In this document: positions 1-64,000 of the stretch, one piece after another
Position numbering within the stretch: the stretch's first letter is position 1
Layout: each line of letters starts with the position of its first letter
From: Paracoccaceae bacterium
GTDB taxonomy: Bacteria; Pseudomonadota; Alphaproteobacteria; Rhodobacterales; Rhodobacteraceae
Direction: 5' to 3'
Length of the DNA stretch: 64,000 bases
Assembly: GCA_027489355.1 (NCBI GenBank)
Contig: JAIXZY010000079.1
Coordinates: 82,936 to 146,935, forward strand
The notes under the pieces: generated by a model
Databases searched by the model: none
What the model was told of the DNA's origin: nothing
The model's input: only the letters and a program-made list of their open reading frames with translations
Position numbers and translations under genes: made by a program

Positions 1-271
1 CGAGCTTGATCAGCACCTCCTTCCGTTCCTTCGGATGCAGGCGCGACCAGCGGCCGTCCTCGAAGGCGTCGCGGGCTTTCTGCACGGCGAGGTCCACATC
101 CTCGGGTCCGCAGGCGGCGACCTTGGCCAGCACGTCCCCGGTGGCGGGGTTCACAGTGTCGAAGGTCTTGCCGCTGATCGCGGGGCGGAAATGGCCGTCG
201 ATGAAGGCGGTCGTGGGGAAGGACAGACCTGCGGCGATGGCCTTGTATTCTTCGGTGGTCAGGAGGCTCAT
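1..271 (-). CDS. Aldehyde dehydrogenase, N-terminal part (cut by window edge)
   Basis: I translated this by hand because it is absent from the ORF track. The reading frame starts with MSLLTTEEYKAIAAGL and runs off the window after 90 codons. It contains FIDGHFRPAISGKTFDTVNPATG followed by a helix rich in DVDLAVQKAR, the usual N-terminal strand pair and first helix of NAD(P)-dependent aldehyde dehydrogenases, close in style to the gamma-glutamylaminobutyraldehyde dehydrogenase group. The catalytic Cys and Glu lie outside the window. It starts 4 bp after the stop of the DapA-family gene, so it is the third gene of a gntR-dapA-aldH operon. In that context it probably oxidises an aldehyde produced by the aldolase/dehydratase step; the substrate is not deducible. 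Confidence 0.85.
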   Translation of the reverse strand, partial: MSLLTTEEYKAIAAGLSFPTTAFIDGHFRPAISGKTFDTVNPATGDVLAKVAACGPEDVDLAVQKARDAFEDGRWSRLHPKERKEVLIKL

Positions 272-275
272 CGGT

Positions 276-1178
276 TCACTCCGCAACGATCTGGGCGATG
301 GTGGTTTTCAACACGCGCACAGTCTGTTCCAGCTGGCGCTTGTCGTCCTTGTTCAGGGGCTTCAAGGGCGGGCGCGGGGGACCGGCGTATTGGCCCATCA
401 TCTCGCAGCCGTGCTTGATGCACTGGATGAACTTGCCGCCCTGTTCGAGGACGCGCATCAAGGGCATCAGCGCCGACATGATCCGGCGGCCCTTGTCGAA
501 GTTGCCCTCGACGGCGCAGGCCTTGTAGAGGGCGATATGCTCGCCCGGCAGGAAGTTCGACCCGCCGCAGACCCAGCTGCGCGCGCCCCAGGCGAAGAAC
601 TCAAGCGCCTGGTCGTCCATGCCGCAGGACATCTGGATATGCGGGTAGTCGCGGGCCAGAAGGTGCACGCGGTTGATGTCGCCCGAGCTTTCCTTGATGG
701 CGCAGAAGTTGCGGCTGCGGCCCACGCGGTCCAGGAACTCCTCGCCCATGTTGATGCCCATCCGGCCGGGGTAGTTGTAGAGCATGATCGGCAGGTCGGC
801 GGCGCGGTCGATGGCCAGCGCGTTCAGCGCGTTCTCGCGTTCGGTGGGGACCGAATAGGGCGGCGAGCCGACGAGGATCGAATCCGCCCCGATCTTTGCG
901 GCGTGTTCGGCCATCGACTGGCTGTCCTCCAGCCGGATCGCAACGGTGCCGACCATCAGATGCGTGCGGCCCTTGGTGACCTCGCGCGCGAGCGTTGCCA
1001 TCTCGCGGCGTTCGTCCATCGACTGCGCATAGTATTCGCCGGTGGACCCGCCGTTGATGATCCCGTGGACCCCGGCGGCCATGAGGCTTTCCAGATGCGC
1101 GACAAAGGCGTCGCGGTCGATCGACCCGTCCTCACGGTGCGGGGTGATGGCGGGCGTGTAGATGCCTTCGAATCTCAT
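276..1178 (-). CDS. DapA-family (dihydrodipicolinate synthase-like) aldolase/dehydratase
   Basis: This is a 300-aa class I (Schiff-base) TIM-barrel protein. GGSTGE at 43-48 matches the substrate carboxylate-binding motif, YNYPGRMG carries the catalytic Tyr at about 134, and IKESSGD carries the Schiff-base Lys at about 162. The track ORF begins 34 codons earlier. I use the ATG at 1178 because MRFEGIYTPAITP is the normal family N-terminus and it overlaps the gntR stop as ATGA. The neighbours (FCD-type GntR regulator upstream, aldehyde dehydrogenase downstream) point to a catabolic 2-keto-3-deoxy-acid or similar aldolase/dehydratase rather than lysine-pathway DapA. The exact substrate is unknown. 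Confidence 0.88.
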   Translation of the reverse strand: MRFEGIYTPAITPHREDGSIDRDAFVAHLESLMAAGVHGIINGGSTGEYYAQSMDERREMATLAREVTKGRTHLMVGTVAIRLEDSQSMAEHAAKIGADSILVGSPPYSVPTERENALNALAIDRAADLPIMLYNYPGRMGINMGEEFLDRVGRSRNFCAIKESSGDINRVHLLARDYPHIQMSCGMDDQALEFFAWGARSWVCGGSNFLPGEHIALYKACAVEGNFDKGRRIMSALMPLMRVLEQGGKFIQCIKHGCEMMGQYAGPPRPPLKPLNKDDKRQLEQTVRVLKTTIAQIVAE

Positions 1179-1897
1179 GAGGCTCCTCGTGTCTCGGCAA
1201 CCCCGGGCGCGCGGCCAAGGGGGATGGTGATGCTTTCGGGGGTGACGAAGCTTTCGATCTGGGCGCGGCTGAGTTCCCAATGCGCGACGGCCAGGTCGGC
1301 GGCGGCGTCGGCGTCGCCGGCTTCGATCAGGGCGATGAACTGGTCATGCTGGTCCGCGGCCAGCTCGCGCTGGGGTGCAAGGTGCAACTTGCGCGGGTTG
1401 TAGAAGGTCATCCCGATCCGGGTATGGTCGATCAGCAACCGGCGCAGCGAGGGCGTCAGGTATTCGTTGTCGGCCATCTCGCCGATGATCGAATGGAAGC
1501 GCTCGTTGCCCAGAGCGCGTTCCGCCGCGTCGCCGTTCTTGATGGCTTGCCGGAAGGCCCACTGCGATTCCTTCAGCTTCGCGATCTGGGCCGGGGTGGC
1601 ATTTTCCGCCGCCAGCCGCGTGGTCGCGGCATAGATCATCGGGGCCGCCACGAAGAAATTCCGCATCGTCTTGTGCGTCATCGGCGCGACCTGCGCGCCG
1701 CGGTTTTCGTGCAGGACCAGATAGCCCTCGCCCGCAAGCTGGCGCAGCACCTCGCGCAGCGGGGGGCGGGAAATGCCGTAGATTTCAGCAAGTTCCGTCT
1801 CGTCCAAATAGACGCCCGGCTCCAATGCCTCGGTCAGGACCTTGCGGCGCAAGTCCTCGATGCACTGGGTCTTCCTGCTGCGGGAATCGGTGTCCAC
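1175..1897 (-). CDS. GntR-family transcriptional regulator (FCD subfamily)
   Basis: This 240-aa protein has an N-terminal winged helix-turn-helix (LAEIYGISRPPLREVLRQLAGEGYL, about 37-61). It is followed by an all-helical ligand-binding domain of FCD type that contains ERFHSIIGEMADN and ends in a helix with DQHDQFIALIEAGD and HW, which fit the metal/effector pocket. It is the first gene of the operon and overlaps the next start by 4 bp (ATGA). It is probably a local repressor released by the pathway substrate. The 256-bp gap upstream carries its promoter and one candidate operator. Confidence 0.92.
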   Translation of the reverse strand: MDTDSRSRKTQCIEDLRRKVLTEALEPGVYLDETELAEIYGISRPPLREVLRQLAGEGYLVLHENRGAQVAPMTHKTMRNFFVAAPMIYAATTRLAAENATPAQIAKLKESQWAFRQAIKNGDAAERALGNERFHSIIGEMADNEYLTPSLRRLLIDHTRIGMTFYNPRKLHLAPQRELAADQHDQFIALIEAGDADAAADLAVAHWELSRAQIESFVTPESITIPLGRAPGVAETRGAS

Positions 1898-1968
1898 GGA
1901 ATGTCTCCTGCCTGACTGGGTGGGATGAATCAGGGGGTTCGATCAGTTGTAGCCTTTAAGAATACAAT

Positions 1969-1978
1969 TTGTCTACAG
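1969..1978. promoter_or_regulatory. Candidate GntR operator in the 1898-2153 gap
   Basis: TTGTCTACAG sits about 70 bp upstream of gntR in a locally AT-rich patch and contains the dyad TGT-CT-ACA. FCD-type GntR proteins commonly bind short TTGTnnACAA-like palindromes, so this is a plausible autoregulatory site. The rest of the 1898-2153 gap holds the promoter region of this operon and the 3' flank of the convergent-facing MFS gene; I see no gene in it. Confidence 0.35.
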
Positions 1979-2153
1979 ATAACTTTGATGGTGCTGCCAG
2001 ACCCGGCGCAACAGATCGCGTCGGGCGATGGAGGCGGTGCGGCTTCGTCCGACGACCACGCGGCTGTCGAACGGTTGCCGCGACCATTTTACAGATCGCA
2101 GGGGTAAAAGTCCGGGGCGAGCGGCCTTCCGGCTGCTTCGGCCTGACGTCGCG

Positions 2154-3347
2154 CTAGGCCGACGTCTTCGGCAGGAACCAGGTGACCAGTCCGACGACCG
2201 GCAGGAAGGAACACAGGACGTACACCTCGTGAAGTCCGATCCGGTCGGCCAGCGCGCCCAGAAGGGCGGCGGCCAGCCCCCCGAGAGCGAAGTTCAGCCC
2301 GTAGAAAACCCCGCCGATCAGCCCGATACGGCCTGGCATCAACTCCATCGCGTAGAGCATGATCGATGCGAAGGCACTTGCCATGATCAGGTTGATGGCC
2401 ACGGTCAATGCAACGGTTCCGCCCAGTCCGACATGCGGAAGGGCCAGCGTCAGCGGCAGGGGGCCGAGAATCGAGATCCAGATGATGCGGTGCCGCCCGA
2501 TCCGGTCTCCTACCATCCCGCCCAGCAGCACACCGATCGCCGACGAGATGAAGGTCACGAAGAGCAGGACCTGGGATTGCGGAATCGAGACGCCAAAGGT
2601 CTCGATCACGTAGAAGGTGTAGAAGGACCGGAAGCTTTCCTGGTAGGCCAGCTTCGAGGTCATCAACACGACCAGGATCGCCAGGCCCAACCTGACTTGT
2701 CCCGGCGTCAGGGATATGGAGGCGCGCGACCGTGCGGCCTTGGCCGCGGTGTGGAAGGCGTCGCGCAGGCGGTCGTGCTGGGCCGCGATGCGGGCGAGAA
2801 GCAGCATTGCGACGATCGGGGCGATGGCAAATCCGGCAAGGCTTGTCTGCCCCAGGGGGACGATGATCAGAGCCGCCGCAAGCGGGGCCACTGCGCCCCC
2901 GACCTGGCCGCCGACCTGGAAGATCCCTTGCGCCAGACCGGCACGGCCATGAGCGGCATAGCGCGCCATCCGCGTCGCCTCGGGGTGGAAGATCGAGGAT
3001 CCGATGCCGATGCAGGCCACCGAGGCCAGAATCATCCCGTAGCTGGGCGCGAAGGCCAGGGACGTGATGCCGGCCAGTGTGAAACCCATTCCGACCGCCG
3101 AGGAATAGGGCAGCGGGTGCTTGTCGGTGTATAGCCCGACGATGGGCTGAAACAGCGATCCGGCGATCTGGAAGGTGAGGGTGATCATCCCGATCTGCAC
3201 CAGGTCCAGCGCAAACTCGGCCCGCAGGATCGGGTAGATCGCCGGGATCAGAGCCTGGATGAGGTCGTTCAGAAGATGCGAAAGCCCGAGGATCACCAGA
3301 AGCGTCAGGAATGTCGTGCCTTGCGGACGGTCGGTCATCGTGGTCAT
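2154..3347 (-). CDS. MFS efflux transporter (fosmidomycin-resistance-like), divergent from arsA
   Basis: This is a 397-aa hydrophobic protein with the MFS pattern. Residues near the N-terminus (LGLSHLLNDLIQALIPAIYP) resemble Fsr-type exporters, LYTDKHPLP follows helix 2, and GDRIGRHR in the second half is the repeated loop motif. I chose the ATG at 3347 (MTTMTDRPQG) because GGGAG lies 8 nt upstream of it; an in-frame ATG at 3353 is also possible. The track ORF adds about 100 unlikely N-terminal residues. It is divergent from arsA across a 360-bp gap. An MFS protein of about this size (ArsK) exports trivalent arsenic in Agrobacterium. Membership of that group is inference from location and size only. 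Confidence 0.8.
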   Translation of the reverse strand: MTTMTDRPQGTTFLTLLVILGLSHLLNDLIQALIPAIYPILRAEFALDLVQIGMITLTFQIAGSLFQPIVGLYTDKHPLPYSSAVGMGFTLAGITSLAFAPSYGMILASVACIGIGSSIFHPEATRMARYAAHGRAGLAQGIFQVGGQVGGAVAPLAAALIIVPLGQTSLAGFAIAPIVAMLLLARIAAQHDRLRDAFHTAAKAARSRASISLTPGQVRLGLAILVVLMTSKLAYQESFRSFYTFYVIETFGVSIPQSQVLLFVTFISSAIGVLLGGMVGDRIGRHRIIWISILGPLPLTLALPHVGLGGTVALTVAINLIMASAFASIMLYAMELMPGRIGLIGGVFYGLNFALGGLAAALLGALADRIGLHEVYVLCSFLPVVGLVTWFLPKTSA

Positions 3348-3707
3348 CGGCATGTCTCCCTGCTTCCGGGCGGCGTCGGTGGACCCCGGGTCGGATGCCG
3401 CAATGTGACGGGACACCCGGGCGTTTGGAAGGGCCGATGTGGACATGCTGGAAGATCCGCCGCGTCCGATGTGGCCTGAGGCGGTCGCAGGGCGACCGTC
3501 TGCTGCACTGGCGCACGGCATCATCGGGAAGAAGCCCCGGGACCTCAGCATGGCGATCAGCCACGCCTGCCCGACCGGTGAGGATCGGCGCAATGCGCCG
3601 TGTCCAGGCGATCCCGCGTTGCGAAGAGTGCGTACTGCATTGATGCACATCATGACGGCGCCGGACCCGATGCAGTATCCAGGTTGGATGAGGAGTATCC
3701 TGCCATC
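3348..3707. other. 360-bp divergent intergenic region between MFS gene and arsA
   Basis: No convincing gene lies here; the ORFs reported across it are N-terminal over-extensions of the flanking genes or antisense shadows. It must hold the promoters of both the MFS transporter and arsA. One dyad, TGCAT-TG-ATGCA at 3636-3647, lies about 60 bp before the arsA start and could be an operator for the ArsR-type protein encoded downstream. That dyad does not resemble the palindrome at the arsR-arsC start, so a shared regulator is not shown. Confidence 0.5.
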
Positions 3708-5450
3708 ATGGTTTCATCACTTCTGCAAAAGCCCACGCGCTTTCTGTTCTTCACCGGCAAGGGCGGGGTGGGAAAGACCTCGCTCAGTTGCGCCTATGCC
3801 CTGAGCCTTTCCGATCAGGGAAAGAAGGTGCTGCTTGTCAGCACCGACCCCGCCTCCAACCTGGACGAAATGCTGGGCGCGCCTCTGTCGGATCACCCCG
3901 TCGCCATCCCGGGTACCAAGACGCTCTTTGCGATGAACATCGATCCCGAACTGGCGGCCGAGGAGTATCGCAACCGAGTGCTGGACCAGCTTGGTCCCGG
4001 GGCAGGAGAGGCCGAACGAGCCACGGTGCGCGAACAGCTTTCAGGTGCCTGCACCACCGAGATTGCCGCCTTCGACGAGTTCGTTGGGCTTCTGGCCGGA
4101 GATGCCGCCGGGTATGACCACGTCATCTTCGATACCGCTCCGACCGGTCATACCCTGCGCCTCCTCAACCTGCCACGGGCGTGGACGGGCTTTCTGCAGG
4201 GCAACGACCGCGGCGCGTCCTGCCTTGGCCCGCATTCGGGTCTGAAGATGCAGGAGAAGCGGTTTCGCTCTGCCCTGGAGACACTGGGCGATCCGGCAAG
4301 GACCTGCATTGTCCTGGTCACACGTGCAGACCGCGGTGCCGTGCGCGAAGCGGCCCGGACTTCGGACGAGTTGCGGCTTCTGGGGCTTGGCAACCAGCAA
4401 CTTGTCGTAAATGGCGTGTTCCGGGCCTTCTCGCCGGGCGATGCCGTGGCAGATGCGCTGGCGCGGGACCATGCGGCGGTGATCGCCGCCCTGCCGGAAG
4501 ACCTTGCCGCACTGCCCAGAACCGATGTGCCTCTGCGGTCCTTCGACATGGTCGGGCTGTCGGCATTGCGGGCGCTTCTGGAGGGCGGAGAACCCCGGGG
4601 CGAGCCGATGCCGACCGCTGTCGACCTGGATGCACCCGGACTTTCGGCGATGGTGGATGACCTGGCCCGCGCCGGGCGCGGGTTGATCATGGTGATGGGC
4701 AAGGGCGGCGTCGGCAAGACCACCGTAGCGGCAGCGATTGCCGTGGGTCTGGTGAAACGCGGACATTCCGTGCATCTGACCACGACGGACCCGGCCGCAC
4801 ATGTGTCGCTGGTGGTCGATGGCACGCTCGACGGGCTGGTCATCGACCGGATCGACCCTGTGATCGAGACCGCGCGTTATGTGGAAAAGGTGATGGCCAC
4901 GAAGGGCCGCGATCTCGACGAGGCAGATCGCGCCCTGATGCGCGAAGACCTCGCCTCGCCCTGCACCGAGGAGGTGGCGGTGTTCCACGCCTTCTCGCGC
5001 ACAGTGGCCGAAGCACGGGGGGCGTTCGTGGTCATGGATACCGCGCCGACCGGGCACACACTGCTGTTGCTGGACGCGACGGGGGCTTACCATCGTCAGA
5101 TGACCAGGGACATGGGGCCGGTCCAGGGCAGGATCGTCACCCCGCTGATGCGGCTGCAGGATCCTGACTACACCAGGGTCGTCCTTGTGACCTTGCCGGA
5201 GACGACACCGGTGTCCGAGGCGGCGAGCCTGCAGAACGACCTGCGCCGGGCGCAGATCGAGCCTTGGGCCTGGGTCGTGAACCGGTCGCTTGCCCGAACG
5301 GGCACGCATGATCCGTTGTTGCAGAAGCGTATCCGGGGCGAGGCCGCGCAGATTGCGCGCATCCGAAGCGGATTGGCCGAGCGGCTGTACCTGCTGCCCT
5401 ACCTGAAGGAGCCGCCGGTGGGGGTTCCCAGATTGCTTGCTCTGACCTGA
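3708..5450 (+). CDS. arsA: ArsA, arsenical pump-driving ATPase (two-domain)
   Basis: This 580-aa protein is a tandem duplication of two deviant-Walker ATPase halves. The first P-loop GKGGVGKT is at 17-24 and the second at 331-338. DTAPTGHTL occurs in both halves, with His148 and His450. The metalloid-site cysteines of E. coli ArsA (113, 172, 422) have clear counterparts at Cys115 (SGACTTEIAAFDEF), Cys172 (GASCLGP) and Cys419 (SPCTEEVAVF). It should therefore bind As(III)/Sb(III). The start ATG at 3708 (MVSSLLQKPTRF) is preferred over the longer track ORF. ArsA normally energises ArsB and receives metalloid from ArsD; neither gene is in the window. The nearest membrane proteins are the divergent MFS gene and arsJ. 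Confidence 0.95.
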   Translation: MVSSLLQKPTRFLFFTGKGGVGKTSLSCAYALSLSDQGKKVLLVSTDPASNLDEMLGAPLSDHPVAIPGTKTLFAMNIDPELAAEEYRNRVLDQLGPGAGEAERATVREQLSGACTTEIAAFDEFVGLLAGDAAGYDHVIFDTAPTGHTLRLLNLPRAWTGFLQGNDRGASCLGPHSGLKMQEKRFRSALETLGDPARTCIVLVTRADRGAVREAARTSDELRLLGLGNQQLVVNGVFRAFSPGDAVADALARDHAAVIAALPEDLAALPRTDVPLRSFDMVGLSALRALLEGGEPRGEPMPTAVDLDAPGLSAMVDDLARAGRGLIMVMGKGGVGKTTVAAAIAVGLVKRGHSVHLTTTDPAAHVSLVVDGTLDGLVIDRIDPVIETARYVEKVMATKGRDLDEADRALMREDLASPCTEEVAVFHAFSRTVAEARGAFVVMDTAPTGHTLLLLDATGAYHRQMTRDMGPVQGRIVTPLMRLQDPDYTRVVLVTLPETTPVSEAASLQNDLRRAQIEPWAWVVNRSLARTGTHDPLLQKRIRGEAAQIARIRSGLAERLYLLPYLKEPPVGVPRLLALT

Positions 5451-5603
5451 TCGATCCGGACGGCAGTCAGACGGGCGGACACCTGTCTGCGACTTGCACT
5501 GGCCGCGCCGGTACATCCTCTTTTGCACAGCTGGAAGACAGGCGCCGGGGCGCGCCTGACCTTGTCGTGCCTGCACTGTTACATAACCTTCACTGGACAG
5601 CCT

Positions 5604-5631
5604 CCATATTTCCTATATTCGGGAAATATGG
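5604..5631. promoter_or_regulatory. Perfect 10-bp inverted repeat spanning the arsR-arsC start codon
   Basis: CCATATTTCC (5604-5613) and GGAAATATGG (5622-5631) are exact reverse complements separated by 8 bp (tatattcg). The right arm contains the ATG (5628-5630) of the ArsR-ArsC fusion gene. ArsR proteins bind AT-rich dyads of this size near their own promoters, so this is the best candidate operator for the arsRC-gapdh-arsJ operon. In mRNA it could also form a hairpin hiding the start codon. The rest of the 177-bp gap after arsA should hold the promoter. Confidence 0.65.
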
Positions 5632-6476
5632 AACAAAGCCGCGCCATCCACGCATTCGCGACGCTGGGTCATCCCGATCGACTGGCCGTCTTTCGCCTGC
5701 TCATGCGCTTTGCCCCGCAAGGGGTCCGACCGACCGAGATCGCCGAGGCGCTGGGTCTGAAGCAGAACACGCTGTCACACCATCTGGCCGATCTGGCGGC
5801 TTCGGGGCTGGTCATGGTCCGGCGCGAGGGACGTTCGCTTTTCTATTCCGTCGATCTCTGCGTCACCGAAGGACTGATCGGCTACCTCGTTCTTGACGTG
5901 GGTCGCGCGCGACCGGATCTCCTCGCTCCCTTGCTCTCTGCCCGGAAGGACAAGTCCATGCCCGACGCCGATTTCGACGTGCTTTTCATCTGCTCGGGCA
6001 ACTCTGCCCGCTCGATCTTTGCCGAGGCCCTGCTGCGCGACCTTGGCAAGGGCCGGTTCCGGGCGCATTCGGCCGGTTTCCGTCCTGACACCGGTTTGAA
6101 TCCCTTCGCGCTGGAAGTGCTGGAGCGGAACGGACACGACACATCGGACCTGCGGTCGAAGCACATCTCGGAATTCCAGCAGCCCGGCTCTCCTGTAATG
6201 GATTTCGTCTTCACCGTCTGCGACACCTCGGCTGCCGAGGAATGCCCGCCTTGGCCGGGTCAACCGATCACGGGGCACTGGGGTCTGCCGGACCCTGTGA
6301 GGGCTATCGGCACGGATGCCGAGAAGGCGCTGGTCTTTGCCCAGACCTACGCCGCGTTGCGCCGCCGGATCGCCGCCTTCGTGGAGCTGCCTTTCGACAA
6401 ACTCAGCCGGATGTCTCTGCAATCCCGTGTCGACGCGATCGGCAGCGCGTCCGAAGCAAAGGGGTCACCGACATGA
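5628..6476 (+). CDS. ArsR-ArsC fusion: arsenic-type repressor joined to arsenate reductase
   Basis: This 282-aa protein joins two domains. Residues 1-105 are an ArsR winged helix ([32 protein letters not shown] as HTH). The usual ELCVCDL metal site is missing and only Cys78 is present in this part. Residues 113-255 are a low-molecular-weight phosphatase-fold arsenate reductase: CSGNSARS gives the Cys122-x5-Arg128 loop. A second and third Cys (198 and 206, in [11 protein letters not shown]) match the redox relay of thioredoxin-linked ArsC, and HWGLPDP carries the general acid Asp. The start at 5628 gives the normal ArsR N-terminus. The stop overlaps the GAPDH start (ATGA). ArsR-ArsC fusions are known but uncommon; having sensor and reductase in one chain may couple them. 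Confidence 0.92.
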
Positions 6477-7480
6477 CCCGCATCGCACTCAACGGCCTCG
6501 GCCGCATCGGCAAGCTCGTCCTGCGCGACCTGATCGACACGGGGGCAGGGGGCGAGATCGTGCTGGTCAACGACCCCGTGGGCGATGCCGAACAGCATGC
6601 GCTGCTGATGGAGTTCGACAGCGTTCATGGCCGCTGGGCCACGCCTGTCGGTCATGGCGACGGGATCCTGATCCTGAACAACCAGCCGATCCGCCTGACG
6701 CATGAGAAGACCATCGACTCCCTGCCGCTGGCTGCGCTGGGGGTGGACGTGGTCATCGACTGCACCGGAGTCTTCAAGACCGCCGCGAAGGTGGCGCCCT
6801 ATTTTGCGGCCGGGGTGACAAAGGTAGTGGTGTCGGCTCCCGTCAAGGATGGCGGGGCGCTGAACCTGGTCTACGGCGTGAACCATCACCTTTACGATGG
6901 GTCGCAGGCACTGGTGACAGCGGCTTCGTGCACGACGAACTGCCTAGCCCCGGTGGTGAAGGTGATCCACGAAAGCCTGGGCATCCGGCACGGCTCGATC
7001 ACCACGATCCATGACGTGACGAACACCCAGACCATCGTCGATCGCCCGGCCAAGGACATGCGCCGCGCGCGGTCGGCGCTGATGAACCTGATACCCACGA
7101 CGACCGGCAGTGCCACGGCGATCACGCTGATCTATCCCGAGCTGAAGGGCCGGCTGAACGGCCACGCGGTCCGGGTGCCGCTTTTGAACGCCTCGCTCAC
7201 CGACTGCGTGTTCGAAGTCGAGCGGCCGACCACCGTCGAGGAGGTGAACGCGCTGTTCCAAGCCGCCGCCGAGGGTGCACTGAAGGGAATCCTCGGCCAT
7301 GAGACGCGCGCGCTGGTGTCGTCGGACTTCACCAACGACCGGCGGTCCGCGATCACCGACGCGCAGTCGACGATGGTGGTGAATGGGACCCAGGTGAAGA
7401 TCTTCTCCTGGTATGACAACGAATGGGGCTATGCCTGCCGCCTGGCGGACATCGTTCGGATGGTGGCGGGCCGGCTGTGA
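6473..7480 (+). CDS. Glyceraldehyde-3-phosphate dehydrogenase of the arsenate-resistance (ArsJ-linked) type
   Basis: This is a 335-aa GAPDH. The Rossmann motif GLGRIGK starts at residue 8, the catalytic Cys153 sits in [10 protein letters not shown], and [13 protein letters not shown] is the conserved C-terminal signature. The start at 6473 overlaps the arsRC stop by 4 bp, and its own stop overlaps the arsJ GTG start by 4 bp, so all three are translationally coupled. In known gapdh-arsJ pairs, this enzyme uses arsenate in place of phosphate to make 1-arseno-3-phosphoglycerate, which ArsJ exports. The context makes that role far more likely than central glycolysis. Confidence 0.93.
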
Positions 7481-8736
7481 CCGTGCCAAATCCGCTCCGC
7501 GCCTATGCCGCCGTCACGGCGGCCTACTGGGCCTTCATGCTGTCGGACGGGGCGCTGCGGATGCTGGTGCTTCTGCATTTCAACGCCCTCGGCTTCTCGC
7601 CCGTGCAGCTGGCCTGGCTGTTCCTTCTGTACGAGGTGGCGGGGATCGTCACCAACCTGGCTGCCGGCTGGCTGGCGGCACGGTTCGGCCTTGCGGCGAC
7701 ACTTTACGGGGGCCTGGCACTGCAGATTGCCGCGCTTGTTGCGCTGGCCCAGCTTGAGCCCAGTTGGAGCATTCCCGTCTCGGTCGCCTTCGTCATGGCC
7801 GTGCAAGGGCTATCGGGGATTGCCAAGGACCTGGCCAAGATGTCCTCGAAGTCTGCGGTCAAGCTTCTGGCTCCGGCCGGGCAGGGCGGCCTCTTCCGCT
7901 GGGTGGCCGTGCTGACCGGATCGAAGAACGCGGTGAAGGGCGTTGGCTTTTTCCTGGGGGCCGGGCTTCTGGCGCTGGCGGGGTTCCAGGCGGCGGTCTG
8001 GGTCATGGCAGCCGTGCTGGCGGCGATCCTTGCTGCCGTAGGGACGTTCCTGCCGGCGGGCCTGCCCGGCCGGATGAACGCCGAGGAAGCCTGGGGCGGC
8101 TGGCGTTCGCGCGATTCCCGGGTAAACCGCCTTTCGCTGGCGCGCCTGTTCCTGTTTGGCGCCCGGGATGTCTGGTTCGTGGTCGGGGTGCCCGTCTACT
8201 TCCAGGCCATTCTCTCCGATGGATCGCCCGAGGGGCGGCGCGAGGCGTTCTTCCTGATCGGGGGCTTCCTCGCCCTTTGGATCATCGCCTACGGCGTGGT
8301 GCAAGCCCTTGCCCCGCGCCTCCTCGGTGCGAAGCACCAGCCGGAGGCAGTTATGGTGCGCAAGGCGATCCGCTGGGCCGGGCTTCTGGTGCCAATTCCC
8401 TTTCTGCTTGCAGGGGCTGCCTGGCTCGCAGACGCATCGGGGCCGTGGCTGACAGGAGGGCTGATATTCGGCCTCCTTCTTTTCGGCTTTGTCTTCGCGG
8501 TCAATTCCTCGGTGCATTCCTACCTGATCCTTGCCTTCGGATCGGCCGACCGCATCACCCGCGACGTCGGCTTCTACTACATGGCCAATGCCGCCGGTCG
8601 CCTGATTGGCACCCTTTTGTCCGGCCTAAGCTATCAGATCGGCGGCCTTCCCCTTTGCCTCGCGACCGCAGGCACAATGGCACTGGCAAGCTGGCTTGCC
8701 GCGCGACGGCTAAGCGAGATGCCTTTGAAACCGTAG
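7477..8736 (+). CDS. arsJ: ArsJ, MFS exporter of 1-arseno-3-phosphoglycerate
   Basis: This 419-aa MFS-type membrane protein starts at a GTG (7477) that overlaps the GAPDH stop as GTGA. The N-terminus [20 protein letters not shown] and the internal [15 protein letters not shown] and [12 protein letters not shown] segments are typical of ArsJ. It is directly coupled to the GAPDH and should remove the unstable arseno-phosphoglycerate, which releases arsenate outside the cell. The ATG at 7423 used by the track lies inside GAPDH and is rejected. The 227-bp gap that follows shows no gene. Confidence 0.93.
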
Positions 8737-8963
8737 ACGCTCTTTCCACTAACATTGAGGCAAGCAGGCCAAAAGCGGCTGGCGTGGAGCATGCAGGCGA
8801 AAACAGCGAGGCAGCCCAGAAGCGATTGTATCGACGCCCCGCGACCCGGTGGACATCCGATGCGGCGGTTGCTAACAAACCCGCACTATCCAACGATTTC
8901 ATTGATTAAGGAAAACGTGCTGACGACGTCTCTGACGCCAGCCTTGCACCCGAAAACACGACG

Positions 8964-10031
8964 ATGCCCAAATCCCGTTCTCTTGTAATTGCAGTCCTCG
9001 CCGTTGTTATCGGGGTGGTCGGGTTCCTGTTCTGGCGCGACAACGGAACGGATGCGTTGCCCGAGGGTTTTGCGCGCGGCAATGGGCGGATCGAAGCCGT
9101 TGAGATCGACGTTGCCTCGAAATATGCCGGACGTATCGATGCGGTTCTGGTGCAGGAAGGTCAATTGGTCGAAGCCGGCGAACCTTTGGTGCAACTGGAC
9201 ATTCGTCAGATCCAGGCGTCGCGCCATCAGGCAGAGGCCGAATTGCGGCGCGCCGAGATCTCAGTCGAGATCGCGCGTCTGCTGATCGAACAACGCAAGT
9301 CCGAAGTGCGCGCGGCCGAAGCGGTGGTGGCGCAAAGCCGGGCCGCCGACGTGGTGGCTCAGCGCCAGCTGGAGCGTTCCATCTCATTGGCCGAAAGCTC
9401 GGTCGCGTCGGAACGTACACTGGAAGTTGACCGCTCGAACGCACTTGGCGCGACAGCTGCGGTCGCCTCGGCCGAAGCTGCGCTGGCGGCCGCCAAGGCC
9501 GGCGTGGCCGCGGCGGAAGCGTCGGCAGTCGGTTCCGAGGCGGCTGTTGCCGCTGCGAAGGCGGCGATCGAGGCGATCGACGTGCAGATCGAGGACAGCA
9601 CCCTGAAGGCACCGCGCAAGGGCCGCGTGCAGTATATCGTGGCCCGTGAGGGCGAAGTGGTTGCCGCCGGTGGCCGGGTCGTGAACATGGTCGACCTGAA
9701 CGAGGTCTACATGACCTTCTTCCTGCAAACCGCGGACGCCGGCCGGGCCGGCCTTGGCACCGAGGTGCGATTGCTGCTGGACGCCGCGCCCGACATCGCG
9801 ATCCCGGCCGGCATATCTTTCGTCTCGGACGTGGCGCAATTCACGCCGAAGACGGTGGAAACCGAGGTGGAGCGCGAAAAGCTGATGTTCCGCGTCCGCG
9901 CCCGTATCGCGCCGGAGTTGCTGGCCAAATACCTCGACCACATCAAGACCGGCCTGCCCGGTGTCGCCTGGGTGCGGCTTGATCCGTCCGCGCCCTGGCC
10001 AGAAGCCGCCGGGGGCCGGGTGCTGGAATGA
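8964..10031 (+). CDS. HlyD-family membrane fusion protein (YhiI-like)
   Basis: This 355-aa protein has an N-terminal membrane anchor ([18 protein letters not shown]). A lipoyl/barrel-sandwich half follows ([31 protein letters not shown]), then an Ala/Glu-rich coiled-coil hairpin from about 85 to 205, then the second lipoyl half ([22 protein letters not shown]) and a beta barrel. It is the periplasmic adaptor of the ABC exporter encoded by the next two genes; the stop overlaps the next ATG (ATGA). No clear Shine-Dalgarno precedes the ATG at 8964, so the exact start is moderately secure. Confidence 0.9.
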
Positions 10032-12757
10032 CCGCCCCGCCGCCGGTGGTGCGGACGCAGGGGCTGGGGCTGCGCTATGGCAAAGTCGCGGCGCTGGACG
10101 ATGTGACGGTTGATCTGCCAGCGGGCTGTGTCGTCGGGTTGATCGGGCCGGACGGGGTGGGAAAATCCAGCCTCCTGGCGTTGATTGCGGGCGCGCGCAA
10201 GATGCAGGAAGGCACTTTGGAAGTGCTGGGTGGGGACATGGCCCGTGCCGGTCACCGCGCTCGGATCTGCCCACGCATCGCCTACATGCCGCAGGGGCTG
10301 GGGCGGAACCTTTATCCAACCCTCTCCGTGCGCGAGAATGTCGAATTCTTCGGCAGGCTGTTCGGCGAGACGCGGGCCGAACGTGACCGCCGCATCGCCG
10401 ATTTGCTGGCCGCGACCGACCTTGATGCCTTTGCCGACCGGCCTGCAGCCAAGCTTTCGGGTGGGATGAAGCAGAAACTGGGCTTGTGCTGCGCGCTGAT
10501 CCATGACCCCGACCTGTTGATCCTGGACGAGCCCACGACCGGCGTGGACCCGTTGTCGCGGCGCGAGTTCTGGGCGCTGATCGAGCGTATCCGCGCCAGC
10601 CGTCCGGGCATGAGCCTTCTGGTCTCCAGCGCCTACATGGAGGAAGCGGCAGGCTTCGATCATCTGGTGGCGATGGATGCCGGGCGCGTTCTGGCAACCG
10701 GCAGCCCGGCCGAACTGATGGCGCGCACCGGGGCGGCCGATCTGGATGCAACTTTCATCGCGCTTTTGCCCGATGACGAACGCGCGCACCACCGCGAGCT
10801 GATCATCCCGCCGCGCGGCGCCGATCTGGAAACCGGCCCGGTCATCGAGGCAGAGAATCTGTCGGTCCGCTTTGGCAATTTCACCGCCGTTGACGACGTG
10901 AGCTTCCGCATCCAGCCGGGGGAAATCTTCGGCTTCCTCGGATCGAACGGCTGCGGCAAGACCACCACGATGAAGGTGCTGACAGGCCTTCTGGAACCTT
11001 CCGAGGGCAGCACGCGGATCTATGGCCAGAAGGTCGATGCCCGCGACATGGCCACGCGCAAGCGCATCGGCTACATGACGCAGTCGTTCTCGCTCTACTC
11101 CGAGCTGACGGTGCGGCAGAACCTTGAACTTCACGCGCGCCTGTTCGACATGGCCCCTGCCGAGATCGCGCCGCGCATCGAAGAGCTCGCCACGCGCTTT
11201 GACCTGATCGACGTGCTGGACAGCCTGCCCTTGCGCCTGCCGCTTGGCATCCGGCAGCGTCTGTCCCTCGCGGTGGCGCTGATCCACCGGCCCGAGATCC
11301 TGATCCTTGACGAGCCGACCTCGGGCGTCGATCCGGTGGCGCGGGATGCGTTCTGGCAGGCGCTGATCGATCTGTCGCGCAAGGACGGGGTCACGATCTT
11401 CCTGTCCACCCATTACATGTCCGAGGCCGCGCGCTGCGACCGCATCTCGCTGATGCATGCGGGCCGCGTGCTGGTCTCAGGCACGCCCGAAGCGATCCGG
11501 GCCGAGGCGGGCTCGGCCACGCTGGATGATTCCTTCGTCCATCACCTGCGCAAGGCCGCGAACCCGGACGGACCGGCCCCTGCGGCACCAGTCAGCCTTG
11601 AGACGGCTGCACTTGCCCGACCGCAGGGCCGCCTCAGCCTGGCCCGCCTGCTCAGCTTTTCCTGGCGCGAGGCGCTGGAACTCCGCCGCGATCCGATCCG
11701 GCTGACATTGGCCAGCCTGGGCAGCGTGATCCTGATGATCGTGCTGGGCTATGGCATCTCGATGGATGTTCAGAACCTGAAATTCGCCGTTCTCGACCTC
11801 GACCAGACCATCGCCAGCCAGTCCTATGTCAACGATCTGGCCGGGTCGCGGTATTTCGATGAACAACCACCCCTCGTCAGTCACGAGGATCTGGATGCGC
11901 GGATGCGCGCGGGCGAGATCAGCCTGGCGCTGGAAATCCCGCCCGGTTTTGCGGCGGATGTCGAACGTGGCCGCCCGGTGGAAGTCGGCGCCTGGTTCGA
12001 TGGCGCCATGCCGATGCGCGCCGATACCGTGCGCGGCTATGTGCTGGGGATGCACCAGCACTGGCTGACCGAGCAGATGCGCCAGATCTACGGCGACAGG
12101 GCCGTGGCCGGCACCTACGACCTTGAGGTGCGCTATCGTTACAACCCCGATGTGGAAAGTCTGGCAGCCATGGTGCCGGCGGTCATCCCTCTCCTGCTGA
12201 TGCTGATCCCGGCGATGCTGGCGGTGCTGTCGGTTGCGCGCGAGAAGGAGAGCGGATCGATCGTCAACCTCTACGTGACCCCCGCGCGGCGGCTGGAATT
12301 CCTGTTGGGCAAGCAGCTGCCTTATGCCCTTCTGGGGTTTCTGAATTTCGGCTTGTTGCTGGCCCTGGCAGTGTTCGTTTTCGGCGTGCCGGTGCAGGGC
12401 AGCCTTCTTGCGCTATCGGCGGGCGCGGCGGTCTTTGTCGTGCTGTCCACGGGGATGGGCCTTCTGATTTCCGCCTTCACCCGCAGCCAGGTCACGGCGC
12501 TGTTCTTTACCGCGCTCGCCACGCTGATTCCGGCCGTGCAATATGGCGGGATCATCGACCCGGTCTCGTCGCTTGATGGCATGGGCCGGGTGATCGGCGA
12601 GATTTTCCCGACCAGCCACTTCGTCACCATCTCGCGCGGGGCCTTTGCGAAGGCGCTGGATCTTGGCGACCTCGGCGCATCGTTCCTGCCGTTGCTGGCG
12701 CTGGTGCCGGTGCTGGTTGCCCTTGGCGCGGTCTTCGTCCGCAAGCAGGAGAAATAG
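10028..12757 (+). CDS. rbbA: RbbA/YhiH-like ABC transporter: two ATPase domains fused to a permease
   Basis: This 909-aa protein carries three modules. The first nucleotide-binding domain has P-loop GPDGVGKSS near residue 40, signature [11 protein letters not shown] and [11 protein letters not shown]. The second has P-loop GSNGCGKTT near 307, a degenerate signature ([12 protein letters not shown]) and [11 protein letters not shown]. From about 540 there is an ABC-2 type permease with a large extracytoplasmic loop and a cluster of membrane helices ([19 protein letters not shown] onward). This matches E. coli RbbA/YhiH, and the gene order membrane-fusion protein - RbbA - YhhJ is the same. It is probably a multidrug-type exporter; substrate unknown. 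Confidence 0.92.
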
Positions 12758-12760
12758 GCG

Positions 12761-13864
12761 ATGCGGGCAAGGCATGTGGCGCATCTGGCGGTGAAAGAAC
12801 TGCGTGGCCTGTGGCGAGAGCCGCTCTTGCTGGTGCTTGTCCTCTATTCCTTCACGCTGGACATCTACACCCACGCCACCGCCATGCCCGAGACGCTGAA
12901 CCGCGCGACCATCGCGATCGTGGATGAGGATGCCTCGCCCCTGTCGCGGCGGGTGTCGGATGCGTTCCTGTCGCCCTATTTCGTGACGCCCTCCCAGATC
13001 GACCTTGCCCAGATGGATGCCCGGATGGATGCCGGTGTGGATACCTTCTCGCTGGTCATCCCGCCCGAGTTTCAACGGGATCTGCTGGCGGGTGAAGTCC
13101 CCGCGCTGCAACTGAATGTCGATGCCACCCGGATCAGTCAGGCCTTCACCGGCGTGGGCTACATCCAGGGCATCGTCGACCAGGAAATCACCGGCTGGTC
13201 GGGGCAGCAGCACACGGTGCCGGTCGACCTGGCCCTGCGCGCGCGGTTCAACCCGGGCCTGGATCCGGGCTGGTTCGGCGCGATCACCGCGGTGATCAGC
13301 GCCGTCACGATGCTGTCGATCATCCTGTCGGGCGCGGCGCTGATCCGGGAACGCGAACACGGCACGGTCGAACACCTGCTGGTCATGCCGGTGACGGCCG
13401 CCGAGATCATGACCAGCAAGGTGCTCAGCATGGGGGCGGTGGTGCTGGTGGCGACCGGGCTGTCGCTGACCTTCATGGTGCAGGGCGTTCTGGGGGTGCC
13501 GGTCGCGGGCTCGGTCGCGCTGTTCCTGGTGGGCGCGGCGCTGATGTTGTTTGCCACCACCTCGCTGGGGATCCTGTTGGCGACGATCTCGGGGTCGATG
13601 CCACAGTTCGCCATGCTTCTGCTGCTGGTGCTTCTGCCGCTGGAAATCCTGTCCGGCGGGATGACCCCGCGAGAGTCGATGCCCGAAGTGGTGCAATACG
13701 TCATGCTCGCCGCGCCCAACACGCATTTCATCGCGCTGGCGCAGGCGGTCCTGTTCCGCGGCGCGGGCCTTTCAGTGGTCTGGCCGCAGCTTATGGCGCT
13801 CGCAGTGATTGGAGCGGTGCTGTTTTCCATTGCGCTGCGGCGGTTCCGCGACTTCCTCCGCTGA
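12761..13864 (+). CDS. yhhJ: YhhJ-like ABC-2 permease
   Basis: This 367-aa protein begins 3 bp after the RbbA-like stop. One N-terminal helix (LLLVLVLYSFTLDIYTHATA) is followed by an extracytoplasmic domain and a C-terminal membrane half with the ABC-2 marker REREHGTVEHLLVMPV. It is homologous in layout to the permease half of the preceding gene, so the two likely form the heteromeric channel. It ends this three-gene operon. Confidence 0.92.
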   Translation: MRARHVAHLAVKELRGLWREPLLLVLVLYSFTLDIYTHATAMPETLNRATIAIVDEDASPLSRRVSDAFLSPYFVTPSQIDLAQMDARMDAGVDTFSLVIPPEFQRDLLAGEVPALQLNVDATRISQAFTGVGYIQGIVDQEITGWSGQQHTVPVDLALRARFNPGLDPGWFGAITAVISAVTMLSIILSGAALIREREHGTVEHLLVMPVTAAEIMTSKVLSMGAVVLVATGLSLTFMVQGVLGVPVAGSVALFLVGAALMLFATTSLGILLATISGSMPQFAMLLLLVLLPLEILSGGMTPRESMPEVVQYVMLAAPNTHFIALAQAVLFRGAGLSVVWPQLMALAVIGAVLFSIALRRFRDFLR

Positions 13865-14026
13865 GTCAGGCGGGCGCTGGGCGGCGCAGTGATACGGGCC
13901 ACCGGGCAGGGCCGGACAGGCGGCGGATCGGGAACAACTGACGCGCGCCGCCATGTCTGGCGGACAAACCGGCCCCAACCCCTTGAATCCAAGGAGTTCC
14001 TGGAACTGATGGACCTATGGGGTGGC

Positions 14027-14127
14027 TGGGTGAGAGGCTGGACAACGACCCAAGCGGGGCTCGTTACGGCTGCTTCCTTCCGGACCTGACCGGGTTGGCG
14101 AGGCGCCTGCCCGCGCCAACCTCTCAA
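14027..14127 (-). ncRNA. ffs: Signal recognition particle RNA (4.5S, ffs)
   Basis: Read on the minus strand, the region contains GGTCAGGTCCGGAAGGAAGC followed by AGCC, the conserved apical loop of bacterial SRP RNA that binds Ffh. The outer helix is visible: GAGAGGTTGG at the 5' side pairs with CCAGCCTCTC at the 3' side with one G-U pair. Length is about 100 nt, the short type of Alphaproteobacteria. The ends are estimated from the helix. The remaining sequence between 13865 and 14284 shows no coding signal; ORFs called over it are shadows. Confidence 0.93.
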
Positions 14128-14284
14128 GCGCTCATATAGGGGCCGTCGGCGGGATTCGCAAGGAAGCTCTCCGGCCATCACGTCATTGGGGACCCCCGCG
14201 GGACGGTGGGCAAGATCGCCCGCAGGAAAGGCTCGACGCGCTGCACCCGGGAATGCCATCCTCACAGATCTGGGGGGACCTGCC

Positions 14285-15658
14285 ATGACACGACTGCAGC
14301 GCCTGGACTGGCAGGACCACGGCACGCCGGACCTGCCACCGGCCTTTGCACTTGAGGAGGCCGAAGCGCGGCTGGCGTCAGTGCGGGCAGCAATGGCCAA
14401 GGCAGGCCAAGCCGCCTTGGTCATCTATGCCGACCGAGAACATGCGGCAAACCTCCATTGGCTGACCGGCTTCGATCCGCGCTTCGAAGAAGCCGTTCTG
14501 GTTGTCACCGAGGCCGATGCGCTCCTCATCGTGGGAAACGAATGCCTGGCCTATACGGGAATCTCTCCCCTGGTCGCGGCGGGTTGCGTCAGGATCGGGC
14601 ATTGCGCCTCGCTCTCCTTGCCAAGCCAGCCCCGGGGCAGCCGGCGGTTGTGGGAGTGGCTGGATGATGTCGTCCCGGCTGGAGCCAGGATCGGCGCGGT
14701 AGGGTGGAAATGGTACGGTTCGGATGAGCTTCCCCCCGGCCAGGACCCGGCGCTGGCGCTGGACATTCCCGCATTTCTGGCGGATCCGCTGCGCCAGCGG
14801 GCGGGACGGGTCGAGAATGCGACCGCACTTTTCATGCATCCCGGCCAAGGCCTTCGGGCGCGCGTGGGCGTCGACGACATCGCGCGGCTGGAGTTTTCGA
14901 ACCACATGGCCGCAAGCGCGTTGAGGCGGATGGTGTTTTCCTTCCAGGAGGGAATGACCGATTTCGTCGCCATCGAGGCTGCGCGGATGGGCGGGCTCCC
15001 CCTTGGCTGCCACGTGACTTTCGCGATGGGAGCGACGCCCGGCCTGTCCGGCCCCATCGGCGACCGCATCCGGCGCGGGGTTCCCGCCAGCTTCAACATC
15101 GCCCATTGGGGGTCCAACATCTGCCGCGCCGGCTGGATGGCGCGGGGGGAAGAGGACCTTCCGGCCAGCGCGGCGGGCTATCTGGAAGAATTCGTCTATC
15201 CCTACATGCAGGCCATGTCGGACTGGTGCGGGATGATGCGGCCGGGCGTGGCGGGGGGCGCGGTCTGGGCGATGATCCATGACCGCCTGCCGCCGGAGTT
15301 CGGGGTGACGCTGAACCCGGGCCACCTGATCGGGCTGGACGAATGGATGTCCTCTCCCATCACGCCGGAGTCGGGGATACCGCTTGCCTCGGGCATGGCG
15401 ATGCAGATGGACGTGATCCCCGCGCATCCGACCTGGGGGTCGACCCGGATGGAGGATGGCTATGTCATCGCCGACGAGGGCCTGCGGGATGAGCTGGCGC
15501 GGAAGCACCCGAATGCGGCCCGGCGCTGTGCCTTGCGGGCCGAATTCATGCGCCGGGTGATCGGGATGGAGGTGCCGGAGAGCCTTCTGCCGCTGGCCGA
15601 CACCTGCGGGATCATCGCACCCTGGCTTCTGGACCCGGCGCAGGTGGTGGTGTTGTAG
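14285..15658 (+). CDS. Creatinase-like M24-family protein lacking metal ligands
   Basis: This 457-aa protein has the two-domain pita-bread layout: an N-terminal creatinase-type domain to about 190 and a C-terminal M24 domain. The M24 landmarks are there in altered form: NPGHLIGLDEW replaces the GHGIG/HE region and STRMEDGYVI keeps the RxED strand. However, the two metal-binding Asp of active aminopeptidases are replaced, in FNIAHWGSN and the SNICRAGW region. It may thus be a metal-free hydrolase such as creatinase, or an inactive relative. The start ATG 14285 has GGGGGGACC just upstream; the track start adds 33 residues. Confidence 0.8.
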   Translation: MTRLQRLDWQDHGTPDLPPAFALEEAEARLASVRAAMAKAGQAALVIYADREHAANLHWLTGFDPRFEEAVLVVTEADALLIVGNECLAYTGISPLVAAGCVRIGHCASLSLPSQPRGSRRLWEWLDDVVPAGARIGAVGWKWYGSDELPPGQDPALALDIPAFLADPLRQRAGRVENATALFMHPGQGLRARVGVDDIARLEFSNHMAASALRRMVFSFQEGMTDFVAIEAARMGGLPLGCHVTFAMGATPGLSGPIGDRIRRGVPASFNIAHWGSNICRAGWMARGEEDLPASAAGYLEEFVYPYMQAMSDWCGMMRPGVAGGAVWAMIHDRLPPEFGVTLNPGHLIGLDEWMSSPITPESGIPLASGMAMQMDVIPAHPTWGSTRMEDGYVIADEGLRDELARKHPNAARRCALRAEFMRRVIGMEVPESLLPLADTCGIIAPWLLDPAQVVVL

Positions 15659-15672
15659 GCCCCCACCCCCAT

Positions 15673-15696
15673 CCCCTCCCCACGGAGGGGGAGGGG
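15673..15696. repeat. GC-only inverted repeat after the M24 gene
   Basis: CCCCTCCCC (15673-15681) and GGGGAGGGG (15688-15696) can form a 9-bp stem with a 6-nt loop 15 bp after the stop codon. There is no T-tract, so it may be a pause or processing hairpin, or one copy of a dispersed repeat, rather than a full intrinsic terminator. Confidence 0.5.
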
Positions 15697-15773
15697 AGGC
15701 GCGCGATCTGACGCCGCGTTTCGGATGACGCGCGGGACGTGCTTCGCCATTCTGTGCGGCAAGGGAGACCCGC

Positions 15774-17798
15774 ATGACCGACTATCCGCATCTTTTGTCG
15801 CCAATCACGCTTGCCGGTGTGACGCTGAGAAACCGCAGCCTGATGGGCTCGATGCACACGGGGCTGGAGGAGACGGGCGACTGGGGCCGGGTCGCGGCCT
15901 TCTATGCCGCACGGGCGAAGGGCGGGGCGGGGCTGATCGTCACCGGGGGCATGGCGCCGAACCGCGAGGGCGGGGTGTTCCCGGGGGCGGCGGGGCTGTT
16001 CAGCGACAAGGACACCGCCAACCACCGCCGGGTGACCGAGGCCGTCCATGCCGAGGGCGGGCATATCGCGATGCAGATCCTGCATGCGGGGCGTTATGCC
16101 TATTCCAAGGACTGCGTGGCGCCGTCGGCGCTGAAGTCGCCGATCTCTCCCTTCCCGCCGCGGGAGCTGGACGAGGAGGGGATCGAGGCGCAGATTGCCG
16201 CGATCGCCACCGCAGCCACGCGGGCCGTCGAGGCGGGTTATGACGGCGTCGAGGTGATGGGGTCCGAGGGCTATTTCCTGAACCAGTTCCTAGTCACCCA
16301 CACCAACCGCCGCACCGACCGTTGGGGCGGCAGCTACGAGAACCGGATGCGCCTTCCGGTCGAGGTGGTGCGCCGGGTGCGGGCCGCACTGGGTGCAAGG
16401 CCCGTCCTGATTTACCGCATCTCGCTGATCGACCTGGTGCCGGACGGCTCGACCTGGGACGAGGTCGTGGCGCTGGCAAAGGCGGTCGAGGAGGCTGGGG
16501 CCTCGGTCCTGAACACCGGAATCGGCTGGCACGAGGCGCGGGTGCCGACGATTGCGACCTCGGTCCCGCGGGCTGGGTTCGCACATCTGACGGCGCGGCT
16601 GAGGCCGGAGGTGGGGATTCCGGTCATCACTTCCAATCGGATCAACGCGCCGGACGTGGCAGAGAGGCTGCTGGCCGAGGGGGCCGCCGACATGGTTTCG
16701 ATGGCTCGGCCGTGGCTGGCCGATGCCGACTTCATCGTCAAGGCGGCCGGCGGGCGGGCGAAGGAAATCGCGCCCTGCATCGCCTGCAACCAGGCCTGCC
16801 TCGATCACACCTTCTCGGGCAAGCTGACCTCATGCCTCGTGAACCCCCGCGCCTGTCATGAGACGGAGCTTGTATATACGGCCGCGGACGTGCCGAAGCA
16901 GGTGGCCGTGGTCGGGGCGGGACCGGCGGGGATGATGACGGCCATCGTCGCAGCGGGCCGAGGGCACAAGGTCACTCTTTTCGACAAGGCCGACCAGGTG
17001 GGCGGGCAACTGAATCTCGCCAGTCAAGTGCCGGGCAAGGAAGAGTTCCACGGCCTTGTGGACTGGTTCGCAACGATGCTGAATGCGTCCGGGATCGCGC
17101 TGCGGCTGGGGCAACAGGTCCAGGCCGACGATCTGGCGGGCTTCGACGAGGTGGTGATCGCAACCGGCGTCACTCCCCGCGATCCGGGCATTCCGGTCGA
17201 GGCGGGGTCCACGGTGCTGTCCTACATCGACGTGTTGAGGGGCGCGCCGGTGGGACCTCGTGTTGCCGTGGTCGGCGCGGGCGGTATCGGCTTCGACGTG
17301 GCCGAAACCCTTGTGCAGGACGGCGTCAGCCCGACGCTCGATGCCGGGCTCTGGCGCGAGGAGTGGGGGGTGAGCGCGCCGTGGGAGGACCGCGGGGGAC
17401 TTGACCCCGAGGGGCCGAAGCCGCACCCGCCGGCGCGGCAAGTGCATCTGTTGCAGCGCAAGGCCGAAAAGCCGGGACGGCATCTGGGCAAGACGACCGG
17501 CTGGATCCACCGGGCGAGCCTGGCGATGAAGAGGGTGCGGATGCAGGGCGGGGTGAATTACGAACGGATCACGCCCGAGGGGCTGTGGATCAGCCACGGG
17601 CCGGCCCGCGACCAGGTCGAGCTTCTGGCGGTGGATGCCGTGGTCCTCTGCTCGGGACAAGAGCCCGAGCGCGGGCTCAGCGCCGAGCTGGAGCGGCGGG
17701 GCATCCGGCATCACCGCATCGGCGGGGCGGATGTGGCCGCCGAGCTGGACGCCAAGCGCGCCATTGATCAGGCGGCGCGCTTGGCGGCACGGCTTTAG
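15774..17798 (+). CDS. NADH:flavin oxidoreductase with FAD/NAD domain (2,4-dienoyl-CoA reductase-like)
   Basis: This 674-aa protein has an N-terminal Old Yellow Enzyme TIM barrel that binds FMN (SPITLAGVTLRNRSLMGSMH; GSEGYFLNQFL; NRRTDRWGGSYENR). A 4Fe-4S motif follows, with cysteines in CIACNQAC from about 335 and in TSCLVNPRAC. Two dinucleotide folds come next (VAVVGAGPAGM and VAVVGAGGIGFDVAE). This is the full layout of FadH and of trimethylamine-dehydrogenase relatives. FadH is the closest in order and size, but the substrate cannot be fixed. The start ATG 15774 follows AAGGGAG. Confidence 0.9.
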   Translation: MTDYPHLLSPITLAGVTLRNRSLMGSMHTGLEETGDWGRVAAFYAARAKGGAGLIVTGGMAPNREGGVFPGAAGLFSDKDTANHRRVTEAVHAEGGHIAMQILHAGRYAYSKDCVAPSALKSPISPFPPRELDEEGIEAQIAAIATAATRAVEAGYDGVEVMGSEGYFLNQFLVTHTNRRTDRWGGSYENRMRLPVEVVRRVRAALGARPVLIYRISLIDLVPDGSTWDEVVALAKAVEEAGASVLNTGIGWHEARVPTIATSVPRAGFAHLTARLRPEVGIPVITSNRINAPDVAERLLAEGAADMVSMARPWLADADFIVKAAGGRAKEIAPCIACNQACLDHTFSGKLTSCLVNPRACHETELVYTAADVPKQVAVVGAGPAGMMTAIVAAGRGHKVTLFDKADQVGGQLNLASQVPGKEEFHGLVDWFATMLNASGIALRLGQQVQADDLAGFDEVVIATGVTPRDPGIPVEAGSTVLSYIDVLRGAPVGPRVAVVGAGGIGFDVAETLVQDGVSPTLDAGLWREEWGVSAPWEDRGGLDPEGPKPHPPARQVHLLQRKAEKPGRHLGKTTGWIHRASLAMKRVRMQGGVNYERITPEGLWISHGPARDQVELLAVDAVVLCSGQEPERGLSAELERRGIRHHRIGGADVAAELDAKRAIDQAARLAARL

Positions 17799-17821
17799 GG
17801 GGCCGCCGTCCGGCAGCCCCC
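17798..17821. terminator. Shared hairpin between convergent genes
   Basis: GGGGGC and GCCCCC enclose an inner GCCG-tc-CGGC pairing, giving a strong stem-loop that begins in the fadH-like stop codon and ends just before the stop of the convergent EF-hand gene. It could act in both directions; no T-tract is present. Confidence 0.55.
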
Positions 17822-17829
17822 CCGGGGCG

Positions 17830-18090
17830 TCAGCCGCCCGACGAAGCCTCGCCCGGCGCCTTGATAACGCCGCCGTCCAGCGCGGCCTGAAGCTCGGTCG
17901 CATCCACCGCGCCGTCGGCGCTCGTGTCGATGGACTTGAAGGTGTCCTCGGTCAGATCGCTCCAGACCGCCTGAAGCTCGACCAGCGACCAGCTGCCGCT
18001 TTCGTCGGTGTCCGGCACGTCCGGCAGGGTCTGCGCGAAGGCGGCCGAGGCCAGGGCAAGCGGTGCCAGCACGATTGCGAAGCGTTTCAT
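17830..18090 (-). CDS. Small secreted EF-hand protein
   Basis: This 86-aa protein has a Sec signal peptide (MKRFAIVLAPLALASAAFA, cleavage before QT). The mature part is about 66 residues and carries two 12-residue EF-hand-type loops, DTDESGSWSLVE and DTSADGAVDATE. Each has the D1-x3-x5-G6 and E12 pattern expected for calcium binding. It ends in a flexible GEASSGG tail. An AAGGAGAC Shine-Dalgarno precedes the ATG. It is probably a periplasmic calcium-binding mini-protein; the partner is unknown. It is divergent from the LysR gene across a 371-bp gap. Confidence 0.85.
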   Translation of the reverse strand: MKRFAIVLAPLALASAAFAQTLPDVPDTDESGSWSLVELQAVWSDLTEDTFKSIDTSADGAVDATELQAALDGGVIKAPGEASSGG

Positions 18091-18461
18091 GGAAGTCTCC
18101 TTTTTCTATCCACGATTGCACGGCGCGGGTTTCCCCGCCGCCGGACCGACCTAACGGGTGGCGGGAGGACATTCCATACCACGGAAACAATCCCGATCTT
18201 TTGTGGCAATCGTCTGCTATTTCTCAACCTTCAATGGAACATTTTCCCGCCGATGGCGTCGCTCCGTGCCTTTCCTTGCGCAAGCGGCCCCGGCAGTTCG
18301 GCGAAGGGATGCCCATCGGCCCGGACCTCCGCCCGTTTCGCTGCCATGAACGATCCCCCACAATACCCCGGATCGGACGCCTGATTGCCGCCTTCCTGCC
18401 CGATTTGGAAGTGAAACCTCTTTGTAACAAAATCGGCGTGTCTGCTCCCGAAGAGGACAAT
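18091..18461. other. 371-bp divergent promoter region
   Basis: It separates the EF-hand gene (minus) and the LysR gene (plus). The LysR frame stays open through most of it, but no recognisable LysR N-terminus occurs before MDRLTEMEAF, so this looks non-coding. An AT-rich section around 18175-18245 is the likeliest place for divergent promoters. I see no repeat or RNA. Confidence 0.5.
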
Positions 18462-19367
18462 ATGGATCGACTGACAGAGATGGAGGCCTTCGCCACGGTA
18501 GTGGATCAGGGCGGCTTCACCGATGCAGCCAAGAAGATGGGGATCTCCAAATCCGCCGTTTCGAAACATGTGTCTGCCCTGGAAGCCCGTCTTGGCGCGC
18601 GCCTGCTGAACCGCACCACCCGCCGGGTGTCTCCGACGGAAATCGGCCTTGCCTATTACGACCGTGCGCGCCGCGTGCTGAACGACGCGGGCGAGGCGGA
18701 TGCGCTGGTCACCTCGATGCAGTCGGCACCCTCGGGCCTGTTGCGCGTTTCGGTGGCCACGGATTTCGGCGTGAACCTGCTGTCGCCGATCCTGGGGGAT
18801 TTCCTGCTGGAATACCCCGACATTACCGTGAACATGGTGCTGAACAACCGCTATGTCGAACTGATCAGCGAAGGTTTCGACATGGCGATTCGCTTGGGCG
18901 AGCTGGAGGACAGCACGCTGCGCGCCCGCAAGCTGACCGAGACGACCAAGCGCATGATCGGTGCGCCCAGCTATTTCCAGCGCTTCGGACGGCCGCAGAA
19001 GATCGACGATCTGAACGACCATAAGCTCTTGCATTATTCCAACCAGGCCAACGGCAATGTCTGGAAGATCACCGCCCCTTCGGGCGAAAAGCGGCAGGTC
19101 CGGTCCGTCGGTTGGCTGACCGTGAACGACGGGCAGTCATTGCTGAACGCCGCGATCTCGGGCCTTGGGATCGCCTATCTGCCAAGCTTCCTTTATGCCG
19201 ACGCAATGCGGCAGGGCCTGGTCGAAGAGGCCATTCCCGGCCTCCCGGTCGAGGTTCTGGGCATCTACGCCGTCTACCCGCCGGGCCGCTTCACGCAGCC
19301 CAAGGTGCGGGCCTTCATCGACTTCCTTGCGCGGCGCTATGCCGACAAGGGTCCCGACAACTGGTAA
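18462..19367 (+). CDS. LysR-family transcriptional regulator
   Basis: This 301-aa protein has an N-terminal HTH at about 17-45 (GGFTDAAKKMGISKSAVSKHVSALEARLGARLLNRTTRR). A substrate-binding domain follows (GLLRVSVATDFGVNLLSPILGDFLLEYP). The start ATG 18462 is preceded by AGAGGA. It resembles the CrgA/DmlR-like subgroup in layout. It is divergent from the EF-hand gene; whether it controls that gene or itself is unknown. Confidence 0.93.
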   Translation: MDRLTEMEAFATVVDQGGFTDAAKKMGISKSAVSKHVSALEARLGARLLNRTTRRVSPTEIGLAYYDRARRVLNDAGEADALVTSMQSAPSGLLRVSVATDFGVNLLSPILGDFLLEYPDITVNMVLNNRYVELISEGFDMAIRLGELEDSTLRARKLTETTKRMIGAPSYFQRFGRPQKIDDLNDHKLLHYSNQANGNVWKITAPSGEKRQVRSVGWLTVNDGQSLLNAAISGLGIAYLPSFLYADAMRQGLVEEAIPGLPVEVLGIYAVYPPGRFTQPKVRAFIDFLARRYADKGPDNW

Positions 19368-19394
19368 CGGCCCTCCCCCCTCTCGGGTCGTGCC

Positions 19395-20339
19395 TTAGCG
19401 GGTCGAAGTGACAACCACTTCGACCCGTCTGTTCTTCTGCCGCCCCTCTTCGGTCTGGTTCGTCGCGCGCGGGGACAGGAATCCCACTCCGTCCGAGGTG
19501 ATGCGGGCCGGGTCCGCGGAGTAACGCTGCACAAGCGCTTCAGCCACCGCTTCGGCGCGACGTTCGGACAGGGCTTTGTTGGCCGCGAGACTGCCAGAAG
19601 CGTCGGTATGCCCCACCAGGGCGACGGTGCCTTCGGGATTGGCCTCAAGCCACGCGGCGACCGCCGCCAGCGAGGGGTAGTCGCCCTCGGTCAGGGTTGC
19701 CGCGCCGCTGGCGAACACCAGGTCCTCCAGCACCGCAGAGCCGGTCTCGTCCAGCGCCGAACCGATCGCCGAGGGCTGGGCCGGCACCGTGGCCCCGCGC
19801 TGCGCCTCTGCCTCGTCCAGGTTGACCGGAGTCTCTACGGATGCGGCCACGTCTGGCGCCGAGCTGACCCGCGTGAGTTGGACATAGGCCGCACCGGCGC
19901 TGCGGCTGACGAGGATCGAAACGGCCTCGTCCCCGCGCAAGGCCGACAGGAACCGGAAATCCCCCAGGTCGACGTGCATGTCGGGTTCGGGCATGACCTC
20001 GGTTCCGAAGCGGAAGTCGAAGCCGCCGCAGGACCGCGTCTCGCATTCGAAGACGATCTCGTATCCCGCTGCAATCACCTGATCCCGCAGCGGGTCGATC
20101 AGGGCAAGGGTCGTGGCATCCGGTGCGTCCAGCCGGAACGCGCGCTGGTCAAGCGCCCCCTCGACCTGGCGTGCGGGCACGCTGGTTCCGTCGAAGGCCG
20201 CCGTGGGAAGCGCATAGCTGCCAGGAAGCTCGGACCGCGTCTCCTCGGCCAGGACCTTGCCGGGCAGATCGAGGGTCAGGGCGGCGGACGGATCGGCCAG
20301 TGCGGCAGCAAGGATAAGCGGGATATAAGCCTTCAGCAC
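19395..20339 (-). CDS. OmpA-family periplasmic/outer-membrane protein
   Basis: This 314-aa protein has an N-terminal signal peptide (PLILAAALADPSAALT) and a unique N-terminal domain of about 170 residues with a CETRSC pair. A C-terminal OmpA/MotB peptidoglycan-binding domain follows (DLVFASGAATLTEGDYPSLAAVAAWL; GHTDASGSLAANKALSERRAEAV; NRRVEVVV). It anchors to peptidoglycan through the latter. It is transcribed in the same direction as, and 21 bp after, the GNAT gene. Confidence 0.9.
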   Translation of the reverse strand: MLKAYIPLILAAALADPSAALTLDLPGKVLAEETRSELPGSYALPTAAFDGTSVPARQVEGALDQRAFRLDAPDATTLALIDPLRDQVIAAGYEIVFECETRSCGGFDFRFGTEVMPEPDMHVDLGDFRFLSALRGDEAVSILVSRSAGAAYVQLTRVSSAPDVAASVETPVNLDEAEAQRGATVPAQPSAIGSALDETGSAVLEDLVFASGAATLTEGDYPSLAAVAAWLEANPEGTVALVGHTDASGSLAANKALSERRAEAVAEALVQRYSADPARITSDGVGFLSPRATNQTEEGRQKNRRVEVVVTSTR

Positions 20340-20360
20340 TGCCCGGGTCGCTTTCCGCGA

Positions 20361-21056
20361 TCATTTCATTCGGTAGTGGTACTCTCCCACAACTTCCATG
20401 CCAAGGCGAGCATAGAGCGCGCGAGCGGCGGTGTTCTGCCGGGTGACGACCAGCGACAGCCGGGTCGCCCCCTGCTCCGCCGCCCAGTTCGCCGCCGCAC
20501 GCAGAAGGCTCATCCCCAAACCGTGACGGCGGTGACTGTCCCGCACCTCCAGCGCATGCAGCATCGCTTCCGACCCGTGGCATGCAACGAAGGCGACACC
20601 CGCCGGACGGTCGCCGTTTCGACCCAGGAGCGCGGCCTTCGGGCCATCCGCTCTCTCCATGACCGCGATCCGCTCCGGTCCGATCCCGCCCTCGGCCCAG
20701 ATCGAGCGCGCAATTTCCAGCGGGGGCCAGTGGGCAAAGGCGGTCAGGTCAGGCAACTCGGCGGTCAGCTTCGCGACGGGAGCGGCATAGGCGACCACGG
20801 GGTCGACGACGCGCCAGCCGCGGGCATCCAGCGCCGTGTCCAGCGCGCCCTCTCCGGCGCGAACCTGAATCAGCGGCGCAGCCATTTCCGCTTCAAGAGC
20901 GTCGATGTCCCCTTCGGTGAAAACCCCCGCAAGGCTGGCGGCGGACACGCGCTTGCCGCCGCCAGCCCCCTCGCGCAGGATGAAGGGACCAAGACTGCGA
21001 CAGGCGGCAGGCGGCCAGGTTGCATCCATCACCTTGGCCAGCGCGTCGGGCGTCAT
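20361..21056 (-). CDS. GNAT-family N-acetyltransferase
   Basis: This 231-aa protein has its acetyl-CoA site in the C-terminal half: HALEVRDSHRRHGLGMSLL contains the R-x-x-G-x-G/A loop, followed by LVVTRQNTAARALYARLGM. The N-terminal half is a degenerate second GNAT-like domain (RAGEGALDTALDARGWRVVDP). The start overlaps the stop of the upstream MoCF-domain gene (ATGA). Substrate unknown. Confidence 0.9.
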   Translation of the reverse strand: MTPDALAKVMDATWPPAACRSLGPFILREGAGGGKRVSAASLAGVFTEGDIDALEAEMAAPLIQVRAGEGALDTALDARGWRVVDPVVAYAAPVAKLTAELPDLTAFAHWPPLEIARSIWAEGGIGPERIAVMERADGPKAALLGRNGDRPAGVAFVACHGSEAMLHALEVRDSHRRHGLGMSLLRAAANWAAEQGATRLSLVVTRQNTAARALYARLGMEVVGEYHYRMK

Positions 21057-21772
21057 CCGAACAACCGCGTCAGCTTGACCATCGCCTGATCCAGCCGCCC
21101 CGGGTCGGTGCCGCGGATAACCAGGTTGGTGCCATGCGCGCCGTTCTGGATGAAGGGATAGGACCCCATCGACAGCTCCGGAAATTCGGCCGCCAGCGCG
21201 CCGAACTCGGCGGCGATCTCGCCCTCACCCCGGTTGACGCGCAGGCTCTGCGACAGAAGCGGCGGGCCGCCGGTCAGCTTCGGCAGGACCGAGGCCACCA
21301 TGGCTTCGAAGATCTTCGGGACGCCGGCCATGACATGGACGTTGCCGATGATGAACCCCGGGGCAGTCGAGACCGGGTTGTCGATGAGCGCCGCGCCGTC
21401 GGGGATGCGGGCCATGCGCTGGCGGGCTTCGTTGAAAGGAAGCCCCGCGCGGTCGTAGTGCGCCTGCAGCAGCGCCATCGCGTCGGCACGGTGGCCGATC
21501 TTCGCACCCATCGCCTCGGCGACGGCGTCGGCGGTGATGTCATCATGCGTGGGGCCAATCCCCCCGCTGGTGAAGACATGGGTGTATTTGGCCGAAAGCG
21601 CGCGAACGGCCTCCACGATCTCGGCATGGACGTCCGCCACGACCCGCGCCTCGCGGAGCGTGATGCCGACGCGGGTCAGCTCTCCGGCCAGGAAATGCAT
21701 GTTCGAATCGCGGGTGCGGCCCGAAAGGATCTCGTCGCCGATCACAAGGATCGCGGCTGTCGGGTTCGTCAT
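21053..21772 (-). CDS. Molybdopterin-binding (MoCF / CinA N-terminal domain) protein
   Basis: This 239-aa single-domain protein begins AAILVIGDEILSGRTRDSN and carries FTSGGIGPTHDD, the two signature stretches of the MoaB/Mog/CinA fold. It lacks the C-terminal PncC amidohydrolase domain of full CinA. The ATG at 21772 has GGAGG 6 nt upstream and is preferred over the TTG at 21775 used by the track. It is the first gene of an operon with GNAT and OmpA, and is divergent from map. Confidence 0.9.
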   Translation of the reverse strand: MTNPTAAILVIGDEILSGRTRDSNMHFLAGELTRVGITLREARVVADVHAEIVEAVRALSAKYTHVFTSGGIGPTHDDITADAVAEAMGAKIGHRADAMALLQAHYDRAGLPFNEARQRMARIPDGAALIDNPVSTAPGFIIGNVHVMAGVPKIFEAMVASVLPKLTGGPPLLSQSLRVNRGEGEIAAEFGALAAEFPELSMGSYPFIQNGAHGTNLVIRGTDPGRLDQAMVKLTRLFG

Positions 21773-21887
21773 CAAAGCCTCCGTGCATTCACAATCGCGG
21801 GTATAGCCTTCGGGGCCGCCGTTTCAAACCCCGGCCTCTGGCCATTTCCGCGCAAGATTATTATGTAGGGCACAAAGGAGACCCGGA

Positions 21888-22697
21888 TTGGACGACGTTC
21901 GCGCCCGCATCACCAAGGACGGCATCCGCATCTACGAGGATGCGGATTTTGCCGGCATGCGCACGGCCGGTCGCGTCGCGGCCGAGATCCTGGACGCCGT
22001 GGCGCCCCTGGTGGTGCCGGGGACGACCACGGGGGCCATCGACGACTTCATCACCGAAGAGATTAAGCGCCGCGGCGTCACCTCGGCCACCGTCGGCTAC
22101 AAGGGCTACAAGCACGCGTCCTGCATCAGCGTGAACCACGTGGTCTGCCACGGGATTCCGGGGACGAAGGTGCTGATGGACGGCGACATCCTGAACATCG
22201 ACGTCACGGTGATCGTCGATGGCTGGTATGGCGATACCAGCCGGATGTACGTGGCGGGGCAGTTGGCGCGCAAGGCCGAACGGCTGATCGAGGTCACGCA
22301 CGAAGGCCTGATGCGCGGGATCGCTGCGGTGAAGCCGGGCAACACCTTTGGCGACATCGGCCACGCGATCCAGGCCTATGTCGAGGCGCAGCGGATGTCC
22401 GTCGTGCGCGATTTCTGCGGCCACGGTCTGGGCCGGGTGTTCCACGCGCCGCCGAACGTGCTGCACTACGGCCGCGCAGGCTCGGGTCCGGTGCTGGAGG
22501 AAGGCATGTTCTTCACCATCGAACCGATGGTGAACCTGGGCCGGCCCGAGACGAAGGTGCTGGCCGACGACTGGACGGCGGTAACCCGTGACAAGTCGCT
22601 CTCGGCGCAGTTCGAGCATTCGGTCGGCGTGACCGCGACGGGCTGTGAGATCTTCACGCTGTCCCCCGCTGGCAAGTTCCACCCGACCTGGGGCTGA
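21888..22697 (+). CDS. map: Methionine aminopeptidase, type I
   Basis: This 269-aa protein removes N-terminal Met from new proteins. The five metal ligands are recognisable in NIDVTVIVDGWYGDTSRMYV (two Asp), CGHGLGRVFHAPP (His), FFTIEPMVN (Glu) and QFEHSVGVT (Glu). The start codon is TTG at 21888: AAGGAG lies 8 nt before it, and the first in-frame ATG would delete 23 conserved residues. A rare start on an essential gene is notable but well supported. Confidence 0.95.
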   Translation: MDDVRARITKDGIRIYEDADFAGMRTAGRVAAEILDAVAPLVVPGTTTGAIDDFITEEIKRRGVTSATVGYKGYKHASCISVNHVVCHGIPGTKVLMDGDILNIDVTVIVDGWYGDTSRMYVAGQLARKAERLIEVTHEGLMRGIAAVKPGNTFGDIGHAIQAYVEAQRMSVVRDFCGHGLGRVFHAPPNVLHYGRAGSGPVLEEGMFFTIEPMVNLGRPETKVLADDWTAVTRDKSLSAQFEHSVGVTATGCEIFTLSPAGKFHPTWG

Positions 22698-22787
22698 TCC
22701 GGCCCCTGCCGGTGCGCCGCGGCGCAGATTGCATTTCGCCGCCCCCCGGCTTATTTCGAAGTCTGACCCAAAGGGCAGCAGGCGCGC

Positions 22788-23705
22788 ATGAACTGGATCA
22801 CCAACTACGTCCGTCCGAAGATCAACTCGCTTTTCTCGCGTCGCGAGGTGCCCGAGAACCTTTGGACGAAGTGCCCGGAATGCGGCACGATGCTGTTCCA
22901 CCGCGAGCTTGCGGCCAACCTGAACGTCTGCACGACCTGCGAACACCACATGGCGATCAGCCCGCGCGAACGCTTCGCGGCGCTGTTCGACGGCGGGATC
23001 TTTACCGAGGTGAAGGTTCCGGAACCCGTGGTCGACCCGCTGCACTTCCGCGACCAGAAGAAGTACACCGACCGGATCAAGGCGGCGCAGAAGGCCAGCG
23101 GCGAAAAGGACGCAATGTTGGTGGCCGAGGGCGAGATTTCCCGCACCCCGATCGTGGCGGCCGCGCAGGACTTCAGCTTCATGGCCGGTTCGATGGGCAT
23201 GTACGTCGGCAATGCGATCATCGCCGCCGCCGAGCGTGCGGTTAAGCTGAAGCGGCCGCTCGTGCTGTTCTCGGCCTCGGGCGGGGCGCGGATGCAGGAG
23301 GGGATGCTGTCCCTGATGCAGATGCCGCGCACGACGGTCGCGGTGCAGCTGCTGAAGGAAGCGGGGCTGCCCTACATCGTCGTCCTGACCCATCCGACCA
23401 CGGGCGGGGTGACGGCAAGCTATGCCATGCTGGGCGACGTGCAGATCGCCGAGCCGAACGCCCAGATCGGCTTCGCGGGGGCGCGGGTGATCGAACAGAC
23501 GATCCGCGAGAAACTGCCCGAGGGCTTCCAGCGCGCCGAATACCTTCTGGACCACGGGATGCTGGACCGCGTGGTGCACCGCAAGTCCATGAAGGACGAA
23601 CTGGTCACGCTGGTCCGCATGCTGACCGGCCAACCCCCCGCGATCAAGGGCGACCTGCCCGCGCCGGTCGAGGCACCTGCCCCCAAGGTCGAAGCGGGCA
23701 CCTGA
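22788..23705 (+). CDS. accD: Acetyl-CoA carboxylase carboxyltransferase subunit beta
   Basis: This 305-aa protein has an N-terminal four-Cys zinc ribbon ([20 protein letters not shown] then CTTCEHH) followed by the crotonase-like carboxyltransferase domain ([36 protein letters not shown]). It transfers the carboxyl group from biotin to acetyl-CoA together with AccA for fatty-acid synthesis. It is followed after 3 bp by folC, the arrangement usual in many proteobacteria. Confidence 0.97.
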
Positions 23706-23708
23706 TCC

Positions 23709-24980
23709 ATGAGCACAGGTTCCGACGTCATCCTCGAACGGATGATGACGCTGCACCCCAAGGTCATCGACCTGACACTGGCGCGCGTCGAACGCCTTCT
23801 GGCCGCGCTGGGACACCCCGAACGCGCCATACCGCCGGTGATTCACATCGCAGGGACAAACGGCAAGGGGTCGACCCAGGCGATGATCCGGGCCGGGCTG
23901 GAAGCCGGGGGCGACACGGTCCACGCCTACACCTCACCCCACCTCGCGCGGTTCCACGAACGCATCCGCCTGGCCGGAGAACTGATCTCCGAACCCGCGC
24001 TGACCGCGCTTCTGGATGAATGCGTCCGGGTCAACGGTCCGGACGAGATAACGTTCTTCGAGATCACCACCTGCGCAGCCTTCCTGGCCTTTGCGCGGAC
24101 GAGGGCCGACTGGACCCTGCTGGAGGTCGGCCTTGGCGGTCGGCTCGATGCAACGAATGTTGTGGAAAAGCCGCGGCTGACAATCATCACGCCGGTCAGC
24201 ATGGACCACGAATCCTTTCTGGGCGACACCTTGCCCAAGATTGCGGGCGAAAAGGCCGGGATCGTCAAGCGCAGAGTCCCGGTCATTGTCGGCCCGCAGG
24301 CGCCCGAGGGGCTGGCGGTGATCGAAGCCAGGGCTGCGGCACTGGGCGCGCCGCTCTGGGCGTTCGGCCAGCACTGGAACGTCTGGGAGGAACGCGGGCG
24401 GCTGATCTATCAGGATGAGAACGGCCTTCTCGATCTGCCGCTGCCAAACCTGCCCGGCCCGCATCAGGTGCAGAACGCCGGGGCGGCCATCGCCGCGCTA
24501 CGGCTGCTGGGGAAGGGCGAGGCCGCCTGCGAAGCTGCTGTGACCCGGGCCTTCTGGCCGGCCCGGATGCAGCGCCTGCGGCAAGGCCCGCTGGTCGACG
24601 TCGCCCCGCACGTGGAGCTTTGGCTTGACGGCGGCCACAACCCTGCTGGCGCAGAAGCCGTGGCTGCGACGCTCGCACGGATGCCGAAGCGCGAGACGCA
24701 TCTGATCTGCGGGATGCTGAACACCAAGGACGTGACAGGCTACATGCGTCCCCTCGCGTCGCAGGTCTCGCGTCTGCATGCCGTCTCGATCCCCGGCGAG
24801 AAGAACACGCTTCCTGCAGAGGCGACACGCGATGCCGCACGGGCCGCGGGGATGGAGGCGGTGACGGCGGGATCGGTGGCCGAGGCGCTGGCAGAGATCG
24901 CAGCACAGTCGCCCGAGGCGCGGGTGCTGATCTGCGGCTCGCTTTACCTGGCAGGCACGGTGCTGCGCGAGAACGGGTGA
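23709..24980 (+). CDS. folC: Bifunctional folylpolyglutamate synthase / dihydrofolate synthase
   Basis: This 423-aa Mur-ligase-fold enzyme has the P-loop IHIAGTNGKGSTQAMI near residue 40. TSPHLARFHERIRLAG forms the omega loop, FFEITTCAAFLAF follows, and GGHNPAGAEAV is the C-terminal domain motif. It adds glutamate to dihydropteroate and folates. It is coupled to accD by a 3-bp gap and ends just before a double hairpin. Confidence 0.96.
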   Translation: MSTGSDVILERMMTLHPKVIDLTLARVERLLAALGHPERAIPPVIHIAGTNGKGSTQAMIRAGLEAGGDTVHAYTSPHLARFHERIRLAGELISEPALTALLDECVRVNGPDEITFFEITTCAAFLAFARTRADWTLLEVGLGGRLDATNVVEKPRLTIITPVSMDHESFLGDTLPKIAGEKAGIVKRRVPVIVGPQAPEGLAVIEARAAALGAPLWAFGQHWNVWEERGRLIYQDENGLLDLPLPNLPGPHQVQNAGAAIAALRLLGKGEAACEAAVTRAFWPARMQRLRQGPLVDVAPHVELWLDGGHNPAGAEAVAATLARMPKRETHLICGMLNTKDVTGYMRPLASQVSRLHAVSIPGEKNTLPAEATRDAARAAGMEAVTAGSVAEALAEIAAQSPEARVLICGSLYLAGTVLRENG

Positions 24981-24982
24981 AC

Positions 24983-25029
24983 AAATTCCTTAAGCAAGGA
25001 ATTTGACAAAATTCTTCCTTAAGAATTTT
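24983..25029. terminator. Twin A/T-rich hairpins between convergent folC and tetR
   Basis: Two perfect 9-bp stems lie in tandem: AAATTCCTT-aagc-AAGGAATTT (24983-25004) and AAAATTCTT-cctt-AAGAATTTT (25008-25029). The second contains the tetR stop codon. The stems end in T-runs on both strands, so they can terminate folC and tetR transcripts. TTCCTTAAG occurs once in each, allowing an alternative pairing. Confidence 0.75.
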
Positions 25030-25657
25030 GGATCCCAGTCACGCCATACCGCGCCAGGAACATGTCCACCGCGCCATGCACTGACCGATGGGCCAGTTCC
25101 GGCGTGATCGTCTCGGCCATTCCGAAGATCAGCTTCTCGTGGATCGTCGCCTTGCACAGCTGCGCGAACTGGTCGGCAGCCAGGTCGAGGTCCTCGATCT
25201 TCAACGCTCCGCTTTGCACGTAGGCCCCCAGGTGATGCACCAGCCGCTCATGGATCAGGCCGGGCCCGAAGTCGTAGAACTGGCGGCCCAGACCAGGGAA
25301 CCGCTCGCCTTCGCCCACCACGATGCGAAACATCCGCTGGCCGAAATCCGACAACTGGAAAGCCACGATGTGCTCGGCCGCAATCGTCAGCGCCACACGC
25401 ACCGGCACGTCCCCTTCCACCATCGCCTCGGCCTCTTCGGTCTGGCGGTGGCACTCACAGCGCGCGACTTCCAGAAACAGAAGCTGCTTGTCGGGGAAAT
25501 AGGCGTAGATCGTCGCCTTCGACACCCCCGCTTCCCGCGCGATGTCGTCGACCGAGGCGCGCTCGAACCCGTCGCGCATGAAGATCGTCCTGGCGCCTTC
25601 GAGCACCTGGTCGAACTTGCGGCCGCGCCGGACGCCGTGATCGTTAATTGCGTTCAT
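25019..25657 (-). CDS. TetR-family transcriptional regulator
   Basis: This 212-aa protein has an N-terminal TetR HTH (GARTIFMRDGFERASVDDIAREAGVSKATIYAYFPDKQLLF, about 20-62). The C-terminal half resembles the AcrR-type domain with QLCKATIHEKLIFGM. I chose the ATG at 25657; the track ORF begins 34 codons upstream with no family match. Its neighbours on the same strand are a small secreted protein, and mbfA lies divergent beyond that. Two similar palindromes upstream of the secreted protein are candidate operators. Confidence 0.92.
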   Translation of the reverse strand: MNAINDHGVRRGRKFDQVLEGARTIFMRDGFERASVDDIAREAGVSKATIYAYFPDKQLLFLEVARCECHRQTEEAEAMVEGDVPVRVALTIAAEHIVAFQLSDFGQRMFRIVVGEGERFPGLGRQFYDFGPGLIHERLVHHLGAYVQSGALKIEDLDLAADQFAQLCKATIHEKLIFGMAETITPELAHRSVHGAVDMFLARYGVTGIQNS

Positions 25658-25713
25658 CGGACCCCCTGGCGGGGACCATAGACCATCGCGATCCGGCGCG
25701 GCAAGCGAAGCGG

Positions 25714-25887
25714 TCACTCGTCCAGTTGGCAGGTGGGCTGGCCCGCCGGCGCATTGCAACCCTTGGTCGAGGTCGCGACCGTGTCCGACGGGAAGGTCAA
25801 TGTCGGCAGCAGCGTGCCCAGCGAGTCGGCGGCGACCGGGGCGGCAAGGGCCAGACTGGCAGCAAGGACAATGGCGAAGCGGGGCAT
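25714..25887 (-). CDS. Small secreted protein of unknown function
   Basis: This 57-aa product has a signal peptide (MPRFAIVLAASLALAAPVAA, cut before DS) and a mature tail of about 37 residues with two cysteines (KGCNAP and PTCQLDE) that could form a disulfide. The start at 25887 is preferred because GGAG lies 6 nt upstream; an in-frame ATG at 25899 lacks one. It lies 56 bp upstream of tetR on the same strand, so the two may be cotranscribed. I do not recognise a family. Confidence 0.65.
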   Translation of the reverse strand: MPRFAIVLAASLALAAPVAADSLGTLLPTLTFPSDTVATSTKGCNAPAGQPTCQLDE

Positions 25888-25900
25888 GTTGGTCTCCATT

Positions 25901-25976
25901 CTGAACTCGGCGGTTCAGATTGTCATCTAAACTGGCTAGTTCATTTGGGCAAGCGGAATCTGAACCTGAAAGTTCA
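25901..25976. promoter_or_regulatory. Two related dyads, CTGAAC-N6-GTTCAG type
   Basis: CTGAAC-tcggcg-GTTCAG (25901-25918) and cTGAAC-ctgaaa-GTTCAa (core 25961-25976) share arms and spacing. Between them AACT-ggct-AGTT (25930-25941) repeats a half site. Size and symmetry fit a TetR-family operator. They lie just upstream of the small secreted gene and about 65-125 bp before mbfA, so the regulator encoded at 25019-25657 is the natural candidate. Confidence 0.5.
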
Positions 25977-26011
25977 AATTACGGCATTGCAGTCTCTGAG
26001 CGGGGCGGTAA

Positions 26012-26028
26012 ATTAGAATCGTTCCAAA
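26012..26028 (+). promoter_or_regulatory. Iron control element (Irr box) upstream of mbfA
   Basis: ATTAGAATCGTTCCAAA closely follows the alphaproteobacterial ICE consensus TTTAGAA-N3-TTCTAAA with one central change per arm. It lies 14-30 bp before the mbfA start. Irr represses mbfA through such boxes in Bradyrhizobium and Agrobacterium, so repression during iron limitation is expected here. Confidence 0.65.
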
Positions 26029-26041
26029 CTAAGGTGCTGTC

Positions 26042-27019
26042 TTGCTGTCTGCCCTGACCTTCCGCCGCAGGTTCTCCGATCTCTCTGACCAGGAGGTGCT
26101 GGCCCTCGCCATCTCGTCGGAAGAGGATGACGCCCGCATCTACCGCAGCTTTGCCGAACGCCTGCGCAGCGATTTTCCGGCCTCGTCTGCGGTGTTCGAC
26201 GGCATGGCCGCCGAAGAGGACGGCCACCGCCAGCGCCTGATCGACCTGCACCGCGCGCGCTTCGGTGAGGTGATCCCGCTGATCCGCCGCGAACATGTCG
26301 CGGGCTTCTACGCCCGCCGCCCCGTCTGGCTGTCGCAATCCCTGTCGCTTGATACAATGCGGGGCGAGGCGGCGGCGATGGAGAAGACGGCGCACGACTT
26401 TTACCTTCGCGCAGCGGCCCGCACCCAGGACGCCTCGACCCGGAAGCTGCTGGGCGACCTTGCCGCGGCCGAAGCCGGGCACGAACGCCACGCCCAGCGG
26501 CTGGAGGAGACCCACCTGTCGGACGACGCGCGAAGCGATGAGGACCAGACCGCCAAGCGCCAGTTCATCCTGACCTGGGTGCAACCCGGGTTGGCCGGGC
26601 TGATGGACGGCTCGGTTTCCACCCTCGCCCCGATCTTTGCGACGGCCTTCGCCACGCAGGACACCTGGACGACCTTCCTCGTCGGGTCCGCCGCTTCGGT
26701 CGGTGCCGGCATCTCGATGGGCTTCACCGAGGCGGCGCATGACGATGGTGTGCTCTCGGGCCGCGGCTCGCCGCTGAAACGCGGTCTGGCTTCGGGGATG
26801 ATGACCGCCGTTGGCGGACTTGGCCATGCGCTGCCCTACCTGATCCCGGACTTCTGGACCGCCACCACCATCGCGATGATCGTCGTCTTCGTCGAGCTTT
26901 GGGCCATCGCCTGGATCCAGAACCGCTACATGGAGACGCCCTTCCTCCGCGCGGCCTTGCAGGTCGTCGTGGGCGGTGCTCTGGTCTTTGCCGCGGGGGC
27001 ATTGATCGGAGGCGGCTGA
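26042..27019 (+). CDS. mbfA: MbfA, membrane-bound ferritin-like iron exporter
   Basis: This 325-aa protein has an N-terminal ferritin-like (erythrin) domain to about 165, with paired metal ligands in ISSEEDDARIY, MAAEEDGHRQ, RGEAAAMEKTAHDFY and AAAEAGHERH. A C-terminal VIT1/CCC1-type membrane domain follows (QPGLAGLMDGSVSTLAP; GAGISMGFTEAAHDDG; further helices). It exports iron and protects against peroxide in relatives. The start is a TTG at 26042 with AAGGTG a few nt upstream; length and N-terminus then match the family. The Irr-like box upstream agrees with this role. Its stop overlaps the nitroreductase start (TGATG). Confidence 0.9.
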   Translation: MLSALTFRRRFSDLSDQEVLALAISSEEDDARIYRSFAERLRSDFPASSAVFDGMAAEEDGHRQRLIDLHRARFGEVIPLIRREHVAGFYARRPVWLSQSLSLDTMRGEAAAMEKTAHDFYLRAAARTQDASTRKLLGDLAAAEAGHERHAQRLEETHLSDDARSDEDQTAKRQFILTWVQPGLAGLMDGSVSTLAPIFATAFATQDTWTTFLVGSAASVGAGISMGFTEAAHDDGVLSGRGSPLKRGLASGMMTAVGGLGHALPYLIPDFWTATTIAMIVVFVELWAIAWIQNRYMETPFLRAALQVVVGGALVFAAGALIGGG

Positions 27020-27711
27020 TGTATCGCAAGGGTGAGGTGAGCTACCAGCCGCTGCCGCTGCCCGACCGGGTCCAGCTGGACGACGATGCCGCGCTGGCGG
27101 CCGCCGAACGCTTTCGCGACTACATGCGTAAGCGTCATTCCGTGCGCGACTACTCTCCGCGTCCGGTCCCCGAAGCGGTGATCACGGCCTGCATCGCGGC
27201 GGCGGGGACGGCGCCCTCGGGCGCGAACCACCAGCCCTGGCACTTCGTGGCGATCTCTGACTCGGCGATGAAGTCCCGCATTCGCGACGGCGCTGAAGAG
27301 GAGGAGCGCGCCTTCTACTCCGGCGGCGCGGGGGATGAATGGCTGCAAGCGCTGGAGCCGATCGGGACCGGCGTGGCGAAACCCCATCTGACCGACGCGC
27401 CCTGGCTGATCGTGGTCTTCGCGCAGCGCTACGGGATGACCGACGACGGGACGCGCTACAAGAACTACTATGTGCCGGAAAGCGTGGGGATCGCGACGGG
27501 CATGCTGATCACGGCGATCCACCATGCGGGCCTTGTCTGCCTGGAGCACACGCCCAACCCGATGAAGTTCCTCGGCCCGCTCTGCGGCCGACCCGACCAT
27601 GAAAAGCCGGTGATGATCCTGCCCGTGGGCTATCCCGCCGAGACGGCGACCGTCCCGGCCGTGGCCAAGCGGAAGAAGCCGCTCGACCAGATCCTCAGCG
27701 TGTTCCGCTAG
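27019..27711 (+). CDS. Nitroreductase-family FMN oxidoreductase
   Basis: This 230-aa protein has RHSVRDYSPRPVP at the N-terminus (FMN phosphate contact), GTAPSGANHQPWHF and the C-terminal LPVGYPAE motif. The sequence style is close to the iodotyrosine deiodinase-like branch. The ATG at 27019 overlaps the mbfA stop (TGATG), so it is coupled to iron-regulated mbfA; the track start lies inside mbfA. Its stop and that of the convergent PP2C gene share the same CTAG. Confidence 0.88.
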   Translation: MYRKGEVSYQPLPLPDRVQLDDDAALAAAERFRDYMRKRHSVRDYSPRPVPEAVITACIAAAGTAPSGANHQPWHFVAISDSAMKSRIRDGAEEEERAFYSGGAGDEWLQALEPIGTGVAKPHLTDAPWLIVVFAQRYGMTDDGTRYKNYYVPESVGIATGMLITAIHHAGLVCLEHTPNPMKFLGPLCGRPDHEKPVMILPVGYPAETATVPAVAKRKKPLDQILSVFR

Positions 27712-28733
27712 CCCAACGCGGCAATCCGGCGCGGCACCACGGCCGGCTGGGGCGCGGTCTCTGGCACGTCAGCCGCTGGCGGTTCGACAGCCGGTTCCCC
27801 GGAGGCCGGCGTGGCAGCTGTCAGCGGCTCTACGCCTGGCAGCGGCACCAGCACCGGCTCGGGGGCGACAGTGGTCAGCCGGCGCGGCCGGGTCGTCACG
27901 GCAAGGGCGTTGCCGGGACGATCCCGTACCGGCCGGGCCGAGGCATCGTTCACCTTGATCACGGTGAAGCTGATGTTGTCCTGGTCGGGATCGTCCAGCC
28001 GGTTCAGCTCGTCCAGAAGTCGTTCCACGATCTCGGTCGACCGGGCCTTGCGGTACCGGGCCAGCACCTTCTCGATCTGGGCATTGGTCAGGAATTGCAA
28101 CCCGTCCGACGAACAGATGACAATGTCCCCCGCCTTCAGCTCGACTGGCCTGCTTGGGCAGTCGACCCGGGCGATCTTCGCGCCCATCAGCACCGACACC
28201 AGGCAGTTTCGATCGGGATGCGTAGCCGCCGTTTCGGCGTCGATCAGCCCCGCTTGCACCATCAGGTCGATCTGCGGAGCCATCGAGTGGTCTTCGTTCA
28301 GCTGGCTCAGGCGGCCGTTGCGGTACAAGAACAGCGGCGAGTCCCCGACCGAGATCCACCAGAGCCGGTTCTCGACCAGTGCCGGCACGACAAGGGTGGC
28401 CCCCATCCCGTCGGTCTCGGGATGCGTGTTGGCATGATGGCGCAGGGTGTCGTTGGCGTGATCGGCCACGCTGCGCAGGATTTCCGGAGCACGCGCCTCG
28501 AAGGACTCGACGTTGGCGTACTGGAACTTCAGCTCGGAATAGACCTCGGTCAGGACGATCTTCGAAGCCACATCCCCCGCGGCATGTCCGCCCATGCCGT
28601 CTGCCAGCACCACGAAGCCGGCTTCTGCGCCGACCGGGAAGTCCGCGGTGATCGCATCTTCCTGGTAGTCCCGTGCGCCCTGGCTGATGCCGGAAGCGAC
28701 GTCGTAGCGCGGCTCACGCGATCGCCATATCAT
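27708..28733 (-). CDS. PP2C-family Ser/Thr phosphatase with proline-rich tail
   Basis: This 341-aa protein has a PP2C domain to about 255. RDYQEDA, VVLADGMGGHAAGDVA, CSSDGLQFL and DDPDQDNISF supply the metal-binding Asp residues. A Pro/Val/Ala-rich low-complexity tail of about 85 residues follows. The start ATG 28733 lies 20 bp inside the FHA gene, so translation is coupled. With the FHA protein and kinase upstream it forms a reversible phosphorylation module, like the PppA-Fha-PpkA set of type VI secretion systems, although no secretion genes are nearby. Confidence 0.9.
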   Translation of the reverse strand: MIWRSREPRYDVASGISQGARDYQEDAITADFPVGAEAGFVVLADGMGGHAAGDVASKIVLTEVYSELKFQYANVESFEARAPEILRSVADHANDTLRHHANTHPETDGMGATLVVPALVENRLWWISVGDSPLFLYRNGRLSQLNEDHSMAPQIDLMVQAGLIDAETAATHPDRNCLVSVLMGAKIARVDCPSRPVELKAGDIVICSSDGLQFLTNAQIEKVLARYRKARSTEIVERLLDELNRLDDPDQDNISFTVIKVNDASARPVRDRPGNALAVTTRPRRLTTVAPEPVLVPLPGVEPLTAATPASGEPAVEPPAADVPETAPQPAVVPRRIAALG

Positions 28734-29562
28734 GCCCGTCTCCTTCGTCTTCGTACGAGGACCAGTTGAACTCGGGCGTACACAGGACTTTAAGGACAAG
28801 GGTCGTCTCGCCGATCTGGATCTCGTCTCCATCGGCGGCGGGTTCGGTGGACAGAAGCGGGCGGCCGTTAAGTCGGACCAGGTTGGACTTGCCGCCGTGC
28901 CCGACATGGAACTCGTGCGTGGCGGGGTCATAGGCGATGGCGGCGTGGTTTTGACGAGAGATCGCCATGTCGCCATAGTCCAGCGAGATCGTCTGATCGC
29001 TGCCACGCCCGATCTGCGAGACACCTTGCGACAGGGCAAAGGACGCGCCCTTGCCGGGGCCATCCTTGACCACCAGCCAACCGGCCGGGAACATGACGTA
29101 GCCTTTGCCCGGTGCCGGCGTCGCCTCGGGCAGGGGCAGTCTTTCCGCCGTCTCGAACAGCGGGACGATTTCGGTCGGCTGCGCCTCGAATCCCAGGACC
29201 CGGGTCTTGGTCCGGGTCGGACGGCGCGGGGCCCTGTCGGGCGCAATCTCGGTGACCGGAGCGGGTTTCGCGGGTTCGTCCTCAAGGTCCCAGATGCTGC
29301 GGCTGGGCGCCGTGATCCCCTCAGGCAGCGGAGCCTTCGCCTTGACCACGCGGTGCGGCCGGGCGACCTGAACCGCCGGGGCGGGCTCGGTCTCGGGCTC
29401 GGGCGGCGGCGGCGGGGGAGATGCCGCAGCCAACGCCTCGCGCAGGCGCTTCACCTCCAGTTCCGCCAAGGCAGCCATCACCGGATCGGGACCGGCTTCG
29501 CCCGCGCCCGCAGGATGACCGGAGTCCTCACTCTCGCCAAAGATCGTGCGAAGGAACTTCAA
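28714..29562 (-). CDS. FHA-domain phosphothreonine-binding protein
   Basis: This 282-aa protein has a charged N-terminus and Pro-rich linkers (ASPPPPPPEPETEPAPAVQ). A C-terminal FHA domain runs from about 165 to 260, with GVSQIGRGSDQ, ISRQNHAAI and VRLNGRPL as the phosphopeptide-binding loops. It also contains several Thr-rich stretches (PTRTKTR, AQPTEIV) that could be kinase targets. It lies between the kinase and phosphatase genes and probably bridges them. Confidence 0.9.
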   Translation of the reverse strand: MKFLRTIFGESEDSGHPAGAGEAGPDPVMAALAELEVKRLREALAAASPPPPPPEPETEPAPAVQVARPHRVVKAKAPLPEGITAPSRSIWDLEDEPAKPAPVTEIAPDRAPRRPTRTKTRVLGFEAQPTEIVPLFETAERLPLPEATPAPGKGYVMFPAGWLVVKDGPGKGASFALSQGVSQIGRGSDQTISLDYGDMAISRQNHAAIAYDPATHEFHVGHGGKSNLVRLNGRPLLSTEPAADGDEIQIGETTLVLKVLCTPEFNWSSYEDEGDGHDMAIA

Positions 29563-29600
29563 GGTTTCTCTCCCCGTCCTCGTGGTTCGGCAATGGCAGG

Positions 29601-31142
29601 CTAGTTCGCCGTCGCCAGCCCGAACTCTGCATCCATGGTACTGTCACCGCGACGAATAACAAAACTGTAAGTTGTAATTCCGTTCGAAAACTCGCGCTGA
29701 AGTATCTCCCGCAGCGCCGTTGGCGTGGCAAGGGTCTCGCCCGTTGCGGCATAGACCAGAAGGACGTCCCCCACCCTGAGGTCGCCCTGCAGATCCGCCG
29801 GAAGCTCAGAGACCACCGTTTGCAGCCCGGTTTCGGTCTCGATCACGTCGAAGGCATACCCGCCCGGCAGGCGCAGGACATTGGTGACCGGCAGCACCTC
29901 CAGCTTGCGCGCACCGGTTGCCGCCCCGGCCTCGGTCACGGCCGGGACCGCAGGGGGGGCGCCCTGCTCCCCCGCCAGACTGCGCACATTCGGAAGCGAT
30001 AGCAGCCCGACCAGCAGCAGAACCGCCGCCGCCGAGGACAAGAGGAAGTCGCGCGGCCCGCGCGGGGCCTGCACGACGGTCGGTGCAGAAACCGCCACGG
30101 CCTCGGGCGCAACGGGGATGCCAGGGGCCTTGGCTTGCGGGGCAGGCGACTGGGCCGAGATGGTCCGCCCCGGCGCATCCGCGACTTCCCCTTCGCTGAC
30201 GGGGCGGGCGGCGTCGCCGGTCAGCATCGCGCGCCAGTCCTCGACCGATTGCAGCCGGTCGCGCGGAAAGATCGCCATGGCCTTGTCGATCGCCTGCAGG
30301 AAAGCGCGCGGGTAGGCGCGGAACCGCCCGGCGAGCGGACGCAGCGGATCGCCCTCGCGCCCGGCAATCGCAGACAGCCGCTCCTGCGCGGTTTTGGGCG
30401 TCTCGCCCGAGATCAGGTGGTAGAAGCTGGCCGCCAGCGCATAAAGATCGCTGCATGGCGCCTGCTTGCTGCCGTGGACGTAGAATTCCTGCGGCGAGTA
30501 GCCGTCCTTGACCACCCGCAGACCGGACACCGCCCGGCTTTTGCGGGTGACCTCCTTCCGCGAAGCGCCGAAGTCGATCAGGATCGGCTGGCCCGAGGCC
30601 TTGTCCAGCAGGATATTGTCGGGCGAGATGTCGCGGTGCAGAAGGCCCTGCCCGTGCACATGCGCCAACGCATCCAGCATGACATGCAGCAAGGCCGTGA
30701 TCTCTTTCGGGGTGAGCGGCCGCGCGGTGCCCTCGACCGTCTGCAACAGGTCGGGACCGTCGATGTAGTCCATCGCCATGTAGGCGGTGTCGTTCTCTTC
30801 GAAGACGTGGTGGACCTTGATGATGTTCGGGTGATTCAGCTGGGACAGCGTCACCGCTTCCTGGATGAAGTGCTTCACCGCAGCGCGGAATTCGTCCTGT
30901 TGCGCCCGCGACCGGGCGCCGACGGCGGTGCCGATCCGGCGGCAGAAGGCCGACGGGAAGCATTCCTTGATGACGACCTGCCGATCGAGCGAATCCCGCG
31001 CGATGTAGACGATGCCGAAGCCACCGCTGTTGACGAAGGATTCGATGGTGAACTGACCGAACAGCAGCTTGGTCCCGGCCGGCAGCTCGTCGGCTGTGGT
31101 CCCGAGATCGACAGAGTCAAACTTTCGCGCGGCAGCGGTCAT
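29601..31142 (-). CDS. Membrane Ser/Thr protein kinase with C-terminal PDZ-like domain
   Basis: This 513-aa protein has a kinase domain at about 28-300: SGGFGIVY (39-46), VVIKE with Lys59, HRDISPDN (169-176), DFGASRKE (190-197). A Pro/Ala linker and one membrane helix (FLLSSAAAVLLLVGLLSL, about 390) follow. The extracytoplasmic end carries a PDZ-like fold (LQGDLRVGDVLLVYAATGE). I chose the ATG at 31142 (MTAAARKFDS); the track ORF adds 89 residues of non-family sequence. It heads the kinase-FHA-PP2C operon. Confidence 0.9.
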   Translation of the reverse strand: MTAAARKFDSVDLGTTADELPAGTKLLFGQFTIESFVNSGGFGIVYIARDSLDRQVVIKECFPSAFCRRIGTAVGARSRAQQDEFRAAVKHFIQEAVTLSQLNHPNIIKVHHVFEENDTAYMAMDYIDGPDLLQTVEGTARPLTPKEITALLHVMLDALAHVHGQGLLHRDISPDNILLDKASGQPILIDFGASRKEVTRKSRAVSGLRVVKDGYSPQEFYVHGSKQAPCSDLYALAASFYHLISGETPKTAQERLSAIAGREGDPLRPLAGRFRAYPRAFLQAIDKAMAIFPRDRLQSVEDWRAMLTGDAARPVSEGEVADAPGRTISAQSPAPQAKAPGIPVAPEAVAVSAPTVVQAPRGPRDFLLSSAAAVLLLVGLLSLPNVRSLAGEQGAPPAVPAVTEAGAATGARKLEVLPVTNVLRLPGGYAFDVIETETGLQTVVSELPADLQGDLRVGDVLLVYAATGETLATPTALREILQREFSNGITTYSFVIRRGDSTMDAEFGLATAN

Positions 31143-31517
31143 CTTTAAGCACCTTGTTCCGCATCCTTCGTGCCCCCATGAAGGACCTGCGGTTCCCTCC
31201 CGTCTAGCTGATGAGTTGGGCCAAAACGTGAAGCGATCTCGTTCGTTTTTCGCCACAATCCAGGGTCGCCCCTCGCCGCAACTGATGCCGGATTGGCAGC
31301 CAATCGTCCAAAATACGGTGCTGAGGCCGATCATATTGCGACTTCTGGAAACAAAAGGGGCGCGACCGTCCTTGATCCTTCCGCTCCGGCTGCCCTGCTT
31401 TTGCCACATCGGATGAAATGAATGTTTCCTGCCTCATGCCTTGTCCCGGCCCCGGCGCGGACCGATTCCCGCGCGGGCGACCTTGTCCTTTCGCCCCTCG
31501 CGTGACATCCCGGGCAC
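31143..31517. other. 375-bp divergent intergenic region
   Basis: It separates the kinase (minus) from the AEC transporter (plus) and should contain both promoters. ORFs across it are antisense or over-extensions. I see no RNA gene, repeat or clear operator; the section 31230-31345 is somewhat richer in A/T. Confidence 0.5.
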
Positions 31518-32453
31518 ATGCTCGCGATCTTCCTGAAGACCCTGCCCTTCTTTGCCCTGATCGGCGTCGGCTACCTTGCCGGGCGCGCGCGGTTCTTCTC
31601 CGAGGAAGCGACGGCCTACCTCACCCGCTTCGTCTTCTACTTCGCGCTTTCTGCCATGCTGTTCGGATTCGCGGCCAATCTGGACGTGGCGGCGATATTC
31701 AACTGGCCCTTCGTCTTCGCCTATCTGCTTGGCACCTCGACTGTCTGGCTGGTCGTTGCCGCTGTCGCCCTGGCCCGCCGCACCAGCGCAGAGGAAGCGG
31801 TGTTCGAGGCGCATACCGGGGTCATCGGCAACGTGGGCTTCCTGGGCATCCCGATGCTCATCCTGCTGCTGGGGCCGCAGGCGGTGGGGCCGGTGCTGCT
31901 GGTCCTGGCCGTCGACCTGATCGTCTTCTCCTCGATCCTGACCATGGCGATCACCGGGCTGCGCGCGGGACGGGTCAGCCTGCAGACCTTCCGCATCCTG
32001 GCGGTCGGGCTGGCGAAGAACCCGATGATCGTGTCGGTCGTGCTTGGCATCGCCTGGGGCGCGACGGGGCTGGCACTGCCCGGCCCGGTGGCTGAGTTCA
32101 TGACCCTGCTCGGGGCGGCCGCGACCCCGTGCGCGCTGTTCGCGATCGGCGCATCGCTGTCGGGCCGGTCTGCCGAACGGGTCGAGGTCGCGGCCTGGCT
32201 GTCCTTTGCCAAGCTGGTCCTGCACCCCCTCGCCGTTGCCGTCGCCTGCTGGGTGTTCGGGGTGACGGGCTATCCGGCCGGCGTGATGATCTCCGCGGCG
32301 GCCTTGCCGGTGGCGGGCAATGTCTTCATCCTTGCGCAGCACTACCGCGTTGCGCCACAACGGGTTTCCACCGCGATCCTGCTGTCGACCGCCGCGTCGG
32401 TCCTGACCGTGACAGCCGTGATCGCCCTGATCAGCCAGGGAGGCTACACATGA
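31518..32453 (+). CDS. AEC-family (auxin efflux carrier-like) permease
   Basis: This 311-aa hydrophobic protein starts MLAIFLKTLPFFALIGVGYLAGR and contains GNVGFLGIPM in the fourth helix, both typical of bacterial AEC/YfdV-like malonate or organic-acid carriers. Helices repeat in two five-helix halves. Its stop overlaps the S-formylglutathione hydrolase start (ATGA); the functional link is unclear. Confidence 0.88.
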   Translation: MLAIFLKTLPFFALIGVGYLAGRARFFSEEATAYLTRFVFYFALSAMLFGFAANLDVAAIFNWPFVFAYLLGTSTVWLVVAAVALARRTSAEEAVFEAHTGVIGNVGFLGIPMLILLLGPQAVGPVLLVLAVDLIVFSSILTMAITGLRAGRVSLQTFRILAVGLAKNPMIVSVVLGIAWGATGLALPGPVAEFMTLLGAAATPCALFAIGASLSGRSAERVEVAAWLSFAKLVLHPLAVAVACWVFGVTGYPAGVMISAAALPVAGNVFILAQHYRVAPQRVSTAILLSTAASVLTVTAVIALISQGGYT

Positions 32454-33280
32454 AAACCGTCTCGGAAAACCGGGCGTTCGGCGGCGTCCAGGGCGTCTAC
32501 ACCCATGCCTCGCAGGCCACGGGCTGCGACATGACCTTCGGCCTTTTCCTGCCCGAACAGGCCGAGGACGGGCCGGTCCCGCTGCTGTGGTTCCTCTCGG
32601 GCCTGACCTGCACGCACGAGAACGCGATGGTCAAGGCCGGCGCGCAGCGTTGGGCGGCCGAAGCCGGGATCGCGCTGGTCTTCCCCGACACCTCTCCCCG
32701 CGGCGAGGGCGTGGCGAACGACCCCGACTTCGCGCTGGGGCAGGGCGCGGGCTTCTACGTCAACGCCACCCAGGCCCCCTGGGCGCCGCATTTCCGCATG
32801 TGGGACTACATCACCGAGGACCTGCCTCGCGTCCTCTTCAACGCCTTCCCGCTGGCCGAAGAGGCGCAGGGGATCACCGGCCATTCCATGGGCGGCCACG
32901 GCGCTCTGACCATCGCGATGAGCTTCCCAGGCCGCTTCAAATCGGTCTCCGCCTTCGCTCCGATCTGCAACCCTACGGCGAGCGATTGGGGCCGTCCGCA
33001 ATTTTCTGCCTATCTCGGCGCGGACGAGTCGTCATGGGCGGCGCATGATGCCACCTTGCTGATGCGGCGCCGCGGGTTCGACGGGCCGATTCTGGTCGAC
33101 CAGGGGACGGCTGACCAGTTCCTCGACAAGCTCCGCCCCGAGGCGCTGGCCGAAGCGATGGCCCAGGCGCGCCAGGGCGGCACGTTCCGGATGCAGAAGG
33201 GCTATGACCACAGCTATTTCTTCGTTTCGACCTTCATGGAGGACCATGTGTCCTTCCATGCCCAGGCTTTCCTGGGCTAG
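32450..33280 (+). CDS. fghA: S-formylglutathione hydrolase
   Basis: This 276-aa alpha/beta hydrolase has the nucleophile motif GHSMGGHGAL, the acid in VDQGTADQFL and the catalytic His in GYDHSYFF, plus LSGLTCTHENAM and GAGFYVNATQAPW, which define the esterase D / FrmB family. It releases formate and glutathione in glutathione-dependent formaldehyde oxidation. It starts at the ATG 32450 with AGGGAGG upstream, coupled to the AEC gene. No formaldehyde dehydrogenase is adjacent. Confidence 0.94.
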   Translation: MKTVSENRAFGGVQGVYTHASQATGCDMTFGLFLPEQAEDGPVPLLWFLSGLTCTHENAMVKAGAQRWAAEAGIALVFPDTSPRGEGVANDPDFALGQGAGFYVNATQAPWAPHFRMWDYITEDLPRVLFNAFPLAEEAQGITGHSMGGHGALTIAMSFPGRFKSVSAFAPICNPTASDWGRPQFSAYLGADESSWAAHDATLLMRRRGFDGPILVDQGTADQFLDKLRPEALAEAMAQARQGGTFRMQKGYDHSYFFVSTFMEDHVSFHAQAFLG

Positions 33281-33743
33281 GGTGCTCTTTCTCGCCCTTG
33301 CCGTCGCGGCCTCTCCGGTCGCGGCGGCCAGCCCGGCCGAGACGGTGCTGTCGGCAGTGAACGCCGCCCGCGCCAAGGCCGGCTGCCAGCCGCTGCGGCT
33401 GAACGCCAAGCTCACGGCGGCGGCCAAGGGCCATGCCACGGCGATGGCGCAGCAGAACTTCTTCGGCCATGCGGGCAAGGACGGCAGCAAGTTCTCGTCG
33501 CGGATCAAGCGGCAGGGCTACAGCTACCGCACCGCGGCCGAGAACATCGCGGCGGGCTACCGCTCGGCTTCGCAGGTGGTGACGGGCTGGCTGAAAAGCG
33601 CGGGCCACCGGCGGAACATGCTGAACTGCCGGATGACCGAAACCGGCATCGCGATGGTCTACCAGCCCGACGACCGGCCGATCCGCGGCAACCCGGCGCC
33701 CTTGCGCTACTATTGGGTGCAGGTCTTCGCCGCTCCGGGCTGA
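33246..33743 (+). CDS. Secreted CAP/SCP-domain protein (YkwD-like)
   Basis: This protein of about 165 aa has an N-terminal signal peptide (RVLFLALAVAASPVAA). The CAP domain follows: HATAMAQQNFFGHAGKDGSKFSSRI, AENIAAGY, and SAGHRRNMLNCRMTETGIAM. The gene overlaps the end of the hydrolase gene. I use the ATG at 33246 because GGAGG lies just upstream; an ATG at 33258 gives a more typical signal peptide but lacks spacing. Function in the envelope is unknown. Confidence 0.85.
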   Translation: MCPSMPRLSWARVLFLALAVAASPVAAASPAETVLSAVNAARAKAGCQPLRLNAKLTAAAKGHATAMAQQNFFGHAGKDGSKFSSRIKRQGYSYRTAAENIAAGYRSASQVVTGWLKSAGHRRNMLNCRMTETGIAMVYQPDDRPIRGNPAPLRYYWVQVFAAPG

Positions 33744-33746
33744 GGC

Positions 33747-33767
33747 CTGTCCACAGTGGACAGTTTT
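33747..33767 (+). terminator. Intrinsic terminator after the CAP gene
   Basis: CTGTCC-acagt-GGACAG followed directly by TTTT, 4 bp after the stop codon. The full dyad is CTGTCCAC-a-GTGGACAG. Confidence 0.7.
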
Positions 33768-33914
33768 CCAAGGCGCAATGAAATCAGTGCGTTGGTCGTG
33801 GCCGTTCAGGAAGGCTTAACCGTCTCGCCGCCCCTTTGTCCCTGCCACGCGCCATGCCTGTTGTGCGACGGGCGCCACTGCGCGTAGCCTGTCGGAAACA
33901 GGGGGAGTGACGCG

Positions 33915-34358
33915 ATGCGCAACTTTCTGACGATTGTCCTGGTCGCGGTGGCCGCGATCCTTGGCTTCTTCGCCTACCAGTCCAGCCAGAAGGGCAACGC
34001 CCTGCAAGCCGAGCTTGCTGCCAGAAGCGAAGCGGTCACGGCACTGGAGACCGAACGCACCGCATTGACCGAAGAAATCGCCGCCATGAAGACGGCCGCC
34101 ACCGAGGCCGCCACCGCTGCTGAAACCGAAAGGGCGGCCCTGGCGGAGCAGATCGCGGCGTTGGAAGCGGAACGGACCGACCGGGCGGAAATGGCGGCCA
34201 GTCTGGAACGCGAGCGGACCGAGCTTTCACAGAAGCTGATGATGCTTGAGACCGAGAAGACGCAACTTTCCCAGCAGGTCGCGGGCCTGACGGAACAGGC
34301 GACGGCCTTGCAGGCCCGGATCGAGGAACTGACCGCCGCCGCCCCCGCCAATCCCTGA
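33915..34358 (+). CDS. Membrane-anchored coiled-coil protein
   Basis: This 147-aa protein has one N-terminal membrane helix (FLTIVLVAVAAILGFFAY). A continuous heptad-rich coiled coil of about 110 residues follows, built from ALETERTAL/ALEAERTD/SLERERTEL/MLETEKTQL-type repeats, ending in AAAPANP. GGGGAG precedes the ATG. No enzymatic motif is seen; a structural or tethering role in the envelope is plausible. Confidence 0.8.
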   Translation: MRNFLTIVLVAVAAILGFFAYQSSQKGNALQAELAARSEAVTALETERTALTEEIAAMKTAATEAATAAETERAALAEQIAALEAERTDRAEMAASLERERTELSQKLMMLETEKTQLSQQVAGLTEQATALQARIEELTAAAPANP

Positions 34359-34435
34359 CAGCGCCGGCCTGCCCGCGACATCGCTTGACGCAGGCAGGAC
34401 AGACGGAACCCGGACCTCCGGGTTCTCTGCCCGGC

Positions 34436-35371
34436 ATGGCACGTTCTCCTGCCCTGACCGGCATCCTTTTCGCCATCGGTGGCACGCTGATCTTTTCGGT
34501 CAACGACGTCTCGATCAAGTTTCTCTCGGACGGCTACGCGCTGCACCAGGTGATCCTGATCCGGGCCTTCGTGGCGATGGCCTTCATTCTGGTCGTCATC
34601 AGCCGGTCCGAGCGCGGCTTCTCGCAGCTTGCCACCAGCCGCCCCAGCACGCATCTGGCGCGGGTCTGCATCGTGATGATCTCGAACGTCACCTACTTCG
34701 TCGGCCTTGCCACGCTACCCTTGGCCGACGCCGTGGCCGTGGCCTACGTCAGCCCTATCATCATCACCCTGCTGTCCATCGTCTTCCTGCGGGAAAAGGT
34801 CGGGCCGCGCCGCTGGGCAGCGGTGATGATCGGGATGCTCGGCGTGATCGTCATGCTGCGCCCGGGCGCGGGCGTCATCCAGCCCGCGGCCCTGCTCGTC
34901 CTGATCTCGGCGGTGATGTATGCCAGCGGAAACCTCCTTGTCCGCCACATGGGCGGCACCGAAAGCGCGATGACGCTATCCTTCTACGTGCAGGCCGGGT
35001 TCATCCTGGTCAGTCTTGGCATGGGCCTATGGGTCGGCGACGGCCACCTGGCCGAGGAGGACGGCCTCTGGGCCTTCCTCTTCCGCCCCTGGATCTGGCC
35101 ACCCCTGCACGACTGGCCGGTCTTCCTGGCCACCGGCCTGTCCGTGGGGATCGGCGGGATGATGGTCACCCAGGCCTATCGCACCACCGAGGCCGGGCTG
35201 ATCGCACCCTTCGAATATGTCGGCATGCCGCTGGCCATCCTCTGGGGCCTTCTGGTCTTTGGTACCTTTCCCGACGCTGTCTCCTGGCTGGGGATTGCAC
35301 TCATCTGCGGCTCTGGCCTTTATGTCATCTGGCGCGAAACGGTGCGGAAACGGGACAGCGATGCAGCCTGA
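34436..35371 (+). CDS. EamA-domain DMT-superfamily transporter
   Basis: This 311-aa protein has ten predicted hydrophobic segments in two EamA repeats (ILFAIGGTLIFSVNDVSIKF at the start; ADAVAVAYVSPIIITLLSIVFLREKVGPRRW ending repeat one; PFEYVGMPLAILWGLLVFG in repeat two). The ATG at 34436 is used; a TTG 17 codons earlier is possible and neither has a good ribosome site. Its end overlaps the HAD gene by 11 bp. Confidence 0.87.
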   Translation: MARSPALTGILFAIGGTLIFSVNDVSIKFLSDGYALHQVILIRAFVAMAFILVVISRSERGFSQLATSRPSTHLARVCIVMISNVTYFVGLATLPLADAVAVAYVSPIIITLLSIVFLREKVGPRRWAAVMIGMLGVIVMLRPGAGVIQPAALLVLISAVMYASGNLLVRHMGGTESAMTLSFYVQAGFILVSLGMGLWVGDGHLAEEDGLWAFLFRPWIWPPLHDWPVFLATGLSVGIGGMMVTQAYRTTEAGLIAPFEYVGMPLAILWGLLVFGTFPDAVSWLGIALICGSGLYVIWRETVRKRDSDAA

Positions 35372-35984
35372 GGCAGTGATCTTCGACATCGGCAACGTGC
35401 TGACCCGCTGGCAGCCCGAGTCCTTCTACGACCGCGTCCTGGGCGAGGACCGCCGCCGCGCCCTCTTCGCCGAGGTCGACCTCCACCACATGAACGCGCT
35501 GGTCGACGACGGCGCGCTGTTCCGGGAGACGATCTATGACTGGGCCGACCGCCACCCCGCCTGGGCCCCGGAAATCCGCCTCTGGTACGACCGCTGGATC
35601 GAACTGGCCTCCCCCCGGATCGAAGGCTCCATCGCCCTGCTCCGCGCCTTGCGAAAGAAGGGCGTGCCGGTCTTCTGCCTGACCAACTTCGGCAGCTATT
35701 CCTACGAGGAAGCCCGCGACAAGCTGGACTTCCTGGGCGAGTTCGACCGCGAATACGTCTCGGGCCGCCTTCGTGTGTCGAAGCCCGATCCACGCATCTA
35801 CCAGGCGGTCGAGGACGACTGCGGAATCGCCCCCGACCGGCTGATCTTCACCGACGACCGGGCCGACAACATCACCGCCGCCGCCCGCCGCGGCTGGCGC
35901 ACGCATCAATTCGAAAGCTGGCAAGGCTGGGCTGCGCGCCTGGTGGCCGAGGGGCTTTTGACCAACGAAGAGGCAGGCCTGTGA
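35361..35984 (+). CDS. HAD-superfamily phosphatase (YihX-like)
   Basis: This 207-aa protein has FDIGNVLTRW (nucleophile Asp9), CLTNFGSYS (motif II), KPDPRIYQ (motif III Lys) and FTDDRADNITAA (motif IV). The sequence resembles the HAD-IA sugar-phosphate phosphatases. The start at 35361 lies inside the transporter gene, and the stop overlaps the next GTG start by 4 bp. Confidence 0.9.
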   Translation: MQPEAVIFDIGNVLTRWQPESFYDRVLGEDRRRALFAEVDLHHMNALVDDGALFRETIYDWADRHPAWAPEIRLWYDRWIELASPRIEGSIALLRALRKKGVPVFCLTNFGSYSYEEARDKLDFLGEFDREYVSGRLRVSKPDPRIYQAVEDDCGIAPDRLIFTDDRADNITAAARRGWRTHQFESWQGWAARLVAEGLLTNEEAGL

Positions 35985-36883
35985 CCGAAATCGTTCCGAA
36001 AGAGGCCGAGGCCCATCTGACCTGGCGCGGGCTGCTTGATGCCTTCGAGGCCGGCCACAAGCTTCCGCTTGCCGACCTGAAGGACCTGTTCCTGTATCGC
36101 GGGCAGGACACTATCCTGGACCGCGGGGCCTGGATCGACGGGCTGGGCGCGCTGGTCAAGGTGGCGACGGTCTTCCCGGCGAACGCCGCCAAGGGGCTGC
36201 CCACGATCTACGGGGTCGTCAGCCTGTTCGACGACAAGACCGGCGATCTTTCCGCCCTGGTCGACTTCCACCTTGTCACCAAGTGGAAGACGGCAGGCGA
36301 CAGCCTTCTCTCCGCCTCGCGTCTTGCCCGGAAGGACGCAAGGAACTTCCTTCTTGTCGGAGCGGGGGCCGTGGCCCGCAGCATGGTCGAGGCCTATTCC
36401 TCGATCTTCCCCGACGCCCGCTTCACCGTCTGGAGCCGCACCCGCGACAGCGCCGAGGCGATGGGCCTGCCCGTGGCCGATGACCTGGAAACCGCGGTCC
36501 GGCGGGCCGATGTCATCTGTTCCGCCACGATGGCGACCGCCCCCCTGATCAAGGGCGATTGGCTGCAACCCGGCCAGCACCTCGACCTGATCGGTGCCTA
36601 CAAACCCGGCATGCGCGAAGTGGACGACCGCGCCATGCAACGCGCCCGCGTCTTCGTCGACAGCCGCGCCACGACCATCCAACACATCGGCGAACTGATC
36701 GACCCCATCGCCTCTGGTGCCATCACCGAGGCGGACGTGGTGGCCGACTTCTACGACGACGCAGCACTTTACGCCCGCCGGTCCGATGACGAGATCACCA
36801 TCGCGAAGAACGGCGGTGGCGCGCATCTGGACCTGATGACGGCCACCTACATTGCCGACTGCTGGCGCCTTCGCGCGACCTGA
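35981..36883 (+). CDS. Ornithine cyclodeaminase / mu-crystallin family protein
   Basis: This 300-aa NAD(P)-binding protein has LVKVATVFPANAAKGLPTIYG and LVTKWKTAGDSLLSASRLAR in the substrate domain, and the Rossmann loop FLLVGAGAVARSMVEAY. GTG at 35981 overlaps the HAD stop (GTGA), with AGAGG upstream. Members act as ornithine cyclodeaminase, alanine dehydrogenase or ketimine reductase; the reaction here is not determined. It is convergent with cysA at 4 bp. Confidence 0.88.
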   Translation: MTEIVPKEAEAHLTWRGLLDAFEAGHKLPLADLKDLFLYRGQDTILDRGAWIDGLGALVKVATVFPANAAKGLPTIYGVVSLFDDKTGDLSALVDFHLVTKWKTAGDSLLSASRLARKDARNFLLVGAGAVARSMVEAYSSIFPDARFTVWSRTRDSAEAMGLPVADDLETAVRRADVICSATMATAPLIKGDWLQPGQHLDLIGAYKPGMREVDDRAMQRARVFVDSRATTIQHIGELIDPIASGAITEADVVADFYDDAALYARRSDDEITIAKNGGGAHLDLMTATYIADCWRLRAT

Positions 36884-36887
36884 TCGG

Positions 36888-37607
36888 TCAGGCGCCGATG
36901 AACTCGCGCACGAAGGGCGTCGCGGGCCGCGCCCGGATGTCCTGCGGCTTGCCGATCTGCTCGATCTTGCCCATCGACATGACGACGACCAGGTCGGCAA
37001 GCTCCATCGCCTCGTCCTGGTCATGCGTGACGAAAACGGTGGTCAGCCCCGTCGTGTCATGGATGTCGCGCAGGCCCTGGCGCAGCTCCTTCCGCACCTT
37101 CGCGTCCAGCGCGCCGAAGGGTTCGTCGAGGAGCAGCATCCGCGGCTCGATGGCCAGCGCACGCGCCAGGGCCACCCGCTGCCGCTGGCCGCCGGACAAC
37201 TGGCTGGGATAGCGCGACCCGATGTCGGGCAACTGGATCAGGTCCAGCAGCTTCGTCACCCGCCGCGCGATTTCCGCCTTCTGCGGGCGGGTCGCGCTGG
37301 GGCGGGCGTTCAGGCCGTAGGCGATGTTGTCGAAGACGGTCATATGCCGGAACAGCGCATAAGACTGGAACACGAACCCCGCCCGCCGCTGTTGCACCGA
37401 AAGGCCGGTGGCGTCCTGCCCGTCGAACAGCACCCGGCCCGAGGTCGGGAACTCCAGCCCGCCGAGGATGCGCAGAAGCGTGGTCTTGCCTGACCCCGAG
37501 GGGCCGAGAAGCGCCACCAGCGCGCCCGAGGGGATGGCAAGCGACACGGGGTGCAGGGCCGCCGTGGTGCCGAACTGCTTGGAGATCTCGTCGATTTCGA
37601 TGTGCAT
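36888..37607 (-). CDS. cysA: Sulfate ABC transporter ATP-binding protein, short form
   Basis: This 239-aa ATPase has Walker [10 protein letters not shown], signature [15 protein letters not shown], Walker [12 protein letters not shown] and the H-loop [15 protein letters not shown]. CysA is usually about 350 aa with a C-terminal regulatory/TOBE part; here the protein stops just after the ATPase core, so allosteric control through that part is absent. The start ATG 37607 gives the family N-terminus [13 protein letters not shown]. It is the last gene of the sbp-cysT-cysW-cysA operon. Confidence 0.92.
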
Positions 37608-37614
37608 GGGGACC

Positions 37615-38469
37615 TCAGTGGCGATGGGTGGCGGCAAGCTGGTCGGCATGACGCAGCTCCAGCAGGGTCTTCAGCAAGAGCGTGACCAGCGCCAGGAGCG
37701 CCAGCACCGCGGCCAGCGTGAAGGCCGCGACCGAGAGGTATTCCTGGTACAGCATCTCGATCGTGGTCGGGATCGTCGCGGTCTGGCCGCGGATCTTGCC
37801 TGAGACGACGGCGACCGCCCCGAACTCGCCCATCGCGCGGGCGTTGCAGAGAAGGACACCGTACAACAGCGCCCAGCGGATGTTCGGCAGCGTCACCGTC
37901 CAGAACACCCGCCAGCCCCCCGCGCCAAGGGTCAGCGCGGCCTCTTCCTCGGCCCGGCCCTGTTCGATCATAACGGGGATGAGTTCCCGCGCGACGAAGG
38001 GGAAGGTCACGAACATCGTGGCCAGGACGATCCCCGGCATGGCGAAGACGATGGGATAGCCCTGGTCCACCAGCCAGGCCCCGATGGCCGAATTCGCGCC
38101 GAAGGTCAGCACGATGCACAGACCCGCGACGACCGGCGAGACGCTGAACGGCAGGTCGATCAGCGTGATCAGGAAGGCCTTGCCGCGAAAGTCGAACTTG
38201 GTGATGAACCAGGCCGCCGCAATGCCGAAGGCGGCGTTCAGCGGCACCGAGATCGCCGCAATGGTCACCGTCAGCTTGATCGCGGCCCAGGCGTCCTTGT
38301 GCGACAGGCTTTGCAACGCCGCCCCTATCCCGTCGCGCAACGCCTCGACGAAAACCGCGACAAGGGGCGCGAGGACCAGCACCGACAGCCCCGTGACCGC
38401 CAGCGCGATCAGGGCGCGGCGGGCCAGCGGGGTCTCATCGGTCGCAGGCCGGAAGGTTGCGTCAGACAT
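37615..38469 (-). CDS. cysW: Sulfate ABC transporter permease CysW
   Basis: This 284-aa inner-membrane protein has the binding-protein-dependent permease loop [23 protein letters not shown], which docks onto CysA, and [15 protein letters not shown], typical of CysW. It overlaps cysT by 8 bp and is followed by cysA after 7 bp. Confidence 0.94.
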
Positions 38470-39298
38470 TGCCGATCCTCCTGCGGCTCCAGACCTGGAT
38501 CAGGTTGATCACCAGTAGCATCGCGAAGCTGATCAGCAGCATGGCGATCCCGATGGCGGCGGCCGCGTCATAGTTGAACTCTTCCAGCTGGATCACGATC
38601 AGCAGGGGCGCGATCTCGGTGACCAGCGGGATGTTCCCGGCGATGAAGATGACCGAGCCGTATTCGCCCACCGCCCGCGCCAGCGCCAGCGCAAAGCCGG
38701 TCAGCGCGGCGGGTGCCAGCATCGGCAGGACGACGTGGCGCAGCGTGTGCAGGCGGGAGGCACCCAGGGTGGCCGAGGCCTCCTCGACCTCGCGGTCGAT
38801 CTCCTCGATCACGGGCTGGACCGTGCGGGCCACGAAGGGCAAGCCGACGAAAACAAGCGCGATCAGGATGCCCCACTGCGTGTAGGCGATCTTCCAGCCG
38901 ATCTCGGCGGCCAGCGCCCCGAAAGCCCCGTTCGGGGCGTACAACGCGGTCAGCGAGATGCCGGCGACGGCCGTGGGCAAGGCGAAGGGCAGGTCCACCG
39001 CCGCATCCAGCAACCGGCGGCCGGGGAAACGGTAGCGGACCAGGACCCAGGCCAGCAGGACCCCGAAGACCAGGTTGAACAGCGCCGCGATCAGCGACAG
39101 GCGGAAGGACAAGAACAGCGCGGCCCAGACACGCTCGCGGTTCACTGTCTCCCAGATGCCGACCAAACCGTAATTGGCGCCCTTCAGAAGAAGGGCGCCG
39201 ATGGGCAGAAGCACGACGAGAGAGAGCATCGTCAGGGTGATCCCCATGCTGAGGCCAAGGCCGGGCATCGGGGATCGGTTCACAAGCGGTCTGCCCAT
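38462..39298 (-). CDS. cysT: Sulfate ABC transporter permease CysT (CysU)
   Basis: This 278-aa permease contains [24 protein letters not shown] and the docking loop [22 protein letters not shown]. Two adjacent ATGs exist (39301 and 39298); AAGGAG is best spaced for 39298. It pairs with CysW to form the membrane channel. Confidence 0.94.
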
Positions 39299-39307
39299 CA
39301 TCTCTCC

Positions 39308-40423
39308 TTACTTCGGCACGTAGATCTGGTCGAAGATGCCGCCGTCGCCGAAGTGTTCGGGTTGCACCTTGGCCCAGCCGCCAAAGCTGGCGATGTCCAC
39401 AAGCTCCAGCTCCGGGAAGCGGGCCACATCCTCTGGCGCGGCTTTCGAGCTGTCCCAGCCGCGGTAGAAGTTCTTGAAGGCAATCGCCTGGCCTTCGGGC
39501 GAGTAGAGGAAGTTCAGATAGGCCTCGGCCAGCTTGCGCTGCTCGTCGGACTTGATGTTGCTCTCGACCAGGGCGACCGGCGGCTCGGCCAGGACGCTGA
39601 CCGACGGCACCACGATGTCGAACTGATCCTCACCGATTTCCTTCAGCGCCAGGTAGGCCTCGTTTTCCCAGGCCAGCAGCACGTCACCGATCCCGCGCTG
39701 GGCGAAGGTGGTGGTCGACCCGCGTGCGCCCTGGTCCAGGACGGGAACGTTCTTGTACAGCGCGCCGACGAACTCTTTCGGGTCCTTGCCGTTCTTCTCG
39801 GCCCAGGCCCAGGCGGCCAGGTAGTTCCACCGCGCCCCGCCACTGGTCTTGGGGTTCGGCGTGATCACCTCCACGCCCTCGGCCACCAGATCGCCCCAGT
39901 CCTTCAGGCCCTTCGGGTTGCCCTCGCGCACCAGGAACACGATGGTCGAGGTATAGGGCGACGAGTTGTGCGGCAGCTTCGTCTGCCAGTCGGCGGGCAG
40001 CTTCCCGGCCTCGGCGATCTTGTCGATGTCGGACGCCAACGCCAGCGTCACCACCTGCGCCTCAAGCCCGTCGATCACCGCGCGGGCCTGCGACCCCGAT
40101 CCGCCGTGGCTGACCTCGATCTCGGGCGCGGGGTTGCCCTGCGCGGTCCAGAAGGCGGCGAAAGCCTCGTTGACCTCGCGATACAGCTCGCGCGTCGGGT
40201 CATAGCTGACGTTCAGCAGGCTTTCCGCCTGGACCTGGGCGGGGGAGGCGCCCAGGCCCAGGACCGCCAGCGCCGCGCTGGCCGCAAGGCTGCGCAGGCG
40301 GCTGACCGGCCAGCCCGTCAGGCGGCGAAGCCCGTCGGCAATCGTGACGCGGCCGTCGTCATGCGCTTGGGCCAGAAAGCCCTGCGCGGTGATCGATCCG
40401 GCGACGGTAATGGTGGCAATCAT
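39308..40423 (-). CDS. Sulfate-binding protein with unusual N-terminal extension
   Basis: This is a 371-aa Sbp/CysP-type periplasmic protein. The mature part starts near [15 protein letters not shown] and contains [38 protein letters not shown] and [23 protein letters not shown], all standard sulfate-binding signatures. The signal peptide is [26 protein letters not shown], but it is preceded by about 40 in-frame residues ([16 protein letters not shown]... LRRLTGWPV) that look like a separate small beta-rich domain. AAGGAG precedes ATG 40423. A second in-frame ATG at 40516 overlaps the stop of the upstream gene (ATGA), giving 31 more residues. Confidence 0.88.
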
Positions 40424-40512
40424 CTCGGTCTCCTTCGGGGCCCGCGATCTGCGCGGGGCAATGGGGCGATAGGGCGCAAGGCCCAGAATGGTCTGCGGCA
40501 GGGGCAGGGCCG

Positions 40513-40752
40513 TCATGCGGCACCCCCGATCGGCTCGATGCGGGCCTCCCAGACCTTGGCATCACGACCGGACAGCAGTTCGGCCACGGCTTCGGCGGGA
40601 TCTCTGGTGAACAGGACCAGCGGGCTGCCGTTCACCCGGTGGGTCAGGCCGGTGCGGCGGTCCACCAGTCGGACGGCGCAGGCCTGGCGAAGGGGCTTGG
40701 CCAGGGCGGTCACCTGATCCGCCAGCTTGCGATGCGTCGCGGCAAGGCTCAT
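40513..40752 (-). CDS. Small conserved-looking protein at head of sulfate operon
   Basis: This 79-aa protein ([20 protein letters not shown]...) has a GGAGATGG ribosome site upstream. It is followed by the sulfate-binding protein on the same strand and overlaps that frame's upstream ATG by 4 bp. The central [22 protein letters not shown] resembles a short beta meander. No family recognised; operon position suggests a role in sulfate uptake or its control. Confidence 0.6.
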
Positions 40753-40946
40753 CGTCCATCTCCTTCTGTCGTCCGGGCAAGGCACCACGCCCTGCCGATA
40801 CCTAAATAACGACAGGAAGGATCGAGTATTGCAACGGAAAATTCACGCCGTATTCAGTCGTGATTTGAGAAGGATTTTCTCCGCCCCCTGCCCGAAACCG
40901 GTCCGGGAAACGAGGAGAATCTGATGGAATGGCAGAGAGTTGTCGC

Positions 40947-41405
40947 TTAAGCCGTTGTGCCCATCACCTGCTCGGCCACTGCGCCGGACCGCAGCATGTC
41001 TTCCAGCGTCAGCGAGTCGATGATCACCAGGTAGGACCAGAACACCTCGGCAAAGACCTTGCGGATTCGGCAGGTGGCCTCGTCGGTGCAGTCCTCGCAC
41101 CGCTGGTAGGCCCGGCGCGACAGGCAGGGCAGGGGGGCGATCGGTCCGTCGATTGTGCGCAGAAGCTCCGAGATCGAGATCTCGGAGGGCCGTTTCAGCA
41201 GGCTGTAGCCGCCCGACCGTCCCCGGATCGACGCGATTACGCCGGCATTGCGCACTTCCAGAAGGATATGCTCCAGGAAGCGCTTCGGCGTGCCCGAGCG
41301 TTTCGCGATCTCCTCGATCGTCAGCGCCTGCGGCTGGGCCTTCGCGGCCTCGTCGCCCAGCACCAGAAGCGCCTTCAGCGCATATTTCATCTTCTGCGTG
41401 ATCAT
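40947..41405 (-). CDS. Rrf2-family transcriptional regulator with four-cysteine loop
   Basis: This 152-aa winged-HTH protein (KYALKALLVLGDEA; SGTPKRFLEHILLEVRNAGVIASIRGRSGGYSL) belongs to the IscR/CymR/NsrR family. The loop PCLSRRAYQRCEDCTDEATC supplies Cys94, Cys103, Cys106 and Cys112, which could hold an Fe-S cluster. It lies upstream of the sulfate importer on the same strand, so control of sulfur uptake, as with CymR, is a reasonable inference. The 194-bp gap between them carries the operon promoter; GAGAA-N5-TTCTC near 40868 is one dyad there. Confidence 0.9.
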   Translation of the reverse strand: MITQKMKYALKALLVLGDEAAKAQPQALTIEEIAKRSGTPKRFLEHILLEVRNAGVIASIRGRSGGYSLLKRPSEISISELLRTIDGPIAPLPCLSRRAYQRCEDCTDEATCRIRKVFAEVFWSYLVIIDSLTLEDMLRSGAVAEQVMGTTA

Positions 41406-41570
41406 GGCGAAAGGCTACGCTCCGGAATGTCGAGAATCAATGTCGCGAATGCCGCGCCGGGCAACACGGGTGCCTGCATCTGACAGGGCCAGACAATAAA
41501 CACGATAATTATGGTAGACATTGACGGGTTTTCAGGCAACCTTACCCAAGACCGAAAGAAAGGAGGCCCG

Positions 41571-42044
41571 ATGACCGACCTTGATCTCATTGACCGCAAG
41601 ATCGTCGCCGAACTGATGCGGGATGCAACGCTGCCCATCGCCCAGATTGCCGACCGGGCCGGCCTGTCCCAGACCCCCGCCTGGAAACGCATCCAGAAGC
41701 TCGAATCGTCGGGCGTTCTTCTGGCGCGTGTCGCTCTTGCCGATCCCGCCAGGCTGGGCTTCGGCCTGACGGTCTTTGTCGGGATCGAGGCACCAGACCA
41801 CTCGCCCGAATGGCGCGACAGTTTCGCGCGGGCGGTGGGCGAGATCCCGGAAATCATGGAAGTCTACCGGATGGCGGGGGAGCTGGACTATCTCCTGCGG
41901 GTTTCGGTGCCGGACATGGCTGCCTTCGACACGCTGTACAAACGCCTGACCGATGCAGTGCCGATCAAGAACGTGACCAGCCATTTCGCGATGGAAAGGA
42001 TGAAGTTCACCACCGCCTATCCGGTGGACACCCGAAACCGCTGA
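41571..42044 (+). CDS. Lrp/AsnC-family transcriptional regulator
   Basis: This 157-aa protein has an N-terminal HTH (LIDRKIVAELMRDATLPIAQIADRAGLSQTPAWKRIQKLESSGVL) and a C-terminal RAM ligand domain (VYRMAGELDYLLRVSVPDMAAFD). ATG 41571 is preceded by AAAGGAGG; the track start adds 20 residues. Target genes are not evident; the gap 41406-41570 is AT-rich near 41500 and likely contains its promoter. Confidence 0.93.
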   Translation: MTDLDLIDRKIVAELMRDATLPIAQIADRAGLSQTPAWKRIQKLESSGVLLARVALADPARLGFGLTVFVGIEAPDHSPEWRDSFARAVGEIPEIMEVYRMAGELDYLLRVSVPDMAAFDTLYKRLTDAVPIKNVTSHFAMERMKFTTAYPVDTRNR

Positions 42045-42152
42045 CGGCGCATGCAGGACGCGCACATCTCGACGTCCGTGAGACGTGCTCCTTGCTCCCA
42101 TACGGTTCGCACGGCCTGCGACCAAGCACGTCGTCAGTCCATCTCCTCTGGC

Positions 42153-42173
42153 TGAGACGCCCACGGCGTCTCA
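42153..42173. terminator. Bidirectional hairpin between lrp-type gene and btpA-type gene
   Basis: TGAGACGCC-cac-GGCGTCTCA is a perfect 9-bp stem in the 145-bp gap between two convergent genes, followed by CTTTC on the plus strand. Confidence 0.65.
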
Positions 42174-42189
42174 CTTTCGCGGGATGCCG

Positions 42190-43026
42190 TCAGAGGCCTG
42201 CTGCCGCGCGTTCGACAAAACGCCTGACACGTTCCGGCTCCACCGGATTCCACCAGACCCCGCCCACTTTCAGTGACGACGCGACAATAACGCCATTGGT
42301 GCGCGACAGGATGGCCAGGACGTTGTCTTCCGTGACGCCCGATCCCACCAGAACCGGGAGATGCGTTGCAGCCCCGATCTCATCGATCTCCTCCGGGCTT
42401 GCGGCGTGGCCCGTTCGTTGGCCCGTTGCGATGACGCAATCTGCGTCGAAGAATGCCAGGTCACGGGTCAACTCGGTGACGGATCGGTCCGCGACGATGG
42501 CGTGGCTGCCATGTTTCACATGAGCATCGGCGAAGATGCGCACGTTCTCGGCCCGCAGCAGCGATCGGTACCGCAGCGCCTCGCCCGCCCTCCCTTCCAT
42601 GAATCCCTCGTTGGCGACATAGGCGTTGGCCCATTGGTTGACCCGGACAAAGTCGGCCCCGCCTGCCACTGCAGTTGCTATGGCCGGCAGCGGCGCGTTG
42701 GCAAGGACGTTGATGCCGACGGGCATGCCCGTGGCGCGCCTGACGCGGTCGGTGACCACCGACAGGAAGGCCGGCGTCTCGGGGCCGATATCCTCGGGCT
42801 TCGAGAACGGGATGTCGCCGTGGTTCTCGACAATCAGTCCATGCATGCCGCCGGCAGCCAGCGCCTCGGCATCGCGCAGGCAGGCGTCGTAGATGCTGTC
42901 CATCGTCGCGCCCCGATAGCGCGGAGAGCCGGGAAACGGCGGGCAGTGGATCATTCCGATCAGGGCTTTCTCGCGCCCGAAGATTTCGCCTATCGCGCCA
43001 GAGCCGCGGTTGGATATGGTTTGCAT
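42190..43026 (-). CDS. BtpA/SgcQ-family TIM-barrel protein
   Basis: This 278-aa protein shows ALIGMIHCPPFPGSPRYRG, GLIVENHGDIPF, GINVLANAPLPAIATAVAGGADFVRVN and VLVGSGVTEDNV, hallmarks of the BtpA family. BtpA itself affects photosystem I in cyanobacteria, while SgcQ-type members occur in sugar operons as presumed enzymes. Here the surrounding kinase, ABC importer and hydrolase favour a sugar-catabolic role. It is divergent from the PfkB kinase gene with a 32-bp gap. Confidence 0.88.
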   Translation of the reverse strand: MQTISNRGSGAIGEIFGREKALIGMIHCPPFPGSPRYRGATMDSIYDACLRDAEALAAGGMHGLIVENHGDIPFSKPEDIGPETPAFLSVVTDRVRRATGMPVGINVLANAPLPAIATAVAGGADFVRVNQWANAYVANEGFMEGRAGEALRYRSLLRAENVRIFADAHVKHGSHAIVADRSVTELTRDLAFFDADCVIATGQRTGHAASPEEIDEIGAATHLPVLVGSGVTEDNVLAILSRTNGVIVASSLKVGGVWWNPVEPERVRRFVERAAAGL

Positions 43027-43058
43027 CGGAAGACCCTTAAGTGGAGAGCGGCGACGTC

Positions 43059-43940
43059 ATGCGCGCCTTCGTGATTGGCAACGTGGCCCTGGATGAGGCC
43101 GTGACGGTAGAGGTCCTGCCTGCGTTCGGCGCGTCGATCCACGCGCAGGCGGGGGAGATCGATCTGGGCGGAAAGGGCGCGAACCAGGCGATCGTCCTGG
43201 GCCGGGCGGGACTGACCTGCCGGTTCTGTGCCGCCGTGGGGGACGACAGTCGTGCCGACGACATCCGGGCGCGTCTGGCTGCCGAGCCGCTGGAAACCGA
43301 CCTTGTCCGCGTTCCGGGCGTGGCCAGCGATTTCTCGATCATCCTGCGGACGAAGGCGGGCGACAATGCGATCATCACCACCAATGCGGCGGCCTCGGGG
43401 CTGACGGCCGGTGCCGCTTGCGCGACGCTGGCCGGTGCAGGGCCCGGCGATCTGCTGGTTCTGCAAGGCAACCTGTCGGCCGAGGCGACTGTCGCCGCCC
43501 TGGCCGAGGGCCGACGGCTGGGGATGCGGACCGCGCTGAACCCATCGCCGCTGCGGTCCTTCTTCGACACGCTTTGGCCGCTGGTGGACGTCGCCTTCGT
43601 GAACGAGACCGAGGCAGCCGCCCTGGGGGGAACCGCCGGACTGCTGACCCAAGGCGTGCCGCAGGTCGTGCTGACCCTTGGCTCGGAAGGCGCGCGGCTG
43701 GTGACGGCGGGGCAGGATGTGCTGGTCCCGGCGGCACCCTGCGACCCGGTCGACACCACGGGCGCGGGCGATTGCTTCATGGCGACCGCGCTCGCTTCGG
43801 CGGCGCTGCGCGGGGTGGCGCTGGACGCCCGCGCCCTGCGCCATGCGGCGGCGGCGGCGGCGATCACCGTGTCGCGCCCCGGAACCGGAACCGCCTTCCC
43901 CACCAGGGCCGAGCTGGCAGAGATCCTGCGCCAGCCGTGA
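43059..43940 (+). CDS. PfkB-family carbohydrate kinase (ribokinase-like)
   Basis: This 293-aa protein has GGKGANQAIVLGRAG (sugar-binding motif), NPSPLRSFFDTLW, FVNETEAAAL and the catalytic DTTGAGDCFMATAL with Asp as base. It phosphorylates a sugar or nucleoside. I use ATG 43059, with GGAGAG upstream; the GTG at 43041 in the track would add six residues. It is convergent with the amidotransferase-like gene, 6 bp apart. Confidence 0.92.
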   Translation: MRAFVIGNVALDEAVTVEVLPAFGASIHAQAGEIDLGGKGANQAIVLGRAGLTCRFCAAVGDDSRADDIRARLAAEPLETDLVRVPGVASDFSIILRTKAGDNAIITTNAAASGLTAGAACATLAGAGPGDLLVLQGNLSAEATVAALAEGRRLGMRTALNPSPLRSFFDTLWPLVDVAFVNETEAAALGGTAGLLTQGVPQVVLTLGSEGARLVTAGQDVLVPAAPCDPVDTTGAGDCFMATALASAALRGVALDARALRHAAAAAAITVSRPGTGTAFPTRAELAEILRQP

Positions 43941-43946
43941 AGGCCA

Positions 43947-44714
43947 TCAGCCTGGTTCATGCGCGAGCCAACCCAGGAGGTTCTTCCAGAGGCGGCCATA
44001 ACCTTCCCAGCTGCAAAACGCCGGCGACAGCCAGTGCGGCCCGATATCCGAGGTCCAGGCGGCGGTGCGGCCCTTGCCGAACCCGCCCAGAACCAGCAGC
44101 GGATGGCCGCCCTGATCTTGCGGAATCCGCGCCAGAACCTGGGCGTCCGGGCGAACTTCGACCTCGTTGACGCCAAGGACGAAGGGCCAGGCCCCGTCCA
44201 GCCCCGCCAGCACCGGGTGCCGGGGCTCCAGCACCTCGGCAATCGCGCCTTCCGGCATTTCCACGCGGTCGTCCCACGGGAGGCAGGTGACGGGCAACAC
44301 GTCCTCGACCGGGGTCTTGCGCCAGCGCGCCTTGCCGTCGATCCCCTGAAAGCTGAAGTAGCCGCCCACCATCAGAAGCCCGCCGCCGCGTTCGACCCAG
44401 GCCTTGATCAGCCGCAGCCGGTTCGGCACGGTCTGCGACCGCAGCCAGACCGCGGGCGGCAGCAGGAACGAATTCGCGCCGATGTCGGACAGGATGATGA
44501 CGTCGTAGGCGTCCAGCCCCTCCATCTCGAAGGGGAACTTCTCGACCGCGTCATGCGCCGTCATGTAGGTCAGCTCGAAGTCGGAGCCTTTCAGCGCCTC
44601 GACCAGCGGTTCGGCCCCCAGATGGAACGTGACGCTGCCGAACTGATCGAAGCCCTTGTAATGGGTGGCCGAGGAAACCCAGCTTTCGCCGACGAGTAGC
44701 ACCTTGGTGGTCAT
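43947..44714 (-). CDS. Class I glutamine amidotransferase-like protein
   Basis: This 255-aa protein shows KVLLVGESWVSS, DVIILSDIGANSFLLPP, LRLIKAWVERGGGLLMVGGYFSFQG and HPLLVLGGFGKGRTAAWTSDIGPHW. This is the ThuA-like/glutamine amidotransferase-type flavodoxin fold found near sugar operons. The nucleophile Cys expected in classical amidotransferases is not in the GGY position, so enzymatic activity is uncertain. It is the last gene of the operon, 15 bp after the hydrolase. Confidence 0.78.
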   Translation of the reverse strand: MTTKVLLVGESWVSSATHYKGFDQFGSVTFHLGAEPLVEALKGSDFELTYMTAHDAVEKFPFEMEGLDAYDVIILSDIGANSFLLPPAVWLRSQTVPNRLRLIKAWVERGGGLLMVGGYFSFQGIDGKARWRKTPVEDVLPVTCLPWDDRVEMPEGAIAEVLEPRHPVLAGLDGAWPFVLGVNEVEVRPDAQVLARIPQDQGGHPLLVLGGFGKGRTAAWTSDIGPHWLSPAFCSWEGYGRLWKNLLGWLAHEPG

Positions 44715-44729
44715 GAAATCCTCATATCG

Positions 44730-45794
44730 TCAGAGCGATGCGTCAAAGACGCGCCGCGGATTGGTTGTCATCAGCATGTCGCGCGACGCCGCATCCATCC
44801 CGTGGCGCGCAAGTCGCGGCAGGAAGTGCCGTTGCACGAAGGCATAGCCGTTCCCGCCATAGCGCGTCAGCATCATCTTGATGAACACGTCCTGCGACAG
44901 CAGCACCCGGTCCAGATGCCCGGCGTCCGCCAGCCGAAGGATGGCCCGCGCCACCTCGTCGTCGCTGGGGCATTGCACCTGCTGGTCGGCATAGAAGTAA
45001 TCCATGCCGATCATGTCGAATTCCACGAAAGCCCCGCGTTCGGCGATGGTGCGCTGGTAGTCCCAGTCGTCGTGCGAGGGGTTCATGTGGCAAAGGACGG
45101 TGTGCGCCAGATCGCCGCCCTCGGCCTCGACGATGTCGAGGACGCGGTGGCCAAGACGGAACCAGCCCGGCAGATGCACCATCAGGGGCAGGCCGGTCCG
45201 CACCTGCGCCCGCGCCGCGCCGCGCAAGGATTTCTCTTCCTCGGCGGTGAAGTCGGAGGACACGCCGATCTCGCCAATGAGACCGATCCTGGCATCGGTG
45301 CCGTCGGTGCCTTGCAGGGCCTCGGTCACGATCTGGTGGGCGATGTCATCGACGGACAGGCGCGCGACCTCCTCGGGCATCGAGGAGGCAAGGTAGTAGC
45401 CCGCCCCCATCACGATGTTCAGCCCGCTTTCCGCAGCGATCCGCCGCAGCTTGACCGGGTCGCGCCCGATCCCGCGGCAGGTCGGGTCCACCACGGTCCG
45501 CCCGCCAGCTTTCGCAAAGGCGCCGATCTCCTCGATGCACAGGTCCAACTCGTCCAGCGCGATGTTGTGCTTGTTCACGAAGGGGTCCTGCCGCAGCTCG
45601 GACAGGATTTCCATCCGCACCGGCCCCTCGGCCAGATGCTGCCGGTCGGGGTCCTTCGGCGGGTTCCACCAGCAGGAACAGTCGTTCTGCAGGTGTTCGT
45701 GCATCAGCGTCACGCCCAGATCGGTGCTGGGGATCGGGCCGTTCACGGTCATCACCAGACCTGAGCCCACATGCGCTTGCGACAGTTCGGTCAT
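44730..45794 (-). CDS. Phosphotriesterase-family metal-dependent hydrolase (probable lactonase)
   Basis: This 354-aa amidohydrolase-fold protein has the first metal site in LMHEHLQNDC (HxH), the bridging acid in IGEIGVSSD (Glu where PTE has carboxy-Lys), His in MVHLPGW and CHMNPSHDD, and Asp in VLLSQDVF. Relatives in sugar loci hydrolyse phosphorylated sugar lactones. The ATG at 45794 overlaps the permease stop (ATGA); the track ORF adds 115 residues of permease antisense and is rejected. Confidence 0.9.
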   Translation of the reverse strand: MTELSQAHVGSGLVMTVNGPIPSTDLGVTLMHEHLQNDCSCWWNPPKDPDRQHLAEGPVRMEILSELRQDPFVNKHNIALDELDLCIEEIGAFAKAGGRTVVDPTCRGIGRDPVKLRRIAAESGLNIVMGAGYYLASSMPEEVARLSVDDIAHQIVTEALQGTDGTDARIGLIGEIGVSSDFTAEEEKSLRGAARAQVRTGLPLMVHLPGWFRLGHRVLDIVEAEGGDLAHTVLCHMNPSHDDWDYQRTIAERGAFVEFDMIGMDYFYADQQVQCPSDDEVARAILRLADAGHLDRVLLSQDVFIKMMLTRYGGNGYAFVQRHFLPRLARHGMDAASRDMLMTTNPRRVFDASL

Positions 45795-46792
45795 TTCGGC
45801 CTCCTTCCAAGCCGCAAGCCACCGCTGAACAGCTTCGTGTTCATCCAGATGGCCAAAAGGATGATCGTCCCCGTCACGATCTGCGTGAAGAAGGGCGAGA
45901 TGTGGACCAGGATCAGCCCGTTGCCGATGACGGCGATGGTCATGGTGCCAAGGACGGTGCCCAGCATGCTGGCCTTGCCGCCCATCAGCGAGGTGCCGCC
46001 CAGAACCACGGCGGCGATGACCTGCAGTTCGAACCCCACCGCCGCGTTCGATGACCCCGACCCCAGCCGCGCCGCGATCAGCAGGCCCGCCATCGCACAG
46101 GCTACGCCCGAGACGATGTAGACCGACGCGACCGTCCAACGCGCCGGCATCCCCACCCGCCGCGCGGCTTCCATGTTGGACCCGACGGCGACGACCTGCC
46201 GACCGTAGCGCGTGCGCAGCATCACGACGAAGCCAAGGATCGCCACCAGGATCGAGATCAGCGCCGGCACCGGAACCCCCGCCAGCGTTCCGCGACCCAG
46301 CCAGAAGAAGCCCGGCACGTCCTTGATCGGGATCGAATAGCCCTCGGTCAGGTAAAGCGCATAGCCGCGCAGGATCGACAGGCCAGCCAGCGTCACGATG
46401 AAGGCGGGGATGCCCTGATAGGCGATGAACCAGCCCTGCACCGCCCCGATCAGCCCACCCAGCACCAGCATCAGGATCACCACCGTGATCCAGTCCAATC
46501 CCGCCGCCAGCGCAATCGCCGCCACGGCGTTGACCAGCGCCACGGTCGAACCGACTGACAGGTCGATCCCCGCCGTGGTGATCACCAGCGTCATCGCCAC
46601 CGCCACGATCAGCACCGGAGCCGCCTGGCGGACGATGTTCAGCAAATTGCCGGCCGTCAGGAAGGTGGGCGTCAGAACGCTGAACAAAAGCATGCAGGCC
46701 AGGAAGAACACCGCGATCGACAGGACCTGCGCGTTCTCGGCCACGAAATCCGCCAGCGGAGACCCCTTGGCGCGTTCGGAATAAGCGGACAT
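45791..46792 (-). CDS. Ribose-type sugar ABC transporter permease
   Basis: This 333-aa membrane protein of the RbsC family has AMTLVITTAGIDLSVGSTVALVNAV, VTLAGLSILRGYALYL and VAVGSNMEAARRVGMPARWT, the cytoplasmic coupling loop. It overlaps the ATPase stop by one base (TGATG) and the hydrolase start by four. Confidence 0.94.
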   Translation of the reverse strand: MSAYSERAKGSPLADFVAENAQVLSIAVFFLACMLLFSVLTPTFLTAGNLLNIVRQAAPVLIVAVAMTLVITTAGIDLSVGSTVALVNAVAAIALAAGLDWITVVILMLVLGGLIGAVQGWFIAYQGIPAFIVTLAGLSILRGYALYLTEGYSIPIKDVPGFFWLGRGTLAGVPVPALISILVAILGFVVMLRTRYGRQVVAVGSNMEAARRVGMPARWTVASVYIVSGVACAMAGLLIAARLGSGSSNAAVGFELQVIAAVVLGGTSLMGGKASMLGTVLGTMTIAVIGNGLILVHISPFFTQIVTGTIILLAIWMNTKLFSGGLRLGRRPK

Positions 46793-47586
46793 CAGTGCGA
46801 CCCCTTCCCGACGATCAGATCGACCAGTTCCTGCAGGTTGGTCTCGCCTATTCTGCGTTCGGCTACCTTGGTGCCTTCATACATCACCGCGATCCGGTCG
46901 CAGACACGGAACAGGTCCTGCAGGCGATGGGTGATCAGCACGACGCCGACACCCTTTGCCTTGACCCGGTTGATCAACGCCAGCACCGCCTCGACCTCGG
47001 CCACGGCAAGCGCCGAGGTCGGCTCGTCCATGATCAGCACCTTGGGTTGGAAACTGGCGGCCCGCGCGATGGCGATGGCTTGCCGCTGCCCCCCCGACAG
47101 CTTTTCCACCTTGGCCGTAAGGCGCGGGATGCGGATTTCCAGCGCGTCCAGCATCTGCCGCCCTTCGGACAGCATCCGCTTCTGGTCCAGGAACGGGCCT
47201 CGCGTGAGTTCGCGCCCCAGAAACAGATTTCCCACCACGTCGACGTGGTCACAAAGGCTTAGGTCCTGAAACACCATCTCGATATTCCGCGCCCGCGCAT
47301 CCGAGGGGCCGGCAAAGCGGACAGGCTCGCCTTCGACAGTGATCGTTCCCGCGTCCGGGATGTAAGTGCCGGAAATCACCTTCGACAGAGTCGACTTGCC
47401 GGCGGCATTGTCGCCGATCAGTCCCAGGCATTCGCCCGGCATCACGTCCAGATCGACGCCCCGCAACGCCTGGTGCGACCCGAAGGTCAGGGTGATTCCC
47501 CGCAACGAAACCAGCGGCACGATGTGCGGAAGGGGGAGACCCCCTCCCGCATCGGACGCTTCGGGATGAAGCGTCGTTTCGATCAT
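46792..47586 (-). CDS. Sugar ABC transporter ATP-binding protein, single-domain
   Basis: This 264-aa protein has Walker A GDNAAGKSTLSK, signature KLSGGQRQAIAIARA, Walker B VLIMDEPTSALA and H-loop LITHRLQDLFR. RbsA-type ATPases usually carry two such domains in about 500 aa; this is the single-domain kind, as in fructose importer FrcA. The start at 47586 overlaps the binding-protein stop (ATGA). Confidence 0.93.
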   Translation of the reverse strand: MIETTLHPEASDAGGGLPLPHIVPLVSLRGITLTFGSHQALRGVDLDVMPGECLGLIGDNAAGKSTLSKVISGTYIPDAGTITVEGEPVRFAGPSDARARNIEMVFQDLSLCDHVDVVGNLFLGRELTRGPFLDQKRMLSEGRQMLDALEIRIPRLTAKVEKLSGGQRQAIAIARAASFQPKVLIMDEPTSALAVAEVEAVLALINRVKAKGVGVVLITHRLQDLFRVCDRIAVMYEGTKVAERRIGETNLQELVDLIVGKGSH

Positions 47587-48539
47587 TGGAACATCGACCG
47601 GAAGTCGTCGACATTCGCCTTGGTGACGATGGTCACGGGGACCGAGATGGTGCGCTCGACCGTGCCGCCTTCGGTGATCGTCTTCAGCGCGTCGACTGCC
47701 GCAGCGCCCATACCTGCCGGGTCCTGCTGGATCACGGCTTCGACATAGCCCGCGTCGATCCCCGCGATGGCCGAGGCGGTCAGGTCCCAACCGAAAACCT
47801 TGACATCCGCCTGCCGCCCCTGGCTTTCCACCGCCGCGACCGCACCCAGAAGCGCCGGTTCGCCCGTGGCGTAGATCGCCGTCATGTCGGGGTTCGCGGT
47901 CATCAGGTTTTCCGCAGCCGCCAGCGCGGTATCCTGCACGTTCTGGCCGTCGACGGTTCCGGCGATGGTGATGCCCTCGACACCGTTCAGAACTCCGGTG
48001 AAGCCATCCATCCGCAGGTTCTGGATGAACGAGTTCAGCGCGCCCACGACGCCCAGCTTGGCCCCACCGGCGCCCTTGGCATATTCGACGAAGTAGGCGC
48101 CAAGGTCGGCCCCGGCCTTGCCGTTGTCCACGCCGATCACCGCCGACTGCTTGCCGTCCTCGGGCAGGATCGCGTCGATGGCCACCACCGGAATGCCCGC
48201 AGCCGCCGCCTGATCGACCGCCGGCATGATGCCGTTGACGTCGATGGCGACGATGGCGATGCCGTCCACGCCTTCCTGGATATAGGTCTCGATCGCGCTG
48301 TTCTGCGCGGCCGGGTCGTTGTTGGCATTGAAGATTACCAGCTCGACCCCGGCCGCATCCGCCGCCTTCTGCGCGCCTTCGTTCATCTGGTTGAAGAACA
48401 GCGCCTGCTGGTTGATCTGCACGAGGGCGAACTTCTTCTTGTCCTGCGCCAGCCCCGGCACTGCCGCCAGGATGACGGCCGAGCCAAGCAGCACACCAAG
48501 CCCCCGACGGGAAAGGGCGGTCATTGTCATGGTTTTCAT
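47583..48539 (-). CDS. Sugar ABC transporter periplasmic binding protein
   Basis: This 318-aa protein has a signal peptide (RRGLGVLLGSAVILAAVPGLAQ). A periplasmic-binding-protein fold of the ribose/LacI type follows: FALVQINQQALFFNQMNEGAQKAA, DGIAIVAIDVNGIMPAVDQAAAAGIPVVAID, AIYATGEPALLGAVAAVE. It delivers the unknown sugar to the permease. It lies 29 bp after lacI on the same strand. Confidence 0.94.
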   Translation of the reverse strand: MKTMTMTALSRRGLGVLLGSAVILAAVPGLAQDKKKFALVQINQQALFFNQMNEGAQKAADAAGVELVIFNANNDPAAQNSAIETYIQEGVDGIAIVAIDVNGIMPAVDQAAAAGIPVVAIDAILPEDGKQSAVIGVDNGKAGADLGAYFVEYAKGAGGAKLGVVGALNSFIQNLRMDGFTGVLNGVEGITIAGTVDGQNVQDTALAAAENLMTANPDMTAIYATGEPALLGAVAAVESQGRQADVKVFGWDLTASAIAGIDAGYVEAVIQQDPAGMGAAAVDALKTITEGGTVERTISVPVTIVTKANVDDFRSMFQ

Positions 48540-48568
48540 TTTCGTTTCCCTATGTTGGACGTTGCGGT

Positions 48569-49585
48569 TCAGGACCTGATCACCGGTGCAACGGAGTTCC
48601 GGGCGATCAGGGTGACAGGCATGATCTCCTCTGGCGGGAGCTTGGTCGGGTCGGTCCAGTCTGTGTCCAGAAGCAGGGACAGGGCCCGGATACCCAGGTC
48701 CCGGACCGGCTGGCGCACCGCTGTCACGGCCGGTGCGAAAAGGTGAAGCGGGCCGACATCGTCGAACCCCACAAGCGACAGATCCTGAGGCACGCGGAGG
48801 CCTGCGGCGTTCAGCACCTCCATCACTCCGATGGTGATTTCGTCCGACGTCGCAAAAACGGCGGTGACGTCCAGCCGTGAGTCCAGCATGCGTCTTGCCG
48901 ACAGGCGACCGAACTCGGTCGAATATTCGCCCTCGTAACGCTCGATCCGGGCTTCGGCGCCCCAGACCTCTGTCATGGCGCGACGGAAGCCTTTGTAGCG
49001 GCGGGTGCCGCTCAGCATGGCGTCGCCCCCCCCGATGAACAGCACCCGTCGGTGTCCGGCCTCGGCCAGATGGCGACCGGCAAGATAGCCGCCCTCATCG
49101 TTGTCGCAGAACAGTTTCGGAACCGAAGTGCCCGCCACGTCTTCGTCCAGGACAACCACCTGACCGCTCGCGTTGATTTCGGCAGCCAGCGTGCCGTCAT
49201 CGGGATGGTTCGTGACGAATATCAGGCCATCCACCTGGTTGCGACGCACGGCCTGAAGGTAGGACAACTCGCGCTCCCCCCGGTTCAGGGTGGCGTGAAG
49301 GGTCAACCCGAGCCCGCGCCGGTCCGCCTCGGTTTCGACGGCCGCGACGAGCGTCGCAAAGAACGGGGTCGCAATGTCGGGAATGACCAGCCCAATCGTA
49401 TCCGACCTGCCTCGGCTCAGCCTGCGGGCGTGCGGGTTGGGCTGATAGTTCAACTGTTGGATTGCGGCTTCGACCGCTGTCCGCGTGCGATCAGGCAGGT
49501 CGAGCGTTCCGTTCAGAAAGCGCGAGACGGTCGTGACCGACACCCCGGCAGCCTGCGCGACATCTCTCAAACTTGCCACTGACAT
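48569..49585 (-). CDS. LacI-family transcriptional regulator
   Basis: This 338-aa protein has an N-terminal HTH and hinge (SLRDVAQAAGVSVTTVSRFLNGTLDLPDRTRTAVEAAIQQLNYQPNPHARRLSRGRS) and a sugar-binding core (TIGLVIPDIATPFFATLV; ATSDEITIGVMEVLNAAGLRVPQDLSLVGFDD). It is the first gene of the transport operon and probably represses it until the sugar is present. A perfect dyad lies 23 bp upstream. Confidence 0.94.
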   Translation of the reverse strand: MSVASLRDVAQAAGVSVTTVSRFLNGTLDLPDRTRTAVEAAIQQLNYQPNPHARRLSRGRSDTIGLVIPDIATPFFATLVAAVETEADRRGLGLTLHATLNRGERELSYLQAVRRNQVDGLIFVTNHPDDGTLAAEINASGQVVVLDEDVAGTSVPKLFCDNDEGGYLAGRHLAEAGHRRVLFIGGGDAMLSGTRRYKGFRRAMTEVWGAEARIERYEGEYSTEFGRLSARRMLDSRLDVTAVFATSDEITIGVMEVLNAAGLRVPQDLSLVGFDDVGPLHLFAPAVTAVRQPVRDLGIRALSLLLDTDWTDPTKLPPEEIMPVTLIARNSVAPVIRS

Positions 49586-49607
49586 GGGTCGATCCCACCA
49601 AGTGAAT

Positions 49608-49622
49608 CGGTTTACTAAACCG
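49608..49622. promoter_or_regulatory. LacI-type operator CGGTTTA-c-TAAACCG
   Basis: A perfect 15-bp dyad with a single central base lies between the divergent lacI and SDR genes. The AA/TT core and length match operators of LacI/GalR proteins. It could control both the transport operon and the SDR gene, joining them in one regulon. Confidence 0.7.
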
Positions 49623-49810
49623 CTTTACAAGATCAGCATGTGCAAACGCCGCGAGTCAACCGTGTTGGCAGGGCAGCGTGCGGGAAAGCAACGGTCCGGC
49701 GGCGCGGGCGGGCAAGGCTGCCCAAGGGAACAGCACTTTCGGCGCTTGACCATCCCCGTCGCTGCCGCCACCTTGATTGCCCCGACCCGTCGCCTGAATT
49801 GGATGCCCGC

Positions 49811-50566
49811 ATGTCCGACGCCTTTGCCAGATACCCCAGCCTTGCCGGAAAGGTCGTCTACGTCACCGGCGGCGCCTCGGGGATCGGCGCCGAGATCGTG
49901 ACAGCCTTCGCCGCACAGGGTGCAAGGGTGGGGTTCGTCGACCTGGATGCCGAAAGCAGCGCAGCTCTCTGTGCGGCCAATCCGGGCGTGACGCATGAGA
50001 TCTGCGACCTGCGAGACATCGCAGCCCTCCGCATCGCCTTCGCATCCCTGAAATCGCGGATCGGCCCGGCGGACGTGCTGGTCAACAACGCCGCCCGGGA
50101 CGACCGGCACTCCTGGACCGAAGTCACGCCCGAATACTGGGATGACCGGATGGATACGAACCTGAAGCATCAGTTCTTCGCCATCCAGGCGGTCGCGCCG
50201 GACATGGTCGAACGGGGCGGCGGGTCGATCATCAACATGGGGTCGAACAGCTGGTTCGAGGCGGGTGGAGGGTTTCCGGCCTATGCCACCGCCAAGGCCG
50301 CCGTGCATGGCCTGACCCGCACGATGGCGCGGGATCTGGGAAAGCACCGCATCCGCGTCAACGCGGTGGTTCCGGGCTGGATCATGACCGAGCGGCAGAA
50401 GACGCTCTGGGCAAAGCCCGAGGCCCTGGAGGCGCATCGCAAGCGGCAATGCCTGCCGGACCTGATCGACCCGGTCTACGTTGCCCGGATGGTCCTGTTC
50501 CTTGCGTCCGACGACGCCGCGATGTGCACGGCCAACAGCTACATGGTCGAAGCCGGCTCGATCTGA
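49811..50566 (+). CDS. Short-chain dehydrogenase/reductase
   Basis: This 251-aa SDR has the cofactor loop TGGASGIGAE, NNAA, catalytic Ser in MGSNSW, YATAK (Tyr and Lys) and VVPGWIMTE. The Asp after the second strand (FVDLDAE) favours NAD(H). ATG 49811 gives the normal start; upstream in-frame codons are not family-like. It is divergent from lacI and likely oxidises the imported sugar, feeding the lactonase-type hydrolase. Confidence 0.92.
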   Translation: MSDAFARYPSLAGKVVYVTGGASGIGAEIVTAFAAQGARVGFVDLDAESSAALCAANPGVTHEICDLRDIAALRIAFASLKSRIGPADVLVNNAARDDRHSWTEVTPEYWDDRMDTNLKHQFFAIQAVAPDMVERGGGSIINMGSNSWFEAGGGFPAYATAKAAVHGLTRTMARDLGKHRIRVNAVVPGWIMTERQKTLWAKPEALEAHRKRQCLPDLIDPVYVARMVLFLASDDAAMCTANSYMVEAGSI

Positions 50567-50583
50567 CCCGGACGGAAGCGCGA

Positions 50584-53217
50584 TCAGGCCGACGAGACCT
50601 CCACCGCGGCCCGCTCCCCGCCCAGGGCGGCAAAGGCCCGCTGCCGGCAGGTGAAGACAAGGATCTGCTGGTCCTTGGCCGTCCGGTGCAATGCATCGAA
50701 CATCGCCTCGATCCGGTCATCGTCCGAATGGACCAGGGCATCGTCAAGGATCACCGGGACCGGGCGACCCGCCGCGGCGAACAGCCGGGCGAAGGCAAGG
50801 CGGGTCAGGATCGCCAGCTGCTCGCGCGTGCCGCCGGACAGGATCTCCAGCGTCTCTTCCTGGCCGTTGCGAGTCAGGGTCGTCGGCAACAGGGTGGCAT
50901 CGTCGATCATCAACTGCGCGCCGGGGTGCAGGACGGACAGCAGCGGCTGCAACTCGCGAAGGACGGGCGCGAAATAGGCGTCGCGGGCCTGGGTGCGGGC
51001 CTCCTCCAGCGCCTGCCGCAGACGTGTCAGGGACCGGACCTCGGCCTCATAGCGCGCCGCCCGCGCTTCGGCCTCGGACCGCTCCTCCACCAGGGTGGAC
51101 AGCTGCTCCTCCAGACCCTCGTCGGCCAGGGCCGCGATGGTGGCGTTCAGACCGGCAAGTTCCTCGCGCGCCTTCGCCGTCTCTCGCCCCGCCTGATCAA
51201 GAACGCTTTTCGCGCGGGCAAGGCGGGCTTCGGTGGTGGCCAGATCAGGGGCCGAAGCCTGCAGGGCGGCCAGCGCCGCCTGCGCGTCGGAGCGCGCGGC
51301 ACCAAGGGACAGCGACGCATCCTTCAGCGCAACCATGCGGTCGTCCAGCGTTGCCGCATCCCCGGCCTCCACGCGGGCGGCCGCAAGCTGACGCTCGGCC
51401 GAGGTGCGGTTGGCCTCGGACACGGCACGCGTCTGATTGGCCTCGACCAGCAGGTCATGCGCCACGCGCAGGGCGGCGCTTGCTCCGGCCTCCCGGGTTT
51501 CGGCGTCTGCCAGTGCCGTGGACAGAGCTGCGGGATCCTCTGCTTCGCCTTCAGCTGCCGACCCGTCTGCCTGGGCCCGGGCCAATGCAGACCGCAAGGC
51601 GTCAATGCCATCCGGCGCAATCGCCGCCAGAAGCGCCGTCGCCTGCGCAATTCCAGCCTCGAAGCTGCGCGCCTCGGCCAGGGCGCCGCGGGCCTGGGCC
51701 AGGTTTTCCGCGCCGCAGCCCGCCAACGCGGTCTCCACCCGCTTCCGTGCGGCCAGGATCGCGGCAGATGCATCGGACATCCGGGCACTGCCGGGATCGA
51801 TCCGCAGACGACCGAAACCGGGCAGGGTCACCTCGGCAACGGCCAGCACCGGCTGCGGACCACCGGGTAACGGGCGGCCCGCCAGCAGCGCCTGCGCCCC
51901 GGCCTCGGGCAGGGCCTCGATGGTGACGGCCTGGGCCTCGGCCCTTGCCTGGGCCAGATCCAGTTCCGCCTGCGCCTTTTCGGCAGCTGCAACCCGCTCG
52001 GGCGAGGACAGGATGCGCCCGCGGCCCGCCCGGGCGCGGTCGAGATCGTCCTGCACCTGAAGCGCCTGCTCCAGCCGCCGCTGCAAATCCTCGGCCTGGG
52101 CCTTGGCCATCCGTGCGGCGCTGGCCCGGTTGGCCCGGTCCAGCCGCAGCCGCAGGTCGCGCGCCTGCCCGGCGGCATCCGCCTGGGCCTGGGTGGCTGC
52201 CTGTTCCTGTCGCGACAGGTCTTCGCTTCTCGCCCGCGCCCCCACGGCGGTTTCCTCGGCCAGGCGCAAGGCCGCCTCGGCCTCGGCCAGCCGGTTCCGC
52301 AGCGCCTGAAGCCGGCCAAGCTCACCCTCAGCCTGTTCGGCATCCAGCCGGGCCAGACGCAAAGCCGTCTCGGCCTGGGCGATCTGCCCCTGATGCGCCA
52401 GCGCCGCCGCGTGCGCCGCCTCGGCCTCGGCCAGAGACCGGCCCCTCTCGGCCATCGCCTCGTGGTCGGTCAGCCGAGCCAGCGCGCGCTGCACGTCGGT
52501 CCGGCGCGCCAGATAGCCGGTCAGCCGCTGCAAGCGGGGCCGCAAATCTGCCTCCTGCGCGGCCAGCGCCTCGGCCCGGTCCAGCGCCCGCTTCCATTCG
52601 CCATTGGCCTTGGGACGGCCCCTGTCGGTCACCAGCTCTGCCAGCGCGGCGCCGACCCGATCCAGCACGAGGTCCATCCGGCGGCCGCCCGTCATCATGT
52701 CGATCTCGCCCGCAACCGAGGACAAGAGATCCCGCCTTGCGGCAAGCCCGCGCTCACGCTCGCGCTTGTCATCCGTGCTGGCGCCATCGGGCTCCACCCC
52801 CATCAGCCCCTGACGCACCCACAGAAGACCCGAGGGGCCATTCAGCCCCGCGCCCAGCATCCGGTCGATCCAGGCCTCCGCCTCGTCCGCCTGCGCAACA
52901 AGCCGACCCGAAGCGTCCAGGACCTGCGCCTGCGGCCGTTGCAACCAGCGTTTGGCAATGCGGAAGCGACCTCCCGGCAGGTCAACCTCGACGGCTACTT
53001 CCGGAGCCCCGCCCGCATGGGGCTGAAGGGCCTTGATCCCGGCGTTACGGCTGCCGTGGCGTTCGAAGAACACCGCATGCAGCGCGTCGAAGAACGTGGA
53101 CTTGCCGAACTCGTTCGGCTCGCACAGCACGGTGATGCCGTCGGCAATGCCGGAGAGCCTCGCGCTTTTCCCGGCGAAGCGGCGGACATTGGTCAGCTCG
53201 ATCGTGCGAAGCTTCAT
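50584..53217 (-). CDS. SbcC/YhaN-like AAA ATPase with long coiled coil
   Basis: This 877-aa protein has an N-terminal ATPase lobe with Walker A EPNEFGKSTFFDAL (variant, Glu-Pro-Asn-Glu before GKST). About 600 residues of Ala/Glu/Arg-rich coiled coil interrupted by a short hinge follow, with ILSGGTREQLAILTRLAFARL (signature) and VPVILDDALVHSDD (Walker B) at the end. This is the Rad50/SbcC layout, closest to YhaN. It overlaps the partner nuclease gene by 4 bp. Confidence 0.9.
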   Translation of the reverse strand: MKLRTIELTNVRRFAGKSARLSGIADGITVLCEPNEFGKSTFFDALHAVFFERHGSRNAGIKALQPHAGGAPEVAVEVDLPGGRFRIAKRWLQRPQAQVLDASGRLVAQADEAEAWIDRMLGAGLNGPSGLLWVRQGLMGVEPDGASTDDKRERERGLAARRDLLSSVAGEIDMMTGGRRMDLVLDRVGAALAELVTDRGRPKANGEWKRALDRAEALAAQEADLRPRLQRLTGYLARRTDVQRALARLTDHEAMAERGRSLAEAEAAHAAALAHQGQIAQAETALRLARLDAEQAEGELGRLQALRNRLAEAEAALRLAEETAVGARARSEDLSRQEQAATQAQADAAGQARDLRLRLDRANRASAARMAKAQAEDLQRRLEQALQVQDDLDRARAGRGRILSSPERVAAAEKAQAELDLAQARAEAQAVTIEALPEAGAQALLAGRPLPGGPQPVLAVAEVTLPGFGRLRIDPGSARMSDASAAILAARKRVETALAGCGAENLAQARGALAEARSFEAGIAQATALLAAIAPDGIDALRSALARAQADGSAAEGEAEDPAALSTALADAETREAGASAALRVAHDLLVEANQTRAVSEANRTSAERQLAAARVEAGDAATLDDRMVALKDASLSLGAARSDAQAALAALQASAPDLATTEARLARAKSVLDQAGRETAKAREELAGLNATIAALADEGLEEQLSTLVEERSEAEARAARYEAEVRSLTRLRQALEEARTQARDAYFAPVLRELQPLLSVLHPGAQLMIDDATLLPTTLTRNGQEETLEILSGGTREQLAILTRLAFARLFAAAGRPVPVILDDALVHSDDDRIEAMFDALHRTAKDQQILVFTCRQRAFAALGGERAAVEVSSA

Positions 53218-54332
53218 GCCCGGACCTCTTGCGTCAGCGTGTAAAGCCGCGCCAGCGCCGCCGCCGCCGTGTCCCGTTCGGCCTGCGAGAGGCTTCCATC
53301 GCCGACCTCGGCCAGAAGCGTCTCGGCCGCCTGTCGCAACGCCCCGGCGCGGTCGATCTGGTTTAGATCCTCGGGCATGGCGACGACCGCAAGCCGTGTC
53401 AGATCCGGCGAGAACCAGCCGAAGTCCGGCGCGCGGTGGTCAAGATCGGCCTCCAGCGCGGCGCGGTCGGCCAGCGGCAGGCGGCCCGTCACGGTCAGGC
53501 GAACCAGATGGTCGCGCGCCCCGGTCTGCGGCAGGGCCGCGGCGATGCGGGCAAGGGCGTCCTCGCCCGGCAGAAGCTCGATCTCCGGCCGCATCCAGCG
53601 GAACCCCGCAACCGGCACGGATGTAACCTTGGGCGCGCGGCCGTCCAAAGCGACCAGCAGGGCCGCGCCCGGCGCGTCATGCTTGAACCCGTCCGGCTCG
53701 GGCGTGCCGGAATACCAGGTGGCCGGACCGACCTGCAACTGACCGTGCCAGTCTCCCAACGCCAGGTAGTCCAGGCCGGACCGCGTGGCCCGGTCGGGCG
53801 GGATGATTCCGGTCGCCCCTTCTTCGCCCGAGAAATCGGTGATGGCCCCATGTCCAAGCCCAATCCGGCGCGCACCTTCGGGCGTTGGGGCGGACATCGC
53901 CTCGGACAGGTCGCGCCCCGGTCTGCGCTGCGTGCAGGGGGCGGGCAGAAGATGCACGCCAGGCGCCAGGTCTGCCGGCACGTCCGACAGAAGCGCGCGC
54001 AGGTTTGCCGGGCCATCCGTCAGGATCCGCCCCCAAAGCTCGGTCGCCGCGAGGCTGTCGTGGTTGCCGGGCAACATCACCCAGGTCAGGTCGGATGCCT
54101 CGCGCATTGCCGCCAGCGCCTGGCGCAGCGTGTCGGGGGCCGGGGTCTCGGCGTCGAACGTGTCACCGGCCAGCAGGATCGTCGTCGCCCCGCCCGACCG
54201 CGCCGCCGCCGCCAGACGGCCGATCGCCCCATGCCGGGCCTCGCGCAGACGGTGGCGGATGCCTTCGGGAAAATTGCCGAAAGCCCGGCCGAGGTGAAGG
54301 TCCGAGGAATGAAGGAACCGGAATGATGTCAT
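53214..54332 (-). CDS. SbcD/YhaO-like metallophosphoesterase
   Basis: This 372-aa protein has SSDLHLG (motif I), LAGDTFD (II), LPGNHDS (III), GHGAI and LALGDWHGQ (later His motifs) of Mre11-type nucleases. A small C-terminal cap follows. Together with the downstream ATPase it should form a DNA-end processing complex. The stop overlaps the ATPase start (ATGA). It is the last chromosomal gene before the integrated element. Confidence 0.92.
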   Translation of the reverse strand: MTSFRFLHSSDLHLGRAFGNFPEGIRHRLREARHGAIGRLAAAARSGGATTILLAGDTFDAETPAPDTLRQALAAMREASDLTWVMLPGNHDSLAATELWGRILTDGPANLRALLSDVPADLAPGVHLLPAPCTQRRPGRDLSEAMSAPTPEGARRIGLGHGAITDFSGEEGATGIIPPDRATRSGLDYLALGDWHGQLQVGPATWYSGTPEPDGFKHDAPGAALLVALDGRAPKVTSVPVAGFRWMRPEIELLPGEDALARIAAALPQTGARDHLVRLTVTGRLPLADRAALEADLDHRAPDFGWFSPDLTRLAVVAMPEDLNQIDRAGALRQAAETLLAEVGDGSLSQAERDTAAAALARLYTLTQEVRA

Positions 54333-54398
54333 GCGTCTGAATGCCCTGAAGCAGGATGTTGCGACACTGGTGAATGTGGTTGCCCGTGCCGACCGTGA

Positions 54399-54662
54399 TC
54401 AGACAATCCGACAGGCCGGGTCGTTCTTCCAGAGCAGATATTCCGTGGGGCGCATTTCGGCGGCCGACAGGAAGGTTCGCACGGAAAAGATCGGGATCTG
54501 CGGCACGGCTTCGGCTGCCGGGCCCCCGTTCGGCCCCAGTCTCATCGCGTCATGGCCGCCCGCCCAGACGCCGGCAACCGAGGTCGGGCCGCTGTGGTCG
54601 CGCGCGGCTCCATCGCAACTCTTTGTGCCACTGGAATGAACCCGGTCGCCTTGCCGCTTCAA
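54399..54662 (-). CDS. Possible small gene or remnant beside the attachment site
   Basis: The gap 54333-54829 is otherwise empty. This minus-strand frame (about 87 codons from a TTG) has high GC at third positions from about GPTSVAGVWAGGHDAMRLGP to the end (FLSAAEMRPTEYLLWKNDP), judged by eye, unlike its first 25 codons. That suggests a real C-terminal coding part with an uncertain or lost start. No family recognised. The opposite-strand ORF at 54331-54639 lacks this bias. Confidence 0.3.
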   Translation of the reverse strand: MKRQGDRVHSSGTKSCDGAARDHSGPTSVAGVWAGGHDAMRLGPNGGPAAEAVPQIPIFSVRTFLSAAEMRPTEYLLWKNDPACRIV

Positions 54663-54829
54663 CGAAGGGAATCACACCTCGTACCGACGCACGAAGCCGG
54701 GTGACTGGAGCGACTGGAGGAGGGGAAACCTAGATCGTCAAGGCTTGGTGGTCCGGTCTCGACCACCGGAGAACTGTTGCGAAGCCACCGCGGGGCCGAT
54801 CACGACACGCTTTTCGGGATTTTTTTGAT

Positions 54830-54853
54830 TGGTCGGAGCGAGAGGATTCGAAC
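54830..54853 (-). other. tRNA 3'-end fragment: left attachment site of the integrated element
   Basis: On the minus strand the 24 bases read GTTCGAATCCTCTCGCTCCG followed by ACCA: a T-loop (GTTCGAATCC), the 3' acceptor strand GCTCCGA and the CCA end. The rest of a tRNA does not follow, so this is a fragment. The acceptor sequence would fit a TCGGAGC-starting tRNA such as proline in Alphaproteobacteria, but the isoacceptor is not certain. Given the orientation, an intact tRNA should stand at the other end of the element, right of the window. Confidence 0.8.
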
Positions 54854-54921
54854 TTCTTAGGAAGGCTTGAATCCGTTGTTTTATTGATCTTTTCGCGGAC
54901 TATCTTGCGGAATCGGGCGAT

Positions 54922-54956
54922 TTTACCATACAAACTGCCATACATTTACCATACAA
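54922..54956 (+). repeat. CCATACA direct repeats next to att and integrase
   Basis: TTTACCATACAA occurs twice exactly (54922-54933 and 54945-54956), with a third CCATACA between them (54938-54944). The core heptamer therefore recurs at 12- and 11-bp steps, about one helical turn each. The array sits between the tRNA fragment and the integrase ATG, a typical place for integrase arm or excisionase sites and for integrase autoregulation. Confidence 0.75.
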
Positions 54957-54967
54957 GGCCGCTCGTA

Positions 54968-56587
54968 ATGCCCCCGCGCCGCACCAAGAATCCCGACCTG
55001 ATAGACCATGTAATGAAGACGCCCGGCGGGGCGTACAAGTATGCCCGCCGGGTCCCGAAGGCCATGCAAGGCCTCATCGGAAGGACGGTGTGGGATTTCT
55101 CGCTGGGCAGTGAGATCAACGCCGCCATAGCGCGGGCGCAGGCCTACACTGCCGAACACGACGCGCTGATAGCGACTCTCTCCACGCCTGATGGACGCGA
55201 AAAGCTCGCGCGGCGTCAGGAGCAAAGCGTGGGAGCGGCGACCCTCACCCTTCCCCTGACCCTTGCCCGCGAGGCAAGCAAGCCTGACGCCAGCGAACTC
55301 CTTAAGCTGGCGGCTGACGCCGCCGCGTCGCAAATCGCCCCCGGCCTGCAGCTCGACGTGTCCGCGTCAGTGTGGAGAAGGACTGAGGAGGCCATGCAGC
55401 AAGCCCGCACTCTGCCTGCCAAGGCCGAACGGGACAAGCTTGCGCTATTCGCTGCGTATGCCTTCGGTGATCGGTCCTACCTTGAAGCGCAGGCGGTTGA
55501 TGACCCATTCGGCAATATGCTGGTTGAAACGCTGCAACCGACCCGGCCTGTAGACAAGACCGGGGCTATGTTCTGGGATGCATACAAGGCAGCGCTGGAC
55601 GCAAGGCTTGCCGAACTCATGCCGGAAACCCGGGTCGATAGCTCTCTCTGTATACTAAACTTGATGGAAGTATACGCGGCGACCAAGCGACCGCAGACCC
55701 GCCGGGCGTACATCGACAAGGTACGCCGCTTGACCGATGCGCAGGGCAACCACCCACCGACCTACTACACGAAGGACCGCCTTCAAGAGCACCGCGATAT
55801 GCTCGTGAAGGAAGGTGTTGGAGCGCCAACAATTGCAAAGCACTTCGAAACGCTCAAGACGCTTTGGCGATGGGCCGTCCGCGAGAAGAGTGCCTTGGCT
55901 GGCCTGTCCTTCCCCGACATCGTTATGCCGGACATTACGACCACGGTAGAGGATACCCGGTGGCAGGCGTTCGATGATGATCAGATCAAGCAGGTGTGGC
56001 GCTTGCTGAATGACGCTTGGGGGCCCGAAGGGGACAGTAAGCTGTCGCCCTCGCGCCGGGCTGCGTTCCTGATGGGCTTCCGAGTGCTATTGCACACAGG
56101 AATGCGCCCTGTGGAACTGTTCTTCCTGAACGCTGATAGCGCGAAGAACGGCGAGCTCCACATCAAGTATACCAAGACCGCCACTGCCCGGCGCATTCCG
56201 CTCGCGAAAGCTTTGTCTGACCTTCCAGGCTTCCTAGCGGCTGGCGGTTTCGCCGCCGAACTGGAAGCCGGGAAAACCGCCATTCGGCAAGGAAAGGTCT
56301 ATGGACAGGCAACCAAGCCGGACTCCCTCGCTCGCGCCTTTACGTCCGCCTTTTCCAGCGTGATCCGGGCGGGTGGCCTGACGAATGATCGTCACGTGCT
56401 TTATAGCACGAAGGACTCGTTGGTGGACCGGCTGCAGCGCCAAGGCGCGACAGATGATGTGATCCGGGGAATCATTGGACATGTGGGCGGGCAGGGTAAA
56501 CTGCGCCACTACAAGACACCGCTGGGGCAGTCGCAGCACGGCATGGCGCAGATGCGGAAGGCACTGGACGCCATCGCGTACTGGTAA
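54968..56587 (+). CDS. Tyrosine recombinase (integrase) with altered catalytic boxes
   Basis: This 539-aa protein has an N-terminal DNA-binding part (GGAYKYARRVPKAMQGLIG), a SAM-like core-binding region around 260-320, and a C-terminal catalytic domain. Catalytic residues visible are Arg380 (HTGMRPVEL), Lys403 (KYTKTATARRIPL), His505 (IIGHVGG) and Tyr515 (LRHYKTP). Box II, normally HxxR, reads Tyr479-S-T-Lys482-Asp483, so the second Arg and neighbouring His are replaced. The ATG at 54968 follows the repeat array; the track's TTG start would run through the repeats. It inserts the element at the adjacent tRNA site. Confidence 0.9.
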   Translation: MPPRRTKNPDLIDHVMKTPGGAYKYARRVPKAMQGLIGRTVWDFSLGSEINAAIARAQAYTAEHDALIATLSTPDGREKLARRQEQSVGAATLTLPLTLAREASKPDASELLKLAADAAASQIAPGLQLDVSASVWRRTEEAMQQARTLPAKAERDKLALFAAYAFGDRSYLEAQAVDDPFGNMLVETLQPTRPVDKTGAMFWDAYKAALDARLAELMPETRVDSSLCILNLMEVYAATKRPQTRRAYIDKVRRLTDAQGNHPPTYYTKDRLQEHRDMLVKEGVGAPTIAKHFETLKTLWRWAVREKSALAGLSFPDIVMPDITTTVEDTRWQAFDDDQIKQVWRLLNDAWGPEGDSKLSPSRRAAFLMGFRVLLHTGMRPVELFFLNADSAKNGELHIKYTKTATARRIPLAKALSDLPGFLAAGGFAAELEAGKTAIRQGKVYGQATKPDSLARAFTSAFSSVIRAGGLTNDRHVLYSTKDSLVDRLQRQGATDDVIRGIIGHVGGQGKLRHYKTPLGQSQHGMAQMRKALDAIAYW

Positions 56588-56605
56588 GGCCCGCGTGAGC
56601 GGGCC
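56588..56605 (+). terminator. Hairpin after integrase (GGCCCGC-gtga-GCGGGCC)
   Basis: A perfect 7-bp GC stem with a GTGA loop begins at the base after the stop codon. No long T-run follows. Two other genes in the element end in the same kind of GTNA-loop stem. Confidence 0.6.
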
Positions 56606-56729
56606 ACCGTCGAGCCTCTTTGTCAGCATGAATCTGCCCTATTGGACTGCCGTAGGTCCGGAGAATTTTTTACTGGAAACCACACCTTTCGCCGCGCAAT
56701 ACTTTGAGCGGCGGCATCATGAGGGCGTC

Positions 56730-57026
56730 ATGAAACAGTGCCCAACATGTCATGGAAGCGGGACGGTAGAAAGAACCGGGACTGACGGAATGCAAGTGCC
56801 CTCCCCCTGCCCGGTTTGCACCGGTTACGGACTGCTCAAGGATGGCACGCGCATCACCATTTCCGGACATGATCACAACACCGTAAAAGACGTGCTCACG
56901 TCCATCCTTGAGAAGGGCTCGCGGTCTCGGAAGTATGCACTTCTGACTGCAGCAGGAGCCATTGGTGTTGCTGCGGTCGGGGCTCTAGCGAATATCAGTC
57001 AGGTACTAACCTACTTAGGTCTTTGA
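56730..57026 (+). CDS. Small zinc-ribbon membrane protein
   Basis: This 98-aa protein begins with two CxxCxGxG-like motifs (CPTCHGSG and CPVCTGYG), the DnaJ-type zinc-ribbon pattern. A hydrophilic stretch and a C-terminal membrane helix (ALLTAAGAIGVAAVGALANI) follow. GAGGG lies 5 nt before ATG 56730. An ATG at 56628 would add 34 residues. No known family; it may be a membrane-tethered accessory protein of the element. Confidence 0.65.
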   Translation: MKQCPTCHGSGTVERTGTDGMQVPSPCPVCTGYGLLKDGTRITISGHDHNTVKDVLTSILEKGSRSRKYALLTAAGAIGVAAVGALANISQVLTYLGL

Positions 57027-57031
57027 TCGAG

Positions 57032-57047
57032 TCCGCGTCAGCGGGCC
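57032..57047. terminator. Small hairpin between convergent genes (GTCCGC-gtca-GCGGGC)
   Basis: A 6-bp stem with one G-T pair and a GTCA loop lies 6 bp after the zinc-ribbon gene and touches the end of the minus-strand membrane gene. Its layout copies the hairpins after the integrase and the prim-pol genes. Confidence 0.45.
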
Positions 57048-57277
57048 TATTCGTCTCTGCGCCCAGCTACCGACAGTGAGATTTCAGCAAGAATGCCCAA
57101 GCCGATACCAATCAATACCCCATAAATCCCTGAATTTATCAGTCGGCCCGGGCTCAGACCGCCCATTATGGTGGGACCGCCGTCCGAGAAACTCAGAACT
57201 ATTCCAATCAGTACGTTTGCCGCGCCCAGCCAAAACGCCAATCGAGCCACACCAAGCCCAACCTTCGTGAAGAACAT
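57047..57277 (-). CDS. Small two-helix membrane protein
   Basis: This 76-aa protein has two hydrophobic segments (VARLAFWLGAANVLIGIVLSF and GIYGVLIGIGLGILAEISL) joined by a Gly-rich loop, and a charged tail GRRDE. ATG 57277 has GAGG 8 nt upstream; the track's TTG start is not needed. It is the only minus-strand gene in the element. Function unknown; small membrane proteins near integrases are sometimes exclusion or toxin-like factors, which is not shown here. Confidence 0.55.
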   Translation of the reverse strand: MFFTKVGLGVARLAFWLGAANVLIGIVLSFSDGGPTIMGGLSPGRLINSGIYGVLIGIGLGILAEISLSVAGRRDE

Positions 57278-57461
57278 TCTCAATCCTCAAGTCAACGTGT
57301 GAGCCTGCAGCCAACCGGTTCCACCCGGCAAAGTCTAGACCTTCCTAGGTGCGTCGGTTCGAACCGACCCGCATTCGCGTGAGCCGAATCGCGCGCAGCA
57401 TTGACTTCACCCGAGATTTGTGTCAGTCTGTCAATATGAAAAGTGCAGTATGTGGTAAAAA

Positions 57462-57998
57462 GTGATCTCAGTAACAAAGGCCGACCTCATGACGGCAACC
57501 GGCCTCCGGGACCGCGCGGCAACCGACCTGCTACAGGGGGTCAAATTCCGACAGGACGGGCGGCGGCGTCGGTACGCCCTTGCCGAGCTTCTGCCCGTCC
57601 TGCCGTCCAGATACGCCTTCGCCGCCGGTCCGCTGGTGGTTGCTGCAAAACCCGACCGAGACGATACATGTGGCTTCGTCGGAGGCGACGAGGCCTTGCC
57701 CGCCGCCAAGCGGTTTGAAGCATGGTTGCAAACCAATGTGGAGGGCTCCGAAGAAAGGCTGCATAAGCTTCGGGTGACCTTCGCAGAAGCGCTATCGCGG
57801 GCGGTTCGTTCAAGCAACCTCAGCGCCGATCACGAGCGTCTACGGCTTATGATCCTTCGGACTGATTTTGCCCTGCCGTTCTTGGTCACGGGCAAAACGA
57901 GTAGCCTGCCGTCCGACTGGCCAGAGGCAGCGCGGCGCTTCGCACTCATCCACGCCGCCCCGGCGTATCTGCATGAGCGGGTGGCGCGGGCAGCATGA
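57462..57998 (+). CDS. Putative HTH regulatory protein of the element
   Basis: This 178-aa protein starts VTKADLMTATGLRDRAATDLLQGVKFRQDGRRRRYALAELLPVL, a winged-helix/MerR-like DNA-binding head (about 4-47). A helical C-terminal region without known motif follows. It starts at GTG 57462; an ATG at 57489 has a better ribosome site (AAAGG) but would cut helix 1. It leads a run of coupled small genes ahead of the prim-pol gene, so it may be the regulator or replication-control protein. The 178 bp upstream probably holds its promoter (TTGACT at about 57400). Confidence 0.6.
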   Translation: MISVTKADLMTATGLRDRAATDLLQGVKFRQDGRRRRYALAELLPVLPSRYAFAAGPLVVAAKPDRDDTCGFVGGDEALPAAKRFEAWLQTNVEGSEERLHKLRVTFAEALSRAVRSSNLSADHERLRLMILRTDFALPFLVTGKTSSLPSDWPEAARRFALIHAAPAYLHERVARAA

Positions 57999-58300
57999 GC
58001 AACGCTCTCGACGCTCTGCGGACGCGGTTGGTCGATAGTCCGGGGGCATGGATCATGTTTGAAGCCGACGCCTATCTGCCGTTCGACTCCGATGCCCACC
58101 GGGCGGCACAGCTCCGGCTTGCGCGGATGTGGGAAGACGAGTCCGCACTCGCTCATGCGTTGCGGGGCGAAGGGCTTACCGAAAACGAAGCCCGCGCCCT
58201 CTCCGCCAAGGAGCGAGCGGCGGCAATTTTGGAAGACGACGCTCGCCAGAGCTCAACAGATAAAGATGAAGAGGAAGACGACGATTGGACTACCAACTAA
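57995..58300 (+). CDS. Hypothetical acidic protein
   Basis: This 101-aa protein overlaps the HTH gene stop by 4 bp (ATGA). It is mostly helical in appearance (RAAQLRLARMWEDESALAHALRGEGLTENEARALSAKERAAAIL) and ends in a very acidic tail (DKDEEEDDDW). No family recognised. Confidence 0.6.
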   Translation: MSNALDALRTRLVDSPGAWIMFEADAYLPFDSDAHRAAQLRLARMWEDESALAHALRGEGLTENEARALSAKERAAAILEDDARQSSTDKDEEEDDDWTTN

Positions 58301-58740
58301 CACCGCGCGAGAGGGCGCGGCTAGAAGCGGTTACCGCGAAGTTGATCAGCGACGCAGCCGCAGAAGGCCTGACTGTTACGGCTGAACAGTTGGCAGGGCT
58401 GACCAGCGTGCGAATGGCTGTGCTGACTGATTTGGGGTTGGACGAAGGCGCGATGGAAGAGGTTCGCCGTCTTGTACCTGAGCAGGTCCGGCGAAATGAA
58501 GTTGCCCGGCAGCTACAGGACGCGGAGTCGGCCCTGCACGCGGATATCAGCAAGCTGAACATCTATCAGAAGGCAGCTCTCGGACATGACCTAGAAGCGG
58601 CGCGGAAGGCGACAGAGGCCGCGCGCCCACCGGTCCAGATGATCACCGCCGAAGAGGAGGCCCAGAAGCTTCTGGCCCTACGCCAGATCAGCAACCCCGC
58701 CCAGCGTCTGGCGATTGCTCGAGAATGGGGGCTAGCGTGA
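58285..58740 (+). CDS. Hypothetical helical protein
   Basis: This 151-aa protein starts at TTG 58285 with GAGGAAG upstream, 16 bp inside the previous gene. It is rich in Ala/Glu/Leu helices (VRRNEVARQLQDAESALHADISKLNIYQKAALGHDLEAARKATEAARPP), likely a coiled coil. No family recognised; position suggests a structural or packaging-adaptor role, which is speculative. Confidence 0.6.
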   Translation: MDYQLTPRERARLEAVTAKLISDAAAEGLTVTAEQLAGLTSVRMAVLTDLGLDEGAMEEVRRLVPEQVRRNEVARQLQDAESALHADISKLNIYQKAALGHDLEAARKATEAARPPVQMITAEEEAQKLLALRQISNPAQRLAIAREWGLA

Positions 58741-58973
58741 ACCTGTCCGATTTCGTTAACCGGATCAGACAAGGAGGCGGGCACCCGGAATCTTATGTGA
58801 CGGCCCCGCGTAAGGATGGGGCCCGCACCACGATCTACGGCGGAGTATTGACCGCCGAAGAATGGCAGGAGGTTCTGCGGATGATCCGCCCCACCACCTC
58901 GCAAGGTATCACCCCCGAAATGCGCGCGCGAAACAGGTTGCTTGCCGCAATCGCGCGACGCGAAAACGACTGA
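58737..58973 (+). CDS. Hypothetical small protein
   Basis: This 78-aa protein starts at GTG 58737, overlapping the previous stop by 4 bp (GTGA); an ATG at 58725 would add four residues. It contains NLSDFVNRIRQGGGHPESYV and a basic tail with RARNRLLAAIARREND. No family recognised. Confidence 0.55.
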   Translation: MNLSDFVNRIRQGGGHPESYVTAPRKDGARTTIYGGVLTAEEWQEVLRMIRPTTSQGITPEMRARNRLLAAIARREND

Positions 58974-59034
58974 ACCCGGCAGCGTGACGGCGGGGCCGTC
59001 CACGCGCCACATTACCCCCCAAGAAAGAAAAGCG

Positions 59035-59406
59035 ATGAAACAGACAGTAGACCCCTGCCTTGCAGGGGCCATGACTCCGCATACAGAGTCGCAGCTTCTA
59101 GAGGCCTATGCTGGCATCCTTGCCGACGCTGTTAACCCCCATAGCCATCCCTCCCCGCCGCGCGTCGTGATCGAAGCGTACGAGCTTAACCGCGTGTTCG
59201 GTGAAAAGCTTGCATATCTGGCGGCGATGCGCCGGGGGTTTGATCTGTCTGCGGACGGGCGCGAATGGTCACGTCTTCGTGGACCGGCGACCGATGAAAC
59301 CGTACGTATCTTCCCCCAAGACTTCGCCACGCAAGCCAACCGCGCCCGGAAGGCTATCGACCCTCTCGACCTGCTAGCGCCGTTCACGCGAGGCCGCGAT
59401 GCGTGA
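59035..59406 (+). CDS. Hypothetical protein
   Basis: This 123-aa protein starts at ATG 59035 (MKQTVDPCLAGAM), with the A-rich AAGAAAG upstream; the track ORF adds 31 residues. It contains AYELNRVFGEKLAYLAAMRRGFDLSADGREW and ends overlapping the next gene by 8 bp. No family recognised. Confidence 0.5.
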   Translation: MKQTVDPCLAGAMTPHTESQLLEAYAGILADAVNPHSHPSPPRVVIEAYELNRVFGEKLAYLAAMRRGFDLSADGREWSRLRGPATDETVRIFPQDFATQANRARKAIDPLDLLAPFTRGRDA

Positions 59407-59683
59407 CGGGTCAACGATCCTAGAGCCCAACAAACGCACCCGCGAACGGCGCGCCGAACACCGGCGGAAATGGTACGCCGCTCAACGCGTCCGCGAGGGT
59501 TGGTCAGAAGCCGATTTCGAAGAGGAAGCCGAAAGGCTTCAAGCCGAGATTGAGGCCCGCATCGCCGCCGGAGATGTAACGCGGCTTGCCCCCGCGCGCG
59601 TCTGGGTCGGCTTGAACCTACCCGGCGTAGATGGACTGGGCGAAGGCATCCGAGCTGGCCGGGCAGCGCGCCGGGCGGCTTGA
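59399..59683 (+). CDS. Hypothetical basic/helical protein
   Basis: This 94-aa protein starts KRTRERRAEHRRKWYAAQRV, strongly basic, followed by an acidic helix (EADFEEEAERLQAEIEARI) and a Gly/Ala-rich end. It could bind nucleic acid through its N-terminus. It overlaps the previous gene by 8 bp. Confidence 0.5.
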   Translation: MRDGSTILEPNKRTRERRAEHRRKWYAAQRVREGWSEADFEEEAERLQAEIEARIAAGDVTRLAPARVWVGLNLPGVDGLGEGIRAGRAARRAA

Positions 59684-59712
59684 AGCCGAAAGACGTCGCT
59701 TGGGCTTCAAGC
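59678..59712 (+). terminator. Intrinsic terminator-like hairpin before the prim-pol operon
   Basis: GCTTGAAGCC (59678-59687) and GGCTTCAAGC (59703-59712) form a perfect 10-bp stem with a 15-nt loop, and a T-rich stretch (GGCTTTTGATTTTATTG) follows shortly after. It overlaps the preceding stop codon. The AT-rich 59713-59825 segment then likely holds a promoter for the next genes. Confidence 0.55.
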
Positions 59713-59825
59713 TGAACTGTAGGCTTTTGATTTTATTGAATTTTTTCTGGACTTTTCGTCGCCCGCTTGGTAGAAGGGCGATACGACCCCACAACGGGGT
59801 GAGCAAACATAAAAGGACAGACTCA

Positions 59826-59984
59826 ATGACGGTGCATCACCTGAACGACCCGCGCGAAGTGGAGCTAGTTACCCTGTGCCATGCCATGGCCGAAACCTCG
59901 CTGCGACCCATCAAGGACGTAGAAACGGAGCTTCGGACCATGGCTGAGCGGGTGAAGGCCCTTCTCGCGGGGGCAAAACCCTAA
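59826..59984 (+). CDS. Hypothetical 52-aa protein upstream of prim-pol
   Basis: This short product (MTVHHLNDPREVELVTLCHAMAET...) has AAGGA about 9 nt upstream of ATG 59826 and is followed 11 bp later by the prim-pol gene. It is a single helical pair with no known motif. The longer track ORF (59631) runs through a terminator-like hairpin and is rejected. Confidence 0.5.
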   Translation: MTVHHLNDPREVELVTLCHAMAETSLRPIKDVETELRTMAERVKALLAGAKP

Positions 59985-59995
59985 CGAAAGATCAC

Positions 59996-62900
59996 ATGAA
60001 CTACGCTCACGACTTCGACAAAGCCGAACCCGCAACGCCTGCCTACCAAGACGCATTCCTACACGGCGCGGAAACCGACGCTTACCGCGCCATACTTCAC
60101 CAGCCCGCCACCTTTCTGAGGGGCGTATTCTGGGCTCCGAAAGACCGCCGCAACACACAAGATGGCCAGTGGACGGCAGAGGCCCGCCCGTGGGCAGAAT
60201 GGGTGACAGGCTTCACGGTGCACCCTGTCAAGAAGCACAAGGCCGGGGATTGCATCGTCCTAGGCTCTTCGATTGGCGGGGCGCGTAAGGCCAACGCCAT
60301 GGACACCATGTACGCCATGGGGCTGGATATTGACGCGGGCTTCCCGCTGGACGCGATGCTGGACCGGCTGGAAGAGCTGGGGCTCTTCTGCATCGTCTAC
60401 ACCACGCACAGCCACGGTAAGTCTGGCCTTCAGCTCAAGCACGACGAAGTCATCCGGAAGCTGAAGATCAAGCCTTCCGAGCTGGACCTTGCACAGGTCC
60501 AGCGGTTCCTTCGCGAACACGACAAGAGCCGGTACGAAGAGTCGTTCATTGACGCCGTCACCTTCGCGGACCCGGACAAGCCAAAACGGCAGGTGAAGTC
60601 GGGAGTCGTGATCGACCTCGCCACACCTCCACTCGACAAGTACCGGCTGATTTTTCCACTGGCGGAACCGGTCAAGATCATTGACCTTGCCGAGACGCAG
60701 GCGGACGCCCTCGCGGTCTGGGAAGACAAGATCACTGGTCTTGCCCGTGAAGTACTGGACGTCCATTTTGATGTGTCCTGTACTGACCCGTCGCGACTTT
60801 TCTACACCCCGCGCCACCCCAAGGAAGCCGGTGAAGAGTGGTACGCCGCGATTGTCCGGGGTGACCCGCTGCGTTTCTTTGACGTTCCGGGCGTCAAGAA
60901 AGCGTCCTACACGGGCAGCCGCGCTACGGGCAGTCTGAACCCCTTCGAACTGGCCGGGGCTGGGGCGGATGGGGACGGTATGCCCGCATGCTTCACCCCG
61001 TCTGGGGCATCCCTAAACGAGTGGCACCGGACGGCAAAGGACCGCTTTCAGATGGCGGACCTGTTGGAAGACCTATGCAGCGACCGCATTCGCGTTGCCG
61101 GGGGCGAGGCGACGGGGCACGTCCATATCGAATGTCCATTCGAACACGAGCACTCGACCGAAGGCGGTACAGCCTGCGACGCTAGGAATGCATTGGATAG
61201 CTCTTCCGGATACTGGACGTGGGGCTGCCACCATGACTCCTGTCAGGGACGTCGAAAGCTGGAGTTCCTTGAAGAGGCTCTGCGGCAGGGCTGGTTCAAC
61301 GAAGATCAGCTTGCGCCGGACTCGGTCTATATGCTGCCGGGCGAGGATGACTCCGTCATCGAAGACGCGCCGAAGGATCGCGCGGCGCGGCACAAGGAGC
61401 GAGCTGACAGCGTTCGCGATGACCTTCTGTCGCTGGTGGATGACTTCAACGCAGACACGTCCGAAAGCGAAATCCGCGAAGTGATCCGGCTGGCTCTGAA
61501 AGCGTCGGCAGACAAGGCGGTACAGGCGCGCCTGAAAGAGGCCGTGACAGCCAGGACTCCTATCGGGGCAAGGGCCTTCAATGACCTGTGGAAGGATGAA
61601 GCGCGCCAGAAACAGAAACCGCAGGGACGTTCCAAGCCTTCCGGGGGCATCCCGGCCAAATCCATTCATGACGACTTCGCGGATCAGGTCGAATATGCAC
61701 AGCGCCGGATCGTGGAAGCGAATGCCGAACGCGCCCGCTTGTTTCAGTTTGGCGGGGCATATGCCACGGCTGACGCCGTCCGGCACCGCGTCCGCCTGAT
61801 CGAAGATCAGCCCACCATGTTCACCGCCCTCCACAAGATCACGCGATGGGAGAAGGACCGGGACAGCGACGGGAACACACAGGGAGTTGCCCCGCCCGAG
61901 ACTGTGGTCAAGGCCGTCTTCACGGATCACGACTTCGCAGACACCCTGCCCGAGCTTTTGGCGGTCCCCTCGACTCCATTCTTTGACGCCGAAGGTCGGC
62001 TGGTGGACGAAGATGGGTACCACGCCGGTGCGAAGGTGTACTTGGCGAAGGGTGACTTGGTACTGCCCAGCGTGAGCCGGGAACCGACTGCGATAGAGGT
62101 GGCAGAGGCCAAGCGCCTAATCGTGGAAGAGGTACTGGCGGACTTCCCGCTGGGCGGAATGGACCGTGCGCAGATCGTCGGAACGTTGGCAGGGGAGAAT
62201 GCAGACCACGCCCACGCTGTAACCCATGCCGTTGCTATGACCCTGCTACCGTTCTGCCGGGACATGATCGCGGGACCCACGCCCGGGCACGTGTATACGA
62301 AGCCGGGACCGGGTACCGGGGCGTCATTGCTGGTGGACGTGCTGACTACGATTGCGGGCGGTTCGCCTGCCCCCGCCATGACCTTTCCGACACGCGCCGA
62401 AGAGGTGGGCAAAACCCTGTCGGCTGCGCTGGCGGAAGGTGCGCCAGTGATCCTGTTCGACAACATCGGACAGGCTATCGCGAGTAGCGAGCTTGCGTCC
62501 GCCATGACAGGGACCATGTACCAAGCCCGCATTCTGGGGAAGACGCAGCTCGTTATGGTCCCGGTTCGGTCGGTATGGGCCTTCACGGCGAACAACATCG
62601 AAGCCAGCCGGGAAATCCTGCGGCGGTTCGTGTTGATTCCGCTGGACGCTGGCGTGCCTGACCCGGAACAGCGCAAGCCGGAAAACGGGTGGCAACACCC
62701 GAACCTGCGGCAGTGGGTGACAGACAACCGCCCCGCCCTTGTGTGGGCCTGCCTGACACTTATTCAGAACTGGGTAGCCCGGGGCATGGAACGGCAGAAA
62801 GTCGTCTCTCTGGCCTCATATGAAGACTGGGCAGGGGTAATGGGTGGTATCCTCACCGCCGCCGGTTTCCACGGCTTCCTTGATGGTCAGGCGGAAGAGC

Positions 62901-63277
62901 GGGCAAAGGCCACGGACGCCACGGAAGACGGTCTGGCGCAGCTTGTGCAGATCATGGCGGGGTATCCGGACGGAACAGTGTTCCGGCCCGGCGGGACCGG
63001 GAGGTATGATGGGAAACCGACAGTCAGCGTCATGGCAATCCTGAACGGCGACGAACGGGCCAAGATGGAACCCGGGGACAAACCCGACCCTATCCAGATC
63101 AACGGATGGGGTTACAAGGACTTTGATGGGCAGTACACCAATGCCACGCGCATCGGTCGGGGAATGAAGAACCTCGCCCGGAAGCCGTACCAAATCGGCG
63201 GAAAGGTGGTCACGTTCGCGGAAGCGACGGACAGTAAGGCCGGTACTTCAGTCTACCGGATGACCAAGACAGGTTGA
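59996..63277 (+). CDS. Primase-polymerase / ATPase replication protein of the element
   Basis: This 1093-aa protein starts with an archaeo-eukaryotic-type primase (prim-pol) domain: catalytic GLDIDAG (Asp111, Asp113), TTHSHGKSG, and DKYRLIFPLAEPV, with TDPSRLFYTPRHP near 265-275. A CHC2-like zinc ribbon follows at about 375-416 (HIECPFEHEH ... GCHHDSCQG). The C-terminal half is an AAA/SF3-style ATPase with P-loop region GPGTGAS (771-777), Walker-B-like VILFDNIG and RRFVLIPLD. The P-loop Lys is replaced by Ala. It likely primes and unwinds DNA at the repeat-rich origin just downstream. Confidence 0.85.
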   Translation: MNYAHDFDKAEPATPAYQDAFLHGAETDAYRAILHQPATFLRGVFWAPKDRRNTQDGQWTAEARPWAEWVTGFTVHPVKKHKAGDCIVLGSSIGGARKANAMDTMYAMGLDIDAGFPLDAMLDRLEELGLFCIVYTTHSHGKSGLQLKHDEVIRKLKIKPSELDLAQVQRFLREHDKSRYEESFIDAVTFADPDKPKRQVKSGVVIDLATPPLDKYRLIFPLAEPVKIIDLAETQADALAVWEDKITGLAREVLDVHFDVSCTDPSRLFYTPRHPKEAGEEWYAAIVRGDPLRFFDVPGVKKASYTGSRATGSLNPFELAGAGADGDGMPACFTPSGASLNEWHRTAKDRFQMADLLEDLCSDRIRVAGGEATGHVHIECPFEHEHSTEGGTACDARNALDSSSGYWTWGCHHDSCQGRRKLEFLEEALRQGWFNEDQLAPDSVYMLPGEDDSVIEDAPKDRAARHKERADSVRDDLLSLVDDFNADTSESEIREVIRLALKASADKAVQARLKEAVTARTPIGARAFNDLWKDEARQKQKPQGRSKPSGGIPAKSIHDDFADQVEYAQRRIVEANAERARLFQFGGAYATADAVRHRVRLIEDQPTMFTALHKITRWEKDRDSDGNTQGVAPPETVVKAVFTDHDFADTLPELLAVPSTPFFDAEGRLVDEDGYHAGAKVYLAKGDLVLPSVSREPTAIEVAEAKRLIVEEVLADFPLGGMDRAQIVGTLAGENADHAHAVTHAVAMTLLPFCRDMIAGPTPGHVYTKPGPGTGASLLVDVLTTIAGGSPAPAMTFPTRAEEVGKTLSAALAEGAPVILFDNIGQAIASSELASAMTGTMYQARILGKTQLVMVPVRSVWAFTANNIEASREILRRFVLIPLDAGVPDPEQRKPENGWQHPNLRQWVTDNRPALVWACLTLIQNWVARGMERQKVVSLASYEDWAGVMGGILTAAGFHGFLDGQAEERAKATDATEDGLAQLVQIMAGYPDGTVFRPGGTGRYDGKPTVSVMAILNGDERAKMEPGDKPDPIQINGWGYKDFDGQYTNATRIGRGMKNLARKPYQIGGKVVTFAEATDSKAGTSVYRMTKTG

Positions 63278-63284
63278 GGGATAG

Positions 63285-63302
63285 GGCCGCCGTCAGGCGG
63301 CC
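63285..63302 (+). terminator. Terminator after prim-pol (GGCCGCC-gtca-GGCGGCC)
   Basis: A perfect 7-bp GC stem with a GTCA loop starts 7 bp after the stop codon and is followed by TTCTC. It has the same architecture as the integrase-end hairpin. Confidence 0.7.
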
Positions 63303-63312
63303 TTCTCATTCT

Positions 63313-63590
63313 GCAGGGGTGCGCAGGGGTAGCCTTCGGAATTTCACATTTGTTTTCAATAGGTACCGGGGTAGCGGGGGTTGCGGGGTAGCGATGGGGT
63401 GAGCCCTATAGAAATACAGACATTTCCCTCTCAATGCCCTCACCCTTTCCCAAGAAAATATGTTTCTTCTCTGTATGTAGATATCTATCCCAGTTACCCC
63501 AGTTACTCCTGCAAGAATGCCATAAAGTATTGCAAGGCTTAGGAAAACTGGTGCTGGGGTAGAACTCCGTAACCCCAGCTATACCCCTGC
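63313..63590. other. Iteron-like array and AT-rich core: candidate replication origin
   Basis: GGGGT(A/G)GC-like repeats occur at least six times on the plus strand between 63313 and 63404 (for example GCAGGGGTGC, GCAGGGGTAGCC, GGGGTAGC at 63368 and 63385, GGGGTTGC, GGGGTGAGC). Four related copies lie between 63494 and 63590, mostly inverted (TTACCCC, GTAACCCCAGC, TACCCCTGC; GCTGGGGTA is direct), including a GCTGGGGT/ACCCCAGC dyad. Between the two clusters lies an AT-rich stretch (63405-63490). The array follows the prim-pol gene directly, the place expected for an origin it recognises. No gene is seen in 63278-63690. Confidence 0.7.
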
Positions 63591-63690
63591 AGAACCGGGT
63601 AAGATGCTTGCCTTGCGACCGTCACTAGCACGTCACAATTGCGCCTGACAACCCTGCATTGTGATCTAGAAGCAACTTAAAGGTCTTGTA

Positions 63691-64000
63691 ATGAAAGTAG
63701 TCGCATCTTGCCTCGCAACTCTTATTGCGCTGAGCGGTCCCGCGCTCGCCCTTGACGGAAGGCTGGTAGGCTTAGGAGGTTCGGACACTGTATTCGTGTG
63801 GAAGAGCGCAGATGCCCAGTCCGAAGCCATGTCCCTCATTAATGCAGGTGTTCATCAAACGAACCCAGCGCTACTTATGCCCTTGCTTGCCTGCATCGTG
63901 CCGTCCGGAACACAGGCTATCATCACGGACGCTGGTTTCGCGACCCACGACATCCTAGTCACGTCCGGCGACAGCGCCGGGTGTAGAGGAAACATCCCCA
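63691..64000 (+). CDS. Secreted protein, N-terminal part (runs off the window)
   Basis: This is missing from the ORF track. ATG 63691 has AAAGG 8 nt upstream. The first 103 codons are open and give a signal peptide (MKVVASCLATLIALSGPALA, then LD) and a mature region with two cysteines (LLACIV and AGCRG). No family recognised. It belongs to the element's right part; a cargo or envelope function is possible. Confidence 0.6.
   Translation, partial: MKVVASCLATLIALSGPALALDGRLVGLGGSDTVFVWKSADAQSEAMSLINAGVHQTNPALLMPLLACIVPSGTQAIITDAGFATHDILVTSGDSAGCRGNIP

Follow-up and report, generated by a model that had tools for sequence, protein, structure and literature searches.

The C-termini of the replication proteins SaPI Rep and Cch2 recognize iterons which lie directly downstream of their own genes, and SaPI Rep apparently forms two hexamers; the domain of Cch is DUF927, and Cch is related to SaPIbov1 Rep (PMC7581432). 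The origins of Gram-negative PICIs, which were tested on plasmids, consist of an AT-rich region with an iteron set on either side. They are located immediately 3' of the replication gene, a sometimes fused primase-rep gene, and their iteron sequences have been given for each element (PMC6092414). In satellite P4 the alpha protein is a primase-helicase fusion which acts with an iteron-containing ori, and crr follows directly behind the alpha terminator, about 4.7 kb away from ori. In contrast, the iteron plasmids of the Pi, RepA and TrfA type employ a winged-helix Rep without a primase-helicase.

The locus described here was found in a 64-kb stretch of DNA, in the following called the window. 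It is best read as a Rep-ori module of the P4/PICI type in a satellite-like island of Rhodobacterales which is integrated at a tRNA-Pro gene. As in the Gram-negative PICIs, an iteron array lies directly 3' of the candidate initiator gene and its two iteron sets flank an AT-rich region. Differences to the PICIs are the host order, Rhodobacterales, and the family of the initiator candidate, which belongs to phrog_10537 and has no Pfam match. Since this protein is a primase-helicase, the locus differs from the iteron plasmids.

The iteron array downstream of the prim-pol gene

The probable initiator (Rep) is a prim-pol/SF3-like helicase of 1093 aa, encoded on the plus strand (59996..63277; phrog_10537, E = 5e-253). 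Its gene is followed by a terminator-like hairpin (63284..63310, plus strand; GGCCGCC..GGCGGCC, then T-rich), and similar hairpins were found 3' of the prim-pol genes of the sister loci L061 and L080. The array starts 36 bp past the stop codon at 63277, behind this hairpin, just as P4 crr lies behind the alpha terminator. The array stretch is non-coding; it is bounded by the prim-pol stop on one side and, at 63691, by a short frame resembling a secreted protein on the other, and the contig ends 410 bp beyond the array.

Ten GGGGT cores were located within 63316-63587 (268 bp), with starts at 63316, 63326, 63368, 63377, 63385, 63396 and 63556 on the plus strand and at 63496, 63572 and 63583 on the minus strand. 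They form the densest GGGGT cluster of the window. In 2000 dinucleotide shuffles of the 293-bp array segment, GGGGT occurred 1.7 times on average and at most seven times as compared to the ten copies observed, and any best 5-mer reached ten copies in 8 of the 2000 shuffles. Thus, the GGGGT density of the array is not due to chance. Because the iteron is degenerate, the array does not stand out from the G+C-rich window by exact 7-mer count; of 786 comparison windows placed elsewhere within 20 kb, 59 reach its four copies. For this reason motif refinement and geometry were used, and the strong evidence for the array is comparative.

When degenerate copies are included, the array comprises 12 units of a 9-bp iteron with a consensus of roughly GC(A/G)GGGGT(A/G/T). 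The left half, on the plus strand, consists of two outer iterons (GCAGGGGTG, 63313-63321; GCAGGGGTA, 63323-63331) and four inner iterons (63365..63401; starts 63365, 63374, 63382 and 63393, spacing 8-11 bp). The AT-rich core, at about 63393-63483, has a GC content of 42% versus 61% in the surrounding 10 kb, and 0.9% of the windows of equal length are as AT-rich; the stretch 63402..63485 is proposed as the melting site. On its right side follow three inverted inner iterons, 9 bp apart, on the minus strand (TATCCCAGT, TACCCCAGT and TACTCCTGC, 63486-63512; starts 63486, 63495 and 63504), among which only the middle unit contains GGGGT. A single flipped iteron on the plus strand (GCTGGGGTA, 63553..63561), which is usual at this place in sister arrays, and two inverted outer iterons on the minus strand (AACCCCAGC, 63571-63579; TACCCCTGC, 63582-63590) complete the array. 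An earlier, sequence-only reading had described about ten GGGGTA-type repeats, mainly direct on the left and mainly inverted on the right of an AT-rich stretch, directly after the prim-pol gene. This description agrees with the present data: the exact GGGGTA hexamer is present in six of the ten cores (6 of the 16 copies in the window), and the GGGGT orientation is 6 forward/0 reverse on the left and 1 forward/3 reverse on the right.

Arrays and iteron spacing in sister loci

A family search yielded 33 of 397 genomes with a related protein, the genome of the window included, and scans with an alignment as query, which found 15 and 13 loci, gave further chromosomal and viral ones. When the prim-pol alone served as query, simple protein-level scans of the genome contigs and the viral contigs gave no match. 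Plasmid records contained only distant relatives of prim-pol. The iteron sites were located by one seed-and-refine procedure which was identical for every locus. At nearly all chromosomal loci with related prim-pols an array lies 3' of the gene or overlaps its 3' end, and in about 20 cases no other 350-bp stretch of the whole locus is as dense in repeats. The sequence-only reading had regarded a lack of repeats in sister elements with the same prim-pol as the case that would speak against it; arrays are present in L061 and in most chromosomal relatives. In L061 from Gemmobacter aquatilis, the nearest relative (prim-pol 67-68% identical), the array is found at the same place with the iteron GCAGGGGT.

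The iteron sequence differs from locus to locus. Examples are GCGGGAGT (L036), GGGTGACGAT, TGGGGCGAC (L050) and GACCCCA...; further iterons are TGCGGGGAG (L037), GGGTGACGA (L039), TGGCGGGTG (L040), AGGTGGTAG (L041), AGGGCGGA (L051 and L071), GACCCCAG (L053), GTGCTAGGG (L055), TGGACAAA (L063), ATTTTAGGA (L072) and GCGGGGGT (L080). The arrays of L038, L054 and L065 are weak, and none was found after the genes of L042 and L062. In L045-L049 the array is found at the 3' terminus of the open frame for a primase-helicase, which is of the Toprim type in L045, or within this terminus; one piece of DNA may thus be both protein code and origin. Unlike in the window, the cores of L045-L048 and L055 are not AT-rich.

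In about two dozen related islands the arrays have a common spacing with differing iteron sequences: direct iterons at intervals of 8-9 bp precede a core of ~90 bp, which is followed by inverted iterons, one flipped copy and further outer copies. Counted from the prim-pol stop, the sites (> direct, < inverted) are >47 >89 >98 >106 / <206 <215 <224 >277 <291 <302 in the window and >90 >98 >107 / <207 <216 <224 >270 <290 <301 in L036. Over the loci, which are not all independent and give modest single-locus p-values, 132 signed sites of the window and the 26 other arrays coincided within 2 bp after best shift, as compared to an average of 98.6 and a maximum of 109 in 300 permutations of gaps and signs. 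For all arrays together, mirror symmetry amounted to 106 pairs versus 71.5 (maximum 79) in permutations. For the window array taken by itself the mirror test was not significant (3 pairs, p = 0.55), and its left half lacks the flipped copy found in many sisters.

The annotated type-1 repeats of the P4 ori are positioned at 0, 10, 21, flip 43, 86 and 96, and the corresponding positions in L053 are 0, 9, 20, flip 42, 87 and 96. Used as a template over all arrays, the P4 ori gave 120 matches versus 95.3 (maximum 104) in 200 permutations, and all six positions were matched in L036, L040, L053 and L074. Window and P4 share the alpha-type primase-helicase fusion with an iteron ori, iterons in both orientations and the half-site spacing of the ori; the sequence similarity is weak, and iteron and protein sequences are unlike those of P4. 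In contrast to P4 with its distant ori and crr, the window has both halves side by side. The satellite-type origin arrangement proposed in the sequence-only reading gains support from the sister arrays and from this P4-like spacing.

The iterons of the window are more degenerate than those of L036 or L040, the left half is incomplete, and the excised form was not seen in the draft assembly. These observations would fit a relic origin in a degraded island which no longer replicates. We consider a relic unlikely, because the frames of the prim-pol (1093 aa) and of the integrase (567 aa) are intact and the array of L061 is similarly incomplete, yet its gene is intact.

The proposed integrated island

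At 54812..54856 on the minus strand an attL-like site corresponds to the 3' end of tRNA-Pro(CGG) (GGTCGGAGCGAGAGGATTCGAAC at 54831; 89% match over 45 bp). An intact tRNA-Pro copy with the same flank was detected by ARAGORN on contig C42 at 6902, and in four relatives tRNA-Pro is found beside the same EamA gene. Just inside the tRNA-Pro fragment starts an intact frame for a tyrosine integrase of 567 aa (54884..56587, plus strand; PHROG integrase, E = 9.8e-14), relatives of which are encoded upstream of the prim-pols in L061, L063 and L067. Like a PICI, the element thus possesses an integrase and a specific att site, with one tRNA-Pro half in the window and the intact tRNA-Pro on C42. Repeats resembling TACCATACA flank both tRNA-Pro att copies (window 54925-54960; L057 about 1435-1467) and are perhaps integrase arm sites.

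On C42, an AbiJ/zinc-ribbon/TIR-like protein, a resolvase and a tape-measure protein are encoded left of the tRNA-Pro; the genes behind the L036 array have this order, too. We regard C44:137.8-146.9 kb and C42:1-6.9 kb as opposite ends of a single island with a size of at least about 16 kb (9.2 kb in the window and 6.9 kb on C42). A proof via the empty integration site failed, as the gene on the left of the att site, an sbcD-like one, does not adjoin tRNA-Pro in a relative; the C44-C42 join is therefore drawn only from the att sequence and the synteny with L036. Whole-locus tblastx was too noisy and was used only for the collinearity of L061 and L036.

The AbiJ-type gene of C42 (L059, 544-1965) encodes a fusion of an AbiJ N-terminal domain, a DnaG-type zinc ribbon and a nucleoside deoxyribosyltransferase/TIR-like domain, which also occurs in L036 and is probably a defence gene. 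The sister element L065 carries at 10096-11175 a homologue of the PADLOC 'beta' family (E = 8e-43), probably a satellite P4 beta protein. PICIs are elements of about 10-20 kb which lack a complete set of structural genes and carry a regulator of this or a similar kind as named below. Among the small genes of the element no Pfam or PHROG match to an AlpA or Rpr/Stl type regulator was obtained; an alpA/rpr-type regulator, terS and a helper were not identified for the window element. Profile searches of the available genes, part of the element being missing from the contig, gave no match to the P2-hijacking genes psu, delta and sid.

The tail tape-measure protein (PF06791/PF09718, PHROG tail) lies at the far end of the island (L059 on C42, 3038-6586), as it does in L061 (12573-15536), L036, L063, L065, L067 and L072. 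No capsid or tail-shaft genes were seen near the tape-measure genes, and L061 has a Neck1/tail-completion-like frame. The tape-measure protein could enable the island to alter the tail of its helper.

The prim-pol shares 47-54% identity, along most of its sequence, with proteins of the about 148-kb Rhodobacterales phages RcXuper (54%), RpAliso, DSS3P8 and MD18, and about 30% with those of the phiCbK-like giants. These homologues may point to gene exchange of the islands with large lytic phages, which are possibly helpers. Since the prim-pol also occurs in large phages and a tape-measure gene lies at what is probably the opposite end of the element, the array might also be regarded as the origin of a temperate phage or phage-plasmid. 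This is improbable, since capsid, portal and terminase were not identified by profile searches of the window part, C42, L036 and L061, and since the large-phage homologues are not accompanied by such an array. No array was found beside the prim-pol genes of Rhodobacter phage RcXuper, RpAliso, Caulobacter phage phiCbK and the viral contigs L076-L078 and L081-L083; L079 has no more than a direct repeat of a different type. The element is likely a satellite.

Prim-pol and proposed recognition of the iterons

The prim-pol comprises an AEP domain with a Zn finger (about residues 1-450), a helicase (about 700-955) and a C-terminal domain (about 956-1093). It has no Pfam match and no Pfam-recognized helicase domain, and matches the P4-family primase_Cterm model TIGR01613 weakly (17 bits, cutoff 109). 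The best PDB matches of the full structural model (pLDDT 81, pTM 0.45) were D5-type primase-helicases including that of SaPI5 (7ola, E = 8e-8). A Walker A-like motif at residues 769-777 (KPGPGTGAS) lacks the usual lysine; K769, G775 and A776 are invariant in nine aligned proteins. In a Foldseek search the C-terminal domain modelled alone (pLDDT 82) had no significant match to a known (DNA-binding) fold, and the assignment of a winged-helix domain was therefore dropped.

Iteron similarity correlated with the similarity of the helicase/C-terminal half of the prim-pol (Mantel r = 0.46, p = 0.0004; r = 0.47 given the N-half) and not with that of the N-terminal primase half (r = -0.07, p = 0.70). 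In a restricted Mantel test the correlation was equal for the helicase core and the last 120 residues; since these are inseparable, the proposed iteron recognition is placed no more precisely than in the C-terminal half. The first 450 residues of L063, L065 and L067 are 70-76% identical to those of the window prim-pol and are combined with another helicase (DUF927 in L063). In L063 and L067, with primase halves 71-76% identical and differing helicases, the iterons are unrelated to those of the window. In L080 the primase half is unrelated, helicase and C-terminus are 59 and 50% identical, and the iteron GCGGGGGT is kept; L043, L054, L055 and L045, like L080, have the helicase and not the primase in common with the window. 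The prim-pol is a chimera-prone fusion whose primase part and helicase/C-terminal half have different histories.

Short repeats can also serve regulators or terminases, but an operator, partition or packaging site for another protein of the element is very unlikely, since the iterons covary with the prim-pol's own C-half, the published plan of PICI origins (PMC6092414) is that of two iteron sets which enclose an AT-rich core downstream of the rep gene, and the spacing resembles the P4 ori. By analogy with SaPI Rep, Cch2 and the Gram-negative PICIs, the array is in all probability the replication origin of the integrated, satellite-like island, recognized by the prim-pol/helicase encoded upstream, and would allow autonomous replication of the element. 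With SaPI Rep-ori and SCCmec Cch2 the module would share a self-loading helicase, iterons just 3' of its gene and C-terminal recognition (PMC7581432); the SaPI5 enzyme is among the best structural matches, and some sister elements carry DUF927 like Cch. In contrast to these systems, the element is alphaproteobacterial and its prim-pol has no helicase domain recognized by Pfam.

Following P4, SaPI and PICI, the prim-pol/helicase would bind the 9-bp iterons via its C-terminal half, and one hexamer would assemble on each mirror-image half, so that two hexamers face each other across the core. They would melt the AT-rich core and then unwind outward, while the N-terminal AEP domain would prime and a host polymerase would copy the excised circle; excision and a rise in copy number are expected on the same grounds.

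Origins of this kind are known; the novel features are the host group and the protein family, the joint swap of iteron sequence and Rep C-half, and the constant geometry across helicase families. In the text of the open-access literature neither the swap nor the constant geometry was found described. The signed iteron spacing (outer set, flipped copy, inner set with intervals of 8-9 bp, core and mirror image) could be a conserved code which P4 shares with alphaproteobacterial islands whose primases are unrelated (AEP/Toprim) and whose helicases belong to different families (SF3-like, DUF927, DUF5906). Iteron sequence and recognizing Rep C-half would then be swapped jointly as a plug-in specificity module; we regard the chances of this as even. 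The locus provides a compact pair of origin and initiator from alphaproteobacterial islands of a kind that has received little description. Together with its sisters it forms a natural series of Rep-iteron pairs with swapped specificity and constant geometry, which bears on origin recognition and opening by self-loading helicases of the D5/SF3 type. Geometry instead of sequence may serve as a search rule for satellite origins which are missed by sequence similarity.
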